A DNA stretch of 64,000 bases from Muribaculaceae bacterium (GTDB taxonomy: Bacteria; Bacteroidota; Bacteroidia; Bacteroidales; Muribaculaceae): contig JAFLTW010000002.1 of the NCBI GenBank assembly GCA_022509085.1, positions 275,217-339,216 on the forward strand. Reading direction: 5' to 3'. Positions 1 through 64,000 of this stretch are shown here, in pieces. Each line of letters begins with the position of its first letter. The first letter of the stretch is position 1. A program made the translations under genes and the position numbers. The notes under the pieces are model-generated. The model was given only the letters and a program-made list of their open reading frames with translations. It did not search any database and was not told the origin of the DNA.

Positions 1-1362
1 AATCCAGTCGAGCACTATCTTTTCGGCATTGGCGCTCGTCATGTCGTCGATGCCGCGGAGCACGTCGATCAGCTCGCCCATGATGGCCGGCATCTCCTTG
101 CTCCAGCGCTTTCTCACATCTTTCTCAGCATATGTCTCGGGAGCCACGAAGAAGAAGTCTGCCTGGTCCCAAAGGTCGCCGGCCAGGTTTGCGCGTCCCT
201 TGATCATCTCCAGAGCCTTGCCGATATATTCGTTGCTGAAGCCCACGATTCCCTTCTCGGAGAGGATGGGGAGGAAGAGCTCCACGAGGCGCTCCTGCGG
301 GAGGTTCATCAGGTATTCGTGGTTGAACCATATACCCTTCTTGTAATCAAACTTGGCTCCGCTCTTTGCGCAGCGGTCTATCGTGAATTTGGATATAAGG
401 GTATCCATGTCCATGAGTTCGCTGTCGTCGCCGGGATTCCAGCCGAGCAGGGCGAGGAAGTTCACCACGGCCTCGGGGATGTATCCCATCTCACGGTAAC
501 CTCTCGAGATGGCGCCCGTCTCGGGGTCGGTCCAGTCGAGGGGGAACACCGGAAAACCGAACTTGTCGCCGTCGCGTTTGGAGAGCTTGCCGTTGCCTTC
601 CGGTTTGAGCAGCAGGGGCAGGTGTGCGAACTTCGGCATGGTGTCTTCCCAGCCGAAGGCGCGGTAGAGGAGTACGTGGAGCGGGGCCGACGGGAGCCAT
701 TCCTCGCCGCGTATCACGTGGCTCACCTCCATCAGATGGTCGTCCACTATGTTGGCAAGGTGATATGTGGGCAGGTTGTCGGCGCTCTTGTAGAGCACCT
801 TGTCGTCTACTATCGAGGAGTTTACGGTCACCACGCCGCGGATAAGGTCGTTGACGTGCACCTCCTCTCCCGGCTCCACCTTGAAGCGCACCACATACTG
901 GTGGCCGTCGGCGATGAGGCGGTCCACCTCCTCGCGGGGCATCGAGAGGGAGTTGCGCATGTTCATGCGCGTCGAGGCGTCATACTGGAAGTTGGGCACC
1001 TCCTTGCGGGCGGCCTCGAGTTCCTCGGGGGTGTCGAAGGCGTAATAGGCCTTACCGTTGTCGAGGAGCATCTGCACGTGCTGGCGGTAGATCTCGCGGC
1101 GCTCGCTCTGCTTGTACGGCCCGAAGTCGCCGCCTTCGCGCACGCCTTCGTCGATGCCGATGCCGAGCCAGCGCAGGGCCTCGTTGATATATTCTTCAGC
1201 ACCGGGCACGAAACGCTTGCTGTCGGTGTCTTCGATTCTCAGGATCATGGTGCCCCCGTTGTGGCGGGCAAAGAGATAGTTGAAAAGGGCCGTGCGCACT
1301 CCGCCGATGTGGAGGGGGCCTGTGGGAGACGGTGCGAATCGCACCCTTACCGGTCGTGACAT
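1..1362 (-). CDS. gltX: Glutamyl-tRNA synthetase, 3' end cut by window edge
   Basis: Charges tRNA-Glu with glutamate in the cytoplasm. Translating the minus strand from the ATG at 1362-1360 gives [21 protein letters not shown], which contains the class I synthetase HIGH-type motif (HIGG, residues 18-21). The second catalytic motif KLSKR follows at about residue 257. The frame stays open to base 1, giving about 454 residues; full-length family members have about 500, so roughly 50 C-terminal residues lie outside the window. It starts 22 nt after the DUF3256 gene and is probably the last gene of the helicase-DUF3256-gltX operon. A long open frame on the opposite strand is only a GC-rich shadow. 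Confidence 0.97.
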
Positions 1363-1384
1363 AAAGTTATTTTCCTTCTGTATG

Positions 1385-2083
1385 TTATTGTTGTTTTATC
1401 ATTTGGAATTTCTTGCCGTTCCATCGGTAGCTCAGCTTCGGGGAAAGGAGCGGCATCACCTTCCCGCTGTTCTCTACGGTCAGTATGTCGCCGAGCTCCA
1501 GCGTGGCTGTCAGCCCGTCGCCTGAGGCCTCGGTCTTGTAGGCCACGGTGAAGAAGGGTAGCAGCTGCTCCACCTCCTTGAGGGTCATCTTGCTTCCTTT
1601 GGGGATTCTTATAAAGTCTTTAAGCTCGGGAGCCTTGAGAAATTTCTCTTTCGGCAGGGGGTTGAGCGCCGAGTCGTAGAATTCCATGTCGCTCTCCATA
1701 GGCTGGCCCTCCTCGCCTACGGTGTAGACGGTCATGATCAGCGGAGTGTTGCCCCGCTGCGGTAGCAGCTTTATCTGGAGAGTGCTAACCTCCGTGAGCT
1801 GCACCTCGATGAAGTCTGGGGTGAGCTCCCTGATGTAGGAGCGCCCCTTCAGGTTGTTGGTTGCCCGGTAGACGCTGTCCACGTCCCAGTAGTCGAGCAT
1901 GTCGAGGCACGTGTTTTTCGAGAGCAGGTCGAGCGTCGAGACGGGGAGGTCGGCAAAGACAGCCCTTGCCATGACGGTGTCGGCTACAGCCTCTTTGGCC
2001 GTGACGGCGCCGGCGCCTGCTTCCTTGGCATTCAGGGCCATGGAGGCAAGCGTCAGTGTCAGCAGCATCAGAATCTTCCTCAT
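1385..2083 (-). CDS. Secreted DUF3256 family protein
   Basis: A 232-residue protein with an N-terminal signal peptide ([20 protein letters not shown]). The mature part reads [16 protein letters not shown] then LDMLDYWD, matching my memory of DUF3256, a Bacteroidetes-specific envelope family of unknown function. The start overlaps the upstream helicase stop as TAATG, implying translational coupling. The segment between the signal peptide and about residue 40 is rich in Ala and Val and low in complexity. No enzymatic motif is visible; family assignment is from recognition only. Confidence 0.75.
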
Positions 2084-3909
2084 TATTTCTTCATGAAAAT
2101 GTCATAGTTTCCGTTATAGTCGGGGCGCGGAGCGTTGGCTTCGGCAGCGGGAGTGCCGATGTAGCCCTTCTTCTTCTTTCCCTTCTTGGGAGCCGACTCC
2201 TTCTTGGCCTCACGCTTTGCGGCTGCCTTGCGTTCCTTCTTTTCGCGTCGTTTCTTTCCGGCCCCCTCATAGTCGCGGTCAGGGGCGGCTTTCTCGAGGC
2301 GGAGCCTCGTGCCGAAGAAGTTCAGGCCGTTGAGGGCGGCTATCACCTTTTTTGCCTCCGCCTTGTCCACGTCGAAAAACGCGTAGTCGTTTTTCAAGTC
2401 GATGCGGCCTATGTCGGGTTTCTTTCCCTCCACGTTCCTGTTGATGAGGTCCATCAGCGTTCCGGGGTAGAGTCCCTGGCTCTTGCCGGCGTTGATGGCG
2501 ATGCGCTCCATGTGTTCGTCGTTGGGGCGACGCTCACCCTTCTTGGTCTTGGCGGCCGACTCGTTGAGGTCGATGTCGGGCATGTCTCGGTAGTAGGCCA
2601 GCAGGCGGTTGAACTCGAGGGAGAGCACCCTCTTAAGGAGGTCTTCTTCCGAGAGCCACTCCAGTTTCTTCCTCACGCCGGGGAGGAATTTCTCCATCTG
2701 CGCGTCGTCAACGGCCACGCGCTCTATGCGGTCGGCCAGAGCGTAGATCTGTTTTTCGATGATGTGTTCCGGAGTGGGCACCTTCTTATATTCGAATTCC
2801 TTGCCAATCTTCTTCTCTATCTCACGGAGGCGTTTTTTCTCGCGCGAGTGGATGATGGCGATGGAGACGCCTGTCTTGTTGGCGCGGCCGGTACGGCCGG
2901 AGCGGTGGGTATAGACGGCCACGTCGTCGGGCAGCCCGTAGTTTATCACGTGGGTGAGGTCGTCTACGTCAAGGCCGCGGGCGGCCACGTCGGTGGCCAC
3001 GAGAAGCTGCGTTACGTGGTCGCGGAATTTCTTCATGGCCAGGTCGCGCTGCGCCTGCGAGAGGTCGCCATGCAGGCAGTCGGCGTTGTAGCCGTCGGCT
3101 ATCAGTTTGTCGGCAATCTCCTGGGTCTCGCGGCGTGTGCGGCAGAAGATGAGGCCGTAGATGTCGGGGGCGTTGTCTACTATCCGTTTCAGGGCCAGAT
3201 ACTTGTCGTGGGCCTTCACCATATAGTAGATGTGCTTCACGTTTTTCGCGCCCTCGTTTTTGTTGCCGGCCACAAACTCCACGGGGTTGTGCATGAATTT
3301 CTTGGCTATGCCCTCGATCTCCTTGGGCATCGTGGCAGAAAACATCAGCATCTTTCTTTCTGCGGGCACGTGGGTGAGGATTTCCTCGATGTCTTCGAGG
3401 AATCCCATGTTGAGCATCTCGTCGGCCTCGTCGAGTATCACGGTGTGCACGTCGTCGAGTTTCACCTCGCCGCGCTTGATGAGGTCGATGAGCCTGCCCG
3501 GCGTAGCCACGATCACCTGCACTCCCTTGCGCAGGGAGCGTATCTGGCTGTCGATGCTCGAGCCGCCGTAGACGGGCAGGATTCTCAGGCCGTCGATATA
3601 TTTCGAGAAGTCGGCGAGGTCGCCGGCAATCTGGAGGCAAAGCTCACGCGTGGGGGCGATGATCAGCGCCTGCGGTTTCTCCTTTGTAATGTCGATGCGC
3701 TGCAATACGGGCAGACCGAAGGCAGCCGTCTTGCCGGTGCCGGTCTGCGCCAGACCCACCACGTCGCCCTCCTTCTCGTTGAGGTGAGGGATTACGAGCT
3801 GCTGTATGGGCATGGGGCTCTCGAAGCCCATCTCCTCAATGGCCCTTAGTAGCTCGGGCGCCACGCCTAATTCCGCGAATGTCGGTTTTTTGGTTTCTTC
3901 TGTTTCCAT
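2083..3909 (-). CDS. DEAD-box ATP-dependent RNA helicase (DeaD/CsdA type)
   Basis: Unwinds structured RNA in ribosome assembly, mRNA decay or cold adaptation. The 608-residue protein has a Q motif, Walker A AQTGTGKT (54-61), PTREL (86-90), DEAD (160-163), SAT (191-193) and HRSGRTGR (335-342). A DbpA-type RNA-binding domain follows at about 455-530, then a Lys/Arg-rich tail with runs of K, R, E and A. The DbpA-like domain suggests binding to rRNA, but the exact substrate is inferred. It is the first gene of an operon with DUF3256 and gltX and has a good promoter about 100 bp upstream. Confidence 0.95.
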   Translation of the reverse strand: METEETKKPTFAELGVAPELLRAIEEMGFESPMPIQQLVIPHLNEKEGDVVGLAQTGTGKTAAFGLPVLQRIDITKEKPQALIIAPTRELCLQIAGDLADFSKYIDGLRILPVYGGSSIDSQIRSLRKGVQVIVATPGRLIDLIKRGEVKLDDVHTVILDEADEMLNMGFLEDIEEILTHVPAERKMLMFSATMPKEIEGIAKKFMHNPVEFVAGNKNEGAKNVKHIYYMVKAHDKYLALKRIVDNAPDIYGLIFCRTRRETQEIADKLIADGYNADCLHGDLSQAQRDLAMKKFRDHVTQLLVATDVAARGLDVDDLTHVINYGLPDDVAVYTHRSGRTGRANKTGVSIAIIHSREKKRLREIEKKIGKEFEYKKVPTPEHIIEKQIYALADRIERVAVDDAQMEKFLPGVRKKLEWLSEEDLLKRVLSLEFNRLLAYYRDMPDIDLNESAAKTKKGERRPNDEHMERIAINAGKSQGLYPGTLMDLINRNVEGKKPDIGRIDLKNDYAFFDVDKAEAKKVIAALNGLNFFGTRLRLEKAAPDRDYEGAGKKRREKKERKAAAKREAKKESAPKKGKKKKGYIGTPAAEANAPRPDYNGNYDIFMKK

Positions 3910-4005
3910 AGTATTCTTAAGGTTTTTCCGTGTCTGTTCTTTAGATATTCTTTAGTTATAAGGCTATAAGTGGATGCTTGGTTTTGCGTTCAGTGGTATT
4001 TTCTG

Positions 4006-4013
4006 CAAAATTA
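4006..4013 (-). promoter_or_regulatory. Promoter -7 box for the helicase operon
   Basis: The minus strand reads TAATTTTG, matching the Bacteroidetes -7 consensus TAnnTTTG. It lies about 100 nt upstream of the helicase start and 12 bp from an equivalent box on the opposite strand, so the two operons diverge from one short AT-rich region. I see no clear -33 TTTG. Confidence 0.55.
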
Positions 4014-4017
4014 CTAA

Positions 4018-5202
<1,185 letters not shown>

Positions 5203-5570
5203 CGCCTCCCCTCCCAGCGCCCGGTATAGCATCGGGAAAGGCAAAAAAAAATTGGGTGTCATCCCGACAACCAATCTTTCAGTTAACCTTAAAATCTAAT
5301 ACCATGAAAAACTCGATGCAAAATTACAAATAATTTTTGAATCTATGTTATAAAACATAAGAAAAATTCTATTTTTTAACGAAATTTAAGTAAAAAACTA
5401 CTTTAAATCGTATACTCTCTATATTTATACATAATTTATTCCTATTCAGCAGGCCAACTGCAAATATCTCCCGGATTGTTTATTCCGGTTTCACTTACCC
5501 TCTTGCGTTGAACCTTCGGAAGGAAAACCGTGTTTTATGGTTAGATAGAAACCCACTTAAACAGAATACT
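5203..5570 (+). other. Intergenic region, no gene seen
   Basis: About 370 bp between the esterase and the DUF4136 lipoprotein. The centre (about 5320-5440) is extremely AT-rich. A nine-codon open frame begins at the ATG at 5304 (MKNSMQNYK) but has no support. TAATTTTTG near 5331 is one base longer than the -7 consensus. I find no tRNA, strong terminator or repeat. Confidence 0.4.
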
Positions 5571-6272
5571 ATGAAAATGAAAGTTTGGTTAATGGCTGCG
5601 GCTGCCACCGTCGGGATGGCAATGACATCCTGCAGTCCGTTCTCGCTCGTGAATTCAGAGGTCTACAACAACGCCGACCTCGCCGACTTCCATACGTTCC
5701 GCATCGTGACTCCCGATGACGGCTCGCTGCCTCCCGGCATGGAATCGGTAACATATTATAATATCGCTGCAGCCATCCGCGAACAGATGGTGGAACGCGG
5801 TTATCAGGAATCCCCTACATCTCCCATCGTAATCAATATCGGTATTACCGTGCATAAGGAGATTCAGACAGAACCTCTGTCGTTTGTTACACCTCCTCCC
5901 GCCTGGGGACCAGGCTGGGGACCGGGTTGGGGTCCCGGCCCGGGTATGCCGCCGCCTCCCTACGGCAACTACTTCCCCTATGGAGGCCCCGGTCCGGCTC
6001 CGGCATACGCCCCATACTTCATCGTGCCCAGGTCTTACTACTGGAATCCCAACGCACAGGTGGTTACCGGTATCTATAAGGAGGGTGTGCTGACGATGGA
6101 TATCGTAGACATCGCCACCAAGACGGCGATATTCTCCTCTTCTGTAGCCACAATCCTCGAGCCGGGCGACGCACAGTTCCGCAACCTTACCGGCATTTCG
6201 GAGGCCGTGCAGACCCTCTTCAGCAAATTCCCCGTGCCGCTACTCCCGCAGTATCGCAACCAAAAGAAATAA
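5571..6272 (+). CDS. DUF4136 domain lipoprotein
   Basis: Starting at the ATG at 5571 gives MKMKVWLMAAAATVGMAMTSC, a lipoprotein signal with Cys near residue 21. The mature protein (SEVYNNADLADFHTFRI, then VTYYNIAAAIREQMVERGY) matches DUF4136, an outer-membrane or periplasmic family of unknown function common in Bacteroidetes. An unusual Gly/Pro/Trp/Tyr-rich stretch, with WGPGWGPG repeats (about residues 110-150), interrupts the domain. An upstream in-frame start at 5508 is less likely because it would bury the signal peptide. A strong terminator follows. Confidence 0.8.
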   Translation: MKMKVWLMAAAATVGMAMTSCSPFSLVNSEVYNNADLADFHTFRIVTPDDGSLPPGMESVTYYNIAAAIREQMVERGYQESPTSPIVINIGITVHKEIQTEPLSFVTPPPAWGPGWGPGWGPGPGMPPPPYGNYFPYGGPGPAPAYAPYFIVPRSYYWNPNAQVVTGIYKEGVLTMDIVDIATKTAIFSSSVATILEPGDAQFRNLTGISEAVQTLFSKFPVPLLPQYRNQKK

Positions 6273-6300
6273 GCCCTAATAAAATCGGATAACAAAAAGA

Positions 6301-6332
6301 ACGCCCCTCACAAACGAGGGGCGTTTCTTTTA
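6301..6332. terminator. Bidirectional intrinsic terminator
   Basis: A perfect 9-bp stem ACGCCCCTC / GAGGGGCGT (6301-6309 and 6316-6324) with a six-base loop is followed by TTTCTTTT. An A-rich stretch on the other side gives a T-run on the minus strand. It separates the convergent DUF4136 gene and the minus-strand gene ending at 6330. Confidence 0.9.
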
Positions 6333-7103
6333 GAAGAGTATCTTTCGGATGGAGGAGGCTCGGCGCTCTATCAGGATAGAGCCCGGAGCGGGCCGCATTA
6401 CGCGGCGTCCGTCAAGAGTGTAATAGCCGGCTTCCGAAGAGTCGGCCTCAATGGCATCCACACCGTTTTCCTCAATCACGTCGCCGGAGTCGAGACCCGG
6501 AAAGATGATGAGCGAGGTCATGTCGGCAGGCACGCCGTCGATAAGCCAGCCGAAGCCGCCCGTAGGGTGTCCCTGGTAGCCATAGTTGGCGTCGTAGACC
6601 AGTTCACCGCCGCTTTTGCGGATGAAGTTGAGGGCCACGACACCTTTCCTGTAGGTGGTGTAGGGTATCTCGAACCGCGGGTCGGCGATTATCTCGGCGA
6701 CGGAGAGGTCGGGGTTTTGCGCCGCCGTCATCCCCAGCTGGTTGCTCACGTAAAACTCCGTGATTCCGAACGCCGGGTAAGAGAAGCCGGTCTCCGTGGG
6801 TTCGAACACCACGTGGTCAGGGTCGGCCACGTCAAACACGATATAGCCGTCGGCCGTCGACTCGTTGTAGTAGGCCAGCGGCCCCGACTTATAGGGATTT
6901 ACAAGCCTGTAGCGCGACTTCACCGCAGCGTTCTGCTGGAGGGGCACCTCATAGCGGTTGTAATACTGGTCGAAACCGAACCCCGGCATCAGCCAGCCGT
7001 CGACAAACGTGGCGTCGCCCACGTCGGTCCATATATCTTGCGCGGCGACATTCAGAAATGCCGCCGCGGTAAGAATACAGGAAATTAATCCTTTATGGTT
7101 CAT
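6330..7103 (-). CDS. Secreted protein, paralogue of its upstream neighbour, with Por-like C-terminus
   Basis: About 257 residues from the ATG at 7103 (MNHKGLISCILTAAAFLNVAAQ, a signal peptide); an in-frame start at 7124 is possible. The body, with DVGDATFVDGWLMPGF, RLVNPYKSGPLAYYN and DGYIVFDVADP, closely parallels residues about 220-400 of the next gene upstream (7114-8496), so the two are tandem paralogues. The last about 35 residues (YYTLDGRRV, then a basic end) resemble the short C-terminal sorting-type domains of Bacteroidales secreted proteins. Function unknown; probably a surface or secreted adhesin-like protein. Its start lies 10 bp beyond the neighbour's stop. Confidence 0.75.
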   Translation of the reverse strand: MNHKGLISCILTAAAFLNVAAQDIWTDVGDATFVDGWLMPGFGFDQYYNRYEVPLQQNAAVKSRYRLVNPYKSGPLAYYNESTADGYIVFDVADPDHVVFEPTETGFSYPAFGITEFYVSNQLGMTAAQNPDLSVAEIIADPRFEIPYTTYRKGVVALNFIRKSGGELVYDANYGYQGHPTGGFGWLIDGVPADMTSLIIFPGLDSGDVIEENGVDAIEADSSEAGYYTLDGRRVMRPAPGSILIERRASSIRKILF

Positions 7104-7113
7104 CGGGGTGTGA

Positions 7114-8496
7114 TTAACGAACAATCTGTTTGCTCACCTTGTCGCCCTCGCGTTTGATCACGATTTCACCGGCCTTCGGGTTGGCAACCTTCACGCCCTG
7201 GAGGTTGAAGTATTCCACACCGGCGTTGCCTTTCTCAACGGCCACCTCATCCACGCCGCTTGCGTTCGGGAAGATAATCATGGCGGTCATGTTGAGGGGT
7301 TCGTAAGTATCCTCGTCAAACCAGTACTGGCCGCCCCATACGGCAAACTGAGCGCCGTAGGTGGCATCGTAAGCCAGACCGTCTGCCGGAGGATTATTCA
7401 CGGCGAGAAGTTTTACGACACCGTTCTCAAAGGTAGTGAAGGGTATATAGTCACCGTACTGCTCGCTGTTGGCGATGAGCTCGTCGATGGTCTTGTCGGG
7501 AAAGAAGCCATGGTACATTCCGAGCTGGTTGTAGCAATAGTATGTGCCGATATACATTTCGGGGATATAGAGGCCTGCGCGGGCGGTGAGGAAGAGCACA
7601 TGGTTGGGGTCGGAGGCATCGAAAAGGATGTAGCCGTCTTCAGTGCTCTTGTTGTACTTAGCCAACGGACCAACCTTATAGGGGTTCACAAGACGGTAAA
7701 GGCCCGGGTTTTCCTCGTTCTGCTGCAGGGGCACCATCCACTGGTTGGCGGGCTTCATCGGATCCTGGTCGAAACCGGGGGTGAGCCAGCCGTCTACGAG
7801 AGTAGCCTCGCCGAGATCGGTCCACGTGCCGTCAAGGTTGGTGTTTGCGCCGGGTTTGTAAGCCTCGGAGAAATCCTGGATGTCATAGTAGGAACCCTCC
7901 AGCGTATTGCCATAATAAACGGTGCCTGCCTCATCCTTGTAGGCAACCCATGCAAGGCCGTTCAGGGAGTCGAATTCCACCATACCGAGAGCGGGGTAGT
8001 ATTCACCCGTCATTTCATTGATAAATGTAAATTTACCGGTCTCGAGGTTGACAACATAAGGCTGCTGGTATATGTACATATCATTCGCCCTGAACGCGAA
8101 CTCACGCTTGAGGCTTACGGAGTTGTCATCCTTGTTGTATGTTGCTAAGAAAGCACAATACTGGTAAGTCTGATCCTCGAAAATGAGGGTGGTTCCCTGA
8201 TTGGAAACGGAATAGTCCACAACGATATAGGTTCCGGCTGAATCTGAGAAATAGAAGTCGCCGAACACGAGATTCCAGTTGCCGTTGAAGTCGAGTGCGC
8301 TGCCTTCCACCTTGCGGATGCTGTTGTGGCGCATCTTCATTTGGGTGTTGGCGAGCACGGGAGTCTGCTGTTTGAGCGTAACGGGACGTTCAGCGGGTTG
8401 GAAAGTGCGGAGCTCGCCTGTGGGGGCGGCCATCGCTGTGGCGGAGGCTGCGGCAATTACTGCGGTAGCCATCAGCATGGAATAGATTTTTTTCAT
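7114..8496 (-). CDS. Secreted protein with repeated beta-rich domain and Por-like C-terminus
   Basis: A 460-residue protein with signal peptide MKKIYSMLMATAVIAAASATAMA. The N-terminal half (about 60-210) and the C-terminal half (about 222-420) look like related beta-rich modules. The second is the one shared with the downstream paralogue (TDLGEATLVDGWLTPGF, LVNPYKVGPLAKYN). The final residues, YFNLQGVKVANPKAGEIVI, resemble Por-type sorting tails. No catalytic motif is visible. Function unknown; the pair looks like a small lineage-specific surface protein family. Confidence 0.78.
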   Translation of the reverse strand: MKKIYSMLMATAVIAAASATAMAAPTGELRTFQPAERPVTLKQQTPVLANTQMKMRHNSIRKVEGSALDFNGNWNLVFGDFYFSDSAGTYIVVDYSVSNQGTTLIFEDQTYQYCAFLATYNKDDNSVSLKREFAFRANDMYIYQQPYVVNLETGKFTFINEMTGEYYPALGMVEFDSLNGLAWVAYKDEAGTVYYGNTLEGSYYDIQDFSEAYKPGANTNLDGTWTDLGEATLVDGWLTPGFDQDPMKPANQWMVPLQQNEENPGLYRLVNPYKVGPLAKYNKSTEDGYILFDASDPNHVLFLTARAGLYIPEMYIGTYYCYNQLGMYHGFFPDKTIDELIANSEQYGDYIPFTTFENGVVKLLAVNNPPADGLAYDATYGAQFAVWGGQYWFDEDTYEPLNMTAMIIFPNASGVDEVAVEKGNAGVEYFNLQGVKVANPKAGEIVIKREGDKVSKQIVR

Positions 8497-8558
8497 AGAT
8501 GAGAATATTAATGAGAATTGTTATAGTCGTAAAGTCAGGTTCAGGTCTGGTTTTGAGT

Positions 8559-10037
8559 TTAGCGCAGCTTCCACTCCACGCCGGTCTTGGTGTCTTTCAC
8601 GTCGAAACCGAGAGCGGCCAGTTGGTCGCGAATCAGGTCGCTCGTTGCCCAGTCTTTCGCGTCCTTTGCCTGCTTGCGGATTTGGAGCAGGAGATCAACG
8701 GCTCCCTCGAAGGGTGCCATGTCGGCTCCGCCCTCGCCCGCGTCGGCCATCCTGATACCCAGGAGGTCGAAGAGGAAAGTGTCAAAGAGATGTTTCAGGC
8801 TCCCGATCTGCGCGGCGTCGAGCTTCAGTTCGCCTGCAGCGGCCGAGTTGATTGCCTTGGAGGCCTCGAAGAGCACGGCGATCACCTGCGGCGTGTTGAG
8901 GTCGTCGTCGAGAGCGGCGTAGCACTGCTTCTCGAAGTCGGGGAGCGTCGTGTCGCTCCGGGGCGCCGGCTCCAGTTTTTCGAGACGGCGGTAGGCGTCG
9001 AGCAACTTGTTGAGCGCCTTCTCCGCGGCCTGCAGGGCCTCGTTGGAGAAGTCGACGGTGCTGCGGTAGTGGGCCTGGAGGATGAAGAAACGTATCACCA
9101 TCGGAGAATAGGCCTGGGTGAGGAAGGGATGGTCACCGCTGAAGAACTGCTCGAGCGTTATGAAATTGTTGTAGCTCTTGCCCATCTTCTTGCCGTCGAT
9201 GGTGATCATGTTGTTGTGGATCCAGTATTTCACGGCGTCGTGGCCCTGGGCGGCCACGCTCTGGGCTATCTCGCATTCATGGTGGGGAAACATGAGGTCC
9301 ATGCCGCCGCCGTGGATGTCGAAAGTGTCGCCGAGATACTTCTCTCCCATTGTGGAGCATTCGAGGTGCCAGCCGGGGAAACCCTCGCTCCAGGGTGAGG
9401 GCCAGTGCATTATGTGTTCCGGGGCAGCCTTCTTCCAGAGGGCGAAGTCGAGGGGGTTGCGCTTCTCGTGCTGGCCGTCGAGCTGCCGCGTGTTGTTCTG
9501 CAGGTCTTCGATGTTTCGGCCCGAGAGTTTGCCGTAGGGATGGTCGGCGTTGAATTTCTCCACGTCGAAATATACGGAGCCCTGGCTCTCGTAGGCATAG
9601 CCGGCCTCGAGGATGCGCTTTATGTATTCAATCTGTTCGATGATATGGCCTGACGCGTGAGGCTCGATTGAGGGCGGAAGCACGTTGAGGGCCTCCATGT
9701 CGCGATGGTAGGAGTTGAGATAGCGCTGCACCACCTCCATCGGTTCGAGCGCCTCGAGACGCGCCTTCTTGGCCACCTTGTCTTCCCCCTCGTCGGCATC
9801 CTGTTCCAGATGGCCCACGTCGGTGATGTTGCGCACGTAGCGCACCTTGTAGCCCAGATGGCGCAGGTAGCGGAAGAGGGTGTCGAAAGTGATGGCCGGC
9901 CGGGCATGGCCCAGATGGGCGTCACCGTAGACGGTGGGACCGCACACGTACATACCCACATGCCCCTCGTGCAGAGGCACGAAGGTCTGTTTCTCCCGGG
10001 TCAGGGTGTTGTAGAGCGTCAGGTCGTTGGCTTTCAT
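8559..10037 (-). CDS. cysS: Cysteinyl-tRNA synthetase
   Basis: Charges tRNA-Cys. From the ATG at 10037 the protein has about 492 residues, normal for the family. The signature [16 protein letters not shown] carries the zinc-ligand Cys and the HIGH motif (HLGHA, about 41-45). Zinc-site [11 protein letters not shown] and the KMGKS loop (about 280) are intact, as is the C-terminal DALR/anticodon region. The start overlaps the stop of the DUF3467 gene (TGATG), indicating translational coupling. A TTG one codon earlier is possible but unlikely. Confidence 0.97.
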
Positions 10038-10321
10038 CAATTGAATGCGTTCGGATTGTTCTGAAGTTTGATTTCCCCAAACTGGGTCTCATACTTCTTT
10101 ACGTTGTCGCTCAGGGCGAAGAGGAGCTTCTTGGCGTTTTCCGGGGTCATGATGATGCGGCTCACCACCGGGGCCTGCGGAATACCGGGGGCCGCGAAGA
10201 TGAAGTCGATCAGGAAGTCGGAGGGAGTGTGGCCGATCATGGCGAGATTGGAGTATTTGCCCTCGGCGATTTCCGGACGCAGTTGTATCTGAAGCTGGTT
10301 TTTGTTGTCTTGGTTTGCCAT
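10037..10321 (-). CDS. DUF3467 family protein
   Basis: A 94-residue cytosolic protein with the family pattern of an early [18 protein letters not shown] and a later [19 protein letters not shown]3467 is a small, widely conserved family of unknown function. It is the first gene of a two-gene unit with cysS, overlapping it by one base, and has its own well-formed promoter inside the 3' end of the ABC gene upstream. Confidence 0.88.
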
Positions 10322-10369
10322 AATTATGTTACGGGTTTTATTACGGGATTAAAAATTGCATTTATATTG

Positions 10370-10400
10370 CAAAATTAATCAAATTTCCGAAATTTCCAAA
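10370..10400 (-). promoter_or_regulatory. Promoter of DUF3467-cysS
   Basis: The minus strand has TTTG (10400-10397), a 19-bp spacer, then TAATTTTG (10377-10370): an exact match to the Bacteroidetes primary sigma promoter. The -33 box lies inside the C-terminal codons of the ABC gene, so DUF3467-cysS can be transcribed apart from it. Confidence 0.75.
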
Positions 10401-11110
10401 ATAGGAGAGCCGTCTGCCGTTTCGGTCGCTTCCTGGGGGTTGGCGGCGGGGCTCTCTATGTTGTCGATGCGGCCGTCTACCATGGTCACCACGCGGTGGG
10501 CAATGCCGGCCAGCGACGAGTCGTGGGTCACCATAAGGAAGGTATGGCCTCTCTCGCGGCAGAGGCGCGAGATGAGCGTCTGGATCTCGTCGCGGTTTCG
10601 CGAGTCGAGGCTGCCGGTGGGTTCGTCGGCGAGTATCACCTTGGGGTCGTTGACCAGCGCGCGGGCGATGGCCGCCCTCTGGCGCTCGCCGCCCGAGAGT
10701 TCCCCGGGTTTGTGGCGCAGGCGTTCCCCGAGTCCGAGCATTCCCAGCAGTTCCTCCGCCTTCCTCATGGCCTTGCGGCGCCCCATGCCTCCGATCAGTG
10801 CGGGCAGCGCCACGTTTTCCGTAGCGGTAAACTCCGGAAGCAGCTCGTGAAACTGAAACACGAACCCGATGTTGCGGTTGCGGAAGCGGGCCAGTTTCTT
10901 CTCCTTGAGGCGGTTGATCACCACATCGTCATATTCCACATAGCCCGTGTCGGGGGTCTCCAGCGACCCGATTATCTGGAGCAGGGTGGTCTTGCCGGCG
11001 CCCGAGGGGCCGACGATAGCCGTGATTTCACCCTCCGGAATGGTTAGGCTCACGTCGTTGAGCACGTGGAGGTTGCCGTAGCTTTTGTTGATATTTTTTG
11101 CTGCAATCAT
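10379..11110 (-). CDS. ABC transporter ATP-binding protein (LolD/MacB type)
   Basis: A 243-residue ATPase with Walker A GPSGAGKTT (about 34-42), Q-loop, signature LSGGERQRAAIARAL, Walker B VILADEPTGSLD and switch His in VTHD. The spacing and FVFQFHELLPEFTATENV segment are those of the LolD/MacB/FtsE branch, which powers lipoprotein release or other mechanotransmission at the inner membrane. No permease is adjacent, so the partner LolCE-like protein must be encoded elsewhere. It starts 7 bp after the methyltransferase stop and is probably cotranscribed with it. Confidence 0.92.
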   Translation of the reverse strand: MIAAKNINKSYGNLHVLNDVSLTIPEGEITAIVGPSGAGKTTLLQIIGSLETPDTGYVEYDDVVINRLKEKKLARFRNRNIGFVFQFHELLPEFTATENVALPALIGGMGRRKAMRKAEELLGMLGLGERLRHKPGELSGGERQRAAIARALVNDPKVILADEPTGSLDSRNRDEIQTLISRLCRERGHTFLMVTHDSSLAGIAHRVVTMVDGRIDNIESPAANPQEATETADGSPILEISEI

Positions 11111-11117
11111 GTTCTGT

Positions 11118-12344
11118 TCAGATCATCACCCTCCATTCGGAAGGGTAGAGGTTGTTGGCGCGGGCCCCGAGGTTTTTCACCAGGCCGAGTGGGTAACCCT
11201 CGTAGGCCACTGCCACGTATCCCTGCGGGGTGTCAGGCGGCAGCGTCAGGGCGTTGCGCCGCAGGTAGGCAAGCGCGCCGTCAAGGTCGAGGTTTACAAG
11301 CGGGAAGGCGGAGCGGTCATAGTCATATGCCAGCACCTGCCTGGAGGAGGGAATCTCAACGCTCCCCTTCATCGTAGTTTTCTCGGTGCCCTCGCCTAAG
11401 ATGTTGAGACCGGCCTTGCGGAGCGCGCTCTCAGCCGGGGCGATGTCCGGACTGCCTGGCTTCTGTAGCAGAGCCACGAAGAGACCCTCGCACTCCACCT
11501 CGTGGGGCATGAACCGGCGCGGAGAACCGACCACGGAAAGGCCGTATCGCTCCCCGAGCCACTCCACATTCCGCTCGTTTTCCTCCTCATTGAAGGTGCA
11601 GGTGGAGTAGATGAGGTAGCCGCCGGGTCGGAGGGCCGCAACGGCGTCGGCCAGAATGTCGCGCTGCAGGGCCGCGCATTGCTCCACCAGCCCCGGGTTC
11701 CACTGGCTTCGTGCCACGGGTTCTCGGCGCATCATCCCCTCGCCCGAGCAGGGCGCGTCGACGGCCACAATGTCGAAAAGCTCTTTCAACTCGCCAAACT
11801 TCCCGGTGGGCGAGTTGGTGACGATGACATTGGGGTCGCCCCACTTGTCGAGGTTTTCCTTCAGTATCCTGGCTCTGGCGCGGTCGAACTCATTGGCCAC
11901 CAGGAGGTAATTGCCGGAGAGTCCGTTAAGGATAGCCGTTGACTTACCGCCAGGGGCGGCGCAGAGGTCGAGCACCCTCAGGCGACGGTCGCCGTCGCGC
12001 AGACCGGGTCGGGACATCAGGGCTGCCACGATGCTCTCGTAGACCATCGAGGCTGCCTCCTGCACATAGTATAAGCCGGCATGGAGCAGGGGGTCGTGGA
12101 CAAACTGCGGTCGCCGTTCAAGCCGGTAGCCCGACGGGCACCATTCCACAGGCGACACACCATAAGCGGCAAACCGTCGCATGAAAGCTTCGGGATCGGC
12201 CACCTTGCGCCGGTTGAGGCGGATGGCCACAGAGGGGGGCTCCGCCAGAGCCGCCGCAAAGGCCCGGGCACCATCCTCGCCGAGACGCTCACGCATCCTC
12301 TCGAGGAAGAGTGCCGGAACGGGAATTTCCGCCACCCGGCTCAC
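11118..12344 (-). CDS. NOL1/NOP2/sun (RsmF-like) rRNA cytosine-C5 methyltransferase
   Basis: A SAM-dependent methyltransferase with N-terminal PUA-like/NOL1 region, SAM-binding VLDLCAAPGGKST, and the catalytic cysteine pair in DAPCSGEGMMRR and YSTCTF. The C-terminal about 150 residues form the RNA-binding domain seen in RsmF. The start is unclear: a frame open to 12461 would run through the promoter. GTG codons at 12368, 12344 or 12335 keep the conserved VPALFLERM segment, while the first internal ATG (12296) would remove it. I chose 12344 provisionally. Confidence 0.88.
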   Translation of the reverse strand: MSRVAEIPVPALFLERMRERLGEDGARAFAAALAEPPSVAIRLNRRKVADPEAFMRRFAAYGVSPVEWCPSGYRLERRPQFVHDPLLHAGLYYVQEAASMVYESIVAALMSRPGLRDGDRRLRVLDLCAAPGGKSTAILNGLSGNYLLVANEFDRARARILKENLDKWGDPNVIVTNSPTGKFGELKELFDIVAVDAPCSGEGMMRREPVARSQWNPGLVEQCAALQRDILADAVAALRPGGYLIYSTCTFNEEENERNVEWLGERYGLSVVGSPRRFMPHEVECEGLFVALLQKPGSPDIAPAESALRKAGLNILGEGTEKTTMKGSVEIPSSRQVLAYDYDRSAFPLVNLDLDGALAYLRRNALTLPPDTPQGYVAVAYEGYPLGLVKNLGARANNLYPSEWRVMI

Positions 12345-12373
12345 CGATTTCTTTCTCTTCTTGCCCACGGAAT

Positions 12374-12382
12374 GCAAAATTA
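12374..12382 (-). promoter_or_regulatory. -7 promoter box for the RsmF-like/LolD unit
   Basis: The minus strand reads TAATTTTGC, fitting TAnnTTTG. Transcription would begin near 12368, which argues against the GTG at 12368 as start unless the message is leaderless. No clear -33 box was found. Confidence 0.5.
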
Positions 12383-12441
12383 ACAAATTTTGGAAAAGAT
12401 TTGCACGCTTTTCCCTTATAAATACGTTAAAACTACAGAAT

Positions 12442-13227
12442 ATGACCGCCCCAAATCCCACCCCCGCGCTCTATTTGATACCCGTAGGCCTGAGCGACGC
12501 TCCTGCGGCCAACGTGGTGCCCCCTCTCAACATAGAGATTATGAGGGGATTGCGACATTTCGTGGTGGAAAACGTACGCACAGCCAGGCGCTGGCTTCGC
12601 CGCTGCGACCCCTCCTTCAGTTTCGAGGGGGTAGAGTTTCAGGAGCTCAACACGCGCACTCCCGCCTCGGAGGTAGGCCGCATGCTGCAGCCCCTGCGCG
12701 ACGGCCACTCCCTGGGCGTGATGAGCGAGGCGGGTTGTCCAGCCGTCGCCGACCCCGGCGCCGACATCGTAGCCGCAGCCCAGAGGGAGGGCTTCAGGGT
12801 GGTACCCCTCGTCGGGCCTTCAAGCATCCTCATGGGGCTCATGGGTTCGGGCTTCAACGGTCAGTCATTCTGCTTCCACGGTTATCTGCCCATCGACGAG
12901 GGGGAGCGGCGCCACGCCCTGCAGCGCCTCGAGCGTGAGAGCGAGCGCGAAAACCGCACCCAGATCTTCATAGAGACCCCTTACCGCAACAACAGGTTTC
13001 TCGCCATGATGGTGGAGACCCTGCAGCCCGACACCCTCGTATGCGTGGCCTCGCTGGTCACCGATCCCGAAGCCGAGAGCATCCTGACCCTTCCGGCTTC
13101 AGAATGGCGCTCACGGGAGTATGACTACAACAAGAAACCTGCCATCTTCCTGGTTTACCGTCGAGCTGCCCGGAGGGGCGACCGCCTCGTTTACAGCACT
13201 AAAGAGAAAGGGAGGGGGAGAAGATGA
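12442..13227 (+). CDS. RsmI-family SAM-dependent methyltransferase
   Basis: A tetrapyrrole-methylase-fold protein of 261 residues from the ATG at 12442. It shows ALYLIPVGLSDAP, then VVENVRTARRWLRR, then GVMSEAGCPAVADPGADIV, a typical RsmI glycine-rich SAM site, and LVGPSSILMGLMGSGFNGQ. RsmI proteins 2'-O-methylate 16S rRNA C1402; the Bacteroidetes variant of this type is often annotated only as SAM-dependent methyltransferase, so the target is inferred. It overlaps the MBL hydrolase by 4 bp (ATGA), forming an operon. Confidence 0.85.
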   Translation: MTAPNPTPALYLIPVGLSDAPAANVVPPLNIEIMRGLRHFVVENVRTARRWLRRCDPSFSFEGVEFQELNTRTPASEVGRMLQPLRDGHSLGVMSEAGCPAVADPGADIVAAAQREGFRVVPLVGPSSILMGLMGSGFNGQSFCFHGYLPIDEGERRHALQRLERESERENRTQIFIETPYRNNRFLAMMVETLQPDTLVCVASLVTDPEAESILTLPASEWRSREYDYNKKPAIFLVYRRAARRGDRLVYSTKEKGRGRR

Positions 13228-14189
13228 GCCGCAGGAAGATTACCTTTGCCGGAGCCGCCATCGACTTTGAGGAATGGCTCGAGCCAGGCGGCAACGAGCC
13301 CAACCGTCCCGTGCAGCCGGTAGGGAAAAATGCCGATGACCCGACTGCCGACAACCGCATATTCTACCAGAGCTTCGGCAGCGGCTCAAGCGGCAACTGC
13401 TGCTACGTGGGCACTGCCAACAGCGGACTGCTCATCGACGCCGGCATACGTGAAGACGCCGTTGTGGCCATGCTCCGCTCCAACGGCATCGGCATGGGGA
13501 AGGTGAAGGGAATTCTGCTCACCCACGACCATAACGACCACGTGAAATACGTCTATAAGCTGCTGCGAAACCACAAGGGAATCAGTCTCTTCTGCACCAA
13601 CAGGGTGATGAACGGGATTCTGCGTCACCACAACGTGTCAAGCAGGCTCAAAGATTACCACGTGCCCATCTTCAAAGAGATACCTTTCAAGGTGGGCGAC
13701 TTTGAGGTGACCGCCTTCGAGACGAGCCACGACGGCACCGATAACATGGGTTTTTCGCTCAGCTACGGCGACCGCAAGTTCGTGCTGGCCACCGACATGG
13801 GGGCTGTGACAACCCGCGCCAAGCACTACATCAGCGAGGCCAACCACCTCGTAATCGAGTCGAACTACGACCTTCAGATGCTTATGACGGGGCGTTATCC
13901 CGAGCATCTCAAGGCACGCATCATCACCACCACCGGACATATGGAAAACGAGGAGACCGGGCGATTCCTCCAGGGCGTGTACCACCCCGGGATGAGCCAC
14001 ATCTTCCTTTGCCACCTCTCCAAGGAGAACAATACCCCGCAGAAGGCCCTTGCGGCTGTGAGGAGCGCTCTGGAGGGGATAGGGCTTAAGACGGGAAACG
14101 GCGAGAATACTCTCGCCGACCGTGATGCCGACGTCCAGCTCGTGGCATTGCCGCGCACGGAACCCTCGCGCTGGTACGTCTTCCTGTAA
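13224..14189 (+). CDS. MBL-fold metallo-hydrolase (YycJ/WalJ-like)
   Basis: A metallo-beta-lactamase fold protein of 321 residues. Metal-binding motif HDHNDH is intact, preceded by FGSGSSGNCCYVG and DAGIR, as in the YycJ/WalJ subgroup, whose members are putative exonucleases acting on DNA. It carries an N-terminal extension of about 45 residues (rich in Asn, Pro, Asp) compared with the usual about 265-residue form; the start is fixed by the 4-bp overlap with the upstream methyltransferase. The role is inferred from family only. Confidence 0.87.
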   Translation: MSRRKITFAGAAIDFEEWLEPGGNEPNRPVQPVGKNADDPTADNRIFYQSFGSGSSGNCCYVGTANSGLLIDAGIREDAVVAMLRSNGIGMGKVKGILLTHDHNDHVKYVYKLLRNHKGISLFCTNRVMNGILRHHNVSSRLKDYHVPIFKEIPFKVGDFEVTAFETSHDGTDNMGFSLSYGDRKFVLATDMGAVTTRAKHYISEANHLVIESNYDLQMLMTGRYPEHLKARIITTTGHMENEETGRFLQGVYHPGMSHIFLCHLSKENNTPQKALAAVRSALEGIGLKTGNGENTLADRDADVQLVALPRTEPSRWYVFL

Positions 14190-14199
14190 TCCTTTAGAG

Positions 14200-15855
14200 C
14201 TACTTCACCAGCAGTTTGTCGCCGGTGTCTTTCACTATATTGTCATAATATTTCTGGTCGTAACCCGGGAAGGAGGGATATGCCGGCATGCCGTACTCAT
14301 TGCGTTTGAAGTTGCCGTCATCGTCCAGATTCTTCATATTGCCGTCCATAAACCTCACCAGGAGATACTGGGCCAGGTCGCGGTAGGAGTCCGTGGCCTT
14401 CTTCGCATATCGGGCCGCCTCCTCGTTGACGGCGGCCACGAGGGCCTCCCTGCCGTCGCTGCCGAGCAGTGCCACCAACGCCTGCTCTCGCTCCGGACGC
14501 GAGGACTGGAATTCCTCCTCCAGTGCTCCCTGCACCTTGCGGATATCGGGAATCATAAGGTCATAGCGGTTGTAGGCCTGGTTGGCCACCCAGTTGTTCA
14601 TCCAGAAATTGGAGTCCATCGAGAATGTGGCGATGTCGCCCTCGCCCAGCTGGGCCGGAACTTCGGTCAGCGAGCAGTAGAAGGGCATGTAGACAGTGGT
14701 GTTGGTGTCGTCGGTGCCAAACCACAGCACTCCTCCCACCTCGTCGGGGAGCCAGTCGCGGCTCTGGCTCACGAAGCTCCAGCCGGTCTGCTGCGTGGCG
14801 ATGGCCCTCTCGTTGAGATAACGCTTGCCGTCCACCTCGAAATACATTGGTCTCCAGCGGTATGGCACATGGTTGGGTCCGGCGCCCACATCCTCCGCCA
14901 TAGAGAGCGGCGTGCCCTCGAAGTGGTCGCGCATGCTCTGCTGCATCTCCTGGAGGCTCACCTTGCGGTCAGGTACGATATAAAGGGGCATGGGGTCGTC
15001 GCTCTCGCCGACACACCATGCATAGTATTCGTCGGCCTCCGGCTTGAAGCGCCTGAAGTAGGTCCAGACGCGGGCGTCGCACGAGCGGCGGTCTTCAAGC
15101 ACATGGTTGAAGAAAGCGTCGGCAAACGAGAAGTCTTCGTCCTTGCCGCTGAAGTAGCCGCGCCTGCGGGCGAAGTCCACGAGGCCCTTCGAGTGCCTCA
15201 CGTTCTCCTTATCCTTAAGGTTAACCTTGCGAATGCGGGGTTCGTTGGCATGGCCGGAGATCGCATCGTCGGGGATGCGCACGGCGATCCATGCGGCTCC
15301 CTTCTCGGCGCCCTTGCCGATCATCTCAAGGATCCACACCTCGTCCTTATCGGCGATGGAAAACGACTCTCCCTCGGAGGCATATCCGTATTTCTCCACG
15401 AGGTCTGTCATCACGTCGATTGCCTCGCGGGCGCTGCGGGAGCGCTCGAGGGCAATCTGGATAAGCGAACCGTAGTCGATGATGGACTGGCCGGTGGTGT
15501 CGAGGAGTTCCTCATGGCCACCCCATGTGGTTTCACCGATGGCCACCTGATGCTCGTTCATGTTGCCCACCACGTTGTAGGTATGTGCAGGCTGGGGAAT
15601 CTCGCCCAGGGGTTTGCCGGTGTCCCACTCCACCACCTTTCTCATGGCTCCTTTCGGATGGTCGGCGGCAGGGGTATGGGAGAGCTCGCCGTAGATATTG
15701 TGGGAATCGGCGGCATATGTGATCATCACCGAGCCGTCAGTTGTGGCTTTCTTGCCGGCTATAAGATTGGTGCAGGCGAGGGCCTCGGAGCCGTAGAGCG
15801 CGCCTATGGCGAGCAGGGCGCCGGCGATGCCTGCGAGCGTTAGGTTTCTTTTCAT
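14200..15855 (-). CDS. C69-family dipeptidase, secreted
   Basis: An N-terminal-nucleophile hydrolase of 551 residues. The signal-like N-terminus ends at ...SEALA and the next residue is Cys28 (CTNLIAGKKATTDGS), the expected catalytic nucleophile exposed by processing. VGNMNEHQVAIGETTWGG and later QIALERSRSAREAI are family hallmarks. It cleaves dipeptides, probably in the periplasm or outside, feeding amino-acid uptake. It is the last gene of the greA-HIT-ligase-SufE-C69 run, 15 bp after SufE, and ends 10 bp from the convergent MBL gene. Confidence 0.93.
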   Translation of the reverse strand: MKRNLTLAGIAGALLAIGALYGSEALACTNLIAGKKATTDGSVMITYAADSHNIYGELSHTPAADHPKGAMRKVVEWDTGKPLGEIPQPAHTYNVVGNMNEHQVAIGETTWGGHEELLDTTGQSIIDYGSLIQIALERSRSAREAIDVMTDLVEKYGYASEGESFSIADKDEVWILEMIGKGAEKGAAWIAVRIPDDAISGHANEPRIRKVNLKDKENVRHSKGLVDFARRRGYFSGKDEDFSFADAFFNHVLEDRRSCDARVWTYFRRFKPEADEYYAWCVGESDDPMPLYIVPDRKVSLQEMQQSMRDHFEGTPLSMAEDVGAGPNHVPYRWRPMYFEVDGKRYLNERAIATQQTGWSFVSQSRDWLPDEVGGVLWFGTDDTNTTVYMPFYCSLTEVPAQLGEGDIATFSMDSNFWMNNWVANQAYNRYDLMIPDIRKVQGALEEEFQSSRPEREQALVALLGSDGREALVAAVNEEAARYAKKATDSYRDLAQYLLVRFMDGNMKNLDDDGNFKRNEYGMPAYPSFPGYDQKYYDNIVKDTGDKLLVK

Positions 15856-15870
15856 TCGTTTGTCAGGTTC

Positions 15871-16299
15871 TTATTTTTGTTCCAATGCCTTGTAGGCCAG
15901 GGCATAGTTGCGTATCTGCCTCACCATCGCCACCAGGCCGTTGCTGCGCGTGGGGGAGAGATGGTCGGAGAGGCCTATCTTGTCGATGAAGTAGAGGTCG
16001 GCGCCCAGTATCTCGTCGGGCGTCCGGTCTGAGAGCACCCTTAGCAGGAGCGTCACGATGCCCTTCACGATCATGGCGTCAGAGTCTGCCACAAAGCGTA
16101 TCCTGCCGTCGGGAAGGCGGTCGGAGGCAATCCAGACGCGGCTCTGGCAACCCTCTATGAGGTTGGCCGGCACCTTCTGGTCGGCGTCGAGGGGCGGCAG
16201 CTGCGTGCCGAGCTCGATGATGTAGGCGTAGCGGTCCATCCAGTCGGTGAGGTCGGCAAACTCATCGATTATCTCGTTTTGTGTCTCGTTGATAGTCAT
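15871..16299 (-). CDS. SufE family Fe-S assembly protein
   Basis: A 142-residue protein matching SufE: DEFADLTDWMDRYAYIIELG, then LIEGCQSRVWI, whose Cys accepts sulfane sulfur from SufS, then ADSDAMIVKGIVTLLLRVL. It stimulates SufS and delivers sulfur to the SufBCD scaffold. No other suf genes are nearby. It starts 4 bp after the acyl ligase stop, in the same operon. Confidence 0.93.
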   Translation of the reverse strand: MTINETQNEIIDEFADLTDWMDRYAYIIELGTQLPPLDADQKVPANLIEGCQSRVWIASDRLPDGRIRFVADSDAMIVKGIVTLLLRVLSDRTPDEILGADLYFIDKIGLSDHLSPTRSNGLVAMVRQIRNYALAYKALEQK

Positions 16300-16303
16300 T
16301 CTG

Positions 16304-17977
16304 TCAGTTTGTGTAGAGGAAGCGCTTGATGGAGCGTTTCGGTGTCTTTTCGAATTCCTGTGGCTGCAGGATTATCTTGGTGATCTGTTCGTAGGGGGCC
16401 ACGATGGCGTTGAGGTCCTTGCGGATCTTCTCCATCGTCTCCTCCTGCTCCTGCTCGGAGGTGATTCCCATATTGTCTAGCGCCTCGAAGTCGGGGTATA
16501 CCAGACCCACGAGTTTTCCGCCGCGTTCCACTACCAGGCTCTCGGCCACGAAAGGCATGTTGTTGAGCTTGGCCTCGATCTCTTCCGGATAAATGTTCTG
16601 GCCTGAAGACGAGAGGATCATCGTCTTGGAGCGCCCGCGCAGGAAGATGGTGTCGTCGTCTGAGACGGTGCCCATGTCGCCCGTCTTGAGCCACCCCTTG
16701 TCGTCGAGCACGAGGGCCGTTGCCTCGGGGTTTTTGTAATAGCCCTTCATCACGTTGGAGCCCTTCACGCATATCTCGCCGGGTTGGCCCGGGTCTTCGC
16801 TGAGCGACATCACCTCCATCGTGGGGAGGATGCGTCCGCACGAGCCGGGGATAAACTCCTTCCAGGGGGTGTAGGAGATCAGCGGGCCGCATTCCGTCAT
16901 GCCGTAGCCCACCATGAAGGGGAACTTGATCTTGTGGAGGAATTCCTCCACCTCCTTATTGAGAGCGGCGCCGCCCACGATGATCTCCTCAAACTCGCCG
17001 CCGAAGGCCTCGATGAGTTTCTTGCGGATCTTGGAGTAGATGAAGTCGTCGAGGAAGGGGACCATGAGGGTCCAGCGTATGGCACCCTTCGAGATCATGG
17101 GGAGGATCTGGTTGCGGTAGATCTTCTCCAGCACGAGGGGAACGCAGAGGAGCACGCTCGGGCGCACGTCGTGGAGGGCCTTGAGGAGCACCTTGGGCGA
17201 GGGGGTCTTGCCCAGAAGGTAGATGTGGGATCCGGCAGCCAGCGGACTCAGCATGTCGAAGGCCTGCCCGTAGGCATGGGCCAGCGGCAGGATGGCCAGG
17301 GTGCGCGACGTGCGGTAGTGGATCTTCACATAGAGGGCGAAGCAGACATTGCCCGAGAGGTTCTCGCCCGTAAGCATCACGCCCTTCGAGAATCCCGTGG
17401 TGCCGCTGGTGTAGTTGATCTCATGCACCTCGTCGTTGTCACGGCGCACGTATTTCACGTCGGTGGGTTTGAACCCGTGGGGGTATTTGTCGTTGAAGCG
17501 ACGGTCGAGCAGTCGCATGTCGCGCTGCAGTTCCATGCCCTCCTGCTCATACATCACCTCCTGCTTGTCGAGCGTAATCACGCCTTTCACGTTGAGCAGC
17601 GAGCTGCAGTCGATGTGTTCCCAGATGGCGTTGTCTACCAGGAAAAGGTCGGCGTCGGAGTGGTTGACGATATGGGCCACGTCGGCCGGATTGAAGTCGG
17701 AGAGTATGGGCACAATCACGGCGCCATAGGTCACCGTGCCCATGAAAGCCGTCACCCAGGGGATGGTGTCCTTGCCGCAGATGGCCACCTTGTCGCCCGG
17801 TTTTATGCCGATGCTCTCCAGGAGCATGTGCATCTTCGCGATGCGTTCGGCAAACTGGCCGTAGGTGAGCTGCTCGCCCGTAGGGTAGTAGGTCAGGCAG
17901 GTAAGGTCCCAGTTTTCGCGGAAGCTCTTCTCGTAGAGTCCGATGAAATTCTCGATGCTGTAGGGTGCGGTTTTCAT
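16304..17977 (-). CDS. AMP-binding long-chain acyl-CoA/acyl-ACP synthetase
   Basis: An ANL-superfamily adenylating enzyme of 557 residues. The phosphate-binding loop YTSGTTGFSKGVML (about 190-203), VGYGMTECGP and GWLKTGDMG are present, with FLRGRSKTMILSSSGQNIYPEEIE near the C-terminus. It activates fatty acids for membrane lipid synthesis or degradation. Whether the acceptor is CoA or ACP cannot be told from sequence alone. It lies between HIT and SufE in one minus-strand operon. Confidence 0.92.
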   Translation of the reverse strand: MKTAPYSIENFIGLYEKSFRENWDLTCLTYYPTGEQLTYGQFAERIAKMHMLLESIGIKPGDKVAICGKDTIPWVTAFMGTVTYGAVIVPILSDFNPADVAHIVNHSDADLFLVDNAIWEHIDCSSLLNVKGVITLDKQEVMYEQEGMELQRDMRLLDRRFNDKYPHGFKPTDVKYVRRDNDEVHEINYTSGTTGFSKGVMLTGENLSGNVCFALYVKIHYRTSRTLAILPLAHAYGQAFDMLSPLAAGSHIYLLGKTPSPKVLLKALHDVRPSVLLCVPLVLEKIYRNQILPMISKGAIRWTLMVPFLDDFIYSKIRKKLIEAFGGEFEEIIVGGAALNKEVEEFLHKIKFPFMVGYGMTECGPLISYTPWKEFIPGSCGRILPTMEVMSLSEDPGQPGEICVKGSNVMKGYYKNPEATALVLDDKGWLKTGDMGTVSDDDTIFLRGRSKTMILSSSGQNIYPEEIEAKLNNMPFVAESLVVERGGKLVGLVYPDFEALDNMGITSEQEQEETMEKIRKDLNAIVAPYEQITKIILQPQEFEKTPKRSIKRFLYTN

Positions 17978-17995
17978 GGTGGAATAAGATTAGGT

Positions 17996-18397
17996 TTAGG
18001 GGTTGGGTTTGAAGTGTGAGGCGATTGCTGCGGCTGTCTCCGCCATACGTGCCGGGTCCGGGTTGGAGACCTTCTTCGCGAAGTCCATGTCTCCTTCATG
18101 TTTCAGCGGCACGAGATGGATGTGGGCGTGGGGCACCTCCAGACCGAGCACGGCCATGCCCACCTTACGGCAGGGGAAGGCTTCCTTGATGGCCGCGGCC
18201 ACTTTCTTGGCGAAGGCCATCATGCGTCCCAGCCGGGCGTCGTCGATGTCGAAGATGTAGTCAGTCTCCTGTTTGGGCACCACCAGCGTGTGCCCCCACA
18301 CGATTGGATTGATGTCGAGGAAGGCGAAAAACTCGTCGTCTTCAGCCACCTTATACGAGGGGATTTCCCCGGCTATGATTTTAGAGAAGATTGTCAT
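17996..18397 (-). CDS. HIT family nucleotide hydrolase
   Basis: A 133-residue histidine-triad protein: SKIIAGEIPSYKVAEDDEFFAFLDINP at the start and the active-site HAHIHLVPL near residue 108. HIT proteins hydrolyse AMP-linked nucleotides such as adenosine phosphoramidates. Its ATG overlaps the greA stop (ATGA), so expression is coupled to greA. Confidence 0.93.
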   Translation of the reverse strand: MTIFSKIIAGEIPSYKVAEDDEFFAFLDINPIVWGHTLVVPKQETDYIFDIDDARLGRMMAFAKKVAAAIKEAFPCRKVGMAVLGLEVPHAHIHLVPLKHEGDMDFAKKVSNPDPARMAETAAAIASHFKPNP

Positions 18398-18858
18398 ATT
18401 TCTATCTTGAGGATTTCGAAAGTCATCTTTCCGCCGGGAGCGTTTACCTCCACCTTGTCGCCTACATGGTGGCCCATGAGGGCGGCGGCGATGGGGGTGT
18501 TGGAGGCTATCTTTTTCTCCTTCAGGTTAGCTTCGTTTTCCGACACGATGGTATAGGTCATCTGCATTCCGTTAGCCGTGTTTTTGATGGTGACGGTGTT
18601 GAGCAGTTGCACTTCCTCCGTGTTGAGGTTGGAGTCGTCGATGATGCGTGCGGAGGCGATGAGCTCCTTGATTTTCGCTATCTTCATCTCGAGCATACCC
18701 TGGGCCTCCTTAGCGGCGTCGTATTCGGCGTTTTCCGAGAGGTCGCCCTTGTCGCGGGCCTCGGCAATCGCCTGCTTGATGGCGGGGCGCTGGGCTTCGA
18801 GAGCGGCCAGTTCCTCCATCTTTTTATTGTATCCCTCCTGGGTAAGATAAGTTGCCAT
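18394..18858 (-). CDS. greA: Transcription elongation factor GreA
   Basis: From the ATG at 18858 the 154-residue protein reads MATYLTQEGYNKKMEELAAL, with an N-terminal coiled coil carrying the DLSENAEYDAAKEAQG tip (acidic residues that stimulate RNA polymerase cleavage) and a C-terminal FKBP-like domain with NTPIAAALMGHHVGD. It rescues backtracked RNA polymerase. A longer in-frame start at 18900 would add 14 unlike residues and is rejected. First gene of a five-gene operon. Confidence 0.96.
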   Translation of the reverse strand: MATYLTQEGYNKKMEELAALEAQRPAIKQAIAEARDKGDLSENAEYDAAKEAQGMLEMKIAKIKELIASARIIDDSNLNTEEVQLLNTVTIKNTANGMQMTYTIVSENEANLKEKKIASNTPIAAALMGHHVGDKVEVNAPGGKMTFEILKIEI

Positions 18859-18961
18859 TGATCGATGTAAAGGTTTTAAAGGGTTAATTTTAATAATCAA
18901 AAAATTGAATCATTCTCCTCCGGAGGGGGAGAATAATTCGGCTCTGATTGGATATTTTATG

Positions 18962-18969
18962 CAAAGTTA
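18962..18969 (-). promoter_or_regulatory. -7 promoter box for the greA operon
   Basis: The minus strand reads TAACTTTG, a TAnnTTTG match about 100 nt upstream of greA. The -33 element is not clear. A stem GGAGGGGG/CTCCTCC-like pairing near 18918 lies in the leader. Confidence 0.45.
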
Positions 18970-18990
18970 ATAAAAAAATCGCATATATAA

Positions 18991-19030
18991 AAATAAGAGG
19001 AAAACCCTTTGGGCTTTCCTCTTATTTTTA
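18991..19030 (-). terminator. Intrinsic terminator after the DUF4114-like gene
   Basis: A 13-bp stem AAATAAGAGGAAA / TTTCCTCTTATTT (18991-19003 and 19015-19027) closes an 11-base loop, with T-rich sequence on both sides. It lies 11 bp past the stop of the minus-strand lipoprotein gene and isolates it from greA. Confidence 0.8.
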
Positions 19031-19040
19031 TTGTGCGGAA

Positions 19041-20744
19041 TTAATATACGTTGACGGGGGGAAGGGGATCAGGTTCTGGGTCGTTCTTACGGTCTTTATT
19101 TTCCCAGATCTTGTTGTGGTCAGAAGCATTGAGGTGGGGACCTACACCGGCATCTTCATAGTTGCCACGTTGTTCCTCTACGATGTTTACGTCGCAGTCC
19201 TTACCTTCATTGAAGTTCTCCTCGCCGAATGCGTTGATGAAATAGTCGGGCAGGACGTTGCCGATAAACTCGATAGTTGCCTGGTCGAGCCACTTCTTAA
19301 GTTCACCAAGAGTGGAGTCTTCATCATAGTAGTTCCAGATTTCGAACGTGATGCCGTCGCCATAGTTCTCCTGGAGGTATTCCATGAGCTCAGTGTTGTT
19401 TGCGAGACCTTCGGTCCAGATGTGGATACCCTCTTCAGGATTGTTGGTGAATTCAACGTAGATAGATACATCCCACCGATCGGCAATCTTGTAAGTCATC
19501 TTTGAGCGGAGACCATCCTTCATAACTACCTTACCGTCTTCATCGTAAGTAGCGTTTGTGAATTCGCCACCGTGTTCCATTTCACCTTCGAGGTGTTTCT
19601 TCACGATTTCCATATCGTCAGCGGCGCAAACAAGGTCGAGGGGCATCGGGATAAAGATATCAACGTCTACGGCCGAGCGAACGTGGATGGAGAGGTGAGA
19701 CTCGTTGTACTTACCGTTGCTTGTAAGACCCTTCTCGTCGATAGCGAGGTTAACCTCAACTTCGTTGGTATGGTCGTCGCCTTCCACCACCGGAGGAGTA
19801 GTCGGTTCTTCGGGAGTTACAACGGGATCATCCTTTTCATCACCGCCTGTGTTGCCTCCTTCACCGGGTTGTTCTCCGGGTTCGTCGTCGAGAGAAAGAA
19901 GTTCAAAGTCGCAAGTGAATACCCAGTCCTGATAATCGAAGTCGGTCCAGTCTTCGAGGCCAAGGTAGGTCTTGCCATCGAGTTCGAACGTTACAGCGTG
20001 AAGTTTCGATGTGGTTTCGGGTTGAAGTTTGCCACCTTCACCGTCTGTGCGGTAAACCTCTTCATTCTTTGAAGAGTCGCTGTAGTATTTTGTTTCTCCC
20101 TCGTTGTTATGTCCTTTCCAGTAGAAACCAAACTTGTAACCTTCCGGAATGTGGAGTTTAACACCTTTAGAGTAAGTAACACCGAATTGTGTATAATAAC
20201 CACCTTCTCCACTCCAATGGTTAGGATCCTCTACCCAAGAATCCGGAACAGGTTCACTATAATCGGTTTCAGTTAAATTCCAAGGTTCAATACCAGCCCA
20301 AACTATTACTTCGTGATATTCACCGTTTTCATCATAGTAGAAAACACCAAGATCATTCTGTGTAGTGGTCTGAGAATAAATGGGATAGAATTCAAGTTCC
20401 AGGTCAGAGGGAGCAGTGATCAAGAAATCCTCTTCAATACCGGGTTTTAAATTATCATTCTTTTCAGGGAGCCACTCATCAATGAGACCCTGCTCATAAT
20501 TACGGTCAAGAAGGCTTGTTTTACAGGATTCAAAAGAGAAACCATCGGAAGCACGAGTGGAGAGGTTGTCGTTGAGGCCCCAATAGTGGTCGCCAGAGTA
20601 AGCTGCGATCTTCGGACCTTTAACGAGTACAGAACTGTTCCTGTTCTTGAGTGCCGGAGAATCCAGGTCGTTCGAACAGGATGCAAAACCTAAGCCGAGT
20701 ATGGCTGCCATAGCCATTCCGCTGAGAATGTTTGTTAAACGCAT
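19041..20744 (-). CDS. Surface lipoprotein with DUF4114-like and LruC-like domains
   Basis: A 567-residue lipoprotein: MRLTNILSGMAMAAILGLGFASC gives a lipobox at Cys23. The region about 95-285 (DLGVFYYDENGEYHEVIVW, later LHAVTFELDGKTYLGLEDW and FDYQDWVF) matches DUF4114, a calcium-binding-like beta domain. A Pro/Glu/Gly-rich linker (about 290-330) leads to a DUF4842/LruC-like C-terminal domain ending in PDPLPPVNVY. The codon use is slightly more AT-rich at the 5' end. Function unknown; probably an extracellular matrix-type lipoprotein. Confidence 0.75.
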   Translation of the reverse strand: MRLTNILSGMAMAAILGLGFASCSNDLDSPALKNRNSSVLVKGPKIAAYSGDHYWGLNDNLSTRASDGFSFESCKTSLLDRNYEQGLIDEWLPEKNDNLKPGIEEDFLITAPSDLELEFYPIYSQTTTQNDLGVFYYDENGEYHEVIVWAGIEPWNLTETDYSEPVPDSWVEDPNHWSGEGGYYTQFGVTYSKGVKLHIPEGYKFGFYWKGHNNEGETKYYSDSSKNEEVYRTDGEGGKLQPETTSKLHAVTFELDGKTYLGLEDWTDFDYQDWVFTCDFELLSLDDEPGEQPGEGGNTGGDEKDDPVVTPEEPTTPPVVEGDDHTNEVEVNLAIDEKGLTSNGKYNESHLSIHVRSAVDVDIFIPMPLDLVCAADDMEIVKKHLEGEMEHGGEFTNATYDEDGKVVMKDGLRSKMTYKIADRWDVSIYVEFTNNPEEGIHIWTEGLANNTELMEYLQENYGDGITFEIWNYYDEDSTLGELKKWLDQATIEFIGNVLPDYFINAFGEENFNEGKDCDVNIVEEQRGNYEDAGVGPHLNASDHNKIWENKDRKNDPEPDPLPPVNVY

Positions 20745-20916
20745 AAATTTATTTGTTAAGTTGTTTAATTTCAGGTTTATCCTACTGATCCGACTGTCGA
20801 TGCCCTATGTGTGGAGTAAGGTTGCAGTTCTCTTATTGCGCGCAAAATTATATGATTTATTGCTAACAAACAAATTTTTTAACAAAAAAAATTACCAAAT
20901 TTTTAAAAATTTTTTT

Positions 20917-20957
20917 GAAAAAAATTTTGCCCTCCGTCATCATGACAGAGGGCAAAA
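20917..20957 (-). terminator. Intrinsic terminator of pnp
   Basis: On the minus strand TTTTGCCCTC (20957-20948) pairs with GAGGGCAAAA (20934-20925), with a further inner GTCA/TGAC stem, and is followed directly by a T-run. It sits 28 bp after the pnp stop. Confidence 0.9.
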
Positions 20958-20984
20958 TGATATCAGTTGTAAATCAACGGTTTA

Positions 20985-23318
20985 TCAGTCGTTTTTGGGT
21001 CGGAAGGGACGCTGCGGACGGAAGTCGCCGTCGCGGTGCTGACCCTGCGGACGGTTGCCGTCGCGGCGCGGTCCGCGGTCGCCGCCGTCACGACGCGGTC
21101 CACGGTCGCCACCGTCGCGGCGCGGGCCCTGCGGACGGGGTCCGCGAGGACGGTTCTCACGCTCCACGTAACCCTCGGGTTTCGGGGTGAGCACCCTCAT
21201 GGAGAGGCGATACTTACCGGTCTTCTTGTCAATCTCGATAAGCTTCACCTGCACCTTGTCGCCCTCATGCAAGCCGCTCTCCTCCATCGACTCCAGACGG
21301 TCCCAGGAGATCTCGGAGATGTGGAGCAGACCGTCGCGGCCGGGCATGAACTCAACGAACGCACCGAAGTCGAGGATCGACTGCACCGTGCCTTCGTATA
21401 CCTCGCCCTCCTCGGGCTGGGCCACGATAGCCTTGATGCGCTCGTATGCAGCATCGAGGGCTGCCTGGTCTTTCGAGGCAATCTCCACGATACCCACGCC
21501 GAGCTTTTCGTCTTCGTCGATAGAGATGAGGGCTCCTGTCTCTTCCTGGATACCCTGGATCACCTTACCTTGCGGACCGATAACGGCGCCGATGAGTTCC
21601 TTCGGAATCTGGAAGGAGATCAGCCTGGGCACGTGAGGCTTATAGTCTTCACGCGGCTCGGGCATCGTCTCGTTGATGATGCCGAGGATATGCATGCGGC
21701 CCTGGCGAGCCTGCTCGAGTGCCTTGCCGAGCACCTCGTAGCTCAGACCGTCGCACTTGATGTCCATCTGAGTGGCAGTGATACCCTTTTCAGTGCCGGT
21801 CACCTTGAAGTCCATGTCGCCGAGGTGGTCCTCATCGCCAAGGATATCGCTGAGCACGGCATATTTCACGTTGCCCGCATCGGAGATCAGACCCATGGCC
21901 ACACCGGCTACAGGGCGTTTCATCTTCACACCAGCGTCGAGCAGGGCGAGAGTGCCGCCACATACTGTAGCCATCGACGACGAACCGTTGGATTCGAGGA
22001 TGTCGCTGACGATACGGCAGGTGTAGGGGAAATCGTCGGGGAACATGCGTTTAAGAGCCCTATGGGCCAGGTTGCCGTGGCCGATCTCGCGGCGACCAAC
22101 GCCGCGCTGCGGACGGGCCTCGCCTGTGGAGAAGGGCGGGAAATTATAATGGAGCAGGAAACGCTCCTTGCTCTGGTTGAGCACATCGTCGATAATCTTC
22201 TCGTCGAGGGTGGTGCCGAGCGTTGCCGTCACAAGGGCCTGGGTCTCACCGCGCGTGAATACCGCCGACCCGTGAGGACCGGGCACATAGTCTGTGGCAC
22301 ACCAGATGGGGCGGATCTCGGTGGTCTTGCGGCCGTCGAGGCGGATACCCTCGTCGAGCACACAGCGACGCATCGCTTCCTTCTCCACATCGTGGTAATA
22401 GCGCTTCACCATAGCCTCGCGCTGCTCGGGAGTATACTTCTCGAGCTGCTCCTCCGACATCTCCGGCAGAGCTGCGATATATTCGTCGCGAACGGCCTTA
22501 AACGACTCGTTGCGCCACTGCTTGTCGGCATTGCCGGCCTTGGCAATCTCGTATACCTTGTCATAGCACTTGGCCTTGACGTCGGCGCGGAGCTCATCGT
22601 CGTTGATCTCATGGTCATACTCACGCTTCGTCTCCTTGCCGGCCTCCTTCATGAGCTCTAGCTGCACGGCGCAGTGCTTCTTGATCTCCTCGTGGGCCAC
22701 CTTGAGAGCCTCCAGAAGGTCAGCCTCCTGCACCTCGTTCATCTCGCCCTCCACCATCATGATGTTGTCGGCCGTAGCGCCCACCATCAGTTCGATGTCG
22801 GCCTTCTCGATCTGCTCGAACGTGGGGTTGATCACCCACTGGCCGTCAACACGGGCCACGCGCACCTCGGAGATAGGACCGTTGAAGGGAACGTCGCTCA
22901 CTGCCAGAGCAGCCGAGGCTGCAAGACCTGCCAGCGCATCGGGAGCATCATTCTCGTCGGCAGAGAACATGATGACGTTTACAAACGTCTCGGCGTGATA
23001 GTTGTCGGGAAACAGCGGACGGAGCACACGGTCAACCAGTCGCGACGTGAGGATCTCATAGTCGCTGGGGCGACCCTCCCTCTTCAGAAAGCCACCGGGA
23101 TAGCGACCGATGGAGGCATACTTCTCCCTGTATTCCACTGTGAGGGGCATAAAGTCGACACCCTCGTTGGCATCCTGCGCGCTACAAACCGTGGCCAACA
23201 GCATCGTGTTGCCCATGCGCACTTCTACTGCACCATCAGCCTGCTTTGCCAGCTTGCCGGTCTCTATCGTAATCTCGCGACCGTCGGGCAATGTGATGGT
23301 TTTCTTGATTGGTTTCAT
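20985..23318 (-). CDS. pnp: Polyribonucleotide nucleotidyltransferase (PNPase)
   Basis: Phosphorolytic 3'-5' exoribonuclease. The 777-residue protein has two RNase PH domains; [14 protein letters not shown] is in the first, and [28 protein letters not shown] with [21 protein letters not shown] is in the second. KH ([16 protein letters not shown], about 580) and S1 ([20 protein letters not shown], about 640-710) domains follow. The last about 50 residues form an Arg/Gly/Asp repeat tail (RRDGGDRGP units), an added RNA-binding-type extension. Monocistronic, with promoter and terminator visible. Confidence 0.97.
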
Positions 23319-23353
23319 CTAAACTATATTTATCTTACTTTCTTTATCGCCTG

Positions 23354-23361
23354 CAAAATTA
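23354..23361 (-). promoter_or_regulatory. -7 promoter box for pnp
   Basis: TAATTTTG on the minus strand, 36 bp upstream of the pnp ATG. A matching -33 TTTG is not at the ideal distance. Confidence 0.5.
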
Positions 23362-23402
23362 CAAAATTTTATTCAATTTTTGTGCCAACACTCCCACATC
23401 TT

Positions 23403-23434
23403 TTTGCGTATTAAGACAAAACGCATTATCTTTG
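23403..23434 (+). promoter_or_regulatory. Promoter of the CotH gene
   Basis: TTTG (23403-23406), 20-bp spacer, then TATCTTTG (23427-23434): a full -33/-7 match, ending 57 bp before the CotH start. It is divergent from the pnp promoter. Confidence 0.7.
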
Positions 23435-23491
23435 CATTCCACACCGCCATTTCAGACCACAATCAACAAGAACTTCCAGCAAAACCGACTC

Positions 23492-24937
23492 ATGAGACAT
23501 TTCAGAATATTCAGGGTATTTCCGCTGCTGATCGTCACGCTCGTGACCCTCTCCTCGAGGGCTCAGGCCCAGACTGCCGCCATGCCCCAACTCAAGATAA
23601 CCTACGGCGCCGGCCTCAACTACGAAACATACATTGAGGGCTCCATGGAGCTCACCGACACCGACGGCACCGTCACGGCCCTGCCCGCCATCTTCAAGAC
23701 CCGCGGAGCAACCGCCCGAAAATTCACCGGCAAGCCCTCGCTTAACATGAAACTGCGTGATGCCGACGGAAACGAATACGACACGCCGCTGCTCGGCCTG
23801 CGCAAGAGCTCCACATTCATACTCGACGCCATGGCCATCGACCGCATCAACATGCGCAACAGGGTTTGCTTCGACATCTGGAACGACTTCTCACGCCTAC
23901 CTTACGAGACGGAATTCGACTCGAGAAACGGTACGGAGGGCCGATTCGTGGAACTCTTCATCAACGACAGATATAAAGGCATCTACTGCCTGAGCGACAA
24001 GATCAACCGCAAACTGCTCGACCTAAAGAAACCGCAAGCCGACGAAAAGACCGGAGAGGTGACAATCCGCGGACTGCTCTATAAAAACGGAACAAACGAC
24101 CTCGGCAACCAGAACACCGCCGGCTACTTCAACGACTACACCGTCTACGTGGCCCGCTACCACGACGCTTGGGAGCTACACGAACCCGAGGAATACGCCT
24201 CGGAAGAGGTGTGGGCACCGCTCGCAGAGCTCTACTCCGGCTCCAACTCCTCGAGTTACGACTTCGTAAAAAAGCACTTCTGGCTAGAGAACCTCGCCGA
24301 CTACACCATCCACATCATGGCCCTCTGCATCTCCGACAACTGGGGTGCGAAAAACCGCTACTTCTCCATACAGAACATAAGCAAGGACGACGAACGGAGC
24401 CGCTTCGTGCTCACACCCTGGGACCTCGACTCCTCGCTCGGGGGCAACTATAACGGCGACTACTACGGCGGCCGCTACAAGACATGGGCCATGGGCGACA
24501 TAACGAAGAATCCCCCCACGCCCCTTGGCGCCTGCATGGGCAATCCCGAATTCAAGGCCCTACTCAAACGCCGCTGGCTCGAAGGCCGGCTCGGAGCATT
24601 CTCCGTAGAGTCGGTAAAGAAGCGAATGACCGACTACGCCAACCTCTTCATAGAAAGCGGAGCTTGGCAACGCACCATTGACGCCTACAACTCCAACGAT
24701 TACATAGTAAAAGACCTCATGGAGGAGGTAAGGATGATAGGGGAGTGGTATGAGGCCCGTTTCGCTGAAATGGACCAATATTTCAACGTAACAGAGGCCG
24801 ACTATGCCGAGGTTGAGGCCGTAGCCCCGGAGCAGCCCCGAGAGCAACAGATCTACACCCTTCAGGGAGTGAGGGTCAAGGCCGTCACAGCCCCGGGACT
24901 TTATATAGTGGACGGCAAGAAAATAATGGTGAAATGA
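23492..24937 (+). CDS. Secreted CotH-kinase-family protein with Por-like C-terminus
   Basis: About 481 residues from the ATG at 23492, which begins a clear signal peptide (MRHFRIFRVFPLLIVTLVTLSSRAQAQ). The CotH domain spans about 35-400: KTRGATARKFTGKPSLNMKL, FVELFINDRYKGIYCLSDKI and the hallmark LTPWDLDSSLGG. CotH proteins resemble protein kinases and phosphorylate spore coat proteins in Bacillus; substrates in Bacteroidetes are unknown. The last residues (IYTLQGVRVKAVTAPGLYIVDGKK) form a Por-type tail. The stop overlaps the SUI1 start. Confidence 0.87.
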   Translation: MRHFRIFRVFPLLIVTLVTLSSRAQAQTAAMPQLKITYGAGLNYETYIEGSMELTDTDGTVTALPAIFKTRGATARKFTGKPSLNMKLRDADGNEYDTPLLGLRKSSTFILDAMAIDRINMRNRVCFDIWNDFSRLPYETEFDSRNGTEGRFVELFINDRYKGIYCLSDKINRKLLDLKKPQADEKTGEVTIRGLLYKNGTNDLGNQNTAGYFNDYTVYVARYHDAWELHEPEEYASEEVWAPLAELYSGSNSSSYDFVKKHFWLENLADYTIHIMALCISDNWGAKNRYFSIQNISKDDERSRFVLTPWDLDSSLGGNYNGDYYGGRYKTWAMGDITKNPPTPLGACMGNPEFKALLKRRWLEGRLGAFSVESVKKRMTDYANLFIESGAWQRTIDAYNSNDYIVKDLMEEVRMIGEWYEARFAEMDQYFNVTEADYAEVEAVAPEQPREQQIYTLQGVRVKAVTAPGLYIVDGKKIMVK

Positions 24938-25275
24938 TGGAAGACTGGAAAGCAAAACTCGCCGCAATGGCCGGAACCGTGCCTCAGGTGGAAGAGGAAA
25001 CGACGGAGCAGACCCCAACCGAAGATGCCACACCCGAAAAGAGACAGACCGCGCCTCTCAAGGTGGTGGTAGACAAGAAAGGAAGAAAGGGGAAGGTGGC
25101 GACAATCGTCGAAGGTTTCACACTCGGAGACGACGAGGTAGACGAGATAGCCTCCCGGCTGAAAAGGAAAATCGGCACCGGGGGATCTTCGCGCTGCGGC
25201 GAGATACTCCTGCAGGGAGAATGGCGCGAAAAGACAGTGGAACTGCTTAAATCAATGGGGTTCAAGGCCATTTGA
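24934..25275 (+). CDS. SUI1/eIF1-like translation initiation factor
   Basis: A 113-residue protein whose C-terminal half (KGRKGKVATIVEGF, then LKRKIGTGGSSRCGEILLQGEW) is the SUI1/YciH fold, related to eukaryotic eIF1 and implicated in start-site fidelity. The N-terminal 45 residues are acidic and Thr/Glu-rich. ATGATG at 24934 allows two starts three bases apart; both overlap the CotH stop, so translation is coupled. Confidence 0.88.
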   Translation: MMEDWKAKLAAMAGTVPQVEEETTEQTPTEDATPEKRQTAPLKVVVDKKGRKGKVATIVEGFTLGDDEVDEIASRLKRKIGTGGSSRCGEILLQGEWREKTVELLKSMGFKAI

Positions 25276-25316
25276 GGCCGGAGGAAGGCTTTAAGGCTAT
25301 TCTTTCTAACAAGCTC

Positions 25317-25400
25317 TAATAAGCTATTATAATTCTTATAATTCTTATAATTCTTATAAGCTCTTATAATTCTTATAATTCTTTTTCTTATAACTTCTGA
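25317..25400. repeat. AT-rich tandem repeat of about 9-10 bp
   Basis: The unit TTCTTATAA(T) occurs about seven times with variation (TATAATTCTT, TAAGCTCTTATAA) between the SUI1 gene and the AddA-like gene. The repeat holds many stop codons and no gene. It could be a slippage tract or a flexible spacer; each unit resembles a weak TATA-type element. Confidence 0.75.
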
Positions 25401-25421
25401 TATTCTCTTAAACATATTACA

Positions 25422-28400
25422 ATGCTGCATCTGAAGCGAGCTTCCGCGGGGTCCGGGAAGACCTACGACCTGACAAAGACATACATACGCCTGCTGCTCA
25501 CCTACAAAAACGACAACAAGAAGCGGCAGCTGCGACACGAGGAGACCCTGCGCGACTCCCTCTCGAGCATCATGGCCGTCACGTTCACCGTAAAGGCTAC
25601 AGCCGAGATGAAGCAGCGCATCGTGGAGAAACTCGCCGACCTCGCCACGGCCGACAACCTCGGAGACCGCACCGAGAAAGACATCCACTATCTCAGGGAC
25701 TTCATGGAGGAATTCCGTACCACCCGATTCGAGATTGCCCGCTTGGCGAAGAAAGCCCTGCGCACACTCCTGCTCCATTATTCTGACTTCAGGGTGCAGA
25801 CCATCGACTCATTCTTCCAGAGCATACTCCACACCTTCGCCTACGAGGCCAGTCTTGACGACAACTTCAACATGGAGATCGACACGGACTACGTTGCCTC
25901 CGTAGGTTTCGACGCTGCCCTCGACGCTATAAGCGACGCCTACGCCAACCCCCGCGAAAACAAGGAGGTGCTGATATGGCTGCGCAAAATGATAGATGAA
26001 ATCAGCGACAAGAATACCTGGAACGTCTTCGCCCGCATCAACAACGACAGGACACTCTACGGAAAACTTGTAAGTGAGGCCCGCAACCTCGAGAAGGAGC
26101 AGTTTCAGAAAATCCGCGAGGAGTTGACGGACTACTTCGAGCAAAACGGCGAAAACTTCGCAGCAATCGTGGATAAAGTGAACGAAAAGACTTTCCGTGG
26201 CCTCAAAGAGCTCCATGACAAAAGACGCGATGCCGCCAGGGAATTGACGGTAGAGATGCGCCGCGCCGGGCTGAGCAGTTCCAGCCTGAAGAGCGGGGTG
26301 CCAAAGAGGTTTGAGGCTTCGCTCGAAGACTTCGATGCGTACACGTTCACACCCCCGGAAACGATGGCTCCCCGAAAAACGGGCAAGGCCCCATGTCTCA
26401 ACGCCAACGCCGAAAAAGAACTGAAGGCGGAGATAGCGCGCCGACCTGACCTCAACGAAACCTACTACAACGACCTCGGCTCCGCATTCGAAGAATGGAT
26501 GGAGGCAAACAACGCAATGATCGAATACTGGGAGGAAAACCGAAGGAGAATCCTGACTTGGCTTGCCTACCGGGATATGTTTCCCAAACTCGTGGTGGTG
26601 CTCGAGATCGCCCGCAAGAAACGGGAATATCTGGCCGAAACCAACTCGCTGGAAATAAGCGAGACAGCCCACATCCTCTCGCGTATAATCGGGGAGGAAG
26701 AGACACCCTTCGTCTACGAGCGTATGGGCACGCGCCTCAACCACTACCTCATCGACGAGTTTCAAGACACCTCCCGGATGCAGTGGGACAACTTCCGGCC
26801 GCTGCTGCTCGACAGCAACAGCAACGGCAACGACAACCTCATAATCGGCGACGCCAAACAGAGTATCTACCGCTTCCGCAACGCCGACTACCGCCTCATC
26901 TCCGAATCCGTTGAGAGAGAATTCGGCAAGAGCGTGGAGGCCACCACCGGCACCACCAACTTCCGCAGCCAACGCGCCGTGGTGGAATTCAACAACTACG
27001 TCTTCTCCAACATCATCGGGAGGAGCTTCGAGACCAAGAATGGTGAGCTCGAGCCCCTATTCTCCGACACCATAAAAAGGATCTACGAGAGTTGCCGCCA
27101 GGAGTTGCCACCGGAGAGCGCCGATCCCGGCAAACCCCGCAAGCCCTTCGGCTTCGTCAGCATGACTGTTGCCCCCACACCCAAGGGAGAGGAGGGCGAG
27201 CGGTTTGAAAAGATCGGAAATGCCAACCCCAACGAACATGGATTCACGTCGCTGCCGGGTCTCATCATGAGTCTGCGCGACAGGGGTTTCCACTTCAAGG
27301 ATATAGGCATCCTGGTGAAAACCCACGACGAAGGGAAGGCAGCCGTAAGGGTGATAACCGAATATAACGCCACCCATCCCGACGACAAGATTACTGTGAT
27401 AAGCGAGGAGAACCTCCTGGTGGCCTCCTCCCTATCCGTAAAGATAATTCTCGAGGCCCTCCGGACAATGGTGGGCAATGTGCAGACTAAAGTGGAGCCC
27501 AACACCGTGCTCGAGGAGCCCGTAGACGAAAAGAGACTTTACGAGATGTTGCGCTCGATGCAGTCGCTGGCGCTCCCCTCGATAGTGGAGGCCATCGTTG
27601 ACCGCTTCGTGCCCGCTGGTCAGCGCGACAAGGACGCCCCCTTCATAGCGGCCTTCCAGGACGCCGTGCTCGACTACACCTCGGGTCATTCAAGCGACAT
27701 AGGGTCGTTCCTCAAATGGTGGGAGCGCAAGTCCGGCTCCCTCTCCATCGTATCGCCCGAAGACTCCGACGGAGTGGTGGTGCAGACCATCCACAAAGCC
27801 AAGGGACTCGAATATCCCTGCGTAATCATCCCCAAGGCCAATGTAAGGTTCAGACCGACTGATAAAAAGATAGAATGGCGCTGGGTAAGACCCGTCGGCA
27901 GCCTCGAGGGCAGGGAGCTGTTGCCACCGTGGGTGCCCGTGGAGACCAAAGACTCACTCAGTGAGACAGAACATGCCGACCTCCACGAGAGATTTTACGA
28001 GGAGGTGGCTCTCGACGAGCTCAACAAGATGTATGTGGCCTTCACGCGTCCTAAAGCTGAGCTCCATCTATTCTATAATATAAGTTCGCGTACCGGCTCC
28101 GTCAACTCCCTGCCGCATATGCGGGAAATGCTGCTGAGCGAAGCCTTCGAGGTGCAACGCTCTGAGACCCTGAGCCGACCTCTCGAAATAGAGGAAGACG
28201 AGAAGAAGGAGATGCTTACCATACGCTTCGGCGAACCCCTCACAGCAGCCCAGATAGAGGCCTTGCGAGAGGAGAGAGAGGTTGACGAATCGCAGCTCAC
28301 AACGTATCACGTTGCATCCGAGCGGAAAGTGCTGCAGACAAAACCCGACGACATGCTGCTTCACGTGCCCGTGCATACAGGCGCAGGCGAAGAGGAACTG

Positions 28401-28829
28401 GATCCCCGCGCAGAGGGCACCCTCAAACACCGCATAATGCAGATGGTGACTGGCCCGGACGACCTCGACCGAGCCCTGAGGATAATGGAGGTGAACGGCT
28501 TCGTATCCCCGCGCCAGATGGAGGAATGGGGCAAGGAACTTCGGAGCGCCATCGAGGGCGTGGCCTCCTACGGCTGGTTCAGCCCCGACGTAAGGGTGCT
28601 CAACGAGCGCGCCATCATCTGCCGCGGCAGTGAGACGACGCGACCTGACCGCGTCGTCATAACCCCGGAGGGCGACGCCGTGGTGATCGACTATAAATTT
28701 GGCGAGGAGGACAAGGAGTATGCCAGGCAGGTGGCCGGCTATATGGACTCGCTCAAGAAGATGAAGGGCTTCCGCAGCGTAAAGGGCTACATATGGTATG
28801 TCCACACCGGAAAGGTAGACCCGGTGTGA
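25422..28829 (+). CDS. UvrD/AddA-type helicase-nuclease
   Basis: A 1135-residue superfamily I helicase: Walker A ASAGSGKT (7-14), motif II IDEFQDTS (about 444), GDAKQSIYRFRNAD, motif VI-like KMYVAFTRPKAELHLF, and a C-terminal PD-(D/E)XK nuclease region with DRVVITPEGDAVVIDYKFGE (about 1070-1090). This matches AddA-like double-strand-break resection enzymes. The usual AddB-like partner is not adjacent: downstream is a convergent efflux gene. An AddB elsewhere or a single-subunit enzyme are both possible. Confidence 0.92.
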   Translation: MLHLKRASAGSGKTYDLTKTYIRLLLTYKNDNKKRQLRHEETLRDSLSSIMAVTFTVKATAEMKQRIVEKLADLATADNLGDRTEKDIHYLRDFMEEFRTTRFEIARLAKKALRTLLLHYSDFRVQTIDSFFQSILHTFAYEASLDDNFNMEIDTDYVASVGFDAALDAISDAYANPRENKEVLIWLRKMIDEISDKNTWNVFARINNDRTLYGKLVSEARNLEKEQFQKIREELTDYFEQNGENFAAIVDKVNEKTFRGLKELHDKRRDAARELTVEMRRAGLSSSSLKSGVPKRFEASLEDFDAYTFTPPETMAPRKTGKAPCLNANAEKELKAEIARRPDLNETYYNDLGSAFEEWMEANNAMIEYWEENRRRILTWLAYRDMFPKLVVVLEIARKKREYLAETNSLEISETAHILSRIIGEEETPFVYERMGTRLNHYLIDEFQDTSRMQWDNFRPLLLDSNSNGNDNLIIGDAKQSIYRFRNADYRLISESVEREFGKSVEATTGTTNFRSQRAVVEFNNYVFSNIIGRSFETKNGELEPLFSDTIKRIYESCRQELPPESADPGKPRKPFGFVSMTVAPTPKGEEGERFEKIGNANPNEHGFTSLPGLIMSLRDRGFHFKDIGILVKTHDEGKAAVRVITEYNATHPDDKITVISEENLLVASSLSVKIILEALRTMVGNVQTKVEPNTVLEEPVDEKRLYEMLRSMQSLALPSIVEAIVDRFVPAGQRDKDAPFIAAFQDAVLDYTSGHSSDIGSFLKWWERKSGSLSIVSPEDSDGVVVQTIHKAKGLEYPCVIIPKANVRFRPTDKKIEWRWVRPVGSLEGRELLPPWVPVETKDSLSETEHADLHERFYEEVALDELNKMYVAFTRPKAELHLFYNISSRTGSVNSLPHMREMLLSEAFEVQRSETLSRPLEIEEDEKKEMLTIRFGEPLTAAQIEALREEREVDESQLTTYHVASERKVLQTKPDDMLLHVPVHTGAGEEELDPRAEGTLKHRIMQMVTGPDDLDRALRIMEVNGFVSPRQMEEWGKELRSAIEGVASYGWFSPDVRVLNERAIICRGSETTRPDRVVITPEGDAVVIDYKFGEEDKEYARQVAGYMDSLKKMKGFRSVKGYIWYVHTGKVDPV

Positions 28830-28846
28830 ACAGCACCTGAGCGTGA

Positions 28847-30157
28847 TTATTCTCCGGTAAGCATACCCACGCTGCGCAGGTAGTCCACCTCATTGATCTT
28901 ATACTGTGTCTTGGCCTCGATGAGGTTGGCGAACGACGTGTGCCACTGCGCCTGGGCCTCCAGGAGGTCGGTGAGCGTCATCAGCCCGACCTGATACTGC
29001 TCCGTGATGGCCGTCAGGTTTTCCTGCGCCTCATCGAGAGCCTTCGAGGCCGTGGCGATAAGGTCGTAGCCATCCACGTAGTTGCTGTAGGTTTGCCGCG
29101 CCTGCAGCTCCATGAGTTTTCGGTTGCGGTCGAGCGACAGCGACGCATTCTCCACCTCGATCTTAGCGCGTTTCACCTTCTTGTAGCCCTCACCCCAGTG
29201 GAACACGGGGATGGATACCGATACAGCCCCCACGAACCCCCGATAGTCGATTGTCTGGGTGAAGGGGTACATGCTGCCGTCGGGCAGCTGCGTGTAGTTC
29301 GTCATCTTCATGTTGCCGAAGGCGTTCCAGCCAATCTGCAGGCCCACAAGCGGAAGGAAGTCGGAGAGAGCCATCTTCACGTCAAGCTTCTTAACATCGA
29401 CATTCTTCTGCGCCATAAGGAGTTCCGGCCGGGCGTCAATCCCGAAATACCTGTATTCCGGGCCTCCCACGCCGTCGAGCGACTCGGTAGGCACGATGGG
29501 GGTGTCCTCGGCCACACCTATGACACGGCAGAGCGCCATACGGCAAAGTTCGGCACCGCTCTGCGCCTGCCTCAGCCGGTATTGCAGTTCGGAGCGGCGC
29601 GACTCCACGCGGTTGACGTTCAGCTCCGTGGTGAGGCCCACCTCATAAGCCGAGCGCGTATAGGAATAAATGGAGTCGAGCTGCACCATGTAGGCAGCTA
29701 TCATGTCGATCTTCGAGAGCACGGCCACATACATCCAATAGCTCTTCTCGGCCTCAGCCGCCACGTCCATCCTCGTGGCCTCCAGCTGATATTCCGACAC
29801 CTCCTTACCGATTTTGGCCATCTTGTTGCCCGTGACAATCTTTCCGCCCGTATAGACGGGTTGGGTAAGGCTGATGCCTGCCATATAGACGCCGCGCATC
29901 TGGATATCCATCGCTGCTCCCATCGTGGGGTTTGGAGTGAGATAGAACGCCCCGCCGTTGATGTCAAACTTCGGGAGGTAGCCCGTCAGGGCTATTCCCT
30001 TGTCGAGGTTGGCCTGTGCCACACGGTTTTGCGCTATGGCCATCTCCTCGTCTGTATGCAGAGCCATGTCTACACACTCCCTCAGCGAGAGCTCCATGGC
30101 GAGGGCGCCCGTCGCGCACAGCAGACAGAGGAGAAGCGCTATATGTTTAGTTTTCAT
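28847..30157 (-). CDS. TolC-family outer membrane efflux protein
   Basis: A 436-residue outer-membrane factor with signal peptide MKTKHIALLLCLLCATGALA followed by LSLRECVDMALHTDEEMAIAQNRV, the usual TolC opening. Two internally repeated helical segments end with LTDLLEAQAQWHTSFANLIEAKTQYKINEVDYLRSVG. It forms the outer-membrane channel for the RND pump. Its start overlaps the last codons of the pump gene by 11 bp; it is the third gene of the operon. Confidence 0.94.
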   Translation of the reverse strand: MKTKHIALLLCLLCATGALAMELSLRECVDMALHTDEEMAIAQNRVAQANLDKGIALTGYLPKFDINGGAFYLTPNPTMGAAMDIQMRGVYMAGISLTQPVYTGGKIVTGNKMAKIGKEVSEYQLEATRMDVAAEAEKSYWMYVAVLSKIDMIAAYMVQLDSIYSYTRSAYEVGLTTELNVNRVESRRSELQYRLRQAQSGAELCRMALCRVIGVAEDTPIVPTESLDGVGGPEYRYFGIDARPELLMAQKNVDVKKLDVKMALSDFLPLVGLQIGWNAFGNMKMTNYTQLPDGSMYPFTQTIDYRGFVGAVSVSIPVFHWGEGYKKVKRAKIEVENASLSLDRNRKLMELQARQTYSNYVDGYDLIATASKALDEAQENLTAITEQYQVGLMTLTDLLEAQAQWHTSFANLIEAKTQYKINEVDYLRSVGMLTGE

Positions 30158-33100
30158 TATTCTTGGTCTTGACTTTAAAGAAAAGAGAATAGAGCACGGG
30201 GAGGAAGAGAAGCGTAACCAGCGTGCCGATAATCAGACCACCGATCACGGTTACGGCCAGCGGACCGTACATGGGGTCGCTGACGAGCGGCAGCATACCT
30301 GCCACCGTGGTGAGCGAGGCCAGCAGCACGGGGCGCACGCGAGAGAGAGTGGCCTGCACGATGGCCGGGAAGAGCTCGAGGCGCTGGCCGGTGGTGAGAG
30401 CGTTGATTTCGTCGACAAGCACGATGGCGTTCTTCATCATCATGCCCACCAGACCCATCAGACCCAGGATTGCCAGGAACGTGAAGGGCGTATCCGTTAG
30501 CAGCAACGCGGGGACGATGCCGCAGAGCACGAAGGGGAAGCAGAGGATAATCACGGCCAGCTTGCGCCAGTCGTTGAAGAGGAGCAGAAGCACCACGATA
30601 AGGATCACGATCATCACCGGGAGGTTCTGCATCACCTTCCCCAGGGCATCGTCGGCCACCTCACTCTCTCCCACAAAGCGCATCGTATAGCCTTGGGGTA
30701 GTTGGATTTTCTCGATCTCCTTCCTCACCGATTTCAGCAGTTTGTCGGGGGTCGCCTCAGGGTTGTAGGGGTCAGGGTCACACTCCACCTGGATGGCCCT
30801 CCTGCCGTTGTAGCGGTAGATGCGGCTCTCCTCGAGGATGGTGGAGATGCTGTCTACACAGTTGGCCAGTGTTGTTGTGACGAACATCTTGCGGCGGATT
30901 TCTTCCTGGCTCACAGACCCGCGCATAGCCCCCTCGAGGTCTTTCTCAGAGAGGTTGACATTGAGCATGGTCCACACCGGGATGTTGGCCAGGTCGGAGA
31001 GGCGGTTGCCGTCATTGTCGCGTATCACCACATTGATGGGGATAAGGTTGTCGCGGTCGCTTACCACCCCCACGGTATAGCCGTCGGTTGCGGCCATCAG
31101 AGCATGGCCCACATCCTCACGGTTTACGCCCGCGCGGGCGGCAGATGCCGCCGAGTAGGCCACCGACAGCTGGCGCGACGGCGCGTCCCAGTTGGTCTGC
31201 ACCGTATAGGGGTCCACGTATGGCGAGCTCCGCATGATCTTCTCCGCCTCCGAGCTCAGACGGCGCAGCTCGTCGGCGTCGGGACCCGCGAACTCCACCT
31301 CCACAAGATGGGAAGAGGAGACGGAGAAATTGTATTTTCTTGCCCGGATATAGGCTTCCGGGGCTATGGCGCGCATACGCGCGGTGAGGTCGCGGGCCAG
31401 ACGTTGCACGGCCGTCCAGTCCTTACACTGCACGATGAATTCGGCGTAGTCGTCACCGGCCTCTGGCATCGGACGCACAAGGCAGTAGCGGCCCGGCGCT
31501 CCCCCAAGACTGATGGCGACATTCTCCACATCGTCATCCTTCATAATGCTGTCGGAGAGCTCAAACATACGTTCCCTCACGGCATCGGGGTTACTCTCGG
31601 CCGGATAGTAGCATTCCAGCACAAACTGCGAGTAGTTGAAATCGGGGAAAAAGACGTTTTTCACCAGCAGGATACCCCCGCCGGCACAGCATAGCAGGAA
31701 CACCGCCGCCGAGACGGCGATGGCCTTGTGGCGAATAAGGTATTCGACAATCCTCTTCACCACCCTCTGCACACGGTTGAGCTGAGGCTGACCCTCCACG
31801 TCGCCCTTGATGTCGGCGGGGTCAAGCCATTGGTCGGCGCAGACCGGCACCTGCACGAGCGCAAGAAGCCAGCTCACGAGCAGACTCACGCAGATCACCA
31901 GGAAGAGATCGCCGGCAAACTCTCCCACCGTGCCGGAGGTGAGGAAGATCGGCAGGAAGGTGGCCGCCGCTATGAGCGTGGCCCCAAGAAGCGGCAACGC
32001 CGTCTGCTTCCCGATGCGGTGAAGGTAGACCGACTTCGGGAGTCCTTTCTTGCGGTCGACCATAATGCCGTCCATGATCACAACGGCATTGTCTACCAGC
32101 ATACCCATAGCAATGATGAATGCTCCCAGCGAGATGCGCTGAAGCGTCGTGCCCAGCGACGAAAGGATCGGGAAGGCCAGAAGTACGGTGAGGATAAGTC
32201 CGAAACCGATGATCAGACCCGACCGCCAACCCATGGCAATCATCAGCACGAAGATGACGATAAGGACAGACTCTATAAGGTTGACGATAAACGAGGAGAC
32301 GGCCTCCGTCACCTGGTCGGGCTGGAAGAACTCCTTGTCGATGGTAAGGCCCACCGGCATTGTGGATAGGGTGGAATTGACTATGCGGTCCACCTCCGCG
32401 CCCACGTCGGGCACCACAGCCGAGTTCTCCATTGCCACCATTATCACGACGGCCGGCTCTCCGTTGAGGTAGAAGCCGCCGGTGGCAGCAGTAGCCTCAT
32501 GACGGCTCACCCGCGCTATGTCGCCGATGCGGGTCTTTTTGCCGTCAGGCAGGTTGATCACCACGTCTGAGATCTCCTCGACTGTGGAGGCTCCCTCCGC
32601 CACGTTGATGGAGAGACGGTCGGGGCCGTTGTCGAGCTTACCCGCATTGATAGCCTTGGTAGACGACTGCAGGGCCGTGGCCACCAGCATGGGAAGCATC
32701 CCGTTGCGGCGAATCTGCTCAGGGGTGAAGGAGATATCGATCACCTCCCTCGGTACGCCCCCGATATTGACTCGCTTCACACCCTTCACCGTCATTATCT
32801 CCTGCTTGAGTGTCTTGGCAAAGGTCTCCAGCTCTTCGGGGGTATAATCCTCGCCGCTCAGGGCGTAGAAGATGCCGTAGACGTCCATCATGTCGTCTAT
32901 GACGATGGGCGACATTACCCCCGGAGGCAGGAGCATCTCCGTATCGGCCACCTTTCGGCGCACCAGGTCGAAATGCTGCTCCACCTCGTTGATGGGGGTC
33001 TCGAAATTGAATTCTATCTGGATGAGAGCCTGGCCTGGTTTTACCGTGCTCGATATCTTCTTGACGTCAGGAAGGGCGCGCAGCTGCTCCTCGAGTACGG

Positions 33101-33296
33101 TGACCACATCCTTCTCCACCCTCTTGGTGTCGGCACCCGGATAGAGCACCACCACCGAGGCCTGCTTCACGGGCACGGCAGGATCTTCCAGCTTCGGCAT
33201 GCGCAGGTAGGCCATCAGTCCCGTGGCCACTATCAGCGCGATCAGCGACCAGAAGAGGGTGCGCCGCCGCATAAAAAATTTCGACAGCCGGTCCAT
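30147..33296 (-). CDS. RND efflux pump inner-membrane permease
   Basis: A 1049-residue RND-family permease: one N-terminal helix, a large periplasmic loop, then six helices, repeated twice. VLYPGADTKRVEKDVVTVLEEQL, MAMGWRSGLIIGFGL, GAFIIAMGMLVDNAVVIMDGI and ILGLMGLVGMMMKNAIVLVDEIN are characteristic of HAE-1/MexF-like proton-driven pumps. It exports toxic compounds; the substrate is not predictable. It overlaps the adaptor gene by 1 bp (TGATG) and TolC by 11 bp. Confidence 0.95.
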   Translation of the reverse strand: MDRLSKFFMRRRTLFWSLIALIVATGLMAYLRMPKLEDPAVPVKQASVVVLYPGADTKRVEKDVVTVLEEQLRALPDVKKISSTVKPGQALIQIEFNFETPINEVEQHFDLVRRKVADTEMLLPPGVMSPIVIDDMMDVYGIFYALSGEDYTPEELETFAKTLKQEIMTVKGVKRVNIGGVPREVIDISFTPEQIRRNGMLPMLVATALQSSTKAINAGKLDNGPDRLSINVAEGASTVEEISDVVINLPDGKKTRIGDIARVSRHEATAATGGFYLNGEPAVVIMVAMENSAVVPDVGAEVDRIVNSTLSTMPVGLTIDKEFFQPDQVTEAVSSFIVNLIESVLIVIFVLMIAMGWRSGLIIGFGLILTVLLAFPILSSLGTTLQRISLGAFIIAMGMLVDNAVVIMDGIMVDRKKGLPKSVYLHRIGKQTALPLLGATLIAAATFLPIFLTSGTVGEFAGDLFLVICVSLLVSWLLALVQVPVCADQWLDPADIKGDVEGQPQLNRVQRVVKRIVEYLIRHKAIAVSAAVFLLCCAGGGILLVKNVFFPDFNYSQFVLECYYPAESNPDAVRERMFELSDSIMKDDDVENVAISLGGAPGRYCLVRPMPEAGDDYAEFIVQCKDWTAVQRLARDLTARMRAIAPEAYIRARKYNFSVSSSHLVEVEFAGPDADELRRLSSEAEKIMRSSPYVDPYTVQTNWDAPSRQLSVAYSAASAARAGVNREDVGHALMAATDGYTVGVVSDRDNLIPINVVIRDNDGNRLSDLANIPVWTMLNVNLSEKDLEGAMRGSVSQEEIRRKMFVTTTLANCVDSISTILEESRIYRYNGRRAIQVECDPDPYNPEATPDKLLKSVRKEIEKIQLPQGYTMRFVGESEVADDALGKVMQNLPVMIVILIVVLLLLFNDWRKLAVIILCFPFVLCGIVPALLLTDTPFTFLAILGLMGLVGMMMKNAIVLVDEINALTTGQRLELFPAIVQATLSRVRPVLLASLTTVAGMLPLVSDPMYGPLAVTVIGGLIIGTLVTLLFLPVLYSLFFKVKTKNNEN

Positions 33297-34348
33297 CAGA
33301 TTCCGATCTCCTTACGGTTCAACACGTTGACCTTCTCGCCCTCATAGAGCTGACGCACGCCCGTCTCCACAATCTCATCGTCGGAGCCGAGACCCTTCAC
33401 GACACTCATACGATCAACGGGTGCCCCCTCCACGGCCACCTCCCTACGCGAGATGGTGGAGTCGGCCGCGTTGTATACCCAGACGTAAGACTTGCCGCCG
33501 TCGGCAAAGATGGCCCGTGAAGGCACCATCGACTCTCCGGAGGGACTGCCGGAGGTCTCGAGCTGCACGGTGATGTTCATCCCCGCAGTGAGCTCACGCG
33601 CCACGGAGGCCGGGGTGGAGAGCTTCATACGGTAGAGCATACTGTTGTCGGCGTCGGGGGTGAAGCTCACGATGCCCAGAGGTATAGCCCCCGGAATGCC
33701 GGGCACTCTCCCCGTGGCCGCGGTTATCTGGGAGCGGTTGAGGTAGACACTCACCGGGAGGTCGACACTTGCGCGGAGGTTGGTGTCGTCAACAATATTG
33801 AACACCGGAGTGCCGGCACCTACCAGTTCGCCGGGATTCATATATTTTGTGGCTATATAGCCGTCGGTGGGGGAGTAGAGGCGCGTATAGTCGAGTTTGC
33901 GGCGCACCATGTCGAGCTGGAGCTTCAGTTGCTCGTAGCCTGCCACGAATTTCTCGTAGTCGTTTGGCGCGATGTTGTGTTTCTCATACATGGCGTCCAT
34001 CCTCTCCTTCTCCTTCGTCATCTGGTTATACTGAGCCTCCAGCTGCGAAACCCCGATGCGGTAGTCGCTGTCGTCGAGGGTAGCGAGAAGTTGACCCTTA
34101 TGGACCCTGTCGCCCTCCTTCACCAGAATCCTGGCGATCTTTCCTTCGGCCATGAAGGCTGCGCCGATGCTCGCGCCCTCCTCCACCACTCCCGAATAGT
34201 CGGTTGTCTCCTCTCCGGCAAGCGATGACACATGGGTGAGCACCACGCTGCGCAGCGCCGGCGCCTTTTCCTTGTCGCCACCGCAACCCGTCAGCATCAG
34301 CAGGAGGGAGCAGATTATGATTGTGCTTTTGAAATGGTAGTTTTTCAT
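33296..34348 (-). CDS. RND efflux periplasmic adaptor lipoprotein
   Basis: A membrane-fusion protein of 350 residues from the ATG at 34348; the start upstream at 34435 would bury the lipoprotein signal MKNYHFKSTIIICSLLLMLTGC. A lipoyl-like half (EGKIARILVKEGDRVHKGQLLATLDDSDY), coiled-coil hairpin (about 95-150), second lipoyl half (LYSPTDGYIATKYMNPGELV) and beta-barrel follow. It bridges pump and TolC. First gene of the operon, with its own promoter. Confidence 0.94.
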   Translation of the reverse strand: MKNYHFKSTIIICSLLLMLTGCGGDKEKAPALRSVVLTHVSSLAGEETTDYSGVVEEGASIGAAFMAEGKIARILVKEGDRVHKGQLLATLDDSDYRIGVSQLEAQYNQMTKEKERMDAMYEKHNIAPNDYEKFVAGYEQLKLQLDMVRRKLDYTRLYSPTDGYIATKYMNPGELVGAGTPVFNIVDDTNLRASVDLPVSVYLNRSQITAATGRVPGIPGAIPLGIVSFTPDADNSMLYRMKLSTPASVARELTAGMNITVQLETSGSPSGESMVPSRAIFADGGKSYVWVYNAADSTISRREVAVEGAPVDRMSVVKGLGSDDEIVETGVRQLYEGEKVNVLNRKEIGI

Positions 34349-34392
34349 GAATATAGCCACGGTTATGGAATAATTTCCTGTGAAATTTGCTA

Positions 34393-34424
34393 CAAAATTA
34401 ATAAATTTTGCATAAGGGCACAAA
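34393..34424 (-). promoter_or_regulatory. Promoter of the RND efflux operon
   Basis: Minus strand TTTG (34424-34421), 20-bp spacer, TAATTTTG (34400-34393). The -33 box is only 3 bp from the -33 box of the divergent btuB promoter. Confidence 0.8.
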
Positions 34425-34427
34425 GGT

Positions 34428-34458
34428 TTTGCCAACTAAAAAAATTATAGTAATTTTG
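34428..34458 (+). promoter_or_regulatory. Promoter of the cobalamin riboswitch-btuB operon
   Basis: TTTG (34428-34431), 19-bp spacer, TAATTTTG (34451-34458): an exact consensus. Transcription would begin about 34465, at the 5' end of the riboswitch. Confidence 0.8.
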
Positions 34459-34620
34459 CGGCGAGAAAAGAGCGCGTGGTGCAGAGGCACCACAGGAACA
34501 CGGTGAGAATCCGTGACAGTACCCGCTGCTGTAATTCCCATACCAAAAGCTCCTTACAATAACGTCACTGGTTAAAACCGGGAAGGCGTAGGGAGCCGGG
34601 ATAAGTCAGAAGACCCATCT
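34459..34620 (+). promoter_or_regulatory. Cobalamin (B12) riboswitch
   Basis: The leader holds the conserved class features: a GGTGCAGAGGCACC hairpin, GGTGAGAATCCGTGACAGTACCCGCTGCTGTAA in the core, and a B12 box variant GATAAGTCAGAAGACC at about 34600-34615. With cobalamin bound it should repress btuB. About 180 nt separate it from the btuB ATG, enough for an expression platform. I could not fold it, but the motif order is convincing. Confidence 0.9.
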
Positions 34621-34800
34621 TTTTCTCCGATATTGGCGCCTGCGGGACCACAGGCTGCTTCATCACTTCTTGATTGCCCGGCCACGGCCCTGCATATACT
34701 GCATTTTCCATGGGCGCCGGGTGGAGAAATAATGTAGCTGTCTTCAGAATGTCTCGATGCGCCGATAACGCACCGAGTTTTTTGTTTTTAAGAACCAACA

Positions 34801-36789
34801 ATGAAGACGGCTCCCTGCATATCATTAGTCTACGGAATACTGCTGACGGTAGTCCTGCCGGCGCTGTGCGGCCATGGAGCATCGGCGCAGACCATGGCAT
34901 CCGACTCCCTGCACCATCTGCAAGAGGTGGAGGTGGTGGCAGTGACTCCCACCAAACTCCTGGCCACGGAGCAGAGGCTGCAGGGGAAGGAGCTGCAGCA
35001 GCTCTCGACAACCTCTATAGCCGACGCCCTGAAATATTTCGCCGGCGTGCAGATCAAGGATTACGGCGGACTCGGCGGACTCAAGACCGTCAACGTCCGT
35101 TCACTCGGCGCGCAACATGTAGGCGTATACATCGACGGCATACGCATCACCAACGCCCAGAACGGTACCGTCGACCTCGGGAAGTATTCCCTGTCGACAC
35201 TCGAGACCGTTTCGCTCTACAACGCCAACCGCCTCGAGCGGGCGCAGAGTGCCTCGGAATACGCCTCCGGAGCCACCGTCTACCTCCAGACCCGCAAGCC
35301 CGGCACCGACTCCCTGTCGGTGATGGCCGGCATCGGCTCCTTCCACACCTACCGCGGACGCCTCAACGTGCAGATGAGCCGACGCGGCTGGCAAGGCTTC
35401 ATCGACGGCGAATACCTCAACAGCCGCGGTGACTACCCCTTCCGCTACAAATCGGAATACGAGGACACCACGGGGCGACGCACCAACTCAGACATAGAAT
35501 ATTTCCGGATAGAGGGCGCACTATTCAAACGGGGTTTTGCCACCCATATTTATAGCTATCTCTCCTCCCGGGGTTGTCCGGGAGGTATAGTGCGCCGTCT
35601 ATCCGACAAATATACCAACGTAGGCCGCGAGTGGGACCGCGACATCTTCGTGCAGGCCTCCTGGCAGCAGGCCTTCGGCACACGGCACTTCGTGCGCCTC
35701 AACGCCAAGTATGCATATGAATACCTGCGTTACAACACCGACTATCCCGAAAACCAGAACACAGCGCGCGTAGACAACCGCTACCGTCAGAACGACGCCT
35801 ACGCCTCGGCCTCCTACTGCCTCTCGCCCCTGCGGTGGCTCTACCTCAACCTGGGCTACGACGCCCGGATGTCTTGGCTGCGCTCCGACGTGAGGAACTT
35901 CTCGAGCGTGAGACGTCTCGACCAGAAAGCCGTGGCCGACCTCCACCTGGAGTGGCGAGGGCTAAGAGCCGAGGGTTCGCTGCTCTTCCAGCATTATAAA
36001 GACCACACCCGCGTGCAGGCCGGCGCCGCAAACCCCATTAGCAGATTCACCCCCTCCATATCCATAGGCTGGTTTTGGGGCGGCCTTACCGTGCGCGGAT
36101 GGTACAAGAAAATCTTCCGCGTGCCCACCCTCAACGACCTCTACTACACCCAGGCCGGCAACCGCAACCTCAAGCCCGAATACACACGGCAGTGGAACGT
36201 CGGGGTGGAATATGCCGCAGCCTTCGGCGCATTGCGGCTCAGCGCCCAGGCCGACGCTTACATCAACCACATCGACAACCGCATCGTGTGCCTGCCGCTG
36301 CGCGGCACATACACCTGGAGTATGATGAACTACGGCAAGACCCTCTGCCGCGGACTGAACCTCAACGCCTCCGGACGGTGGGCGGCAGGGGAATGGAGCG
36401 TATCGCTTCTGGGCAGCCTCACGCTGCAGCGTGACGTGAACCGCACAAACTCCGAAGACGAGGACACCTACAACCTCCCGATCCGCTACTCCCCGAAAGT
36501 GTCTTTCGGTCTCACGGGGATGGTGGGCTGGCGCTGGCTCAGTCTCACCGTCTCCGAAGTGCACGTGGGGCGCCGCATATGGTCGTATGCCGACCCGCGC
36601 GACATCCTGGCCCCCTACAACAATGTGGACCTGCGCCTCGCAGGGCAGTGGAGATGGCTGCTGGCCTCGCTCGAGGTCAACGACCTCCTCGACGTGCAGT
36701 ATGAGCACGTGCCCCGCTACCCGATGCCCGGGAGATCATTCCGCCTCACGCTCACCTACACACTCGGAAACACCAACATAAAACCATAA
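34801..36789 (+). CDS. btuB: TonB-dependent cobalamin receptor BtuB
   Basis: A 662-residue outer-membrane receptor: signal peptide to about residue 30, a TonB-box-like LQEVEVVAV, a plug domain (LSTTSIADALKYFAGVQIKDYGG, VNVRSLGAQHVGVYIDGIRI) and a 22-strand barrel ending in FRLTLTYTLGN. It imports vitamin B12 across the outer membrane. The riboswitch directly upstream supports B12 over other substrates. It is followed at 12 bp by the BtuG-like gene. Confidence 0.92.
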   Translation: MKTAPCISLVYGILLTVVLPALCGHGASAQTMASDSLHHLQEVEVVAVTPTKLLATEQRLQGKELQQLSTTSIADALKYFAGVQIKDYGGLGGLKTVNVRSLGAQHVGVYIDGIRITNAQNGTVDLGKYSLSTLETVSLYNANRLERAQSASEYASGATVYLQTRKPGTDSLSVMAGIGSFHTYRGRLNVQMSRRGWQGFIDGEYLNSRGDYPFRYKSEYEDTTGRRTNSDIEYFRIEGALFKRGFATHIYSYLSSRGCPGGIVRRLSDKYTNVGREWDRDIFVQASWQQAFGTRHFVRLNAKYAYEYLRYNTDYPENQNTARVDNRYRQNDAYASASYCLSPLRWLYLNLGYDARMSWLRSDVRNFSSVRRLDQKAVADLHLEWRGLRAEGSLLFQHYKDHTRVQAGAANPISRFTPSISIGWFWGGLTVRGWYKKIFRVPTLNDLYYTQAGNRNLKPEYTRQWNVGVEYAAAFGALRLSAQADAYINHIDNRIVCLPLRGTYTWSMMNYGKTLCRGLNLNASGRWAAGEWSVSLLGSLTLQRDVNRTNSEDEDTYNLPIRYSPKVSFGLTGMVGWRWLSLTVSEVHVGRRIWSYADPRDILAPYNNVDLRLAGQWRWLLASLEVNDLLDVQYEHVPRYPMPGRSFRLTLTYTLGNTNIKP

Positions 36790-36801
36790 ACCAAACAGCC
36801 A

Positions 36802-38073
36802 ATGAAAAAAGCATTTCTACTGTCTATCGCACTTCTGCCGGCGCTGACCTTGCCGGCAAAGGAGAAAATCATCCTCGTAAACGAAGGGATGTGGCAGACC
36901 GACAACGGGCAGCTCACGTACTTCGAAGATGGCGAGGTGGTGAGCAACCAGTGGTTTCGCGACGTCAACGGTCGCAAGCTCGGAGACACCCCCAACGACA
37001 TCATCCTGGTAAACGACGGGATCATCGCCATCGCCGCCAACTGGTCGAACATCATCCAGTTCATCACCCCCGACGGCAAGGCCGTGGGTGAGACCGAAGA
37101 CGTGCCCAACAACCGCAAGCTCGCCAGCGACGGCCGCTACGTCTACGTGACATCCTACGCCCACGAGGTGGGCATCGACGGCGACTTCCGCCAGTTTGAG
37201 AAGGGATATGTGGCCAAGATCGACGCCACCACTTTCAAGACCGTCGACGCAGTGGAGGTGGGATACGAGCCCGAAGGCATAGCCCTCTATGGCGGCCACC
37301 TCTTCGTGGCCAACTCCGGCGGCTACTCCTTCCAGGAGGGACATGACTACGAGCACTCCGTAAGCGTCATCGACCCCGCGACGATGAAGGTGGTGCGCAC
37401 AGTCGATGTGGAGCAGATTAACCTCTACAGCAAGGTGTCGCTCAGCGGGCAGTATCTTTGCATCAACTCTCCCGGCGACTACTACGAGACCCCCGCGGCC
37501 ACAGTGATCCTCGACTGCCGCGCCGTGCTCGACGGTAAACCCGACGCGGAGTGTTTCGTGCTGCTTCCCGTAGCATCCACTTCCAATACCGCTGACACCG
37601 ACGGCAACTTCCTCACCGTAGGCTCCAGCTACTCCTACCTTACCGGAGAGTATGAGTTCCACTACTGCACCATCAACCCCGAGGAGGTATGCCTCTCGCG
37701 AGGTGAGGCCGGCGTCTACATAGGTCTGCCGGGCAGTGTGGAGGAAGGCATCGCCGGCATGGCCATGCCCTATTCCATCTTCGTGAATCCGTATTCCGGC
37801 TACATCTACGCCACCGACGCCGGCGAATACACCGGAGCGGGCGCCATGTATCAGTGGGATCCCGAAGGTAACTTCCTTGGCAAACACAAGACCTACATCA
37901 ACCCCGGGCATTTCCTTGCCCTCCCGCCCGAAAAACCTCAGAATGGAGTTACGGCCCCCGCTACGGACCTTCCGGAGATGGAGGGAGCCATATACAACAT
38001 GCAGGGAATCAGGGTAAAGAATCCTATAAGCGGAAACATTTATATCAAAAACGGTAAAAAAATAATCTTTTAA
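36802..38073 (+). CDS. BtuG-like beta-propeller cobalamin-binding protein with Por-like tail
   Basis: A 423-residue DUF5074/YncE-type beta-propeller (VNEGMWQTDNGQL, later SNIIQFITPDGKAVGETEDVPNNRKLASDGRYVYVTSYA). In Bacteroides, BtuG propellers encoded next to BtuB capture B12 at the surface, so the same role is inferred here. Odd point: the signal peptide (MKKAFLLSIALLPALTLPAK) has no lipobox Cys, whereas Bacteroides BtuG is a lipoprotein. Instead the C-terminus (YNMQGIRVKNPISGNIYIKNGKK) looks like a sorting tail. Cotranscribed with btuB and the next gene. Confidence 0.8.
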   Translation: MKKAFLLSIALLPALTLPAKEKIILVNEGMWQTDNGQLTYFEDGEVVSNQWFRDVNGRKLGDTPNDIILVNDGIIAIAANWSNIIQFITPDGKAVGETEDVPNNRKLASDGRYVYVTSYAHEVGIDGDFRQFEKGYVAKIDATTFKTVDAVEVGYEPEGIALYGGHLFVANSGGYSFQEGHDYEHSVSVIDPATMKVVRTVDVEQINLYSKVSLSGQYLCINSPGDYYETPAATVILDCRAVLDGKPDAECFVLLPVASTSNTADTDGNFLTVGSSYSYLTGEYEFHYCTINPEEVCLSRGEAGVYIGLPGSVEEGIAGMAMPYSIFVNPYSGYIYATDAGEYTGAGAMYQWDPEGNFLGKHKTYINPGHFLALPPEKPQNGVTAPATDLPEMEGAIYNMQGIRVKNPISGNIYIKNGKKIIF

Positions 38074-38076
38074 TCA

Positions 38077-41000
38077 ATGAAAAAATTCGCATTAGCAGGT
38101 TGGCTGGCGCTTGCCGCCGCAACCTTGGCTCAGGGCGCCGAATTCAGCATTACGGTGCCCAAAGAGGCCACACTGGCGGTCGGCTCCAAGTCGGCCCATT
38201 ACGTTGACTTCGCCCTGGAGACTCCCGTGGGCACTGCAACAGAGGGTGAACTCACCACGTATACCTTCGACCTCAACACGGGGAAGGTATACAACTACCG
38301 CGCATCCCTGGCGGGAGGGTTGACCCATGCCGGCTACTTTACCATGAACGCCGATCCCGCCAAATGTCCCGTCATCAACTTCACAAAGGCTGACTTCACA
38401 GCAAAAGACCCCAAGGCAGTAAACCATGACGTGAAGAGCAACGGCGGCTACGAGACGGGCGACATATTCGTCAACATCAATCCGCAGGGATACCTGCGCC
38501 TGGCAAAGGGCGACACCTTCGACGCCCACGCCATGCGTACATGGGAACTGACCGACAACTCCGTAAACAACTACTTCATTGAGCCCGATTTCCACTATAC
38601 GGTGGTTGACCTCCAGGGGCGTCCCTCCACGGAAGTGGTGGAGATTGAGCAACCCGCGGGCTCGGCGTGGGCAAAGCTCAAGGCCGTAGGGGAGGGCGAC
38701 GCCATAGTGATGGTGACCTACGACGGCATCTGTGTCAACTACTTCTCGGGAGCCGACAAGAAGGAATACCTCGGTGGCGAATACTGGGGTGCCATCTGGC
38801 CTGAAAACACAGCCGTCTACGTGGTAAGCGTCGGCGGTAGCGAGTCGACCGTGGCTCCAAACATGACCCTCAACCCCGGAGCCAACAATCCCGCCAACAA
38901 GTTGGCCGGTGACAATGTGGACGCCGAACATGACGTGTTCTATTACCTCGACACCACCGACGGCTGCCCCTACACCTTCAAACCCGAGAACGCGGAAAAG
39001 GTGGAGGTGGCCTATCCGTCCATCAGCCCCTCCGGCGTTGCCTTCTCAGGCTTCACCACACAAGGAGTGACGGCAGGCTGCGACGGGGAGTATACAGTCT
39101 TGCTTCGTCAGGGTCGCCAGATTGTACGCCTTACCGATGCCGCCGGGAACTCCACCTACCAGGTGCTGACCGCCCGTCCCTGCCACCGCGAGGTGAGCAA
39201 CGGCACGAGGGAGGGAAGCGCCATTTTCCAGCCCGGCGACAAGATTAAGGTGGCCTACTCCGGTCTCTTCCACCCCGCCAACAAACTCGCCGGCGTCTAC
39301 AATATGTCTGCCTACGTAACCTACAACCAGATTCCCAACGGCACGCAGCTCATCCAGACCGCCAACCAGTACACCTTCGGGTCGTCGGAGACCGCCCAGA
39401 CCATCTCCATCGAAATCCCATCCGACTTCAACACCGAAGATAACACTAACTTCAGTGTCAAAGACGGAGTGATTCAGGTAAACGGGTTTGGCGATCCCAT
39501 AGGCAACCACAGGAGCATCGACAAGGTGAAGGGGAGACTGCCCAACTTCAACGCCGTAGCTCACAAGACCTATTTCGGCGAGCTCCCCGAAGTGAACGTC
39601 AACGTTACACCCGTCAGGAATTTCAAGATCGAGCTCAAGGGCGTTCCCACGGGTGCGACAGTCATCTTCAGCTACAACGGCAAGGAACTCCAGCCCGATG
39701 ACAAGGGACTCTACAGCGGCACCTACGGCAGCTATGACCTCGCCGTGTCGGCAGAGGGTTTCAAGTGCTTCCGAGGCAACTTCAACATCGGCGACGATGC
39801 TCCTGACCATGTGGTGTTTACCGCCGACCTCTCACCGCTCGGCAATGCCTGGGACGGCTATACCTTAACCGAGCCTCAGAAGGATGAGAACGGAGTATAC
39901 CGGATCTCGACGGGTGCAGAGCTCGCTTGGCTCGCAAGCGATGTCAACACCAACGGCGGCGACCACAATGCCGTGCTGGTGAACGACATAGAGTTGGGCA
40001 ATTTCCCCTGGACCCCCATAGGCACGTCGTCGAAATCCTTTACAAGCACCTTCGAAGGCAACGGCCATACCGTTTCAGAACTCTATATCTCCGAGAAGGC
40101 TAACCATAAGGGACTCTTCGGATACATCAACGGCGCGCAGATCTCGGGCGTCACCATCGAGGGCAGTGTCAGCGGCAAGCAATACGTGGGCGGTCTCGCC
40201 GGATATGCAGCCGGTGCCTCGAGGATAGAAAGATGTGCCAACCACGCCGCCGTTGCCGGCACAGGAACCTATGTGGGCGGCCTCATTGGGTATCTTTACG
40301 CCTCAACCGGTGTGATTACCGACTGCTACAATACGGGCAACGTAAGCGGTACCACCAACTGCGGAGGCATTGCAGGCAGCAACAATGCCGCGGCCACCAT
40401 CACTAACGTATTCAGCGTGGGCAACGTCAGCGGCACCACCGTCGGCGCTTGTATCGGCGGCACGACGGCTAAAAACAATGTGTCTAACGCCTTCTCTACC
40501 AAGGCTTACGGTATCACGGCCGGGCAGACCCAGGTGAGCGAGACGCAGATGGCTTCCGGTGAGATAGCCTACATTCTGGGCGACGCTTTCGGCCAGACCA
40601 TAGGAGAGGACAATCACCCCGTGTTTAATGGAAGAAAAGTCTTCTTTGACCCTGAGGAATCCCTCTATTACAATGAGGCGGAAGGCTTCAGAATCGAAGT
40701 TGCGGCAGGAGAAGGAGTAGAAGTTACACACGAAGGATTAGTTATGAGGGAAGATGCTGAATGTATGCTTGAACTCGTGGCTACGCCTGAAGGCGCCCGT
40801 CTCCCTGAGATTAGCTGGAGTTCCTCCGACCCGGCTGTGGCCGATGTGAGTGCGTATGGCGTATTGACCGCCGTGGCCGAGGGCGAAGCCATTGTCTCCG
40901 CCACCGCCTCAATCAATGATGAGGATGTAAGCTCAAGCATCAGCGTAAGGGTAGAGGCTCGCCCGGAAGATCCGAAAGATGATCCCACGGATGATCCCGA

Positions 41001-41160
41001 AGGTATATTTGCTGTCGGCGAGGATGTGACGGTAGATATCTATGACATTAACGGGCGCATAGTGAAACTCGGAGCTTCGGAGTCGGATGCAAAGGCACTC
41101 CCGAAAGGTGTCTACGTATTCCGGTGGCGCAACGCGTCGGGAGAACTGAGGATTAAATAA
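38077..41160 (+). CDS. Large surface protein with GLUG and Ig-like (Big_2) repeats
   Basis: A 1027-residue secreted protein, 3 bp after the BtuG-like gene. A signal peptide (MKKFALAGWLALAAATLAQGAEF) is followed by a long beta-rich region (about 25-520), GLUG-type repeats (about 680-800: KGLFGYINGAQISGVTIEG, YVGGLAGYAAGASRIERC, TYVGGLIGYLYAS), a Big_2-like domain (about 900-965) and a Por-type tail (VYDINGRIV-like, ending SGELRIK). Being the third gene of a B12-riboswitch operon suggests a surface role in cobalamin capture; no direct sequence evidence supports binding. Confidence 0.8.
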   Translation: MKKFALAGWLALAAATLAQGAEFSITVPKEATLAVGSKSAHYVDFALETPVGTATEGELTTYTFDLNTGKVYNYRASLAGGLTHAGYFTMNADPAKCPVINFTKADFTAKDPKAVNHDVKSNGGYETGDIFVNINPQGYLRLAKGDTFDAHAMRTWELTDNSVNNYFIEPDFHYTVVDLQGRPSTEVVEIEQPAGSAWAKLKAVGEGDAIVMVTYDGICVNYFSGADKKEYLGGEYWGAIWPENTAVYVVSVGGSESTVAPNMTLNPGANNPANKLAGDNVDAEHDVFYYLDTTDGCPYTFKPENAEKVEVAYPSISPSGVAFSGFTTQGVTAGCDGEYTVLLRQGRQIVRLTDAAGNSTYQVLTARPCHREVSNGTREGSAIFQPGDKIKVAYSGLFHPANKLAGVYNMSAYVTYNQIPNGTQLIQTANQYTFGSSETAQTISIEIPSDFNTEDNTNFSVKDGVIQVNGFGDPIGNHRSIDKVKGRLPNFNAVAHKTYFGELPEVNVNVTPVRNFKIELKGVPTGATVIFSYNGKELQPDDKGLYSGTYGSYDLAVSAEGFKCFRGNFNIGDDAPDHVVFTADLSPLGNAWDGYTLTEPQKDENGVYRISTGAELAWLASDVNTNGGDHNAVLVNDIELGNFPWTPIGTSSKSFTSTFEGNGHTVSELYISEKANHKGLFGYINGAQISGVTIEGSVSGKQYVGGLAGYAAGASRIERCANHAAVAGTGTYVGGLIGYLYASTGVITDCYNTGNVSGTTNCGGIAGSNNAAATITNVFSVGNVSGTTVGACIGGTTAKNNVSNAFSTKAYGITAGQTQVSETQMASGEIAYILGDAFGQTIGEDNHPVFNGRKVFFDPEESLYYNEAEGFRIEVAAGEGVEVTHEGLVMREDAECMLELVATPEGARLPEISWSSSDPAVADVSAYGVLTAVAEGEAIVSATASINDEDVSSSISVRVEARPEDPKDDPTDDPEGIFAVGEDVTVDIYDINGRIVKLGASESDAKALPKGVYVFRWRNASGELRIK

Positions 41161-41174
41161 TCGCCCCACTATCA

Positions 41175-41215
41175 AAGGGGCTGTGTCAAAATGAAGAATT
41201 TTGACGCAGCCCCTT
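41175..41215. terminator. Long hairpin at the end of the btuB operon
   Basis: AAGGGGCTGTGTCAAAAT (41175-41192) pairs with ATTTTGACGCAGCCCCTT (41198-41215) with a single G-U pair, 14 bp past the stop. It lacks a T-run on the plus strand, so it may be a terminator or part of the adjacent repeat. Confidence 0.6.
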
Positions 41216-41220
41216 AAGGT

Positions 41221-41330
41221 GCGTTAAAATGCGTAAGATGCAAGGCGCTGAGGATGAGCTCGCAGGGAGTTTACTCCAGTAAATGACCAAGAGCGAATTC
41301 CGATAGCAACGCCGCAGATTGCGTATTTTT
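41221..41330. repeat. About 110-bp imperfect hairpin element
   Basis: Outer arms AAAATGCG (41226-41233) and CGTATTTT (41322-41329) pair with one G-U. Inside, GGCG/CGCC arms and a central GGAGTTTACTCC near-palindrome extend the pairing to almost the whole length. It codes for nothing and resembles dispersed repeat or MITE-type elements. The sequence looks familiar to me as a dispersed repeat, but I cannot confirm its distribution. Confidence 0.55.
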
Positions 41331-41416
41331 ACTCGCCGCCTTGTTAATAAATACAGGTATCTAAACTTAAAAAGGTAGTTTGGCGTTCTACCAATAAAGG
41401 TCTAATCCGCTATACT

Positions 41417-42163
41417 ATGAAGAAAAATTTTTTATTGGCGTTTTGCGGTCTGCTTTTAGGGCTTGGAGTAGCCCGGGGGCAGGAAGTGGTAACAATGCAG
41501 ACTGAATATGAGGCTCCCGGTAAGCAGAGGGTCGTGATTCAGGACACCCTGCTTAACGTGCAGCCGGAAAAGACCGTAGTCTGGGGTATAAAGGGCAATT
41601 TAAGCGCAACTCTTCCCTCGAAATGGCGTGCAAACGGTAAGTCGGAAAAGGTGTTCAACGCAGGTTTCGGCGCCTCTATAGGGGGATTGATGAACGTATA
41701 TCTCGGAAAGAATTTCTATTTCGAACCTGAACTGGCGCTGTTTTATGAGGGCTACAGTTACGATATAGTGATGCCTGTGGCACCCAACTCACCGTCGGTG
41801 AATGCAGGGCCAAGCATATATAAGCTGGGAGTGAGGTTGCCGCTCAACGTGGGATACTTCATAAATATTTCAGATAAATGGGGCCTGGATGTATTTACGG
41901 GTCCGCAGCTCAGTTATGCTTTCTATGGCGATGCCCGTTGCAGCAATGAGCAGCTGAAGCAGGACTATGACCTTATGCACGTGTTCAAGGGAGCGAACGC
42001 TCAACGTCGTTTAGATCTCGGATGGAAAATAGGGGTCGGTTTCCCTGTAGACAGGTTCCTCGTGTCTCTCGAGGCCGATCTTGGAATCACCAACCTTCTC
42101 AGGAACAGCTACACCATGCGCGAGAACAGTCTGTCGCTCGGAATATCCTATTACTTCCAATAA
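41417..42163 (+). CDS. Outer membrane beta-barrel protein (PorT-like)
   Basis: A 248-residue protein with signal peptide MKKNFLLAFCGLLLGLGVARGQ and alternating beta strands: WGIKGNLSATL, FNAGFGASIGGLMNVYLGKNFYFEPELALFYEGYSY and a C-terminal LSLGISYYFQ ending in an aromatic residue typical of OMP barrels. It resembles the PorT/outer membrane beta-barrel family of Bacteroidetes. Substrate unknown. Stands alone, before the SDR gene. Confidence 0.8.
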   Translation: MKKNFLLAFCGLLLGLGVARGQEVVTMQTEYEAPGKQRVVIQDTLLNVQPEKTVVWGIKGNLSATLPSKWRANGKSEKVFNAGFGASIGGLMNVYLGKNFYFEPELALFYEGYSYDIVMPVAPNSPSVNAGPSIYKLGVRLPLNVGYFINISDKWGLDVFTGPQLSYAFYGDARCSNEQLKQDYDLMHVFKGANAQRRLDLGWKIGVGFPVDRFLVSLEADLGITNLLRNSYTMRENSLSLGISYYFQ

Positions 42164-42274
42164 GGCCGACACACGAGAATTCCCGAGGAAGTTCCGGAAA
42201 GGTCGGGAAGAAAAATTTTCTGAACTCCGACAGCATAATGATTGTTTATAAATAAAAACCTTAATTTAAATATT

Positions 42275-43090
42275 ATGAAAAAGATAGTAATCATGGGAGC
42301 AACCTCCGGCATCGGACTGGCGGTTGCCCAGAAACTGGCTCGCAAGGGACATAAGATTGGCGTGGCCGGCCGTAAAGTGGAGGTACTCAAACAACTGAAA
42401 GAGGAATTTCCCGACAATGTGGAGTGGGAGGAGATCGACATCACCAAGGATGAGGCTCCCGCCAGGCTGCGTGCCCTTATCAAGAAACTCGGGGGCATGG
42501 ACACCTATTTCCACATCGCCGGCGTCTACTACTACAACCCAGAGCTGCATCTCAAAGACGAGATCACGACCATCGAGACCAATGCCGTAGGTTTTGCGCG
42601 GATGACCTCGACCGCCTATAAGTATTTCCGCGACAACAAGCAGCCGGGTCACATAGCGGCCATAACCAGTGTGGCCGGAACGCGCGGTATGGGACCGCTC
42701 GCGTCTTATTCTTCGACCAAGAAATTCGGCCAGACCTACCTCGAGGCGCTCCAGCAGCTCTCTCACCTGCAGAAACTCGACATTAAGTTTACCGACATTC
42801 GTCCGGGCTGGATCCGCACCCCGCTGATGGCTCCTGGTCAGGAATACCCCATCACCATGCAGCTCAGCTATGCCGGACCGCTCATCATCAAGGCCCTGGG
42901 CAGAAAACGCACAGCTGTCTACGTTGACTGGCGCTGGGAGGCACTCATACGTCTCTGCCAACTCATTCCGCGCTGGCTCTGGGTACGCTTCCCCTTCTTC
43001 GTGTCATGGCCTGCCACCAACGAGCAAAAACGCCTCAACACGAAGGTGGAAAACGAGCAGAAAGTGCCCGGCGACTACGAGCTCCCCTAA
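42275..43090 (+). CDS. Short-chain dehydrogenase/reductase
   Basis: A 271-residue SDR from the ATG at 42275. The dinucleotide-binding GATSGIG (8-14), HIAG, catalytic Ser in TSVAGTRG and YxxxK (YSSTK) are present. It probably uses NADP(H). The C-terminal about 60 residues contain a hydrophobic PRWLWVRFPFFVSWPA stretch that may touch the membrane. The substrate cannot be told. A perfect terminator follows. Confidence 0.9.
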   Translation: MKKIVIMGATSGIGLAVAQKLARKGHKIGVAGRKVEVLKQLKEEFPDNVEWEEIDITKDEAPARLRALIKKLGGMDTYFHIAGVYYYNPELHLKDEITTIETNAVGFARMTSTAYKYFRDNKQPGHIAAITSVAGTRGMGPLASYSSTKKFGQTYLEALQQLSHLQKLDIKFTDIRPGWIRTPLMAPGQEYPITMQLSYAGPLIIKALGRKRTAVYVDWRWEALIRLCQLIPRWLWVRFPFFVSWPATNEQKRLNTKVENEQKVPGDYELP

Positions 43091-43106
43091 ACGCATTATA
43101 GAATCT

Positions 43107-43157
43107 GCAACAGAAAAATGGCTGCGGCTCTTTTGAGCCACAGCCATTTTCTGTTGC
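43107..43157. terminator. Bidirectional terminator with near-perfect 23-bp stem
   Basis: GCAACAGAAAAATGGCTG... (43107-43130) pairs with its reverse complement (43135-43157) around a TTTT loop, with one looped base. It separates the convergent SDR and the 49-residue gene. Confidence 0.85.
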
Positions 43158-43166
43158 ATAATCTTA

Positions 43167-43316
43167 CTATTTCTTCGCTTCGATTCCTTTGTGGATTTTA
43201 TGAAGCTCTTTCACTGCGCAGAATGCAGCCACTATGGCCGCTACCTTCAGACCGAGTTTCGCTACATCGAAAGCGAAGCGCACTCCTTCGGTCAACAAAC
43301 GATGTTTTGTTTCCAT
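43167..43316 (-). CDS. 49-residue basic amphipathic small protein
   Basis: The minus strand reads METKHRLLTEGVRFAFDV then AKLGLKVAAIVAAFCAVKEL and a Lys-rich end, from ATG 43316 to TAG 43167. A central hydrophobic helix (about 18-36) could lie in a membrane. The gene follows the Ala-rich protein by 12 bp in the same direction and precedes a strong terminator, so I consider it real. Function unknown. Confidence 0.6.
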   Translation of the reverse strand: METKHRLLTEGVRFAFDVAKLGLKVAAIVAAFCAVKELHKIHKGIEAKK

Positions 43317-43328
43317 AATATTATATGT

Positions 43329-43682
43329 TTAGCCGTTAAGTTTGTTTGCGAGTTCGGCCGCCTTGTCTGAAATCTTGTTGAGGGCGTCGGCCGTTCCCTG
43401 TTTGATGTTGTCTATGATACCGGATACAGTATCCGAGATAGTCTGCCCAGCCTCCTGAGCCTTGGCGGCAGCCTGGGCTTTCAGGTCGGCAGCTTTAGCT
43501 GTAGCCTGGGCCTTCAGGTCGGCAGCTTTAGCTTTGCCTTCGGCCACGGAGTCCTGAATGTCTTGTTTGGTGGCGTCTACTTTGGCTTCGGCTGCATACT
43601 TTGCAGCCTGGGCGGAAATTTCCGCTGACTCTTTTGCTATCTCCGCAGCGGTCTTTGCTTCAATGTCTGCTAAATTTTCCAT
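43329..43682 (-). CDS. Ala/Lys-rich helical repeat protein, LEA-like
   Basis: A 117-residue protein made almost wholly of Ala, Lys, Glu, Asp and Gln, with an internal repeat AKAADLKAQA occurring twice (about 51-72) and heptad/undecad-like spacing. This is the composition of group 3 LEA or apolipoprotein-like proteins that form long amphipathic helices and protect against stress or coat membranes. No signal peptide. Paired with the 49-residue gene downstream. Function is inferred from composition only. Confidence 0.75.
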   Translation of the reverse strand: MENLADIEAKTAAEIAKESAEISAQAAKYAAEAKVDATKQDIQDSVAEGKAKAADLKAQATAKAADLKAQAAAKAQEAGQTISDTVSGIIDNIKQGTADALNKISDKAAELANKLNG

Positions 43683-43805
43683 AGTATTAATTTATAAAGT
43701 TCTTATTTAAATGCTCATGTCTTTCTCTCTAACCGGCGTCTATAATAAGAACACCTCACGACTACGCGGGTTTGCTCCCTTCCTCCCCCTTAACAATTTT
43801 TAAAC

Positions 43806-45029
43806 TCATGAAAAGGAGGTGAGAAAATCTCGAAGTTGCACATGGAGAATTCCGGGATATTCGGGAAACCCTCCTGCAATCGGCTCCATAGTTATCACCA
43901 TTTTGGGATAATTGTCTCGTATCGATGCCAAGTTGCCGAACTCTCGGTCAATCGTATCTTGTGAAGTAAGCAAATAAGAAGACTGAATGTAGATCCGACT
44001 GTCTCCCTTAACGGCGACAAAATCTATTTCAGCCGCTTTCAAGCTCCCGACATAAACCTTATAACCGTGAATAAGCAAATGATTGTAGATGACGTTTTCC
44101 ATCACTTTTTCTATACTTCCTCTTATGGTGAAGCTCGTGAGAAGATTGCGGATACCGTGGTCGGAAAAATAATATTTCTGAATCTGTTCGAAAATCTTCT
44201 TCCCGTGAATATCAAAGCGTGCAACTTCTCTAATCAGCAACGCATTACGGATATAGCGAACGTAGGTGTTGGTAAGGATGTCAGAAATCTTATTGCCATA
44301 AGAATTCATCGTATCCGTCACCTTCCTGGAGGAAAATAACTTTCCAATATTTTCTGCTATAAACGTGATGAGATTTTCCAGGAATTTTACATTTCTGATA
44401 GATTCTCTCGAGACGATATCTTTAATGATAATAGTGGAAAAGACCCCTTGAAGATAATCATTCACCTGACGTTCGTTGTTAATATCAAATAATGAGAGAC
44501 CGGGCAAACCGCCAACGCTTAGATACCTTTCGAGGGAAGCATCTGAGTTCTCAAGATTTTGAAACTGCAGAAATTCATTATAGGATAAGGAATAGACTGG
44601 AATTTCGATATATCTTCCTCCGATAAGTGTAGAAAGCTCAGACGAAAAAATATGGGCATTACTGCCTGTAACTATTATTTGGCATTTCCTCTCCGCGTGC
44701 AGGCTCCTAAGAGCCAGCTGAAAATCTGTGATATCCTGAACCTCATCAATCAAAAGATAGTTTTGGGTGTCTGTGTGAAGTTTCCCATCCACATAATTAT
44801 ACAGTTGATCGGAAGTAGAGATGAGGTTGTATTTGGTCAACTCTTTGTTGATATAAATCACGTTAGCCGCTGAGTTGCGCGATTTAAGCTCCTTTTCCAA
44901 TTGCAACAGAATAAAACTTTTACCAACCCGACGCTGACCTACGAGTACTAACATCATTCCTTTGTCGATCAATTCGAGTATATGATTCAAATAAATAGGT
45001 CGAGGTATTATTATTTCCTGGCTTTTCAT
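43806..45029 (-). CDS. AAA_14/DUF4143 ATPase
   Basis: A 407-residue ATPase with Walker A VGQRRVGKSF (30-39), Walker B YLLIDEVQDI (91-100) and sensor-like IVTGSNAHIFSSELSTLIGGRYIEIPVYSLSYNEFLQF. The C-terminal DUF4143 region ends with a degenerate PD-(D/E)XK-like segment (EIDFVAVKGD, then IYIQSSY). These proteins are common accessory genes of unknown function, often in defence or mobile regions. AT-rich compared with the genes to its left. The promoter is embedded in a striking palindrome array. Confidence 0.88.
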   Translation of the reverse strand: MKSQEIIIPRPIYLNHILELIDKGMMLVLVGQRRVGKSFILLQLEKELKSRNSAANVIYINKELTKYNLISTSDQLYNYVDGKLHTDTQNYLLIDEVQDITDFQLALRSLHAERKCQIIVTGSNAHIFSSELSTLIGGRYIEIPVYSLSYNEFLQFQNLENSDASLERYLSVGGLPGLSLFDINNERQVNDYLQGVFSTIIIKDIVSRESIRNVKFLENLITFIAENIGKLFSSRKVTDTMNSYGNKISDILTNTYVRYIRNALLIREVARFDIHGKKIFEQIQKYYFSDHGIRNLLTSFTIRGSIEKVMENVIYNHLLIHGYKVYVGSLKAAEIDFVAVKGDSRIYIQSSYLLTSQDTIDREFGNLASIRDNYPKMVITMEPIAGGFPEYPGILHVQLRDFLTSFS

Positions 45030-45084
45030 ATAATGTATGATTACAGTGTTAGAATGCAGATTTAGAAGGTAAGAGTAGGTCTGT

Positions 45085-45178
45085 AAAGTATACTTTGCAA
45101 AATTAACAAAATTTTCTAAAATGCCAAAGTATACTTTGCAAAATCGTCAAAACTATCCCTCTTGCTAAAGTATACTTT
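45085..45178. repeat. Three palindromes AAAGTATACTTT phased at 41 bp
   Basis: The 12-bp perfect palindrome begins at 45085, 45126 and 45167, exactly 41 bp apart. Each copy is followed by GCAAAAT and then (T/C)(A/G)(A/T)CAA, so the tandem unit is 41 bp with about 26 conserved bases. The first and second copies flank the -7 and overlap the -33 box of the ATPase promoter. It looks like an operator array for a dimeric regulator. Confidence 0.85.
45098..45128 (-). promoter_or_regulatory. Promoter of the AAA_14 ATPase gene
   Basis: Minus strand TTTG (45128-45125), 19-bp spacer, TAATTTTG (45105-45098). The -33 box overlaps palindrome copy two, and copy one covers the expected start of transcription near 45091. 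Confidence 0.75.
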
Positions 45179-45262
45179 GCAAAATCGTCAATATATAGAT
45201 TTCCTATAGTTTTCATTCCGTACATTGAAGGAATTTCTGATTGTTCAATAAAATTTTATTCC

Positions 45263-45299
45263 ATATGCCACGAAATGGCATATTAAAATATTAAATTTG
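45263..45299 (+). promoter_or_regulatory. Inverted repeat and -7 box before the zinc-ribbon gene
   Basis: ATATGCCA (45263-45270) and TGGCATAT (45276-45283) form a perfect 8-bp inverted repeat with spacer CGAAA, placed where the -33 region should be. TAAATTTG (45292-45299) matches TAnnTTTG, 25 bp before the ATG. The repeat may be an operator. Confidence 0.55.
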
Positions 45300-45323
45300 C
45301 GACATTGTTAAACATCCAAAGAT

Positions 45324-45458
45324 ATGATATCCAAAATCGAAATGAGAAAATGCTGCAACTGCGGCAAGCAGTACATCCGCACCACAGGTGGTTTTATTCT
45401 GAAGACGACCTCGGTTCATTGTCCCTCATGTGGAAGTGACCGGTCAAAGAAAGTGTAA
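45324..45458 (+). CDS. 44-residue zinc-ribbon protein
   Basis: Translating from the ATG at 45324 gives MISKIEMRKCCNCGKQYIRT and a later HCPSCGSDRSKKV. Two CxxC knuckles (CNCGK preceded by C, and CPSC) 22 residues apart form a rubredoxin/zinc-ribbon-like metal site. Lys/Arg content suggests nucleic-acid or protein contact. It has a promoter-like sequence upstream. Unknown function. Confidence 0.65.
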   Translation: MISKIEMRKCCNCGKQYIRTTGGFILKTTSVHCPSCGSDRSKKV

Positions 45459-45570
45459 TCGTAATTGGTTTAAAAGCCGGACTTCAGTACGGTCTCGACC
45501 AGCCATACGTATCTGCGTATAAGACGGATTCCTGATGCCAAAATCGCTAATGTTTAATGTTCTGTCTAAA

Positions 45571-46656
45571 TTAATCCCTGGATTTAATATTTCTTTCGAT
45601 TTCTTCAATTGTAGGCAATGAACCTTTGAAATCGGCAGGGTAAATCTTTGACAACTCATATTCTGATATACCAATAGGTTCATGTGTCGCTTCCAAAGCA
45701 TATTGCGCCAAAATATTATCCTTCGTTTTACAAATCAATAATCCAATCGTGGGATTGTCATTTTCTGTTTTAAGAACATGATTTACTGCTGCTACATATG
45801 TGCCCAGTTGTCCTAAACTGTTGGCTTCAAATTTACGCGTTTTAATTTCGACAACGACATAACAATGTAACTTAGTGTTATAGAACAACATATCCAGAAA
45901 TTGTTCAGTCTTGCCTACGGTTATTCTGTACTCTCTTCCCATAAATGCAAAACCATTTCCCAGTTCCAAAAGAAACTTTGTAATGTTTTGCTCCAATTTA
46001 TCTTTCAGTTCTTTCTCCTTATAATTCTCAGTAATACTGATGAAATCAAAATTATACGGGTCTTTTGTTATTTCTTGCGCTAGTTCACTTTGAGGATTTG
46101 GCAATTTGTTATTAAAATTTGTAATGGCATTTCCTTGTCGCTCAAAAAGATCTGTATCTACGAAATTTTCCAGCAATCCCCTTGACCACCCGTTCTCAAT
46201 TACCTTTTTTACAAAAAACAAGGCCTTTTCGGGTGATGAACTAAATTTATCAATGATAACTTTATGATGACCCCAGGGAACCATAAATATTTCTGCCCCA
46301 AGTTGGGGAACAATTGATTTAGGTGCATCTTTGAATTCTTCCCCAACTTGGGGAAGAATTTTATATGTTTGATTATAAAGCATATAAAATCTTTGCATAT
46401 ATCGAAGATTGGAAGGGGAGAAACTTTTCACATCTGGTAATAACCTACGCAAATCAGAACTCAAATTTTCAAAGAAATGGTCTCCCCAGTTATATTCACT
46501 TCGCTTTTCAGTGATTGCTTTGCCTAAACGCCAATAAAATTTGAGCATTTCACTGTTCACCTTCGTTGCAGCCTTTATTTGACTACGTTTATATTCTTCG
46601 CTGATCTCGGTAATCCAACGACGATATTCTTTATCGGTATGCAAAAGGTTACTCAT
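45571..46656 (-). CDS. DUF1016/YhcG-family PD-(D/E)XK nuclease
   Basis: A 361-residue protein with the N-terminal DUF1016_N helical domain (about 1-100: YWRLGKAITEK, SPSNLRYMQRFY) and the C-terminal nuclease domain (about 180-345) with FLDMLFYNTKLHCYVVVEIKTRKFE, which supplies the D...ExK site. YhcG-like proteins resolve or process DNA in some models and are common next to restriction systems and mobile DNA. Between the domains (residues 100-121) the codons form nested palindromes. No restriction or other defence partner is adjacent; kup is upstream. Confidence 0.9.
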   Translation of the reverse strand: MSNLLHTDKEYRRWITEISEEYKRSQIKAATKVNSEMLKFYWRLGKAITEKRSEYNWGDHFFENLSSDLRRLLPDVKSFSPSNLRYMQRFYMLYNQTYKILPQVGEEFKDAPKSIVPQLGAEIFMVPWGHHKVIIDKFSSSPEKALFFVKKVIENGWSRGLLENFVDTDLFERQGNAITNFNNKLPNPQSELAQEITKDPYNFDFISITENYKEKELKDKLEQNITKFLLELGNGFAFMGREYRITVGKTEQFLDMLFYNTKLHCYVVVEIKTRKFEANSLGQLGTYVAAVNHVLKTENDNPTIGLLICKTKDNILAQYALEATHEPIGISEYELSKIYPADFKGSLPTIEEIERNIKSRD

Positions 46657-46678
46657 AATAACTATATTTTCTCAAACA

Positions 46679-46686
46679 CAAAATTA
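46679..46686 (-). promoter_or_regulatory. -7 promoter box for the DUF1016 gene
   Basis: TAATTTTG on the minus strand, 23 bp before the ATG at 46656. It lies just past the kup stop (46706), so the nuclease gene can be expressed on its own. Confidence 0.55.
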
Positions 46687-46705
46687 GCACTTTTTCATAA
46701 ACACC

Positions 46706-48667
46706 CTATGATAGTCTTGCAAGTGATATACGGCGGTTGGTCCCTCGCGTGATAATCAGAGGTACATTTTCTACCGTGACATTACTTGTGTCAAGGCTCA
46801 GGGCTTTCTCTGTCGTTATCCCCATTTTGCTAAGTATACCGTAAAGCTGCATCACGAGCTTCTCAAACGGACGGCAGTTGCTCGACGGCGAGAATAACCT
46901 GTGGATTATTATAAATCGGAAATCTCCCGGTATATTTCGTTTCTTTAGCGATGGGTAATTGCTCGTCAGATCCAATTCTCCTTTCTCTATCATATCCTCG
47001 ATAATCTGCCGGAGATAAACGCTGACTTTCGGCTCAATCTTATACCCGAGATAAAGATCGATGCTAATAAGGGTTTCGGGAATCAATACCTCATATCTAT
47101 ACTCCAGTTTGTGGGGTGTATCATCATAATTCACCCTTATCATGAAGTAATGGTCGGCCCGCTTAGGGTGCTTGTTGATTATCGAATACATTATTTTGCT
47201 CTCCACCTCCTTAGGATTGTCCGACTTGCTGATATACACGAGGTTGGAGGCGTGGAGCGGTATCTCTTTGTCTTTGCTGATGTCGGAGATTATATCGAGA
47301 TGGTCGTCATATTTCCGATACTCAATAAACTTATTTCTGATTTTAACCGCCTTCTGCCATACGAACATAATGGCGAAAATGATGGCCGCAAGCATTATGG
47401 TATACCAGCCTCCGTGCATGAATTTGGCAGCGTTCGACACCAGGAATATTCCTTCTATAAAGATAAAGACAGCCATGAAAGACACGCTTATCCACGTTTT
47501 TACCCCTTTGAATTTCATCCAGAAGCCCAACAGCAGAGTCGTGGTAAGCATGGTCAAGGTTATGGCCAGTCCGTAAGCAGCCTCCATGTTGGAGGAATTT
47601 TGAAACAGCAATACCGTAACGATACAACCGATGAACAGGAAGAGATTTATCAGCGGGATATAAAGCTGGCCTTTGCTCGAGCCTGGGTATTTAATCTTGA
47701 TTCGAGGCCAGAAATTGAGGCTGATTGCCTCGCTGAATATCGTAAACGAACCGCTCAGCAGCGCCTGGCTGGCGATGATGGCCGCTCCCGTAGACATGAT
47801 TATGCCGAATATGAGAAACCAGTCCGGCATAATGGCGTAAAAAGGATTCACTCCTCTATGATAATTGCCCTCCATAGTCAGGAGCCACGCTCCCTGCCCG
47901 AGATAATTCAGGATGAGCATCACCTTTACAAAGCCCCAGCTTACCGTGATATTGCGTTTTCCGCAATGTCCCAGGTCTGAGTATAGAGCCTCGGCACCGG
48001 TTGTGCAAAGGAAAACCGCCCCAAGAATAAGAAACCAAGCCGGATGGTGGAGTAGCAGGTTGATTGCATAATAGGGATTGAATGCCTTCAGGATGGAATA
48101 GCTTTCCGACAAATTTATGATTCCGAGAATTCCGAGCATAAGAAACCATGCCATCATAAAGGGACCGAAAAATTTTCCTATTGAACCCGTGCCAAACGGC
48201 TGTATAAGAAATATTAACGCTATTATTATGAGCACGATGGGTATAACCGGAATGCCGGCACTGAAATTTTCAAGTCCCTCGATTGCGGAAGTGACGGTGA
48301 CAGCAGGGGTAATCACCCCGTCTGCAATGAGCATGCTCGCTCCGATGATGGCAGGCACGAAGAGCCATTTATGTCTGAGATTTTTCAGAAGCGAGTATAG
48401 CGCCAGGATGCCTCCTTCCCCTTTGTTGTCGGCTTGGAGAGCGATTATAACGTATTTTAGTGTGGTCTGAAGTGTCAAAGTCCATATTATGCAGCTTACG
48501 GCTCCGATGATGTAATTGGCATCGTAGGCGGGATTCACTCCCGTAATAGCCTTCATTACATAAAGCGGGGAGGTGCCGATATCTCCGAATACGATACCTA
48601 CCGTCACTAACAAAGCCATCAGGCCGGCTTTGTTGCTGAACGCATTTGAGTGAGCCGCTTCTTTCAT
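46706..48667 (-). CDS. kup: Kup-type potassium uptake transporter
   Basis: A 653-residue inner-membrane K+/H+ symporter with about 12 helices in the first 430 residues: GIVFGDIGTSPLYVMKA, GEGGILALYSLL, CTTGAEALYSDLGHCGKRNI (conserved Glu and Asp in the pathway), and a soluble C-terminal domain. It supports K+ uptake, often at low pH. Its genes on both sides belong to the accessory region, but the gene itself is intact and normal. Confidence 0.95.
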   Translation of the reverse strand: MKEAAHSNAFSNKAGLMALLVTVGIVFGDIGTSPLYVMKAITGVNPAYDANYIIGAVSCIIWTLTLQTTLKYVIIALQADNKGEGGILALYSLLKNLRHKWLFVPAIIGASMLIADGVITPAVTVTSAIEGLENFSAGIPVIPIVLIIIALIFLIQPFGTGSIGKFFGPFMMAWFLMLGILGIINLSESYSILKAFNPYYAINLLLHHPAWFLILGAVFLCTTGAEALYSDLGHCGKRNITVSWGFVKVMLILNYLGQGAWLLTMEGNYHRGVNPFYAIMPDWFLIFGIIMSTGAAIIASQALLSGSFTIFSEAISLNFWPRIKIKYPGSSKGQLYIPLINLFLFIGCIVTVLLFQNSSNMEAAYGLAITLTMLTTTLLLGFWMKFKGVKTWISVSFMAVFIFIEGIFLVSNAAKFMHGGWYTIMLAAIIFAIMFVWQKAVKIRNKFIEYRKYDDHLDIISDISKDKEIPLHASNLVYISKSDNPKEVESKIMYSIINKHPKRADHYFMIRVNYDDTPHKLEYRYEVLIPETLISIDLYLGYKIEPKVSVYLRQIIEDMIEKGELDLTSNYPSLKKRNIPGDFRFIIIHRLFSPSSNCRPFEKLVMQLYGILSKMGITTEKALSLDTSNVTVENVPLIITRGTNRRISLARLS

Positions 48668-48692
48668 TTTCTGCTACTTCGCCCTATCCATG

Positions 48693-48700
48693 CAAAATTA
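48693..48700 (-). promoter_or_regulatory. -7 promoter box for kup
   Basis: TAATTTTG on the minus strand, 26 bp before the kup ATG at 48667, implying a short leader. No exact -33 box. Confidence 0.55.
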
Positions 48701-48837
48701 ATAAATTCTTACGGATATCCAATATGATTGCGTAATGAGAATAGGTAACTTATAGATTCAAGAAATCCGACGATATGCGTTTGATGCAGTTAACTCCTTC
48801 CCCAATAGCAGTGATTTGCGGTCTATAACTCGGAATG

Positions 48838-48893
48838 CTCATCCCTAACCCCTCTAAAAAATGAGTTAAGGATAAGCATCCCGCATTTTTTCT
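48838..48893 (+). terminator. Hairpin with T-run of unknown source transcript
   Basis: ATGCTCATCCCTAACCC pairs, with G-U pairs, with GAGTTAAGGATAAGCAT, followed by CCCGCATTTTTT. It would terminate a plus-strand transcript, yet no plus-strand gene precedes it; it may end a small RNA starting after 48701. Nothing else is seen in 48701-49070 except a weak stem at 48983-49020 (GCCCCTCA/TGAGAGGC). Confidence 0.4.
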
Positions 48894-49070
48894 TCTATGA
48901 AATATTTTTAGGCCTCAGGGGCAACAATTCAGCTCCTTCTTGACCTATGGTAAAAGCTTTTTTACGGACATAAATAAAGAACGCCCCTCAAGTATGCTGC
49001 CAAAGGCGCGCCTGAGAGGCTTGTTATCTTTAAAACGTTGAGTTGTCGATTTGGTTTTGCAAAGATAGGC

Positions 49071-49095
49071 AATATTTTGTAACCTACAAAATATT
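49071..49095 (-). terminator. Inverted repeat after the Abi_2 gene
   Basis: AATATTTTGTA (49071-49081) and TACAAAATATT (49085-49095) form a perfect 11-bp stem with loop ACC, 8 bp past the Abi_2 stop. It is AT-rich, so a weak terminator or an operator are both possible. A second imperfect stem (48983-49020) lies further on. Confidence 0.5.
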
Positions 49096-49102
49096 TTTTA
49101 CC

Positions 49103-50047
49103 TTAAAGCCAGATTTTTTCTTCTTTCCACTTCTCCGGAAAACCCATCGCGCTAATTTTGGGCTTATATTCCTCTAATAATTCTTTTAGTCGTTTGGAGA
49201 ATGAAGTATTAATATTAACCGTCTGCAACATGTAATTTATCATACAAAGAAAGTAATATACTTTACTTCTTTGCACGGTTTTAGGATTGGAAATCCAAGT
49301 TTTCGTTTTGGAAAACTCTAAAACCGCAGGAATAATTTTAAGGTCTCTGTTCCAAAGTCTGGCGTGGTGCGCACAGATATTTCTAACATAGTTCATAGTA
49401 TGCAACCAGGATGTTAAGATATCTGGCGGAAGGGCAAATAAGCTTGCAATTTCTGATCTGTCTGCCCTCAAATCCAAATTTGAATAAATCCTTGACAATT
49501 GATTGAAATACATTACCTCAACGCACATCCAGCAAGGTGGATTCGTCGGTTCCGAATAAGTATCTCTATAATGCTCAATAAATTGTTCAGCCTGATTATT
49601 GTTTAGTTGTTCTGCAATATGTTTTTGGATATCACCATAAACATAAACCTCTTTTTCTGAACCATCATTAAGCTTAATTATAGATTTAGGCTTATAAATG
49701 CTTTCTTTGTCCTGCCAATGAGAACCATACTTATGTGATAGAATATATACCATTTTTGTTCTAATGGCAACTTCTATCTTTTCTAATGCATCAAATACAA
49801 GCAACCGCAATTTTCTGTCGAAAGCATAAAGGTCAAAGATATCCTTCCAAGTGGTGCCATATCGAAATTCATCTACAATTTCCCCTCCGATATTCTTCTT
49901 AAATGGATACATGTAAGCACTTAATCTAAAATAGCTTACATTCTCCAATTGATATTTGGCTTTTGCTTCATCAGCAAAACTGATTCCACGACTCTTAAGC
50001 AAATTAATCTGCTCTTGTATGGTTAATGGTGGTTTATCGTATTTCAT
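49103..50047 (-). CDS. Abi_2 (AbiD/AbiF) family protein
   Basis: A 314-residue protein with the Abi_2 signature: PPLTIQEQINLLKSRGISFADE, YFRLSAYMYPFK, DIFDLYAFDRKLRLLVFDALEKIEVAIRTKM and NYVRNICAHHARLWNRDL. The final motif (RxxxxH-like RNICAH) is the HEPN RNase motif; these proteins abort phage infection. The gene is AT-rich and solitary, which fits a mobile defence gene. The promoter box is only 5 bp from the ATG. Confidence 0.88.
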   Translation of the reverse strand: MKYDKPPLTIQEQINLLKSRGISFADEAKAKYQLENVSYFRLSAYMYPFKKNIGGEIVDEFRYGTTWKDIFDLYAFDRKLRLLVFDALEKIEVAIRTKMVYILSHKYGSHWQDKESIYKPKSIIKLNDGSEKEVYVYGDIQKHIAEQLNNNQAEQFIEHYRDTYSEPTNPPCWMCVEVMYFNQLSRIYSNLDLRADRSEIASLFALPPDILTSWLHTMNYVRNICAHHARLWNRDLKIIPAVLEFSKTKTWISNPKTVQRSKVYYFLCMINYMLQTVNINTSFSKRLKELLEEYKPKISAMGFPEKWKEEKIWL

Positions 50048-50051
50048 ATCG

Positions 50052-50059
50052 CAAAGTTA
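50052..50059 (-). promoter_or_regulatory. -7 promoter box for the Abi_2 gene
   Basis: TAACTTTG on the minus strand, ending 5 bp before the ATG at 50047. If it is used, transcription starts at or very near the A of the start codon, giving a leaderless message. Confidence 0.45.
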
Positions 50060-50156
50060 CGAATTTTCATTGAAATTGCTGTCTTTTAGCGTACTTGTTT
50101 AGCGGTATACTTTTGTGGCAAAACTGGATTTTGCCATGTCTAAAATCGCGTACCTC

Positions 50157-50239
50157 CTACAACTGAAGGGCTTCGCTGGACGGCACGACATGAGGCATGC
50201 CGTTTTCGTCGGCGAAGACCATGTCTTGGCCGAGGGTAT
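50157..50239 (-). pseudogene. Decayed copy of the zeta-partner small gene
   Basis: The minus strand encodes TLGQDMVFADENGMPHVVPSSEALQL then TAG, clearly the C-terminal half of the small protein found intact at 57058-57246 and 58578-58766. The N-terminal half is missing. A perfect 8-bp inverted repeat TGGCAAAA/TTTTGCCA lies just downstream (50117-50137). Confidence 0.8.
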
Positions 50240-50286
50240 TATTCGGCTACAAGGTAAGATTGAAGAATCGGAATGATTTCTGGAAC

Positions 50287-50646
50287 TTAAAGACCGAGCT
50301 CTTGCCTCTTTGATTTTGTCAAACTCTTAACAATCAATTCATAGGCTTGTTTCACAAGACTTTCGATTTCGTTTTCCGGAACATCTGAATCCAGGACAAT
50401 CTTTATCCAATGGGTTTTGTTCATGTGCCATGCCGGCTGAACGCCCTTGTATGTTGCCTGCAGTTCTTCAACATTCTCAGGCGAACACTTGACGTCACAG
50501 AATTTATTCTCGATGTCAAGAAGACAAAACCATTTGTCAGCGACGGTAAATGTTATCAGGTTTTGATATTGGGGCTCAGTCCACGGAGCGTTTTCCTTCG
50601 CCTGTGGCAAGGAAAGACAATAATTTCTAAAATCTTCGATATTCAT
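50287..50646 (-). CDS. MmcQ/YjbR family DNA-binding-like protein
   Basis: A 119-residue protein from the ATG at 50646: MNIEDFRNYCLSLPQAKENAPW, then KWFCLLDIENKFCDVKCSPEN, then GVQPAWHMNKTHWIKIVLD. This is the CyaY-like MmcQ/YjbR fold, of uncertain function, perhaps DNA binding. A MITE-like element is inserted exactly at its start codon (its target duplication begins at the A of ATG), so its original promoter has been displaced. Confidence 0.87.
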   Translation of the reverse strand: MNIEDFRNYCLSLPQAKENAPWTEPQYQNLITFTVADKWFCLLDIENKFCDVKCSPENVEELQATYKGVQPAWHMNKTHWIKIVLDSDVPENEIESLVKQAYELIVKSLTKSKRQELGL

Positions 50647-50653
50647 ACTTCTT

Positions 50654-50989
50654 AGACCCCATCTAATAAGCAATGTTAACGCAGGGTCGCAGATTTGCGT
50701 CAGATTTGGCTCTGCAGTTTAAGGCGCATACCGGGGTATGCAACTTAAACAAAGAGTCAAAGATGGCGTGAAGCTGCGAGACAACGGTAACTTTATTTCT
50801 CATTGGAAGGGGTTTTGTTTAACATTTGGTTAAGTTTCGAATTCTGTTTTTGCGCCTTCCGGTGCCTTTTTGCGCCTTTCAGCCAAGTCTCTTCAGTCAT
50901 GATGCCCGCATCATTCCTTCATCAACTTGCTGAAAATCATCAAAAATTCACCGCCCTGCGTTTTTAACATTCATTATTAGATGGGGTCT
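50654..50989. mobile_element. 336-bp MITE-like element with terminal inverted repeats
   Basis: Terminal inverted repeats start AGACCCCATCTAATAA on the left (50654-50669) and end with its exact complement on the right (50974-50989); the similarity continues inward for another 8 matching bases after a short mismatch. Flanks TACTTCTT (50646-50653) and TACTTTTT (50990-50997) look like an 8-bp target duplication with one change. Inside are a long hairpin (50675-50791) and GCGCCTT repeats but no open frame. A non-autonomous transposon is the best reading. Confidence 0.75.
50675..50791. repeat. Long imperfect hairpin inside the MITE
   Basis: GTTAAC/GGTAAC ends, GTTTAAG/CTTAAAC arms and the inner GCATACC/GGTATGC palindrome pair along almost the full 117 bp, with CGTCAGATTTGGCTCT against AGAGTCAAAGATGGCG. 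It has the same layout as the element at 41221-41330, though the sequences differ. Confidence 0.6.
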
Positions 50990-51060
50990 TACTTTTTAGA
51001 TAAAACACCCACACCAAATATAGAGTTCATGGAATATGTGGCATCGGGGTTTCTGCAGGA

Positions 51061-51084
51061 GCTTTGGCGCACACACGCTTCCAG
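51061..51084 (-). other. tRNA-Ser-derived fragment, possible old att site
   Basis: On the minus strand CTGGAAGCGTGTGTGCGCC and CAAAGC match the anticodon-loop and variable-arm region of the tRNA-Ser fragment at 59744-59802 except for two single-base gaps, with 15 identical bases in a row. The rest of the tRNA is absent. It probably marks an earlier integration at the same tRNA. The rest of 50998-51308 shows nothing recognisable. Confidence 0.55.
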
Positions 51085-51308
51085 AACTCTGCATATCGGG
51101 TCCAATAGCCTCATCAATAATACGTTAACGAACTCTATCTGACTTGCGCAAGTGGTGCGCAAGCAGTTTATAATGCGAAATTACTGATTCCTTCTCCATA
51201 TCCAATAATTTTTTATTAAGTCATATTCTAAAGATTTAAAACATACAAAAAATAAATGCAGTAGGCTACTTTACACGAAAATTCATTTATTCTTTCGAAT
51301 TTATTTTG

Positions 51309-51316
51309 TAATTTTG
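51309..51316 (+). promoter_or_regulatory. -7 box before the structured leader of the rSAM operon
   Basis: TAATTTTG matches TAnnTTTG. Transcription would begin near 51323 and run through a structured about 290-nt leader before the first gene at 51660. No ideal -33 box is present. Confidence 0.5.
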
Positions 51317-51516
51317 TATCGTGGTTTGGCTATTGGCTCAATTGAGGCATGGCTGATCACGAGACATATTGGTAAAGAAGCGTTTATCGTACGCTCATTT
51401 GACACATAGAAAATCTGGAAAATTTTCACCTCACAGTCAAATGAAGCAGTGATGGATGCCTTTCGATTGTGAATACTATGTGTATCTCCGCGAGGAGATG
51501 CTATATTCACATATTT
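51317..51516 (+). other. Structured leader RNA candidate, 5' part
   Basis: Several hairpins follow in order: AGCG...CGCT near 51379-51395, GAAAAT/ATTTTC at about 51409-51428, and GTGAATA...TATTCAC (51469-51510) enclosing ATCTCC-GCGA-GGAGAT with a GNRA tetraloop. Reading frames on both strands are short or broken, and I do not support a protein here. Confidence 0.4.
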
Positions 51517-51616
51517 GCGTGAGGCTCTACTGCTCGTTTCATTGTGAAGGGTATTCCAGAGCCTCTATGTGTGAGACGAGTAGAGATACAGACTCTCACG
51601 CTTTTCTTTTTATATA
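51517..51616 (+). terminator. Terminator with alternative pairing, attenuator-like
   Basis: GCGTGAG (51517-51523) pairs with CTCACGC (51595-51601), enclosing CTCTACT...CGTTTCA against TGAGACGAGTAGAG (51572-51585), then a T-rich run TTTTCTTTTT. An alternative perfect stem GAGGCTCT (51521-51528)/AGAGCCTC (51558-51565) would break this. It lies 50 bp before the first gene of the rSAM operon, so it may decide read-through. Confidence 0.6.
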
Positions 51617-51659
51617 ATTTAACGCCAACGAGGAGAGGACCGAGGCATAGAACGTATTT

Positions 51660-52139
51660 ATGAAAAGGTTATCGTTCCTATTCTTCATGGTGCTTGCATG
51701 TACCGTATTCGCTAATGAGGCTATGGCTGCTAAAAAAGTTGCGGTCTATGCCGAAGGAGAAATTTCCAAAGCCAGCAAATCTATTGTTTGTTCTTCTGTT
51801 CTTTCACGCCTTTCAGGTAATAAGGATTACAAGGCATTTGAAAGGAACTCAGCCTTTGTAAACGCCCTTGATAAAGAGCAAGACTATCAAACCTCAGGGG
51901 ATGTTCCCGAAAAAGAAATCCGTTCCGTAGCACAACGGATGGGTGTGGACTATGTAATTGTCGTTAATACAGTTATATCTGGCGATGATCAATGTCACAT
52001 GTCTGCTCGAATGATTGACTTGGTAACCGGAGAGATTGTCAAAACTGTAAATCTAAAGCGAGAATACACTGGTACAGATGTCATTTCCTCAATGGCAAAT
52101 AATCTTGCATACCGTCTTATAAATAATTCATCTAAATAA
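51660..52139 (+). CDS. Secreted LpoB/CsgG-like domain protein (first of pair)
   Basis: A 159-residue protein with signal peptide MKRLSFLFFMVLACTVFANEAMA. KKVAVYAEGEISKASKSIVCSSVLSRLSGNKDYKAFERNSAFVNAL and later RMGVDYVIVVNTVIS, then MIDLVTGEIVKTV, are the pattern of the TolB-N/CsgG/LpoB-like fold found in many Bacteroidetes secreted proteins. It begins the operon with the precursor peptide and rSAM enzyme, 9 bp before a longer paralogue. Function unknown; an envelope sensor or export partner is possible. Confidence 0.75.
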   Translation: MKRLSFLFFMVLACTVFANEAMAAKKVAVYAEGEISKASKSIVCSSVLSRLSGNKDYKAFERNSAFVNALDKEQDYQTSGDVPEKEIRSVAQRMGVDYVIVVNTVISGDDQCHMSARMIDLVTGEIVKTVNLKREYTGTDVISSMANNLAYRLINNSSK

Positions 52140-52148
52140 TCTCTTTCC

Positions 52149-53132
52149 ATGAAGAATTCCGTTCGCCTTCTGCTAATTCTGTTGAGTGGCATTGTTTTTA
52201 ATATTCCCTTATATGCTCAGGAACACGCAAAAAAGAAAGTTGCTGTTTATATGACCGGGACAACATCTGATGAGGCCTATAAAAAAGTTATTGGTGCTAA
52301 GTTGGTAAATGCAATCACTGAAAGTGGAGAGTACGCCGCTGTTGAAAGGACTGCAGACTTTTTAGCAGCACTGTCCGCTGAAAGTGATTATCAAACATCA
52401 GGAGAAGTAAGAGATAGTCAAATTGCTCGATTGGGACAAAAATTTGGTGTGCGGTATGTTGTTGTAGCAGATGCAAGTGAACTTTTTGATGAGTATTTTA
52501 TTGCTGCAAGATTAATAAATGTGGAAACCGGTCTTGTCGAGCGAGCCTTTGACATTAATGGTCCTGCTGACTCAATGAGTCAACTCGTAGCTCTTTCTCA
52601 AAAAGTAGCGCAAGGACTTCTTAATACATCTGGCAGATCGTATATATCTGGTGTTTCAAAAGAACCTTTAAATATGTCATTATGCGCTATAAAAGACCAT
52701 AACCTCGTGTTTATAACTGCAACTGAATGGGAAAAACTGGGAGAACAGGAAAAAGCCAAATTTGAGAAGAAAGGAATCTGTATATTGAATAATGGAGAAG
52801 CATTTGTTGTATCTTTAAGAGACAGTCCTTCTGGCGATTGGCATTACGCCAAAAGTAATCATGCACCAACCACAGACCAATTGGAAATAATTTATAACAA
52901 CATAGGGCAGTTAAACAGTATATTACGATATTTTGGTGGAAAACCAATGGATAGAGAAAAAGATACTTATTATTGGACATGCAAAGAAGGACCTCATTCA
53001 AGATACGGATTATCAATTACGATGTGTGATGGTTCTTTCGCAGGTCATGATAAAATTTATTCAGGAAATATTAACCGTCCCGTATACAAAATTCAAGAGA
53101 TTATTCAAGAAAGCCCTTTACTATGGAAATAG
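52149..53132 (+). CDS. Secreted LpoB/CsgG-like protein with FISUMP-like C-terminal domain
   Basis: A 327-residue paralogue of the preceding protein with an extra domain. Signal peptide about 1-24; LpoB/CsgG-like domain about 28-165 (KKVAVYMTGTTSDEAYKKVIGAKLVNAI, DSQIARLGQKFGVRYVVVADA). The C-terminal part (about 180-327: FITATEWEKLGEQEKAKFEKKGICI, DRDTYYWT-like) resembles DUF1566/FISUMP domains. Its last 10 bases overlap the start of the precursor-peptide gene. Confidence 0.75.
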   Translation: MKNSVRLLLILLSGIVFNIPLYAQEHAKKKVAVYMTGTTSDEAYKKVIGAKLVNAITESGEYAAVERTADFLAALSAESDYQTSGEVRDSQIARLGQKFGVRYVVVADASELFDEYFIAARLINVETGLVERAFDINGPADSMSQLVALSQKVAQGLLNTSGRSYISGVSKEPLNMSLCAIKDHNLVFITATEWEKLGEQEKAKFEKKGICILNNGEAFVVSLRDSPSGDWHYAKSNHAPTTDQLEIIYNNIGQLNSILRYFGGKPMDREKDTYYWTCKEGPHSRYGLSITMCDGSFAGHDKIYSGNINRPVYKIQEIIQESPLLWK

Positions 53133-53299
53133 ACGAGTCGACAATTATTGAATTAACCCCAGCTCAATTGCAAATCTTAAAAATTGCGCAAAAAAAGACA
53201 GCGGTAAATTCTGAGGATTTTATAGATAATTGGAGTGAATACAACGAGAGTTATGACGACTATAATGACTGTCATGGCGACTACTATGATGCTGAATAA
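53123..53299 (+). CDS. 58-residue RiPP precursor candidate with aromatic-X-acid heptad repeat
   Basis: The peptide starts MEIDESTIIELTPAQLQIL (leader-like amphipathic helix, about 1-30) and ends with a core rich in aromatic and acidic residues. Triads F33-I-D35, W37-S-E39, Y40-N-E42, Y44-D-D46, Y47-N-D49, H51-G-D53 and Y54-Y-D56 start 4,3,4,3,4,3 residues apart, a perfect seven-residue rhythm. The start overlaps the upstream gene by 10 bp, and the stop directly abuts the next ATG. Modification by the downstream radical SAM enzyme is inferred; the triads fit the motif of three-residue cyclophane-forming enzymes. Confidence 0.8.
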   Translation: MEIDESTIIELTPAQLQILKIAQKKTAVNSEDFIDNWSEYNESYDDYNDCHGDYYDAE

Positions 53300-54034
53300 A
53301 TGAGTTTTACTATGCCTGAAAATGCGTTATCAGCTTTAATAATAGGTTTTATGTCGGGAGTCCTTGCGACTTTATTATCTTGGATTATAACTCACATAAT
53401 ATTTTCCCCCAGAATTAAGGTAAGTCGTGATATCGCTCTTCGTTTAACTCCAGACAAAAGACCTGTATTAGATGAAAAGGAACGCCCGATACGCGATGAA
53501 AATGATGAAATAATTCTAGAAGATTACATAGCATCTGTATATAGAATAAAAATTGAAAATGCGTCCTTTAGAAATGCGTTTGATATCAAAATCTATATTC
53601 GACTAAATTACAAACAACAGTATGCTATTATTAACGTACCGGATCAGCCAGTGTTATTAAGTATACCATGGTATGCCAGGTTGCCGCTTCTTAAGAAATT
53701 CTTCCCAAAGTGTGATATTTACCAACATCAGAAGCTCTTCCCTTTCAGAATGACTGACATAAGGATGCAGAAAATTCAAGGATTTAAAGATAATCCCCGA
53801 TTGATAGGACTATTCAAGAAACGAGAACTTAGCCTCTATGATTTCAATGATGAAAAGACAACTCTTGAAGTAATTGTTACCGCATACGATAGTTTTAGCG
53901 GGACGGCTCAGCGTACCTTATCTCAAACGTATACGCAAGAAGAAATTGACAAATTTGTTATTCCGGGATATTTCAAGGATGGAGAAATGTTTGTGACCCC
54001 CGATGAACAGCAACCACAGACAAGCTCAATATGA
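53300..54034 (+). CDS. Membrane-anchored protein of the rSAM operon
   Basis: A 244-residue protein with one strong N-terminal transmembrane helix (about 9-33: ALSALIIGFMSGVLATLLSWIITHIIF), then a beta-rich soluble domain (about 60-215) that I do not recognise. The TM helix near the N-terminus gives a single-pass topology. It begins immediately after the precursor stop (TAAATG) and overlaps the rSAM start by 4 bp (ATGA), so dosage is tied to both. A role in export, protection or holding the maturase at the membrane is possible. Confidence 0.7.
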   Translation: MSFTMPENALSALIIGFMSGVLATLLSWIITHIIFSPRIKVSRDIALRLTPDKRPVLDEKERPIRDENDEIILEDYIASVYRIKIENASFRNAFDIKIYIRLNYKQQYAIINVPDQPVLLSIPWYARLPLLKKFFPKCDIYQHQKLFPFRMTDIRMQKIQGFKDNPRLIGLFKKRELSLYDFNDEKTTLEVIVTAYDSFSGTAQRTLSQTYTQEEIDKFVIPGYFKDGEMFVTPDEQQPQTSSI

Positions 54035-55143
54035 CAATTATCATTAAGCCAACATTTAATTGCAACTTCCGATGTTCATATTGTTATCTAACTAATAATG
54101 TTAAGTCGGATATTTTAATAATGAATTATAAGGATGCGGAAACCCTTATTTCTCAAGTCGTAACGTTTTGTAAGAAAAATAGCAGACGGAGGTTAACTAT
54201 TATTTGGCATGGGGGTGAACCACTATTGTGGGGAATCGAAAACTATCGTTCAATTTTTGCTTTTGCCGCACAATTAACAGATGATATTCGTATACGTCAT
54301 TGTCTGCAAACAAATTTATCCCTAATTAATGAAGATTATATAGATCTCTTTAAGAAATATAATGTTAAGATTGGGTTCTCTCTTGATGGGCCAAAAGATA
54401 TAAACGATAGATATCGAAAACGAATAGATGGAAGAGGAACTTTTGACACGATTATAAGGAATCTATATAAATGTCGTGACGCTGGACTTAATGTGGGAGC
54501 AATAGTTGTTGCAAGTTCTGTTTTAAAAAATCGTATTCCTGAATTATACCGTTTTATTTGCGAATATAAGTTGAATTTCAAATTTAATCCTCTCTTTTTG
54601 GCAGGTGAGGCATCTAATTGTCAGAACTCATCGTTGTCTCCACTTGAATATGCCCAAATGTCGAATGAATTATTTGATCTTTGGTTCTTCGATAAAGAAC
54701 ATCATATTAAGGAATCAACCTTTGAAGATATTGCAAGTGCTTTTTTAACAGAAAATAAGATTACTAAAGGGTGCATGTTTTCAAGAAATTGTCAAGATAA
54801 TTTCTTGGCTATTTCGCCACATGGTGATGTTTTTCCATGCGGAAGATTTTGTGATACAGACACAACGTATTCTTATGGTAATATTAATGAAGAGCCACTT
54901 GAAATTATTCTAAAACGTAGAAAAGATTCTGCACAATATAAAAGAGCAGAGTTTATTGGGGAAGTAGGATGTAAGGATTGCTCCTTTTTTGATATTTGTC
55001 ATGGAGGATGCCTACATGACGGCTATTTGAATGGTGGTAATTTTGAATCTAAAACATTTCTTTGTGCCGCATATAAATTAATTTTTGGTCATATCCGAAA
55101 CCGCGTGCAAAACTACTTAGTGCCTTATTACAATTCAAATTAA
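54031..55143 (+). CDS. Radical SAM/SPASM peptide-modifying enzyme
   Basis: A 370-residue enzyme. C11xxxC15xxC18 (NCNFRCSYC) binds the SAM-cleaving [4Fe-4S] cluster; HGGEPLLWG and FSLDGPKDINDRYR follow. The C-terminal SPASM region (about 247-352: KGCMFSRNC, FPCGRFC, CKDCSFFDICHGGC, FLCAAYK) holds ligands for two auxiliary clusters, as in anaerobic sulfatase maturases and RiPP maturases. The 4-bp overlap and neighbour gene point to the 58-residue peptide as substrate. The absence of any sulfatase nearby argues against a sulfatase maturase. Confidence 0.9.
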   Translation: MTIIIKPTFNCNFRCSYCYLTNNVKSDILIMNYKDAETLISQVVTFCKKNSRRRLTIIWHGGEPLLWGIENYRSIFAFAAQLTDDIRIRHCLQTNLSLINEDYIDLFKKYNVKIGFSLDGPKDINDRYRKRIDGRGTFDTIIRNLYKCRDAGLNVGAIVVASSVLKNRIPELYRFICEYKLNFKFNPLFLAGEASNCQNSSLSPLEYAQMSNELFDLWFFDKEHHIKESTFEDIASAFLTENKITKGCMFSRNCQDNFLAISPHGDVFPCGRFCDTDTTYSYGNINEEPLEIILKRRKDSAQYKRAEFIGEVGCKDCSFFDICHGGCLHDGYLNGGNFESKTFLCAAYKLIFGHIRNRVQNYLVPYYNSN

Positions 55144-55232
55144 TCACTTTATTTTTCAAAAGTTGCCGCACTGATTTGTTTGTACACTTCAAATCTACTA
55201 AATCGTTTTTAAGAAATACTCATTAATGGATT

Positions 55233-55271
55233 ACCTCGGCACCTACTCTTGGTTGGTGCCGAGGTTTTTTC
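55233..55271 (+). terminator. Terminator of the rSAM operon
   Basis: ACCTCGGCACC (55233-55243) pairs with GGTGCCGAGGT (55255-55265), loop of 11, followed by TTTTTT. A strong intrinsic terminator about 90 bp past the rSAM stop. Confidence 0.9.
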
Positions 55272-55942
55272 TTTGGTTGACACCTTGGATGGTTCACCGA
55301 ATATTGCTCCGACTGGCCCCTTGTGATTGGTCGGGTTATTAACCCATATAATATTCTAATGTGGAACCATCTCCTGCGGCTCTCGGCTGTTCGGCTTCTG
55401 ACGGGCCTCGATTACGGCAACACTTCGTTGTCGTTCTACATCGGCTTAGTCGGCGACTTGACTTTTGTTGTATTGCTTGTCATTCTCGAAAGAAAAACAG
55501 TGTGTGAAAGCGTTCTTTTATATTACGTTTTTGAAGACTTATGTTCGTTGCCTATTTCATCTGCAAAGGTAGGGTCAATCGCTAATCGCAATACAGGCCT
55601 GCCGATTTGACTATTGTCCCTTTTCGGCTGTACTCGGCATAGTCAAGCAAGCTTTCCTCTGCTCTCATTGGCACGAAAAGTCATTATAGAATTTTATAAA
55701 AAATTGAGACAGGTCGCAATTTTTGACCGACGCAGCCTTAAAATTCTTTTGAAATTTTGGGGTTTCATCACTTTCTGAGCACTCCCAGATTATTGCATCG
55801 ATAAATCAAACGTGCATCAGCACATAACTTTTAATTCAATACAATATGATTTTACCCGACAAAAGACCTCAAGAGGCTAAATTAGTCAATCTGACCGACT
55901 ACTCGCCGTTGATTGTTGTATATGAAATCGCAAAGATTTTTG
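55272..55942 (+). other. Region without a supported gene
   Basis: The first part (55272-55610) is GC-richer than the surrounding DNA and has an open 95-codon frame from 55323 that looks like no known protein. A second short frame (55850-55954, MILPDKRPQEAKLVNLTDYS...) may be a decayed gene end. CGCAATTTTTGACC at about 55709 resembles remains of the hairpin elements. I suspect degenerate mobile DNA but cannot name it. Confidence 0.35.
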
Positions 55943-55950
55943 TAATTTTG
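55943..55950 (+). promoter_or_regulatory. -7 promoter box for the small membrane protein gene
   Basis: TAATTTTG, 28 bp before the ATG at 55979. Confidence 0.5.
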
Positions 55951-55978
55951 TAATTCCAACTCTTAAACAGTTTTTTCG

Positions 55979-56257
55979 ATGTCAGAAGAAAAAAATACCG
56001 AGCAAATTCTTAAAGAATTTCATACTCAAACAAAGAGGCAACAACCTAAAGAGACACAGAGTGAAGAAGTCTTAACAGTATGTGGTATTATCCTAATGAT
56101 AATAGCAGTGTTAGGAGGACTTGTAATGTGGTTTGCATACGACTTTAATTTCTTCGTAGCATTAGCGTATGCCTTTGGGGGTTTCGTTTTTGGACTTACC
56201 CTTTATGTTATTGCCAAAATATGTAAAGTCTTGATTGAAATTCGAGATAAAGAATAA
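55979..56257 (+). CDS. Small two-helix membrane protein
   Basis: A 92-residue protein: a charged, Gln/Glu-rich N-terminus (about 1-29), then two transmembrane helices (about 31-51 VLTVCGIILMIIAVLGGLVMW and about 59-82 FVALAYAFGGFVFGLTLYVIA) and a short charged tail. No homology recognised. It has a promoter-like box and stands alone on the plus strand. Confidence 0.65.
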   Translation: MSEEKNTEQILKEFHTQTKRQQPKETQSEEVLTVCGIILMIIAVLGGLVMWFAYDFNFFVALAYAFGGFVFGLTLYVIAKICKVLIEIRDKE

Positions 56258-56346
56258 ATTCTTGTCTTTTCGATACAGAGTGCTTGATTATACTTTTCCC
56301 TTAAAGGTAATAACAATTAAGCATGTGTTGGAGTCTGCCTGGATCC

Positions 56347-56658
56347 TTAATTTTCTCTCTCATAAATCAAGATTTTATCTCTATCTATTGAGGGTTTTGC
56401 AAAATCCATTATCCCATTGACTTCCACCAAATCAACTCGTCGTCCTGCTATATTACTTAAGTCCATAAGCATGGCTCCCATTTTGAAAAGCGAAACCACA
56501 CCCTTGGATTCGTCATAGTCAACTAAAATGTCTATGTCACTGTTTTCGGTCTCCTCGCCGCGTGAAAAAGATCCGAATAGCCAAGCCTGTTTTACAGGCT
56601 GACTTTTGAGATATTCCCGGATCTTGGGGAGCAATTCTGAAACAAATGTATTTATCAT
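56347..56658 (-). CDS. MntA-like nucleotidyltransferase
   Basis: A 103-residue minimal nucleotidyltransferase: QAWLFGSFSRGEETENSDIDILVDYD carries the GSxxRGE and DxD (Asp-Ile-Asp) catalytic motifs. Such proteins are the antitoxin half of HEPN/MNT pairs and AMPylate the HEPN toxin. The HEPN gene, normally adjacent, is absent on both sides, so this is an orphan antitoxin or a remnant of a pair. Confidence 0.88.
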   Translation of the reverse strand: MINTFVSELLPKIREYLKSQPVKQAWLFGSFSRGEETENSDIDILVDYDESKGVVSLFKMGAMLMDLSNIAGRRVDLVEVNGIMDFAKPSIDRDKILIYEREN

Positions 56659-56765
56659 GACAAGACGATAGAGAAGAGTTATAATACTCGCAAATTAGCA
56701 ATAACTTTTTATAAATACAATGCATCCATGTATTAGAAGGCAGGAAGGATTCCCCCCGATGCAGA

Positions 56766-57038
56766 TTCAAAAAATTGTGATGACATCTGTTTGTATTTGG
56801 ATTAGGATTTGGGGGAGAGGTGGACGAGGCTTACTAAATCTACGGATGAATTTAATATCTTCTCAAGATATTGCTTCAAATCACTCATAAGAAATATCTT
56901 CGGAGACATTTCTACAATAATGTCAACATCACTGTCGGACCGAGTATCTCCACGCGCCATAGAGCCGAATAAGGTCATACCGGTAACACCATATGCATTC
57001 TACAAATATGATTTGTTCTCGGTGATAAGTTTATACAT
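56766..57038 (-). pseudogene. Second MntA-like nucleotidyltransferase, interrupted
   Basis: The minus strand from ATG 57038 reads MYKLITENKSYL, then an in-frame TAG (57002-57000), then NAYGVTGMTLFGSMARGDTRSDSDVDIIVEM with the GSxxRGD and DxD motifs intact, and SVDLV before it diverges and ends in TGA at 56768. Premature stop plus lost C-terminus indicate a decayed gene. Its sense is the same as the intact copy downstream. Confidence 0.75.
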
Positions 57039-57057
57039 CCGCTTTGGGTGCACATAA

Positions 57058-57246
57058 TTATTTGTGGGATCGCTGTTCATAATCCTTCAGGGCTTCTTTG
57101 GCGGGTACTACTCGGGGCGTACCGTTTTTGTCGGCGAAAACCATGTCTTGTCCGAGGGCTGCCTTACGGCGGAGAAGGTCCTCGTAGGATTGCTTTAGGC
57201 CCTTCTCTAATTTATCCTTTAATTCGCGTTTTTCTTGTTCAGACAT
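57058..57246 (-). CDS. Small partner-type protein, copy retained without its zeta-like toxin
   Basis: A 62-residue protein (MSEQEKRELKDKLEKGLKQS, then LLRRKAALGQDMVFADKNGTPRVVPAKEAL) nearly identical to the one at 58578-58766. Its N-terminus overlaps a second frame that still encodes FTQIKESCLN, the C-terminal residues of the zeta-like kinase, but the rest of that toxin is gone. The intact frame despite toxin loss is what an antitoxin would show. The function is not proven. Confidence 0.7.
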   Translation of the reverse strand: MSEQEKRELKDKLEKGLKQSYEDLLRRKAALGQDMVFADKNGTPRVVPAKEALKDYEQRSHK

Positions 57247-57285
57247 GATTCTTTGATTTGAGTAAACTAATGCAATCGCAATTGC

Positions 57286-58029
57286 TTAGTGCTTTCCTCC
57301 CGTCTTTGCCTTGTCGAAAACGGTGGTAAAATACGAATTCATGTATTCTATCAAGGCCGAAGAGTTGGATTGAACCACATATTGGGTATCAATCTTCCGA
57401 ATAGCATTATTCTTTAATGAATCTAACGGGACGAGCATAAAAGTCTGTGGAGATGAAGGCGTACCTCCTACTCCCAAAGCGATAATGACCTTACGCTTTT
57501 CTTGTCTTTGGAATTTGTGATATCTATCTATCTGCCATTTTTCAAATTGTACTTCCCCATGCTGCCACTTAGAACGGTATTTACATTCGATATAGTAGTC
57601 GATGGTCCCATTTCCTCGTTTCTGACTTATATGTAAATCTGGATTTTTGCTCGACTCTGCCACTACTCCGGCACTTGACACGGCATCCTGCGTGCGGTCT
57701 AAAAGAGTTAATCTCCAGTCAGCAAGGAGATTCACAACAAAATCTTCAAAGCTGTTTCCTTTGGCTTTAGATGAGTCAGTTTCCTGTGAGTTTACTGCTG
57801 ACGCTTCTTTTGCAACAGAGTCTTCAATTTTGTCGGGCTTGATGCACTGATCAGTACCTGCTACAGAGGAATGAATCGGAAGAGATTCCTCATTATTGGT
57901 GATGATTGGAGTTGACATCTCGTTGGATTGAGAGTCCCTTGATTTCGAAGCCACCATCATGATTCCAACAACCAAAACGGCAGCCCCTATTATTATCAAT
58001 ATTATTCCCATAAGTTTTTTGGTGTTCAT
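57286..58029 (-). CDS. Membrane-anchored PD-(D/E)XK-like nuclease-fold protein
   Basis: A 247-residue protein with an N-terminal transmembrane helix (about 6-27: LMGIILIIIGAAVLVVGIMMVA), a Ser/Glu-rich linker (about 30-90) and a restriction-endonuclease-like domain (about 92-235: GNSFEDFVVNLL, then PDLHISQKRGNGTIDYYIECKYRS). Glu of NSFED, the Asp of IDYY and ECK form a plausible E..D..ExK active site. A membrane-tethered nuclease fold in a TA/defence stack is unusual. Partner unknown. Confidence 0.7.
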   Translation of the reverse strand: MNTKKLMGIILIIIGAAVLVVGIMMVASKSRDSQSNEMSTPIITNNEESLPIHSSVAGTDQCIKPDKIEDSVAKEASAVNSQETDSSKAKGNSFEDFVVNLLADWRLTLLDRTQDAVSSAGVVAESSKNPDLHISQKRGNGTIDYYIECKYRSKWQHGEVQFEKWQIDRYHKFQRQEKRKVIIALGVGGTPSSPQTFMLVPLDSLKNNAIRKIDTQYVVQSNSSALIEYMNSYFTTVFDKAKTGGKH

Positions 58030-58047
58030 AAATTTACGATGGTGTTT

Positions 58048-58140
58048 TCAGTTTTTCTCATATTCTGTCAAATCTTCCTTGGGCGGGACTATGCGCGGCT
58101 TATCTTTTTAATTAGTGAAAACCCAACCTGTCCTATGGCC
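58048..58140 (-). pseudogene. Fourth, decayed copy of the small partner gene
   Basis: The minus strand reads GHRTGWVFTN, an in-frame TAA, KDKPRIVPPKEDLTEYEKN and TGA, an eroded version of LGQDMVFADENGMPRVVPAREALKEYEKQ. It follows the DUF2442 gene by 13 bp. Confidence 0.65.
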
Positions 58141-58153
58141 AAAATATAACTGA

Positions 58154-58396
58154 TCACTTTAATTCGCCAGCGTATAATTGTTCTATCGGGAAAATTAAGT
58201 CCCAATTTTTCCCCCAAACTACATTCCCATTTTCTATATTGAATCTTTTGAATTTCTTTGGGTCGAGATATTTGTTATATTGGGGATGAGGATGACGTCT
58301 TATGAAATCGCCTATGCATACATCTCTTTCCGCACCATCTGAAAAAGTGATACGAAGAATAAGATTGCCCAAATCTTTCGCTCTCGTTACTTTCAT
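58154..58396 (-). CDS. DUF2442 family protein
   Basis: An 80-residue protein (MKVTRAKDLGNLILRITFSDGAERDVCIGDF, then FKRFNIENGNVVWGKNWDLIFPIEQLYAGEL) matching DUF2442, which commonly forms a small toxin-antitoxin-like pair with DUF4160. Here the DUF4160 gene just upstream survives only as a C-terminal fragment, 2 bp away, so the pair is broken. Confidence 0.82.
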   Translation of the reverse strand: MKVTRAKDLGNLILRITFSDGAERDVCIGDFIRRHPHPQYNKYLDPKKFKRFNIENGNVVWGKNWDLIFPIEQLYAGELK

Positions 58397-58398
58397 AG

Positions 58399-58563
58399 TT
58401 ATATTTTCTTTGTGATTTTAGTGCTTCTGATCCTTTGCTTCATTACAAAGAATTTAACCCATTTTTCAATTATGTTTTTGTAATACTTCTGAATAAATTC
58501 AATTGCGGTCTTCTGATCTTTGTCAGGCAGAGTTTTCAGTGAGGGTTTTAATTCATTCGCTTT
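58399..58563 (-). pseudogene. 5'-truncated DUF4160 gene fragment
   Basis: The minus strand codes for KANELKPSLKTLPDKDQKTA, then a helix ending in ITKKI and TAA, matching the C-terminus of DUF4160. No start codon or N-terminal domain is left. The truncation point shares CGCTTTGGGT with the sequence next to the other small-gene copy (57040-57049 and 58558-58567), suggesting a common recombination breakpoint. Confidence 0.7.
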
Positions 58564-58577
58564 GGGTACTCATGTTT

Positions 58578-58766
58578 TTATGAATTAGTTTGCTTTTCGT
58601 ATTCTTTCAAGGCTTCGCGTGCGGGTACTACTCGAGGCATGCCGTTTTCGTCGGCGAAGACCATGTCCTGGCCGAGGGCTGCCTTACGGCGGAGAAGGTC
58701 CTCGTAGGATTGCTTGAGGCCCTTGTCAATTTTATCAAATAAGCTTAATTCTTCCTGTTCAGACAT
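58578..58766 (-). CDS. Small protein overlapping the zeta-like kinase gene
   Basis: A 62-residue hydrophilic protein (MSEQEELSLFDKIDKGLKQS, then LLRRKAALGQDMVFADENGMPRVVPAREAL). Its ATG lies 22 bp inside the 3' end of the zeta-like kinase gene in another frame, so the two are translated together. Four copies of this family occur in the window. I infer an antitoxin or accessory partner. Confidence 0.75.
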   Translation of the reverse strand: MSEQEELSLFDKIDKGLKQSYEDLLRRKAALGQDMVFADENGMPRVVPAREALKEYEKQTNS

Positions 58767-59317
58767 GATTCTTTGATTTGAGTAAATAACTTGGGATTAA
58801 CAACCTCTCTATTATTTGCTATCATTTTTGCGGTTGTTTCGTTGTCATAAAACATCCAACTGTCTACTATCGGTGCAAATATAGTGAAAAAGTTTTGAAG
58901 TCCGGCCCAATAACGTCGATAAATTACGTCGGTAGGAATGTTGTGGCCTCCCTCGCTTACGCGCTTGGATACACGCTCCGCGGCCATCTCAGGTGACGGC
59001 AACCAAAAGAAAAGCAAAATTACTGTATATCCTAATTCTTTTGCTTTCTTGATGGTGTTGGCATATGATTTGGTTGCCAAAGTAGTTTCGATAGCGAATG
59101 TTTTTCTTTCAGACATTAGGTTGCCGATGCGTTGGAGCATCAGTTTCCCGGCTTCTATTGCTACCGACTCCGGGTTGAAAGGGGAAAGACCCCGGGCTAT
59201 CTCATCGGCATTGACAAACTCCCTACAACCCAATAATTCAGGTAAAACGGAATAGGAGGCGGTAGTTTTACCTGCTCCATTGCAACCGGCGATTATGAAT
59301 AATGTGGGGGATGACAT
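58745..59317 (-). CDS. Zeta-toxin-like AAA_33 kinase
   Basis: A 190-residue P-loop protein: Walker A GCNGAGKTT (11-19), NADEIARGLSPFNPESVAIEAG, ETTLATKS, RVSEGGHNIPTDVIYRRY. These match zeta/PezT-type toxins, which phosphorylate UDP-N-acetylglucosamine and stop cell-wall synthesis, but many AAA_33 relatives have other substrates. The classical epsilon antitoxin normally precedes zeta; here the small partner follows and overlaps it. The promoter region is the 42-bp repeat array. Confidence 0.85.
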   Translation of the reverse strand: MSSPTLFIIAGCNGAGKTTASYSVLPELLGCREFVNADEIARGLSPFNPESVAIEAGKLMLQRIGNLMSERKTFAIETTLATKSYANTIKKAKELGYTVILLFFWLPSPEMAAERVSKRVSEGGHNIPTDVIYRRYWAGLQNFFTIFAPIVDSWMFYDNETTAKMIANNREVVNPKLFTQIKESCLNRKN

Positions 59318-59338
59318 GTAAAATATTTATTTAGGGGG

Positions 59339-59583
59339 ATTGACTCGTATTCGCTCGTCTATCCTCGTGGCTTTGGCGGGATTGACTCGCATTCGCTCGT
59401 CTATCCTCGGAGGATTTGGCGGGATTGACTCGCATTCGCTCGTCTATCCTTGGAGGCTTTGGCGGGATTGACTCGCATTCGCTCGTCTATCCTCGGGGAT
59501 TTGGCGGGATTGACTCGCATTCGCTCGTCTATCCTCGGGGATTTGGCGGGATTGACTCGCATTCGCTCGTCTATCCTTGGAGG
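59339..59583. repeat. Six tandem copies of a 42-43-bp unit (VNTR)
   Basis: Units start ATTGACTCGCATTCGCTCG at 59339, 59381, 59424, 59467, 59509 and 59551, each ending TTTGGCGGG, nearly identical with no unique spacers, so it is not a CRISPR array. It lies between the zeta-like gene and a 24-bp inverted repeat and probably varies in copy number. Confidence 0.9.
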
Positions 59584-59593
59584 GGAGCCCCTT

Positions 59594-59746
59594 GCAAGAA
59601 TTTTATAATGGACTGAATCAATTTTTTACAAAAATTGCTTATTTGTTAAATGTATCGGTAATATCTCAAATAAATTTGGCTATTACCGCTACCTTCAACA
59701 AAACCGCAACTTGCGGTTGCGGTTCAGTCCATTATAAAATTCTTGC
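59594..59746. mobile_element. 153-bp segment bounded by perfect 24-bp inverted repeats
   Basis: GCAAGAATTTTATAATGG... (59594-59617) is repeated exactly inverted at 59723-59746. The right arm runs into the 3' end of the tRNA-Ser fragment. Inside, AACCGCAAC (59702-59710) and GTTGCGGTT (59716-59724) form another stem, probably the tRNA terminator. It could be a MITE or an inverted duplicate of the native tRNA downstream region. Confidence 0.65.
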
Positions 59747-59802
59747 GGAGCAAGCGGGATTCGAACCCGCGGTACGCTTTTGGCGCACACACGCTTTCCA
59801 GG
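59744..59802 (-). other. 3' half of tRNA-Ser (GGA anticodon), attachment site
   Basis: The minus strand reads from GCCTGGAAAGCGTG through a long variable arm and GGTTCGAATCC to TGCTCCGC: the anticodon loop, variable arm, T-arm and acceptor 3' side of tRNA-Ser. The 5' half is missing and unrelated sequence begins at the anticodon stem. Such 3' fragments mark one end of integrative elements. By orientation the element extends to the right, beyond 64000, where the intact tRNA should be. Confidence 0.8.
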
Positions 59803-59892
59803 CATTTGCGTGATAACTCCTAATAGGCTGAAAGACAGCGGCCCCAGTGGTTGTTTATATATTTTTTTTCACGTGATTTTCACGTCTTGACC

Positions 59893-60366
59893 TCATTTTG
59901 CTAAAATCTGCTCAAACTCAATCCCGTTCTTAGCACAGAGCACTTGAAAGGCAGTCAACTGACGGTGTAGTTCCTTATTCTCCTGCTCCAACTCGTCACG
60001 CTTGTTTTCGAGGCGGATTATTCGCTCGTTGAAGTCTGATAATAGGTGAGACACGTTCTGGTCTAATGTAGCCATCTTGGCAACCGTCTCGGCATCTAAT
60101 CCCATTTGGTTGTTGTAATGGTTATTATAGCCATTGTTGTTTCCCCTATTATTGTGAATTCTCACTATGTCGAGTTCATCATAATAGTCATCAATATTGT
60201 CAATGTTATATACTTGCTGCAATTTATCTATATAAGCCGGAGAAACAACTGTTTTCCCATTTTCCATAGCGGAAACTGAACTTTGAGGTATCTCCAATGT
60301 CTGCGCCACGTCCGATTGTTTTAACCGAAGATCGGTTCGTAGTCTTCTCAGATTAAAGCGCGTCAT
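59893..60366 (-). CDS. XRE-family repressor with C-terminal coiled coil
   Basis: A 157-residue protein: helix-turn-helix at about 5-60 (LRLKQSDVAQTLEIPQSSVSAMENG), an Asn/Gly/His-rich linker (about 72-88: NNRGNNNGYNNHYNN), and a C-terminal coiled coil (about 105-150). It is probably the repressor of the integrative element. It diverges from the replication-module genes across a region full of repeated operator-like sequences. Confidence 0.87.
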   Translation of the reverse strand: MTRFNLRRLRTDLRLKQSDVAQTLEIPQSSVSAMENGKTVVSPAYIDKLQQVYNIDNIDDYYDELDIVRIHNNRGNNNGYNNHYNNQMGLDAETVAKMATLDQNVSHLLSDFNERIIRLENKRDELEQENKELHRQLTAFQVLCAKNGIEFEQILAK

Positions 60367-60574
60367 TTTGTTAAATATAGTTAAAATACAACTCGTATTG
60401 TGATAAATATCGCTATATATCGCTATATTTGCCGATTATTTGACTCTCTTTTCAGTATTTGCGCCTAATCGTTAAGCGTTATAGCACTGCAAAGTTAGTC
60501 AAAAAAATTGAAATGGCAAAGATTTATAACGATTTTTTGCCGATTTATAACGAAATATAACGATATATTAAATT
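60367..60574. promoter_or_regulatory. Divergent control region with repeated TATAACG sites
   Basis: TTATAACGA occurs twice (60521 and 60545 area), with AATATAACGATATA before the plus gene, TATCGCTATATATCGCTATA near 60406-60428 and AGCGTTATAG near 60475. These look like repressor operators. -7-like boxes are TATATTTG (60424-60431, plus) and TAACTTTG (about 60498-60491, minus). Confidence 0.55.
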
Positions 60575-60919
60575 ATGTTACCTTCAACTCCACCTCCAGT
60601 AAGCAAATATGGTGCTTACAAAATCGAGGAAACGTGTGCATTGTTAGGATGTGGACGTGATTCCTTACGAGAGAAAACTAAGACTGGTAAAATCAAGCAT
60701 GACAGGCTTGATGAAGATTGCGAAACAACGGTCTATTATGCTAAAGAAATCCTCCGTTATTGGTTCAATGCAACTAAGCAACCGAAGACTGAGGGTGAAT
60801 TAGATCATATCCTTGATGAATTGCAGCAGAAAGGTTATGAGGCCACGTTCGGTTGCAAACCTCCTGAATTAAAGCCTAAAAAGCCACGACAACTTAAAAC
60901 CTCTGTCAATGATGTATGA
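60575..60919 (+). CDS. Helix-turn-helix (HTH_17/excisionase-like) protein
   Basis: A 114-residue protein with a MerR/Xis-type winged helix: YGAYKIEETCALLGCGRDSLREKTKTGKIKHDRLDEDCETTVYYAKEILRYW. Such proteins act as excisionases or replication/transcription regulators of integrative elements. It is divergent from the repressor and overlaps the next gene by 4 bp. The C-terminus is rich in Lys and Pro. Confidence 0.75.
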   Translation: MLPSTPPPVSKYGAYKIEETCALLGCGRDSLREKTKTGKIKHDRLDEDCETTVYYAKEILRYWFNATKQPKTEGELDHILDELQQKGYEATFGCKPPELKPKKPRQLKTSVNDV

Positions 60920-61650
60920 AAGGGTATATAAAGCTCCACCGAGATATAGTGGACCATTGGCTCTGGCTGGAACCAAAACACTTGAAGGCATGGCTCTATT
61001 TGCTCTGCAAAGCGGCATGGGAGCCAAAGACTATCCCTTTCAATAAAGATGAGTCGGTAACGATTGGCCGAGGCCAAATCCTTACAACTATCCGCCAATT
61101 GATGGGTCAGTGGGGTTATTATGCACAAGCCACATTAGACTTCCTTAATGTGCTTGAAAAAGAGGGTATGATTACCCGTGAATCACATTCAAAATTTTCA
61201 ATTATTACTATCGTCAATTATGACAAATACCAAGATGATGATGAAAAGACGGAACGCAAAACGGAACGCAAATCAAAACATACTAAAGAAATAAAGAATA
61301 AAGAAATAAATAATTCACCCTCTAAGGAGGCCGATGAAAAATTTTATGATGAATTATTTAAACAGGAAATATTCTTTGAGAATGCATCTATAAATCTTCA
61401 TATCGAATTAAACCAAGTAAAAAAGTATTGTGAGCAATTCAAATCCGATATGCTTCTTCAGGGAAAATATCATAAGGATTTTGATGACCTCCGTCGACAT
61501 TTCTACAATTGGCTAAAAATTCAATCTCAAAAAAACAATAACGATGGAACCAAACAAAGAAAAGAAGAAAAAACTCGAAATAAATATGAAACGCGTCGGG
61601 GAACTCCTGCCGTCAATCACGAGGCGGACGATTACGGCGGGTCGTTTTAG
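60916..61650 (+). CDS. Phage-type replication initiation protein (DnaD-like)
   Basis: A 244-residue protein with an N-terminal winged-helix domain of the replisome-organiser type (YIKLHRDIVDHWLWLEPKHLKAWLYLLCKAAWEP, GQILTTIRQLM) and a charged linker (about 110-140, rich in Glu and Lys) before a helical C-terminal domain (RRHFYNWLKIQSQK). Such proteins bind the element's origin and recruit the loader encoded next. Overlaps its neighbours on both sides. Confidence 0.78.
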   Translation: MKGYIKLHRDIVDHWLWLEPKHLKAWLYLLCKAAWEPKTIPFNKDESVTIGRGQILTTIRQLMGQWGYYAQATLDFLNVLEKEGMITRESHSKFSIITIVNYDKYQDDDEKTERKTERKSKHTKEIKNKEINNSPSKEADEKFYDELFKQEIFFENASINLHIELNQVKKYCEQFKSDMLLQGKYHKDFDDLRRHFYNWLKIQSQKNNNDGTKQRKEEKTRNKYETRRGTPAVNHEADDYGGSF

Positions 61651-62257
61651 ATTTAATCTTTCGCCTCAGGAAGCATTAGATATTCTCACAACGGCATATT
61701 GCTATGAAGTTAAAAGCCGACATGTAGATCCAAAAATTGACGAGAGAACAGCCGAGAATCTGATTTCTCTCGCGGAGTTCATCACTTCCGATGTGCCTAA
61801 GTTCGGTCTCATGTTCTGCGGAACCGTCGGCAACGGCAAAACTACGTTGATGAAGGCTCTCCAAAGAAGCATCAACTATCTCAACGACCAACGGCATTTT
61901 TCATTCATGGATGATGAAAGATACGGCTACAGGTATGAACCCGGATTGAGGATAGTTGATGTAAGGGAAATTCTAAGAGCTGCCAAGGAAGACTCTAAGG
62001 CTTATGACGCTCTCAAAACTAAAAATGTTCTCGGCATTGATGACCTTGGTAAAGAGCCGGCAGAAATAATGGACTATGGCAACATCCTGAGTCCGGTTAT
62101 TGACTTAATCGAACACAGATACGACAAGCAGCTTTTTACAGTGATAACCACCAACCTTGTCGGCAAGGAAATCCGCGCCAAATATGGCGACCGTATTGCC
62201 GACCGCTTTAATGAAATGTTACATGTTATCGTTTTCAGAAATTCTACATATCGGTAA
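61544..62257 (+). CDS. DnaC/IstB-like helicase-loading ATPase
   Basis: An ATPase of 237 residues (or 223 from an internal ATG at 61586). Walker A GTVGNGKTT, Walker B VLGIDDLG, and sensor TTNL followed by RIADRFNEM match DnaC-type helicase loaders. The start overlaps the preceding gene by 107 bp in another frame, unusual for bacteria but seen in compact phage modules. Both possible starts lie inside the neighbour. Confidence 0.85.
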   Translation: MEPNKEKKKKLEINMKRVGELLPSITRRTITAGRFRFNLSPQEALDILTTAYCYEVKSRHVDPKIDERTAENLISLAEFITSDVPKFGLMFCGTVGNGKTTLMKALQRSINYLNDQRHFSFMDDERYGYRYEPGLRIVDVREILRAAKEDSKAYDALKTKNVLGIDDLGKEPAEIMDYGNILSPVIDLIEHRYDKQLFTVITTNLVGKEIRAKYGDRIADRFNEMLHVIVFRNSTYR

Positions 62258-62291
62258 TGGTCTTTTATTATCCCTTTAGTCTAAAGTAATT

Positions 62292-62849
62292 TTGAATATC
62301 AAAGGAACCAAACAAGAGAAAGTGAGCAAATCGAAAGACTGGGACAAACCTACGTTTTGTATCTATCTGGAGATGGAGCCATATCTTAGGGATTGGCTCA
62401 TCTATGACTCCAATGGAGAAAGCCCCATCAAGTTTAAGAGATTGAGTATTGAGAATAGAATACTCGAGACATTCCTCATTGCTCTCCCTCCAAATGCAAA
62501 GCCGGATATGCCGACGCCCAATTCCGTCGCCATCGCCATCCCTTGTTTCAAACATTCTGATCCTTCCACCTACAATTATCTTCCAGTCAATTCCAAATTG
62601 GAATTGAAGAAGTGCATCCGCAATCGGTTCCTCATTGAATTGTGGAACGACCTTCACCAATTCGGTTATATCGGTAAGAGAAAAGACCTTTTAGTCACTG
62701 CTTGGATGGAATCTCACGGCATCGAATTTAACGATACCAACTTCAATACGATTTTGAAGATTTACCAGCGTCAACATCGGGCCTATCTCGAACGGGAACG
62801 CTATAAGAAGAAAAATGCAAAAAAATCGCGAAAAAAGTTCCCGAATTAG
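62292..62849 (+). CDS. Conserved mobile-element protein of unknown function
   Basis: A 185-residue protein: PTFCIYLEMEPYLRDWLIYDSNGESPIKF, then LKKCIRNRFLIELWNDLHQFGYIGKRKDLLVTAWMESHGIE, ending in a Lys/Arg-rich helix. I recall similar proteins in Bacteroidales mobile elements but no function. The start is a TTG at 62292, within TAATTTTG; no ATG lies before residue 30, so the true start is uncertain. Confidence 0.65.
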   Translation: MNIKGTKQEKVSKSKDWDKPTFCIYLEMEPYLRDWLIYDSNGESPIKFKRLSIENRILETFLIALPPNAKPDMPTPNSVAIAIPCFKHSDPSTYNYLPVNSKLELKKCIRNRFLIELWNDLHQFGYIGKRKDLLVTAWMESHGIEFNDTNFNTILKIYQRQHRAYLERERYKKKNAKKSRKKFPN

Positions 62850-62886
62850 TCCCCTTGAAAACGACATAGTCTGACACAGTTTAAAT

Positions 62887-63312
62887 ATGAAGACTTCGAC
62901 ACAGTTGCTCCCGGGTATTACGTTTATAGGCTGGCTTGACTCTCGCAAGCTGCCCGACCATGTTGCGCTTTCCGGAATATGTGGAATGACTGTAGCCGTT
63001 TTAACCGATATCCACAAGGTGCCATTCTTCGATGACCCCCAATGTGAATGTACTACGAAGAAGGATGGTGCCGGGTACCAGGACACCGCCACTCTGAAAT
63101 TCCTTTCGGATCTTCAGATTCCAAATAACGGCTTCCTTGCCTTCGTAGTTACCGACGTTGCCGGCAAGTCATACTTAATAGGTTCTAAGGAGCCACCGCT
63201 TGTTATTGTTGAAAAAAACCGACAAGCAGGAACTCCCTCCGGAGATCCTGCCGGTTTCTATTATGAAATAAGTCATGTCTCCATCAAGTCGATGGTGCCA
63301 TGTATTATCTAA
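62887..63312 (+). CDS. Conserved hypothetical mobile-element protein
   Basis: A 141-residue protein: LPGITFIGWLDSRKLPDHVALSGICGMTVAVLTDIHKVPFFDDPQCECTTKKDGAGYQDTATLKFLSDLQIP. It is rich in beta strands, without signal peptide or known motif. I associate it with Bacteroidales integrative elements and phage-like islands. It is the last gene of the plus-strand run and is followed by a terminator. Confidence 0.7.
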   Translation: MKTSTQLLPGITFIGWLDSRKLPDHVALSGICGMTVAVLTDIHKVPFFDDPQCECTTKKDGAGYQDTATLKFLSDLQIPNNGFLAFVVTDVAGKSYLIGSKEPPLVIVEKNRQAGTPSGDPAGFYYEISHVSIKSMVPCII

Positions 63313-63379
63313 AATTTATGTTCGCTTTATAAACATCTCCAATTCATCCCATTCATTAGGTCATCAGATTTTGAAGTTT

Positions 63380-63413
63380 TGAGCCGCCGGTCCGTGAGGA
63401 TAGGCGGTTTTTT
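63380..63413 (+). terminator. Intrinsic terminator after the mobile-element genes
   Basis: CCGCC (63384-63388) pairs with GGCGG (63403-63407), with a 14-base loop, followed by TTTTTTC. Confidence 0.75.
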
Positions 63414-64000
63414 CATAGGAAACGCCTTCTCCTTTCGTGGAAAGCGAGGTGAGAGGCTGCGGTCAAAACTTGCTGAACACTCGTTGCTCCTCATTCGGAA
63501 ATCATGAACTTGACGGCTACATGGTCAAAGTAACAGTTCGCTACATCCTGCCGTGGCAAGATTTTACGATGGGAGGCAAATGTCTCCATTCTTTGCGGTA
63601 TCTTCTCAACCTTTATTCCTCGGTGTCGTGTGGCTCCATTGCTTCGGCAGTTGCTTTACGCACCGATAACGACCGAGTCCTTAAAGGCTCTTTGCCCTCT
63701 GTAAAAATTCGGAATACGCAGCAAGTATCCACAGCCCGTGGCCATTGGTCAGCGGAATGGGTCTCCCTTGTCGCCATTGCCTTGCAATAAAGTGATAGGT
63801 GTCGGTCTTGAAGCGGTCATCCATGGCGACCCCGCCACATCGTTCTTGGTTTACCGTAATTCCCGAGACCGGCTTTCGCCGTATCGCACTAAGTGTTCTT
63901 CATCATTCGTGCCTATAATGCTCGTCCGTTAGTGGGATTCACTGACTCTTGGTGTTCAATTCACCGGTACTTTCATCTTGAAATTTGAGTTACAACGGTT
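63414..64000. other. Long region without a recognisable gene
   Basis: About 590 bp of balanced base composition. A 117-codon open frame (63437-63790) begins inside noncoding sequence and matches nothing I know. The other strand has a short frame, MDDRFKTDTYHFIARQWRQGR (63828 leftward), also unplaced. It may be the start of a structured or regulatory region of the element, or a decayed gene. Confidence 0.35.

What the first reader, a model, noticed from the sequence alone, without database searches (positions are those of the whole stretch)
53123..53299. Undescribed RiPP precursor with a perfect seven-residue aromatic-X-acid rhythm
Seen: the 58-residue peptide has seven triads (aromatic, any, Asp/Glu): F33, W37, Y40, Y44, Y47, H51, Y54, spaced 4,3,4,3,4,3. 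It splits into heptads FIDNWSE, YNESYDD, YNDCHGD and YYDAE. Known: three-residue cyclophane-forming rSAM/SPASM enzymes join an aromatic residue to the third residue of such triads. Inference: up to seven linked rings on one face of a helix-like core. This fixed rhythm with mixed Trp, Tyr, His and Phe is, to my knowledge, not described.
Basis: partly seen in the sequence, partly recalled or inferred. Interest (0 to 1): 0.93.

Follow-up and report, generated by a model that had tools for sequence, protein, structure and literature searches.

The report
Many-ringed peptide family of Bacteroidales
A 58-residue bacterial peptide carries seven aromatic-any-acid triads next to a radical SAM enzyme gene that is predicted to tie each triad into a small ring, and relatives across Bacteroidales keep the triads while the residues between them change, so this is a likely new family of many-ringed natural peptides of unknown role.

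Summary
In detail: ORF 53123-53299 encodes 58 residues with seven aromatic-X-Asp/Glu triads starting at 33, 37, 40, 44, 47, 51 and 54. It lies in a tight gene row with a radical SAM/SPASM gene (54031-55143), a membrane-protein gene between them and two secreted-protein genes upstream. Of 34 loci with a Bacteroidales-type rSAM, the 33 with upstream sequence all carry a homologous precursor on the same strand. Among 18 distinct close cores the triad anchors hardly vary (mean 0.14 bits) while X and spacer positions do (0.92). The core is under purifying selection, the leader diverges. So the RiPP-with-triads reading is well supported. The 4,3,4,3 heptad rhythm and helix face are not: relatives mostly space triads by 3, sometimes 4 or more. 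Tyr-to-Asp(i+2) cyclophane chemistry is already known (triceptides, YxdB; PMC11002830), but this rSAM reaches no NCBIfam cut-off shown and the precursors have no Pfam or NCBIfam model. I call it a new variant of a known kind: densely tandem triceptide-type RiPPs with an unusually constrained core and with a Kir-like single-pass membrane protein and envelope-type proteins as neighbours. Ring formation and function are untested.

The parts
53123..53299 (+). RiPP precursor, 58 aa; leader about residues 1-32 with the motif T-P-A-Q-x-x-I...K, core about 33-58
   Evidence: Translation; alignment of 19 and 49 precursors; triads and shuffles; the exact leader/core border and cleavage site are not known
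53219..53296 (+). Core region, residues 33-58, seven aromatic-X-D/E triads
   Evidence: anchors nearly invariant in 18 distinct close cores; purifying selection
54031..55143 (+). Radical SAM/SPASM enzyme, 370 aa, the predicted ring-forming maturase
   Evidence: Pfam PF04055 and PF13186 above gathering score; CX3CX2C at 11, C254-X10-G-X4-C270, CX2CX5CX3C at 314-327; best NCBIfam model DynA 260.4 bits, cut-off 450
53300..54034 (+). Membrane protein F1, 244 aa: one helix (7-34) followed by a beta domain resembling the cytoplasmic domain of Kir channels
52149..53132 (+). Secreted-type protein, 327 aa, N-terminal domain of TolB-N/PelC/LpoB/CsgG type
   Evidence: Weak profile hits below cut-off; model of low confidence (pLDDT 71.6, pTM 0.44) with TolB, PelC, LpoB and CsgG hits; same family upstream of the precursor in 7 of 7 window-type loci with enough upstream sequence (WIN, L012, L014-L017, L020)
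51660..52139 (+). Secreted-type protein, 159 aa, paralogue of the N-terminal part of the next gene
   Evidence: Same family F5; aligned
55233..55270 (+). Hairpin with 11-bp arms and a T run, possible end of the transcript
   Evidence: Read by eye; partly listed, where such sites are no more frequent than in shuffles

Best explanation
The gene encodes the precursor of a ribosomally made peptide whose C-terminal 26 residues likely become a chain of up to seven small rings, each predicted to be closed by the neighbouring radical SAM/SPASM enzyme between an aromatic residue and the acidic residue two places further on. Steps: (1) shown by comparison: the leader carries a family-wide motif (T-aromatic-A-Q-x-x-I...K; P in this subgroup) and the core keeps its aromatic and acidic anchors. 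(2) Inferred: the enzyme, which starts directly at its radical SAM domain, binds the leader and works along the core, taking a beta hydrogen from Asp or Glu (perhaps sometimes Ala) and joining that carbon to the ring two residues before it, minus 2 Da per ring, as 3-CyFE enzymes do. (3) Inferred: the product is a rigid, highly acidic ribbon. (4) Inferred, weaker: the membrane protein with the Kir-like domain holds or senses the peptide at the inner membrane, and the secreted proteins act with it in the envelope. How the leader is removed is unknown. A core kept almost letter for letter beside a drifting leader speaks for one fixed target or task rather than an arms race.
For: Precursor upstream of the enzyme on the same strand in 33 of 33 loci with upstream sequence and in 5 of 5 copies in order genomes. 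Aromatic residues with Asp/Glu at +2: 266 of 409 against 107.4 +- 7.8 in shuffles, +1, +3 and +4 depleted. Anchors 0.14 bits, other positions 0.92 bits, p 0.0014, in 18 distinct cores chosen without imposing anchors. Core gain and loss in triad-sized steps: P0002, P0003 and P0019 lack a YNES unit, P0219 has two extra YQE units against P0177. Core amino-acid identity 0.84 against 0.25 in the leader over 8 loci; window and L013 share 26 of 26 core residues with dS about 2.0. SPASM cysteine pattern; the best-matching NCBIfam models include the C-C or C-N cross-linking maturases DynA, DarE, YhhB, AmcB and GrrM. Known enzyme YxdB makes Tyr C3 to Asp C-beta bonds (PMC11002830, passages).
Against: No chemistry was seen. 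The +5, -1, -2 and -5 offsets are also enriched, as tandem repeats would give, so the statistics do not single out i+2 by themselves; shared ancestry inflates the z-score. With a looser set (59 stretches, 50% identity, mixed registers) the anchor test gives only p 0.07. Some triads are broken: Ala for Asp46 in 2 of 18 close cores, Ala in the fourth triad of the 11 EHTDY-type cores (the selecting pattern includes it), Y-x-x-D instead of Y-x-D before DYND in 17 of 153, degenerate core in L035, 4 of 153 precursors with three triads or fewer. N48, C50, G52 and Y55 are as conserved as anchors although not anchors. The enzyme reaches no NCBIfam cut-off among the 25 best models shown. Forty of 49 remote rSAM loci show no triad-dense ORF nearby.
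Confidence: 0.68

Rival explanations
1. The enzyme makes other or fewer bonds: dynobactin-like His-N to C-beta links, four-residue rings, a thioether at the Cys of DCHGD, or only one or two rings per peptide, the other triads serving recognition or charge.
For: The closest NCBIfam model is DynA, whose product has a Trp-Asn(i+3) C-C and a His-Tyr C-N link (PMC11002830, passages). DYNDCHGDYYD is the most conserved stretch and Y-x-x-D occurs before DYND in 17 of 153.
Against: 50 of 153 distinct precursors have no Cys in the last 30 residues. Anchors are kept along the core N-terminal to DYND too, and triads are gained or lost as units.
Confidence: 0.2
2. The enzyme is an anaerobic sulfatase maturase or acts on another protein, and the acidic peptide is a partner or metal binder that stays unmodified.
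For: TIGR03942 is the second best model (210.7 bits); the core is strongly acidic (9 Asp/Glu and no Lys/Arg in 26 residues) with Cys and His.
Against: TIGR03942 cut-off 349.45 not reached; no CxPxR-type sulfatase motif in the peptide (motif recalled; sequence); the precursor was present at every rSAM locus with upstream sequence, whereas no sulfatase is among the 25 of 39 Pfam families shown for 88 neighbours (an FGE-sulfatase factor-type domain occurs once).
Confidence: 0.07
3. The triads are a by-product of a low-complexity Tyr/Asp-rich tail and mean nothing for chemistry.
For: Tyr, Asp and Glu make up much of the core.
Against: Shuffles of the same letters do not give the pattern; X positions vary while anchors stay; the core is conserved over saturated synonymous sites.
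Confidence: 0.03

Closest known systems
Triceptides made by 3-CyFE radical SAM/SPASM enzymes (XncB, OscB, MscB; YxdB, HaaB, YhhB)
   Same: Short precursor beside an rSAM/SPASM gene, motif aromatic-X-X with residue i joined to i+2; YxdB joins Tyr to Asp (PMC11002830, passages)
   Different: Five to eight triads in 135 of 153 distinct precursors; the acid at position 3 is dominant; different leader; no NCBIfam cyclophane-maturase cut-off reached by this rSAM; the YxdB sequence and its precursor were not compared, so YxdB could be a nearer relative than I can tell
In-silico rSAM clusters of PMC9062424 (Aro-X-Asn; repeated Tyr/His-Asn-Arg, Cluster 41)
   Same: Repeated aromatic triads, Tyr and His in one precursor, predicted cyclophanes (passages)
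   Different: Third residue Asn or Arg, not acid; an alpha-ketoglutarate/Fe oxidase and a peptidase in Cluster 41; the search terms Bacteroid and YxD gave no occurrence in that paper
Dynobactin and darobactin maturases (DynA/DynE, DarE)
   Same: Nearest NCBIfam models; rSAM/SPASM peptide cross-linkers
   Different: 260.4 of 450 and 150.8 of 650 bits, below cut-off; different cross-link spacing (i to i+3, and i to i+2) reported for dynobactin
Bacteroidales RiPP clusters of the BAGEL4 survey (PMC10352776)
   Same: Same order, rSAM enzymes (outline, abstract and passages)
   Different: Those selected clusters mostly have GG leaders and C39 peptidase transporters; here GG or GA occurs before the last 25 residues in 3 of 153 precursors, and no C39 or ABC exporter is among the 25 of 39 Pfam families shown for 88 of 96 neighbour proteins. 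The word cyclophane does not occur in that paper

Membership tests
Triceptide / 3-CyFE system | Precursor with aromatic-X-X triads beside an rSAM gene | tested here: met
Triceptide / 3-CyFE system | rSAM enzyme with SPASM domain | tested here: met
   Pfam PF04055 and PF13186 above cut-off; cysteine pattern
Triceptide / 3-CyFE system | Reaches the cut-off of a named cyclophane-maturase model (YhhB, AmcB, GrrM/OscB, XyeB, FxsB) | tested here: not met
   147.6/445, 144.4/425, 130.1/310, 106.7/450, 106.3/370 bits. So it is not filed under any of these named subfamilies
Triceptide / 3-CyFE system | C(sp2)-C(sp3) bond between residues i and i+2 | not testable with these tools
   Needs MS and NMR
Dynobactin maturase (NF041298) | Model cut-off 450 bits | tested here: not met
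   260.4 bits
Anaerobic sulfatase maturase (TIGR03942) | Model cut-off 349.45 bits | tested here: not met
   210.7 bits
TIGR04083 peptide-modifying rSAM | Model cut-off 300 bits | tested here: not met
   175.6 bits
Kir potassium channel (for protein F1) | Two membrane helices around a pore loop | tested here: not met
   One helix (7-34) in the model, then the beta domain; only the cytoplasmic-type domain resembles Kir
LpoB (TIGR02722, for the 327-aa neighbour) | Model cut-off 110.55 bits | tested here: not met
   23.2 bits

The most novel reading that the evidence does not exclude
One enzyme closes a ring at every triad, seven in this peptide and up to nine or ten in relatives, turning the core into a rigid, polyanionic poly-cyclophane ribbon. 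It is not a toxin but a fixed-structure component or ligand of the Bacteroidales envelope, held at the inner membrane by a single-pass Kir-like protein and handled by CsgG/LpoB-like proteins, and the same tandem chemistry runs on in DPANN archaea.
Probability: 0.27. Interest if true: 0.85.

Novelty: new variant of a known kind. Interest (0 to 1): 0.66.

Why it matters
If the rings form, this would be a very densely cross-linked rSAM peptide family in largely animal-associated Bacteroidales (by the record titles), with a built-in natural experiment: dozens of cores in which triads were added, lost or re-spaced under one enzyme family. It would make the rules of tandem cyclophane formation testable, give templates for rigid acidic peptide rods, and offer a RiPP whose core, not leader, is the constrained part, which points to a function other than warfare.

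Tried and rejected
Heptad or helix-face reading: rejected, spacing varies across the family. Chance low-complexity tail: rejected. Sulfatase maturase: rejected. Cys-centred thioether as the main reaction: unlikely, 50 of 153 distinct precursors lack a Cys in the last 30 residues. Phage or plasmid gene: the first viral-contig scan gave no relative, the profile scan three remote ones at 27-31%; all 356 plasmid and all 44 phage records matched are below 60% identity, best listed 27.9% and 25.8%. RRE in protein F1: not suggested by its model and matches; not tested further. ABC or C39 exporter: not among the 25 of 39 Pfam families shown; 88 of 96 neighbour proteins were given, and 14 families were not shown.

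Tests that came out weak or faulty: (59 stretches at 50% identity, mixed registers) gave only p 0.07; the column test used a faulty pattern and matched 3 cores; one search imposed anchors in its pattern; the one I report, imposes none. Terminator-like sites are no more frequent than in shuffles.

Rows dropped or imperfect: P0232 failed the leader pattern; P0182, P0205 and P0231 stayed in although their representative stretch is a read-through tail or cut short, which lowers the signal. In one search only 120 of 157 hits were listed; the other 37 were not seen. The 49 precursor ORFs include some genes held twice. In the tree L011, L034, L036, L070, L073, L077, L079, L090 and L092 were not entered (partial or broken frames) and L043 was dropped for a stop. 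In one search near ORFs were counted on the enzyme's strand only, far ORFs on both.

Literature: the listings show nothing that I recognise as this family; only PMC11002830, PMC9062424 and PMC10352776 were opened (passages; for the last also outline and abstract). The primary triceptide paper (JACS 2022) is not held, so it may list some of these precursors.

Full report
What is there. The ORF at 53123-53299 encodes MEIDESTIIELTPAQLQILKIAQKKTAVNSEDFIDNWSEYNESYDDYNDCHGDYYDAE. The gene is the third of five tightly packed genes on the + strand: two secreted-type proteins (51660-52139; 52149-53132), the precursor (its start overlaps the previous gene by 10 bases), a membrane protein (53300-54034, starting right behind the precursor's stop) and a radical SAM/SPASM enzyme (54031-55143, overlapping by 4 bases). 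A hairpin with 11-bp arms and a T run lies about 90 bases behind (55233-55270, by eye; the scan finds such sites no more often than in shuffles).

The enzyme. Pfam gives Radical_SAM and SPASM above their gathering scores. The cysteines follow CX3CX2C at 11, C254-X10-G-X4-C270 and CX2CX5CX3C at 314-327; over the 28 aligned sequences (window included) the SPASM cysteines are invariant and the first three nearly so. The best NCBIfam models are peptide maturases and sulfatase maturases, DynA first with 260.4 bits, but none of the 25 models shown reaches its curated cut-off. It is a SPASM peptide-maturase type of enzyme but of none of those named subfamilies.

The family. A first protein search gave 19 precursors with nearly one core; that tool needs shared exact words, so this was biased. 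Going in from the enzyme reduces the bias: a scan of one genome per species found 335 loci and kept 80. Of these, 34 have a Bacteroidales-type rSAM (47-78% identity); 33 of them have sequence upstream of the enzyme, and all 33 carry a homologous precursor on the same strand, 6 of them two. The profile was seeded with ORFs that have a leader motif and at least four triads and then converged by homology at E < 1e-3. The common leader motif is T-aromatic-A-Q-x-x-I...K. A profile search of the protein collection gave 157 precursors at E <= 0.01, 120 of them listed. None of 49 precursors matches a Pfam model at E 0.01; in NCBIfam there are two stray hits, one member each (best E 0.013).

The rule in the core. 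In 47 representative cores (60% identity; from 159 precursors, one dropped) 266 of 409 aromatic residues have Asp or Glu two places on, against 107.4 +- 7.8 in shuffles; +1, +3 and +4 are depleted, and +5, -1, -2 and -5 are enriched, as tandem triads would give. Shared ancestry inflates the z-score (20.4), so I also asked which positions vary between close relatives: among 18 distinct 26-mers at least 18 of 26 identical to the window core, with no anchor imposed, the 14 anchor positions have mean entropy 0.14 bits and the other 12 have 0.92 (p 0.0014). X residues vary (I/L/Q/H/Y at 34, S/T/I/V/N at 38, N/S/Y/E at 41). Against this, N48, C50, G52 and Y55 are conserved though not anchors, and a looser, mixed-register set gives only p 0.07. 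Gains and losses fall in triad-sized steps: P0002, P0003 and P0019 lack a YNES unit, P0219 has two more YQE units than P0177. Counting D, E or N at position 3, 960 triads in 153 distinct precursors begin with Tyr 594, His 174, Phe 125, Trp 67 and end with Asp 760, Glu 170, Asn 30; 135 of 153 precursors have five to eight triads, the range is 1 to 10.

What does not hold. The 4,3,4,3 rhythm is local. Spacings between successive triads in the 47 cores are 3 (122), 4 (43), 5 (21), 6 (16), 1 (11) and others (15), 228 in all. A subgroup of 11 distinct cores reads FQDYxEHTDYxAYxDY, about one aromatic every 3 residues, with Ala where the fourth acid would stand (the pattern that selected them includes FQD, that Ala and its neighbours). 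Further exceptions: Ala for Asp46 in 2 of the 18 close cores and Y-x-x-D before DYND in 17 of 153, and the degenerate core of L035.

Selection and distribution. In eight window-type loci the core averages 84% amino-acid identity and the leader 25%; the window and L013 share 26 of 26 core residues with dS about 2.0, and in the other six pairs computed core dS could not be estimated. This is purifying selection on the core, unlike a diversifying bacteriocin. The cluster is sparse: a precursor match in 6 of 297 genomes of the family, three of them weak (one, L010, showed no triad-rich ORF), and in 4 of 393 of the order; no same-genus genome listed had one. All 5 copies in those 4 order genomes lie within 750 bases of an rSAM match above 570 bits. 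Three other genomes have only remote rSAM matches (207.7 to 408.5 bits) and no precursor match; short stretches around these and 9 kb around one of them show no family precursor.

Tree and remote kin. The 31 Bacteroidales-type rSAMs entered form one group (100/99 support) in which Muribaculaceae, Prevotellaceae, Rikenellaceae and Bacteroidaceae loci are mixed; with the sparse distribution this suggests horizontal transfer, though most are MAGs, and one row labelled Christensenellaceae is probably misbinned. Among 49 remote loci (27-36% identity) 9 have a triad-dense ORF within 900 bases on the enzyme's strand: 11 of 354 near ORFs against 5 of 3600 far ones on either strand. They come from archaea (mostly DPANN by their titles), Armatimonadota, Kiritimatiellota and one viral contig; where I looked, the archaeal leader is different. 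Seven of the 9 fall in one 15-row group (98/97). Forty of 49 have no such ORF.

How it probably works. The rSAM binds the leader and closes a ring at each aromatic-X-acid triad by the chemistry known for 3-CyFE enzymes; PMC11002830 (passages) reports Tyr C3 to Asp C-beta by YxdB and His/Tyr links by HaaB and YhhB. Ring formation, ring number, leader removal and function are untested.

Known or new. The reaction type is known, and repeated mixed Tyr/His triads with Arg were noted before in silico (PMC9062424, passages). The tandem aromatic-X-acid family, its leader, its enzyme subgroup and its partners were not found in my searches; the library is open-access only and lacks the 2022 triceptide survey, whose title, as cited, covers Tyr and His motifs and which may contain some of these sequences. 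I rate it a new variant of a known kind.

Noticed in passing
L042, L045, L046, L049, L055, L061, L067, L068, L093 (small ORFs within 900 bases of the remote rSAM genes): Triad-dense Tyr/His-X-Asp/Glu ORFs beside remote rSAM genes of archaea, Armatimonadota, Kiritimatiellota and one viral contig, with another leader: possible sister families.
   Followed up: partly
L019, L021, L026, L028, L039, L040: Two precursors per locus; in L019, L026, L028 and L039 the second lies directly before the rSAM and in L028 and L039 has a different core type (YDVHGDSYxDYxDEPYGDYYD-like), so one enzyme may serve two substrates.
   Followed up: partly
window 57058-57246 and 58578-58766 (-), 58745-59317 (-): Two similar 62-aa ORFs, one of them overlapping a 190-aa P-loop protein that looks like a zeta-toxin type kinase (names recalled from the sequence; only the ORF list was seen): possible toxin-antitoxin genes.
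   Followed up: no
window 59329-59583: Tandem repeat, period 42, six copies, 93% matches.
   Followed up: no
window 53300-54034 and its homologues: A Kir-like cytoplasmic-type domain on a single membrane helix, in 28 of 35 RiPP loci: unusual for a RiPP cluster.
   Followed up: partly
L012:5757-5975: The F1 gene of Heminiphilus faecis is broken after 72 residues while precursor and rSAM are intact.
   Followed up: no
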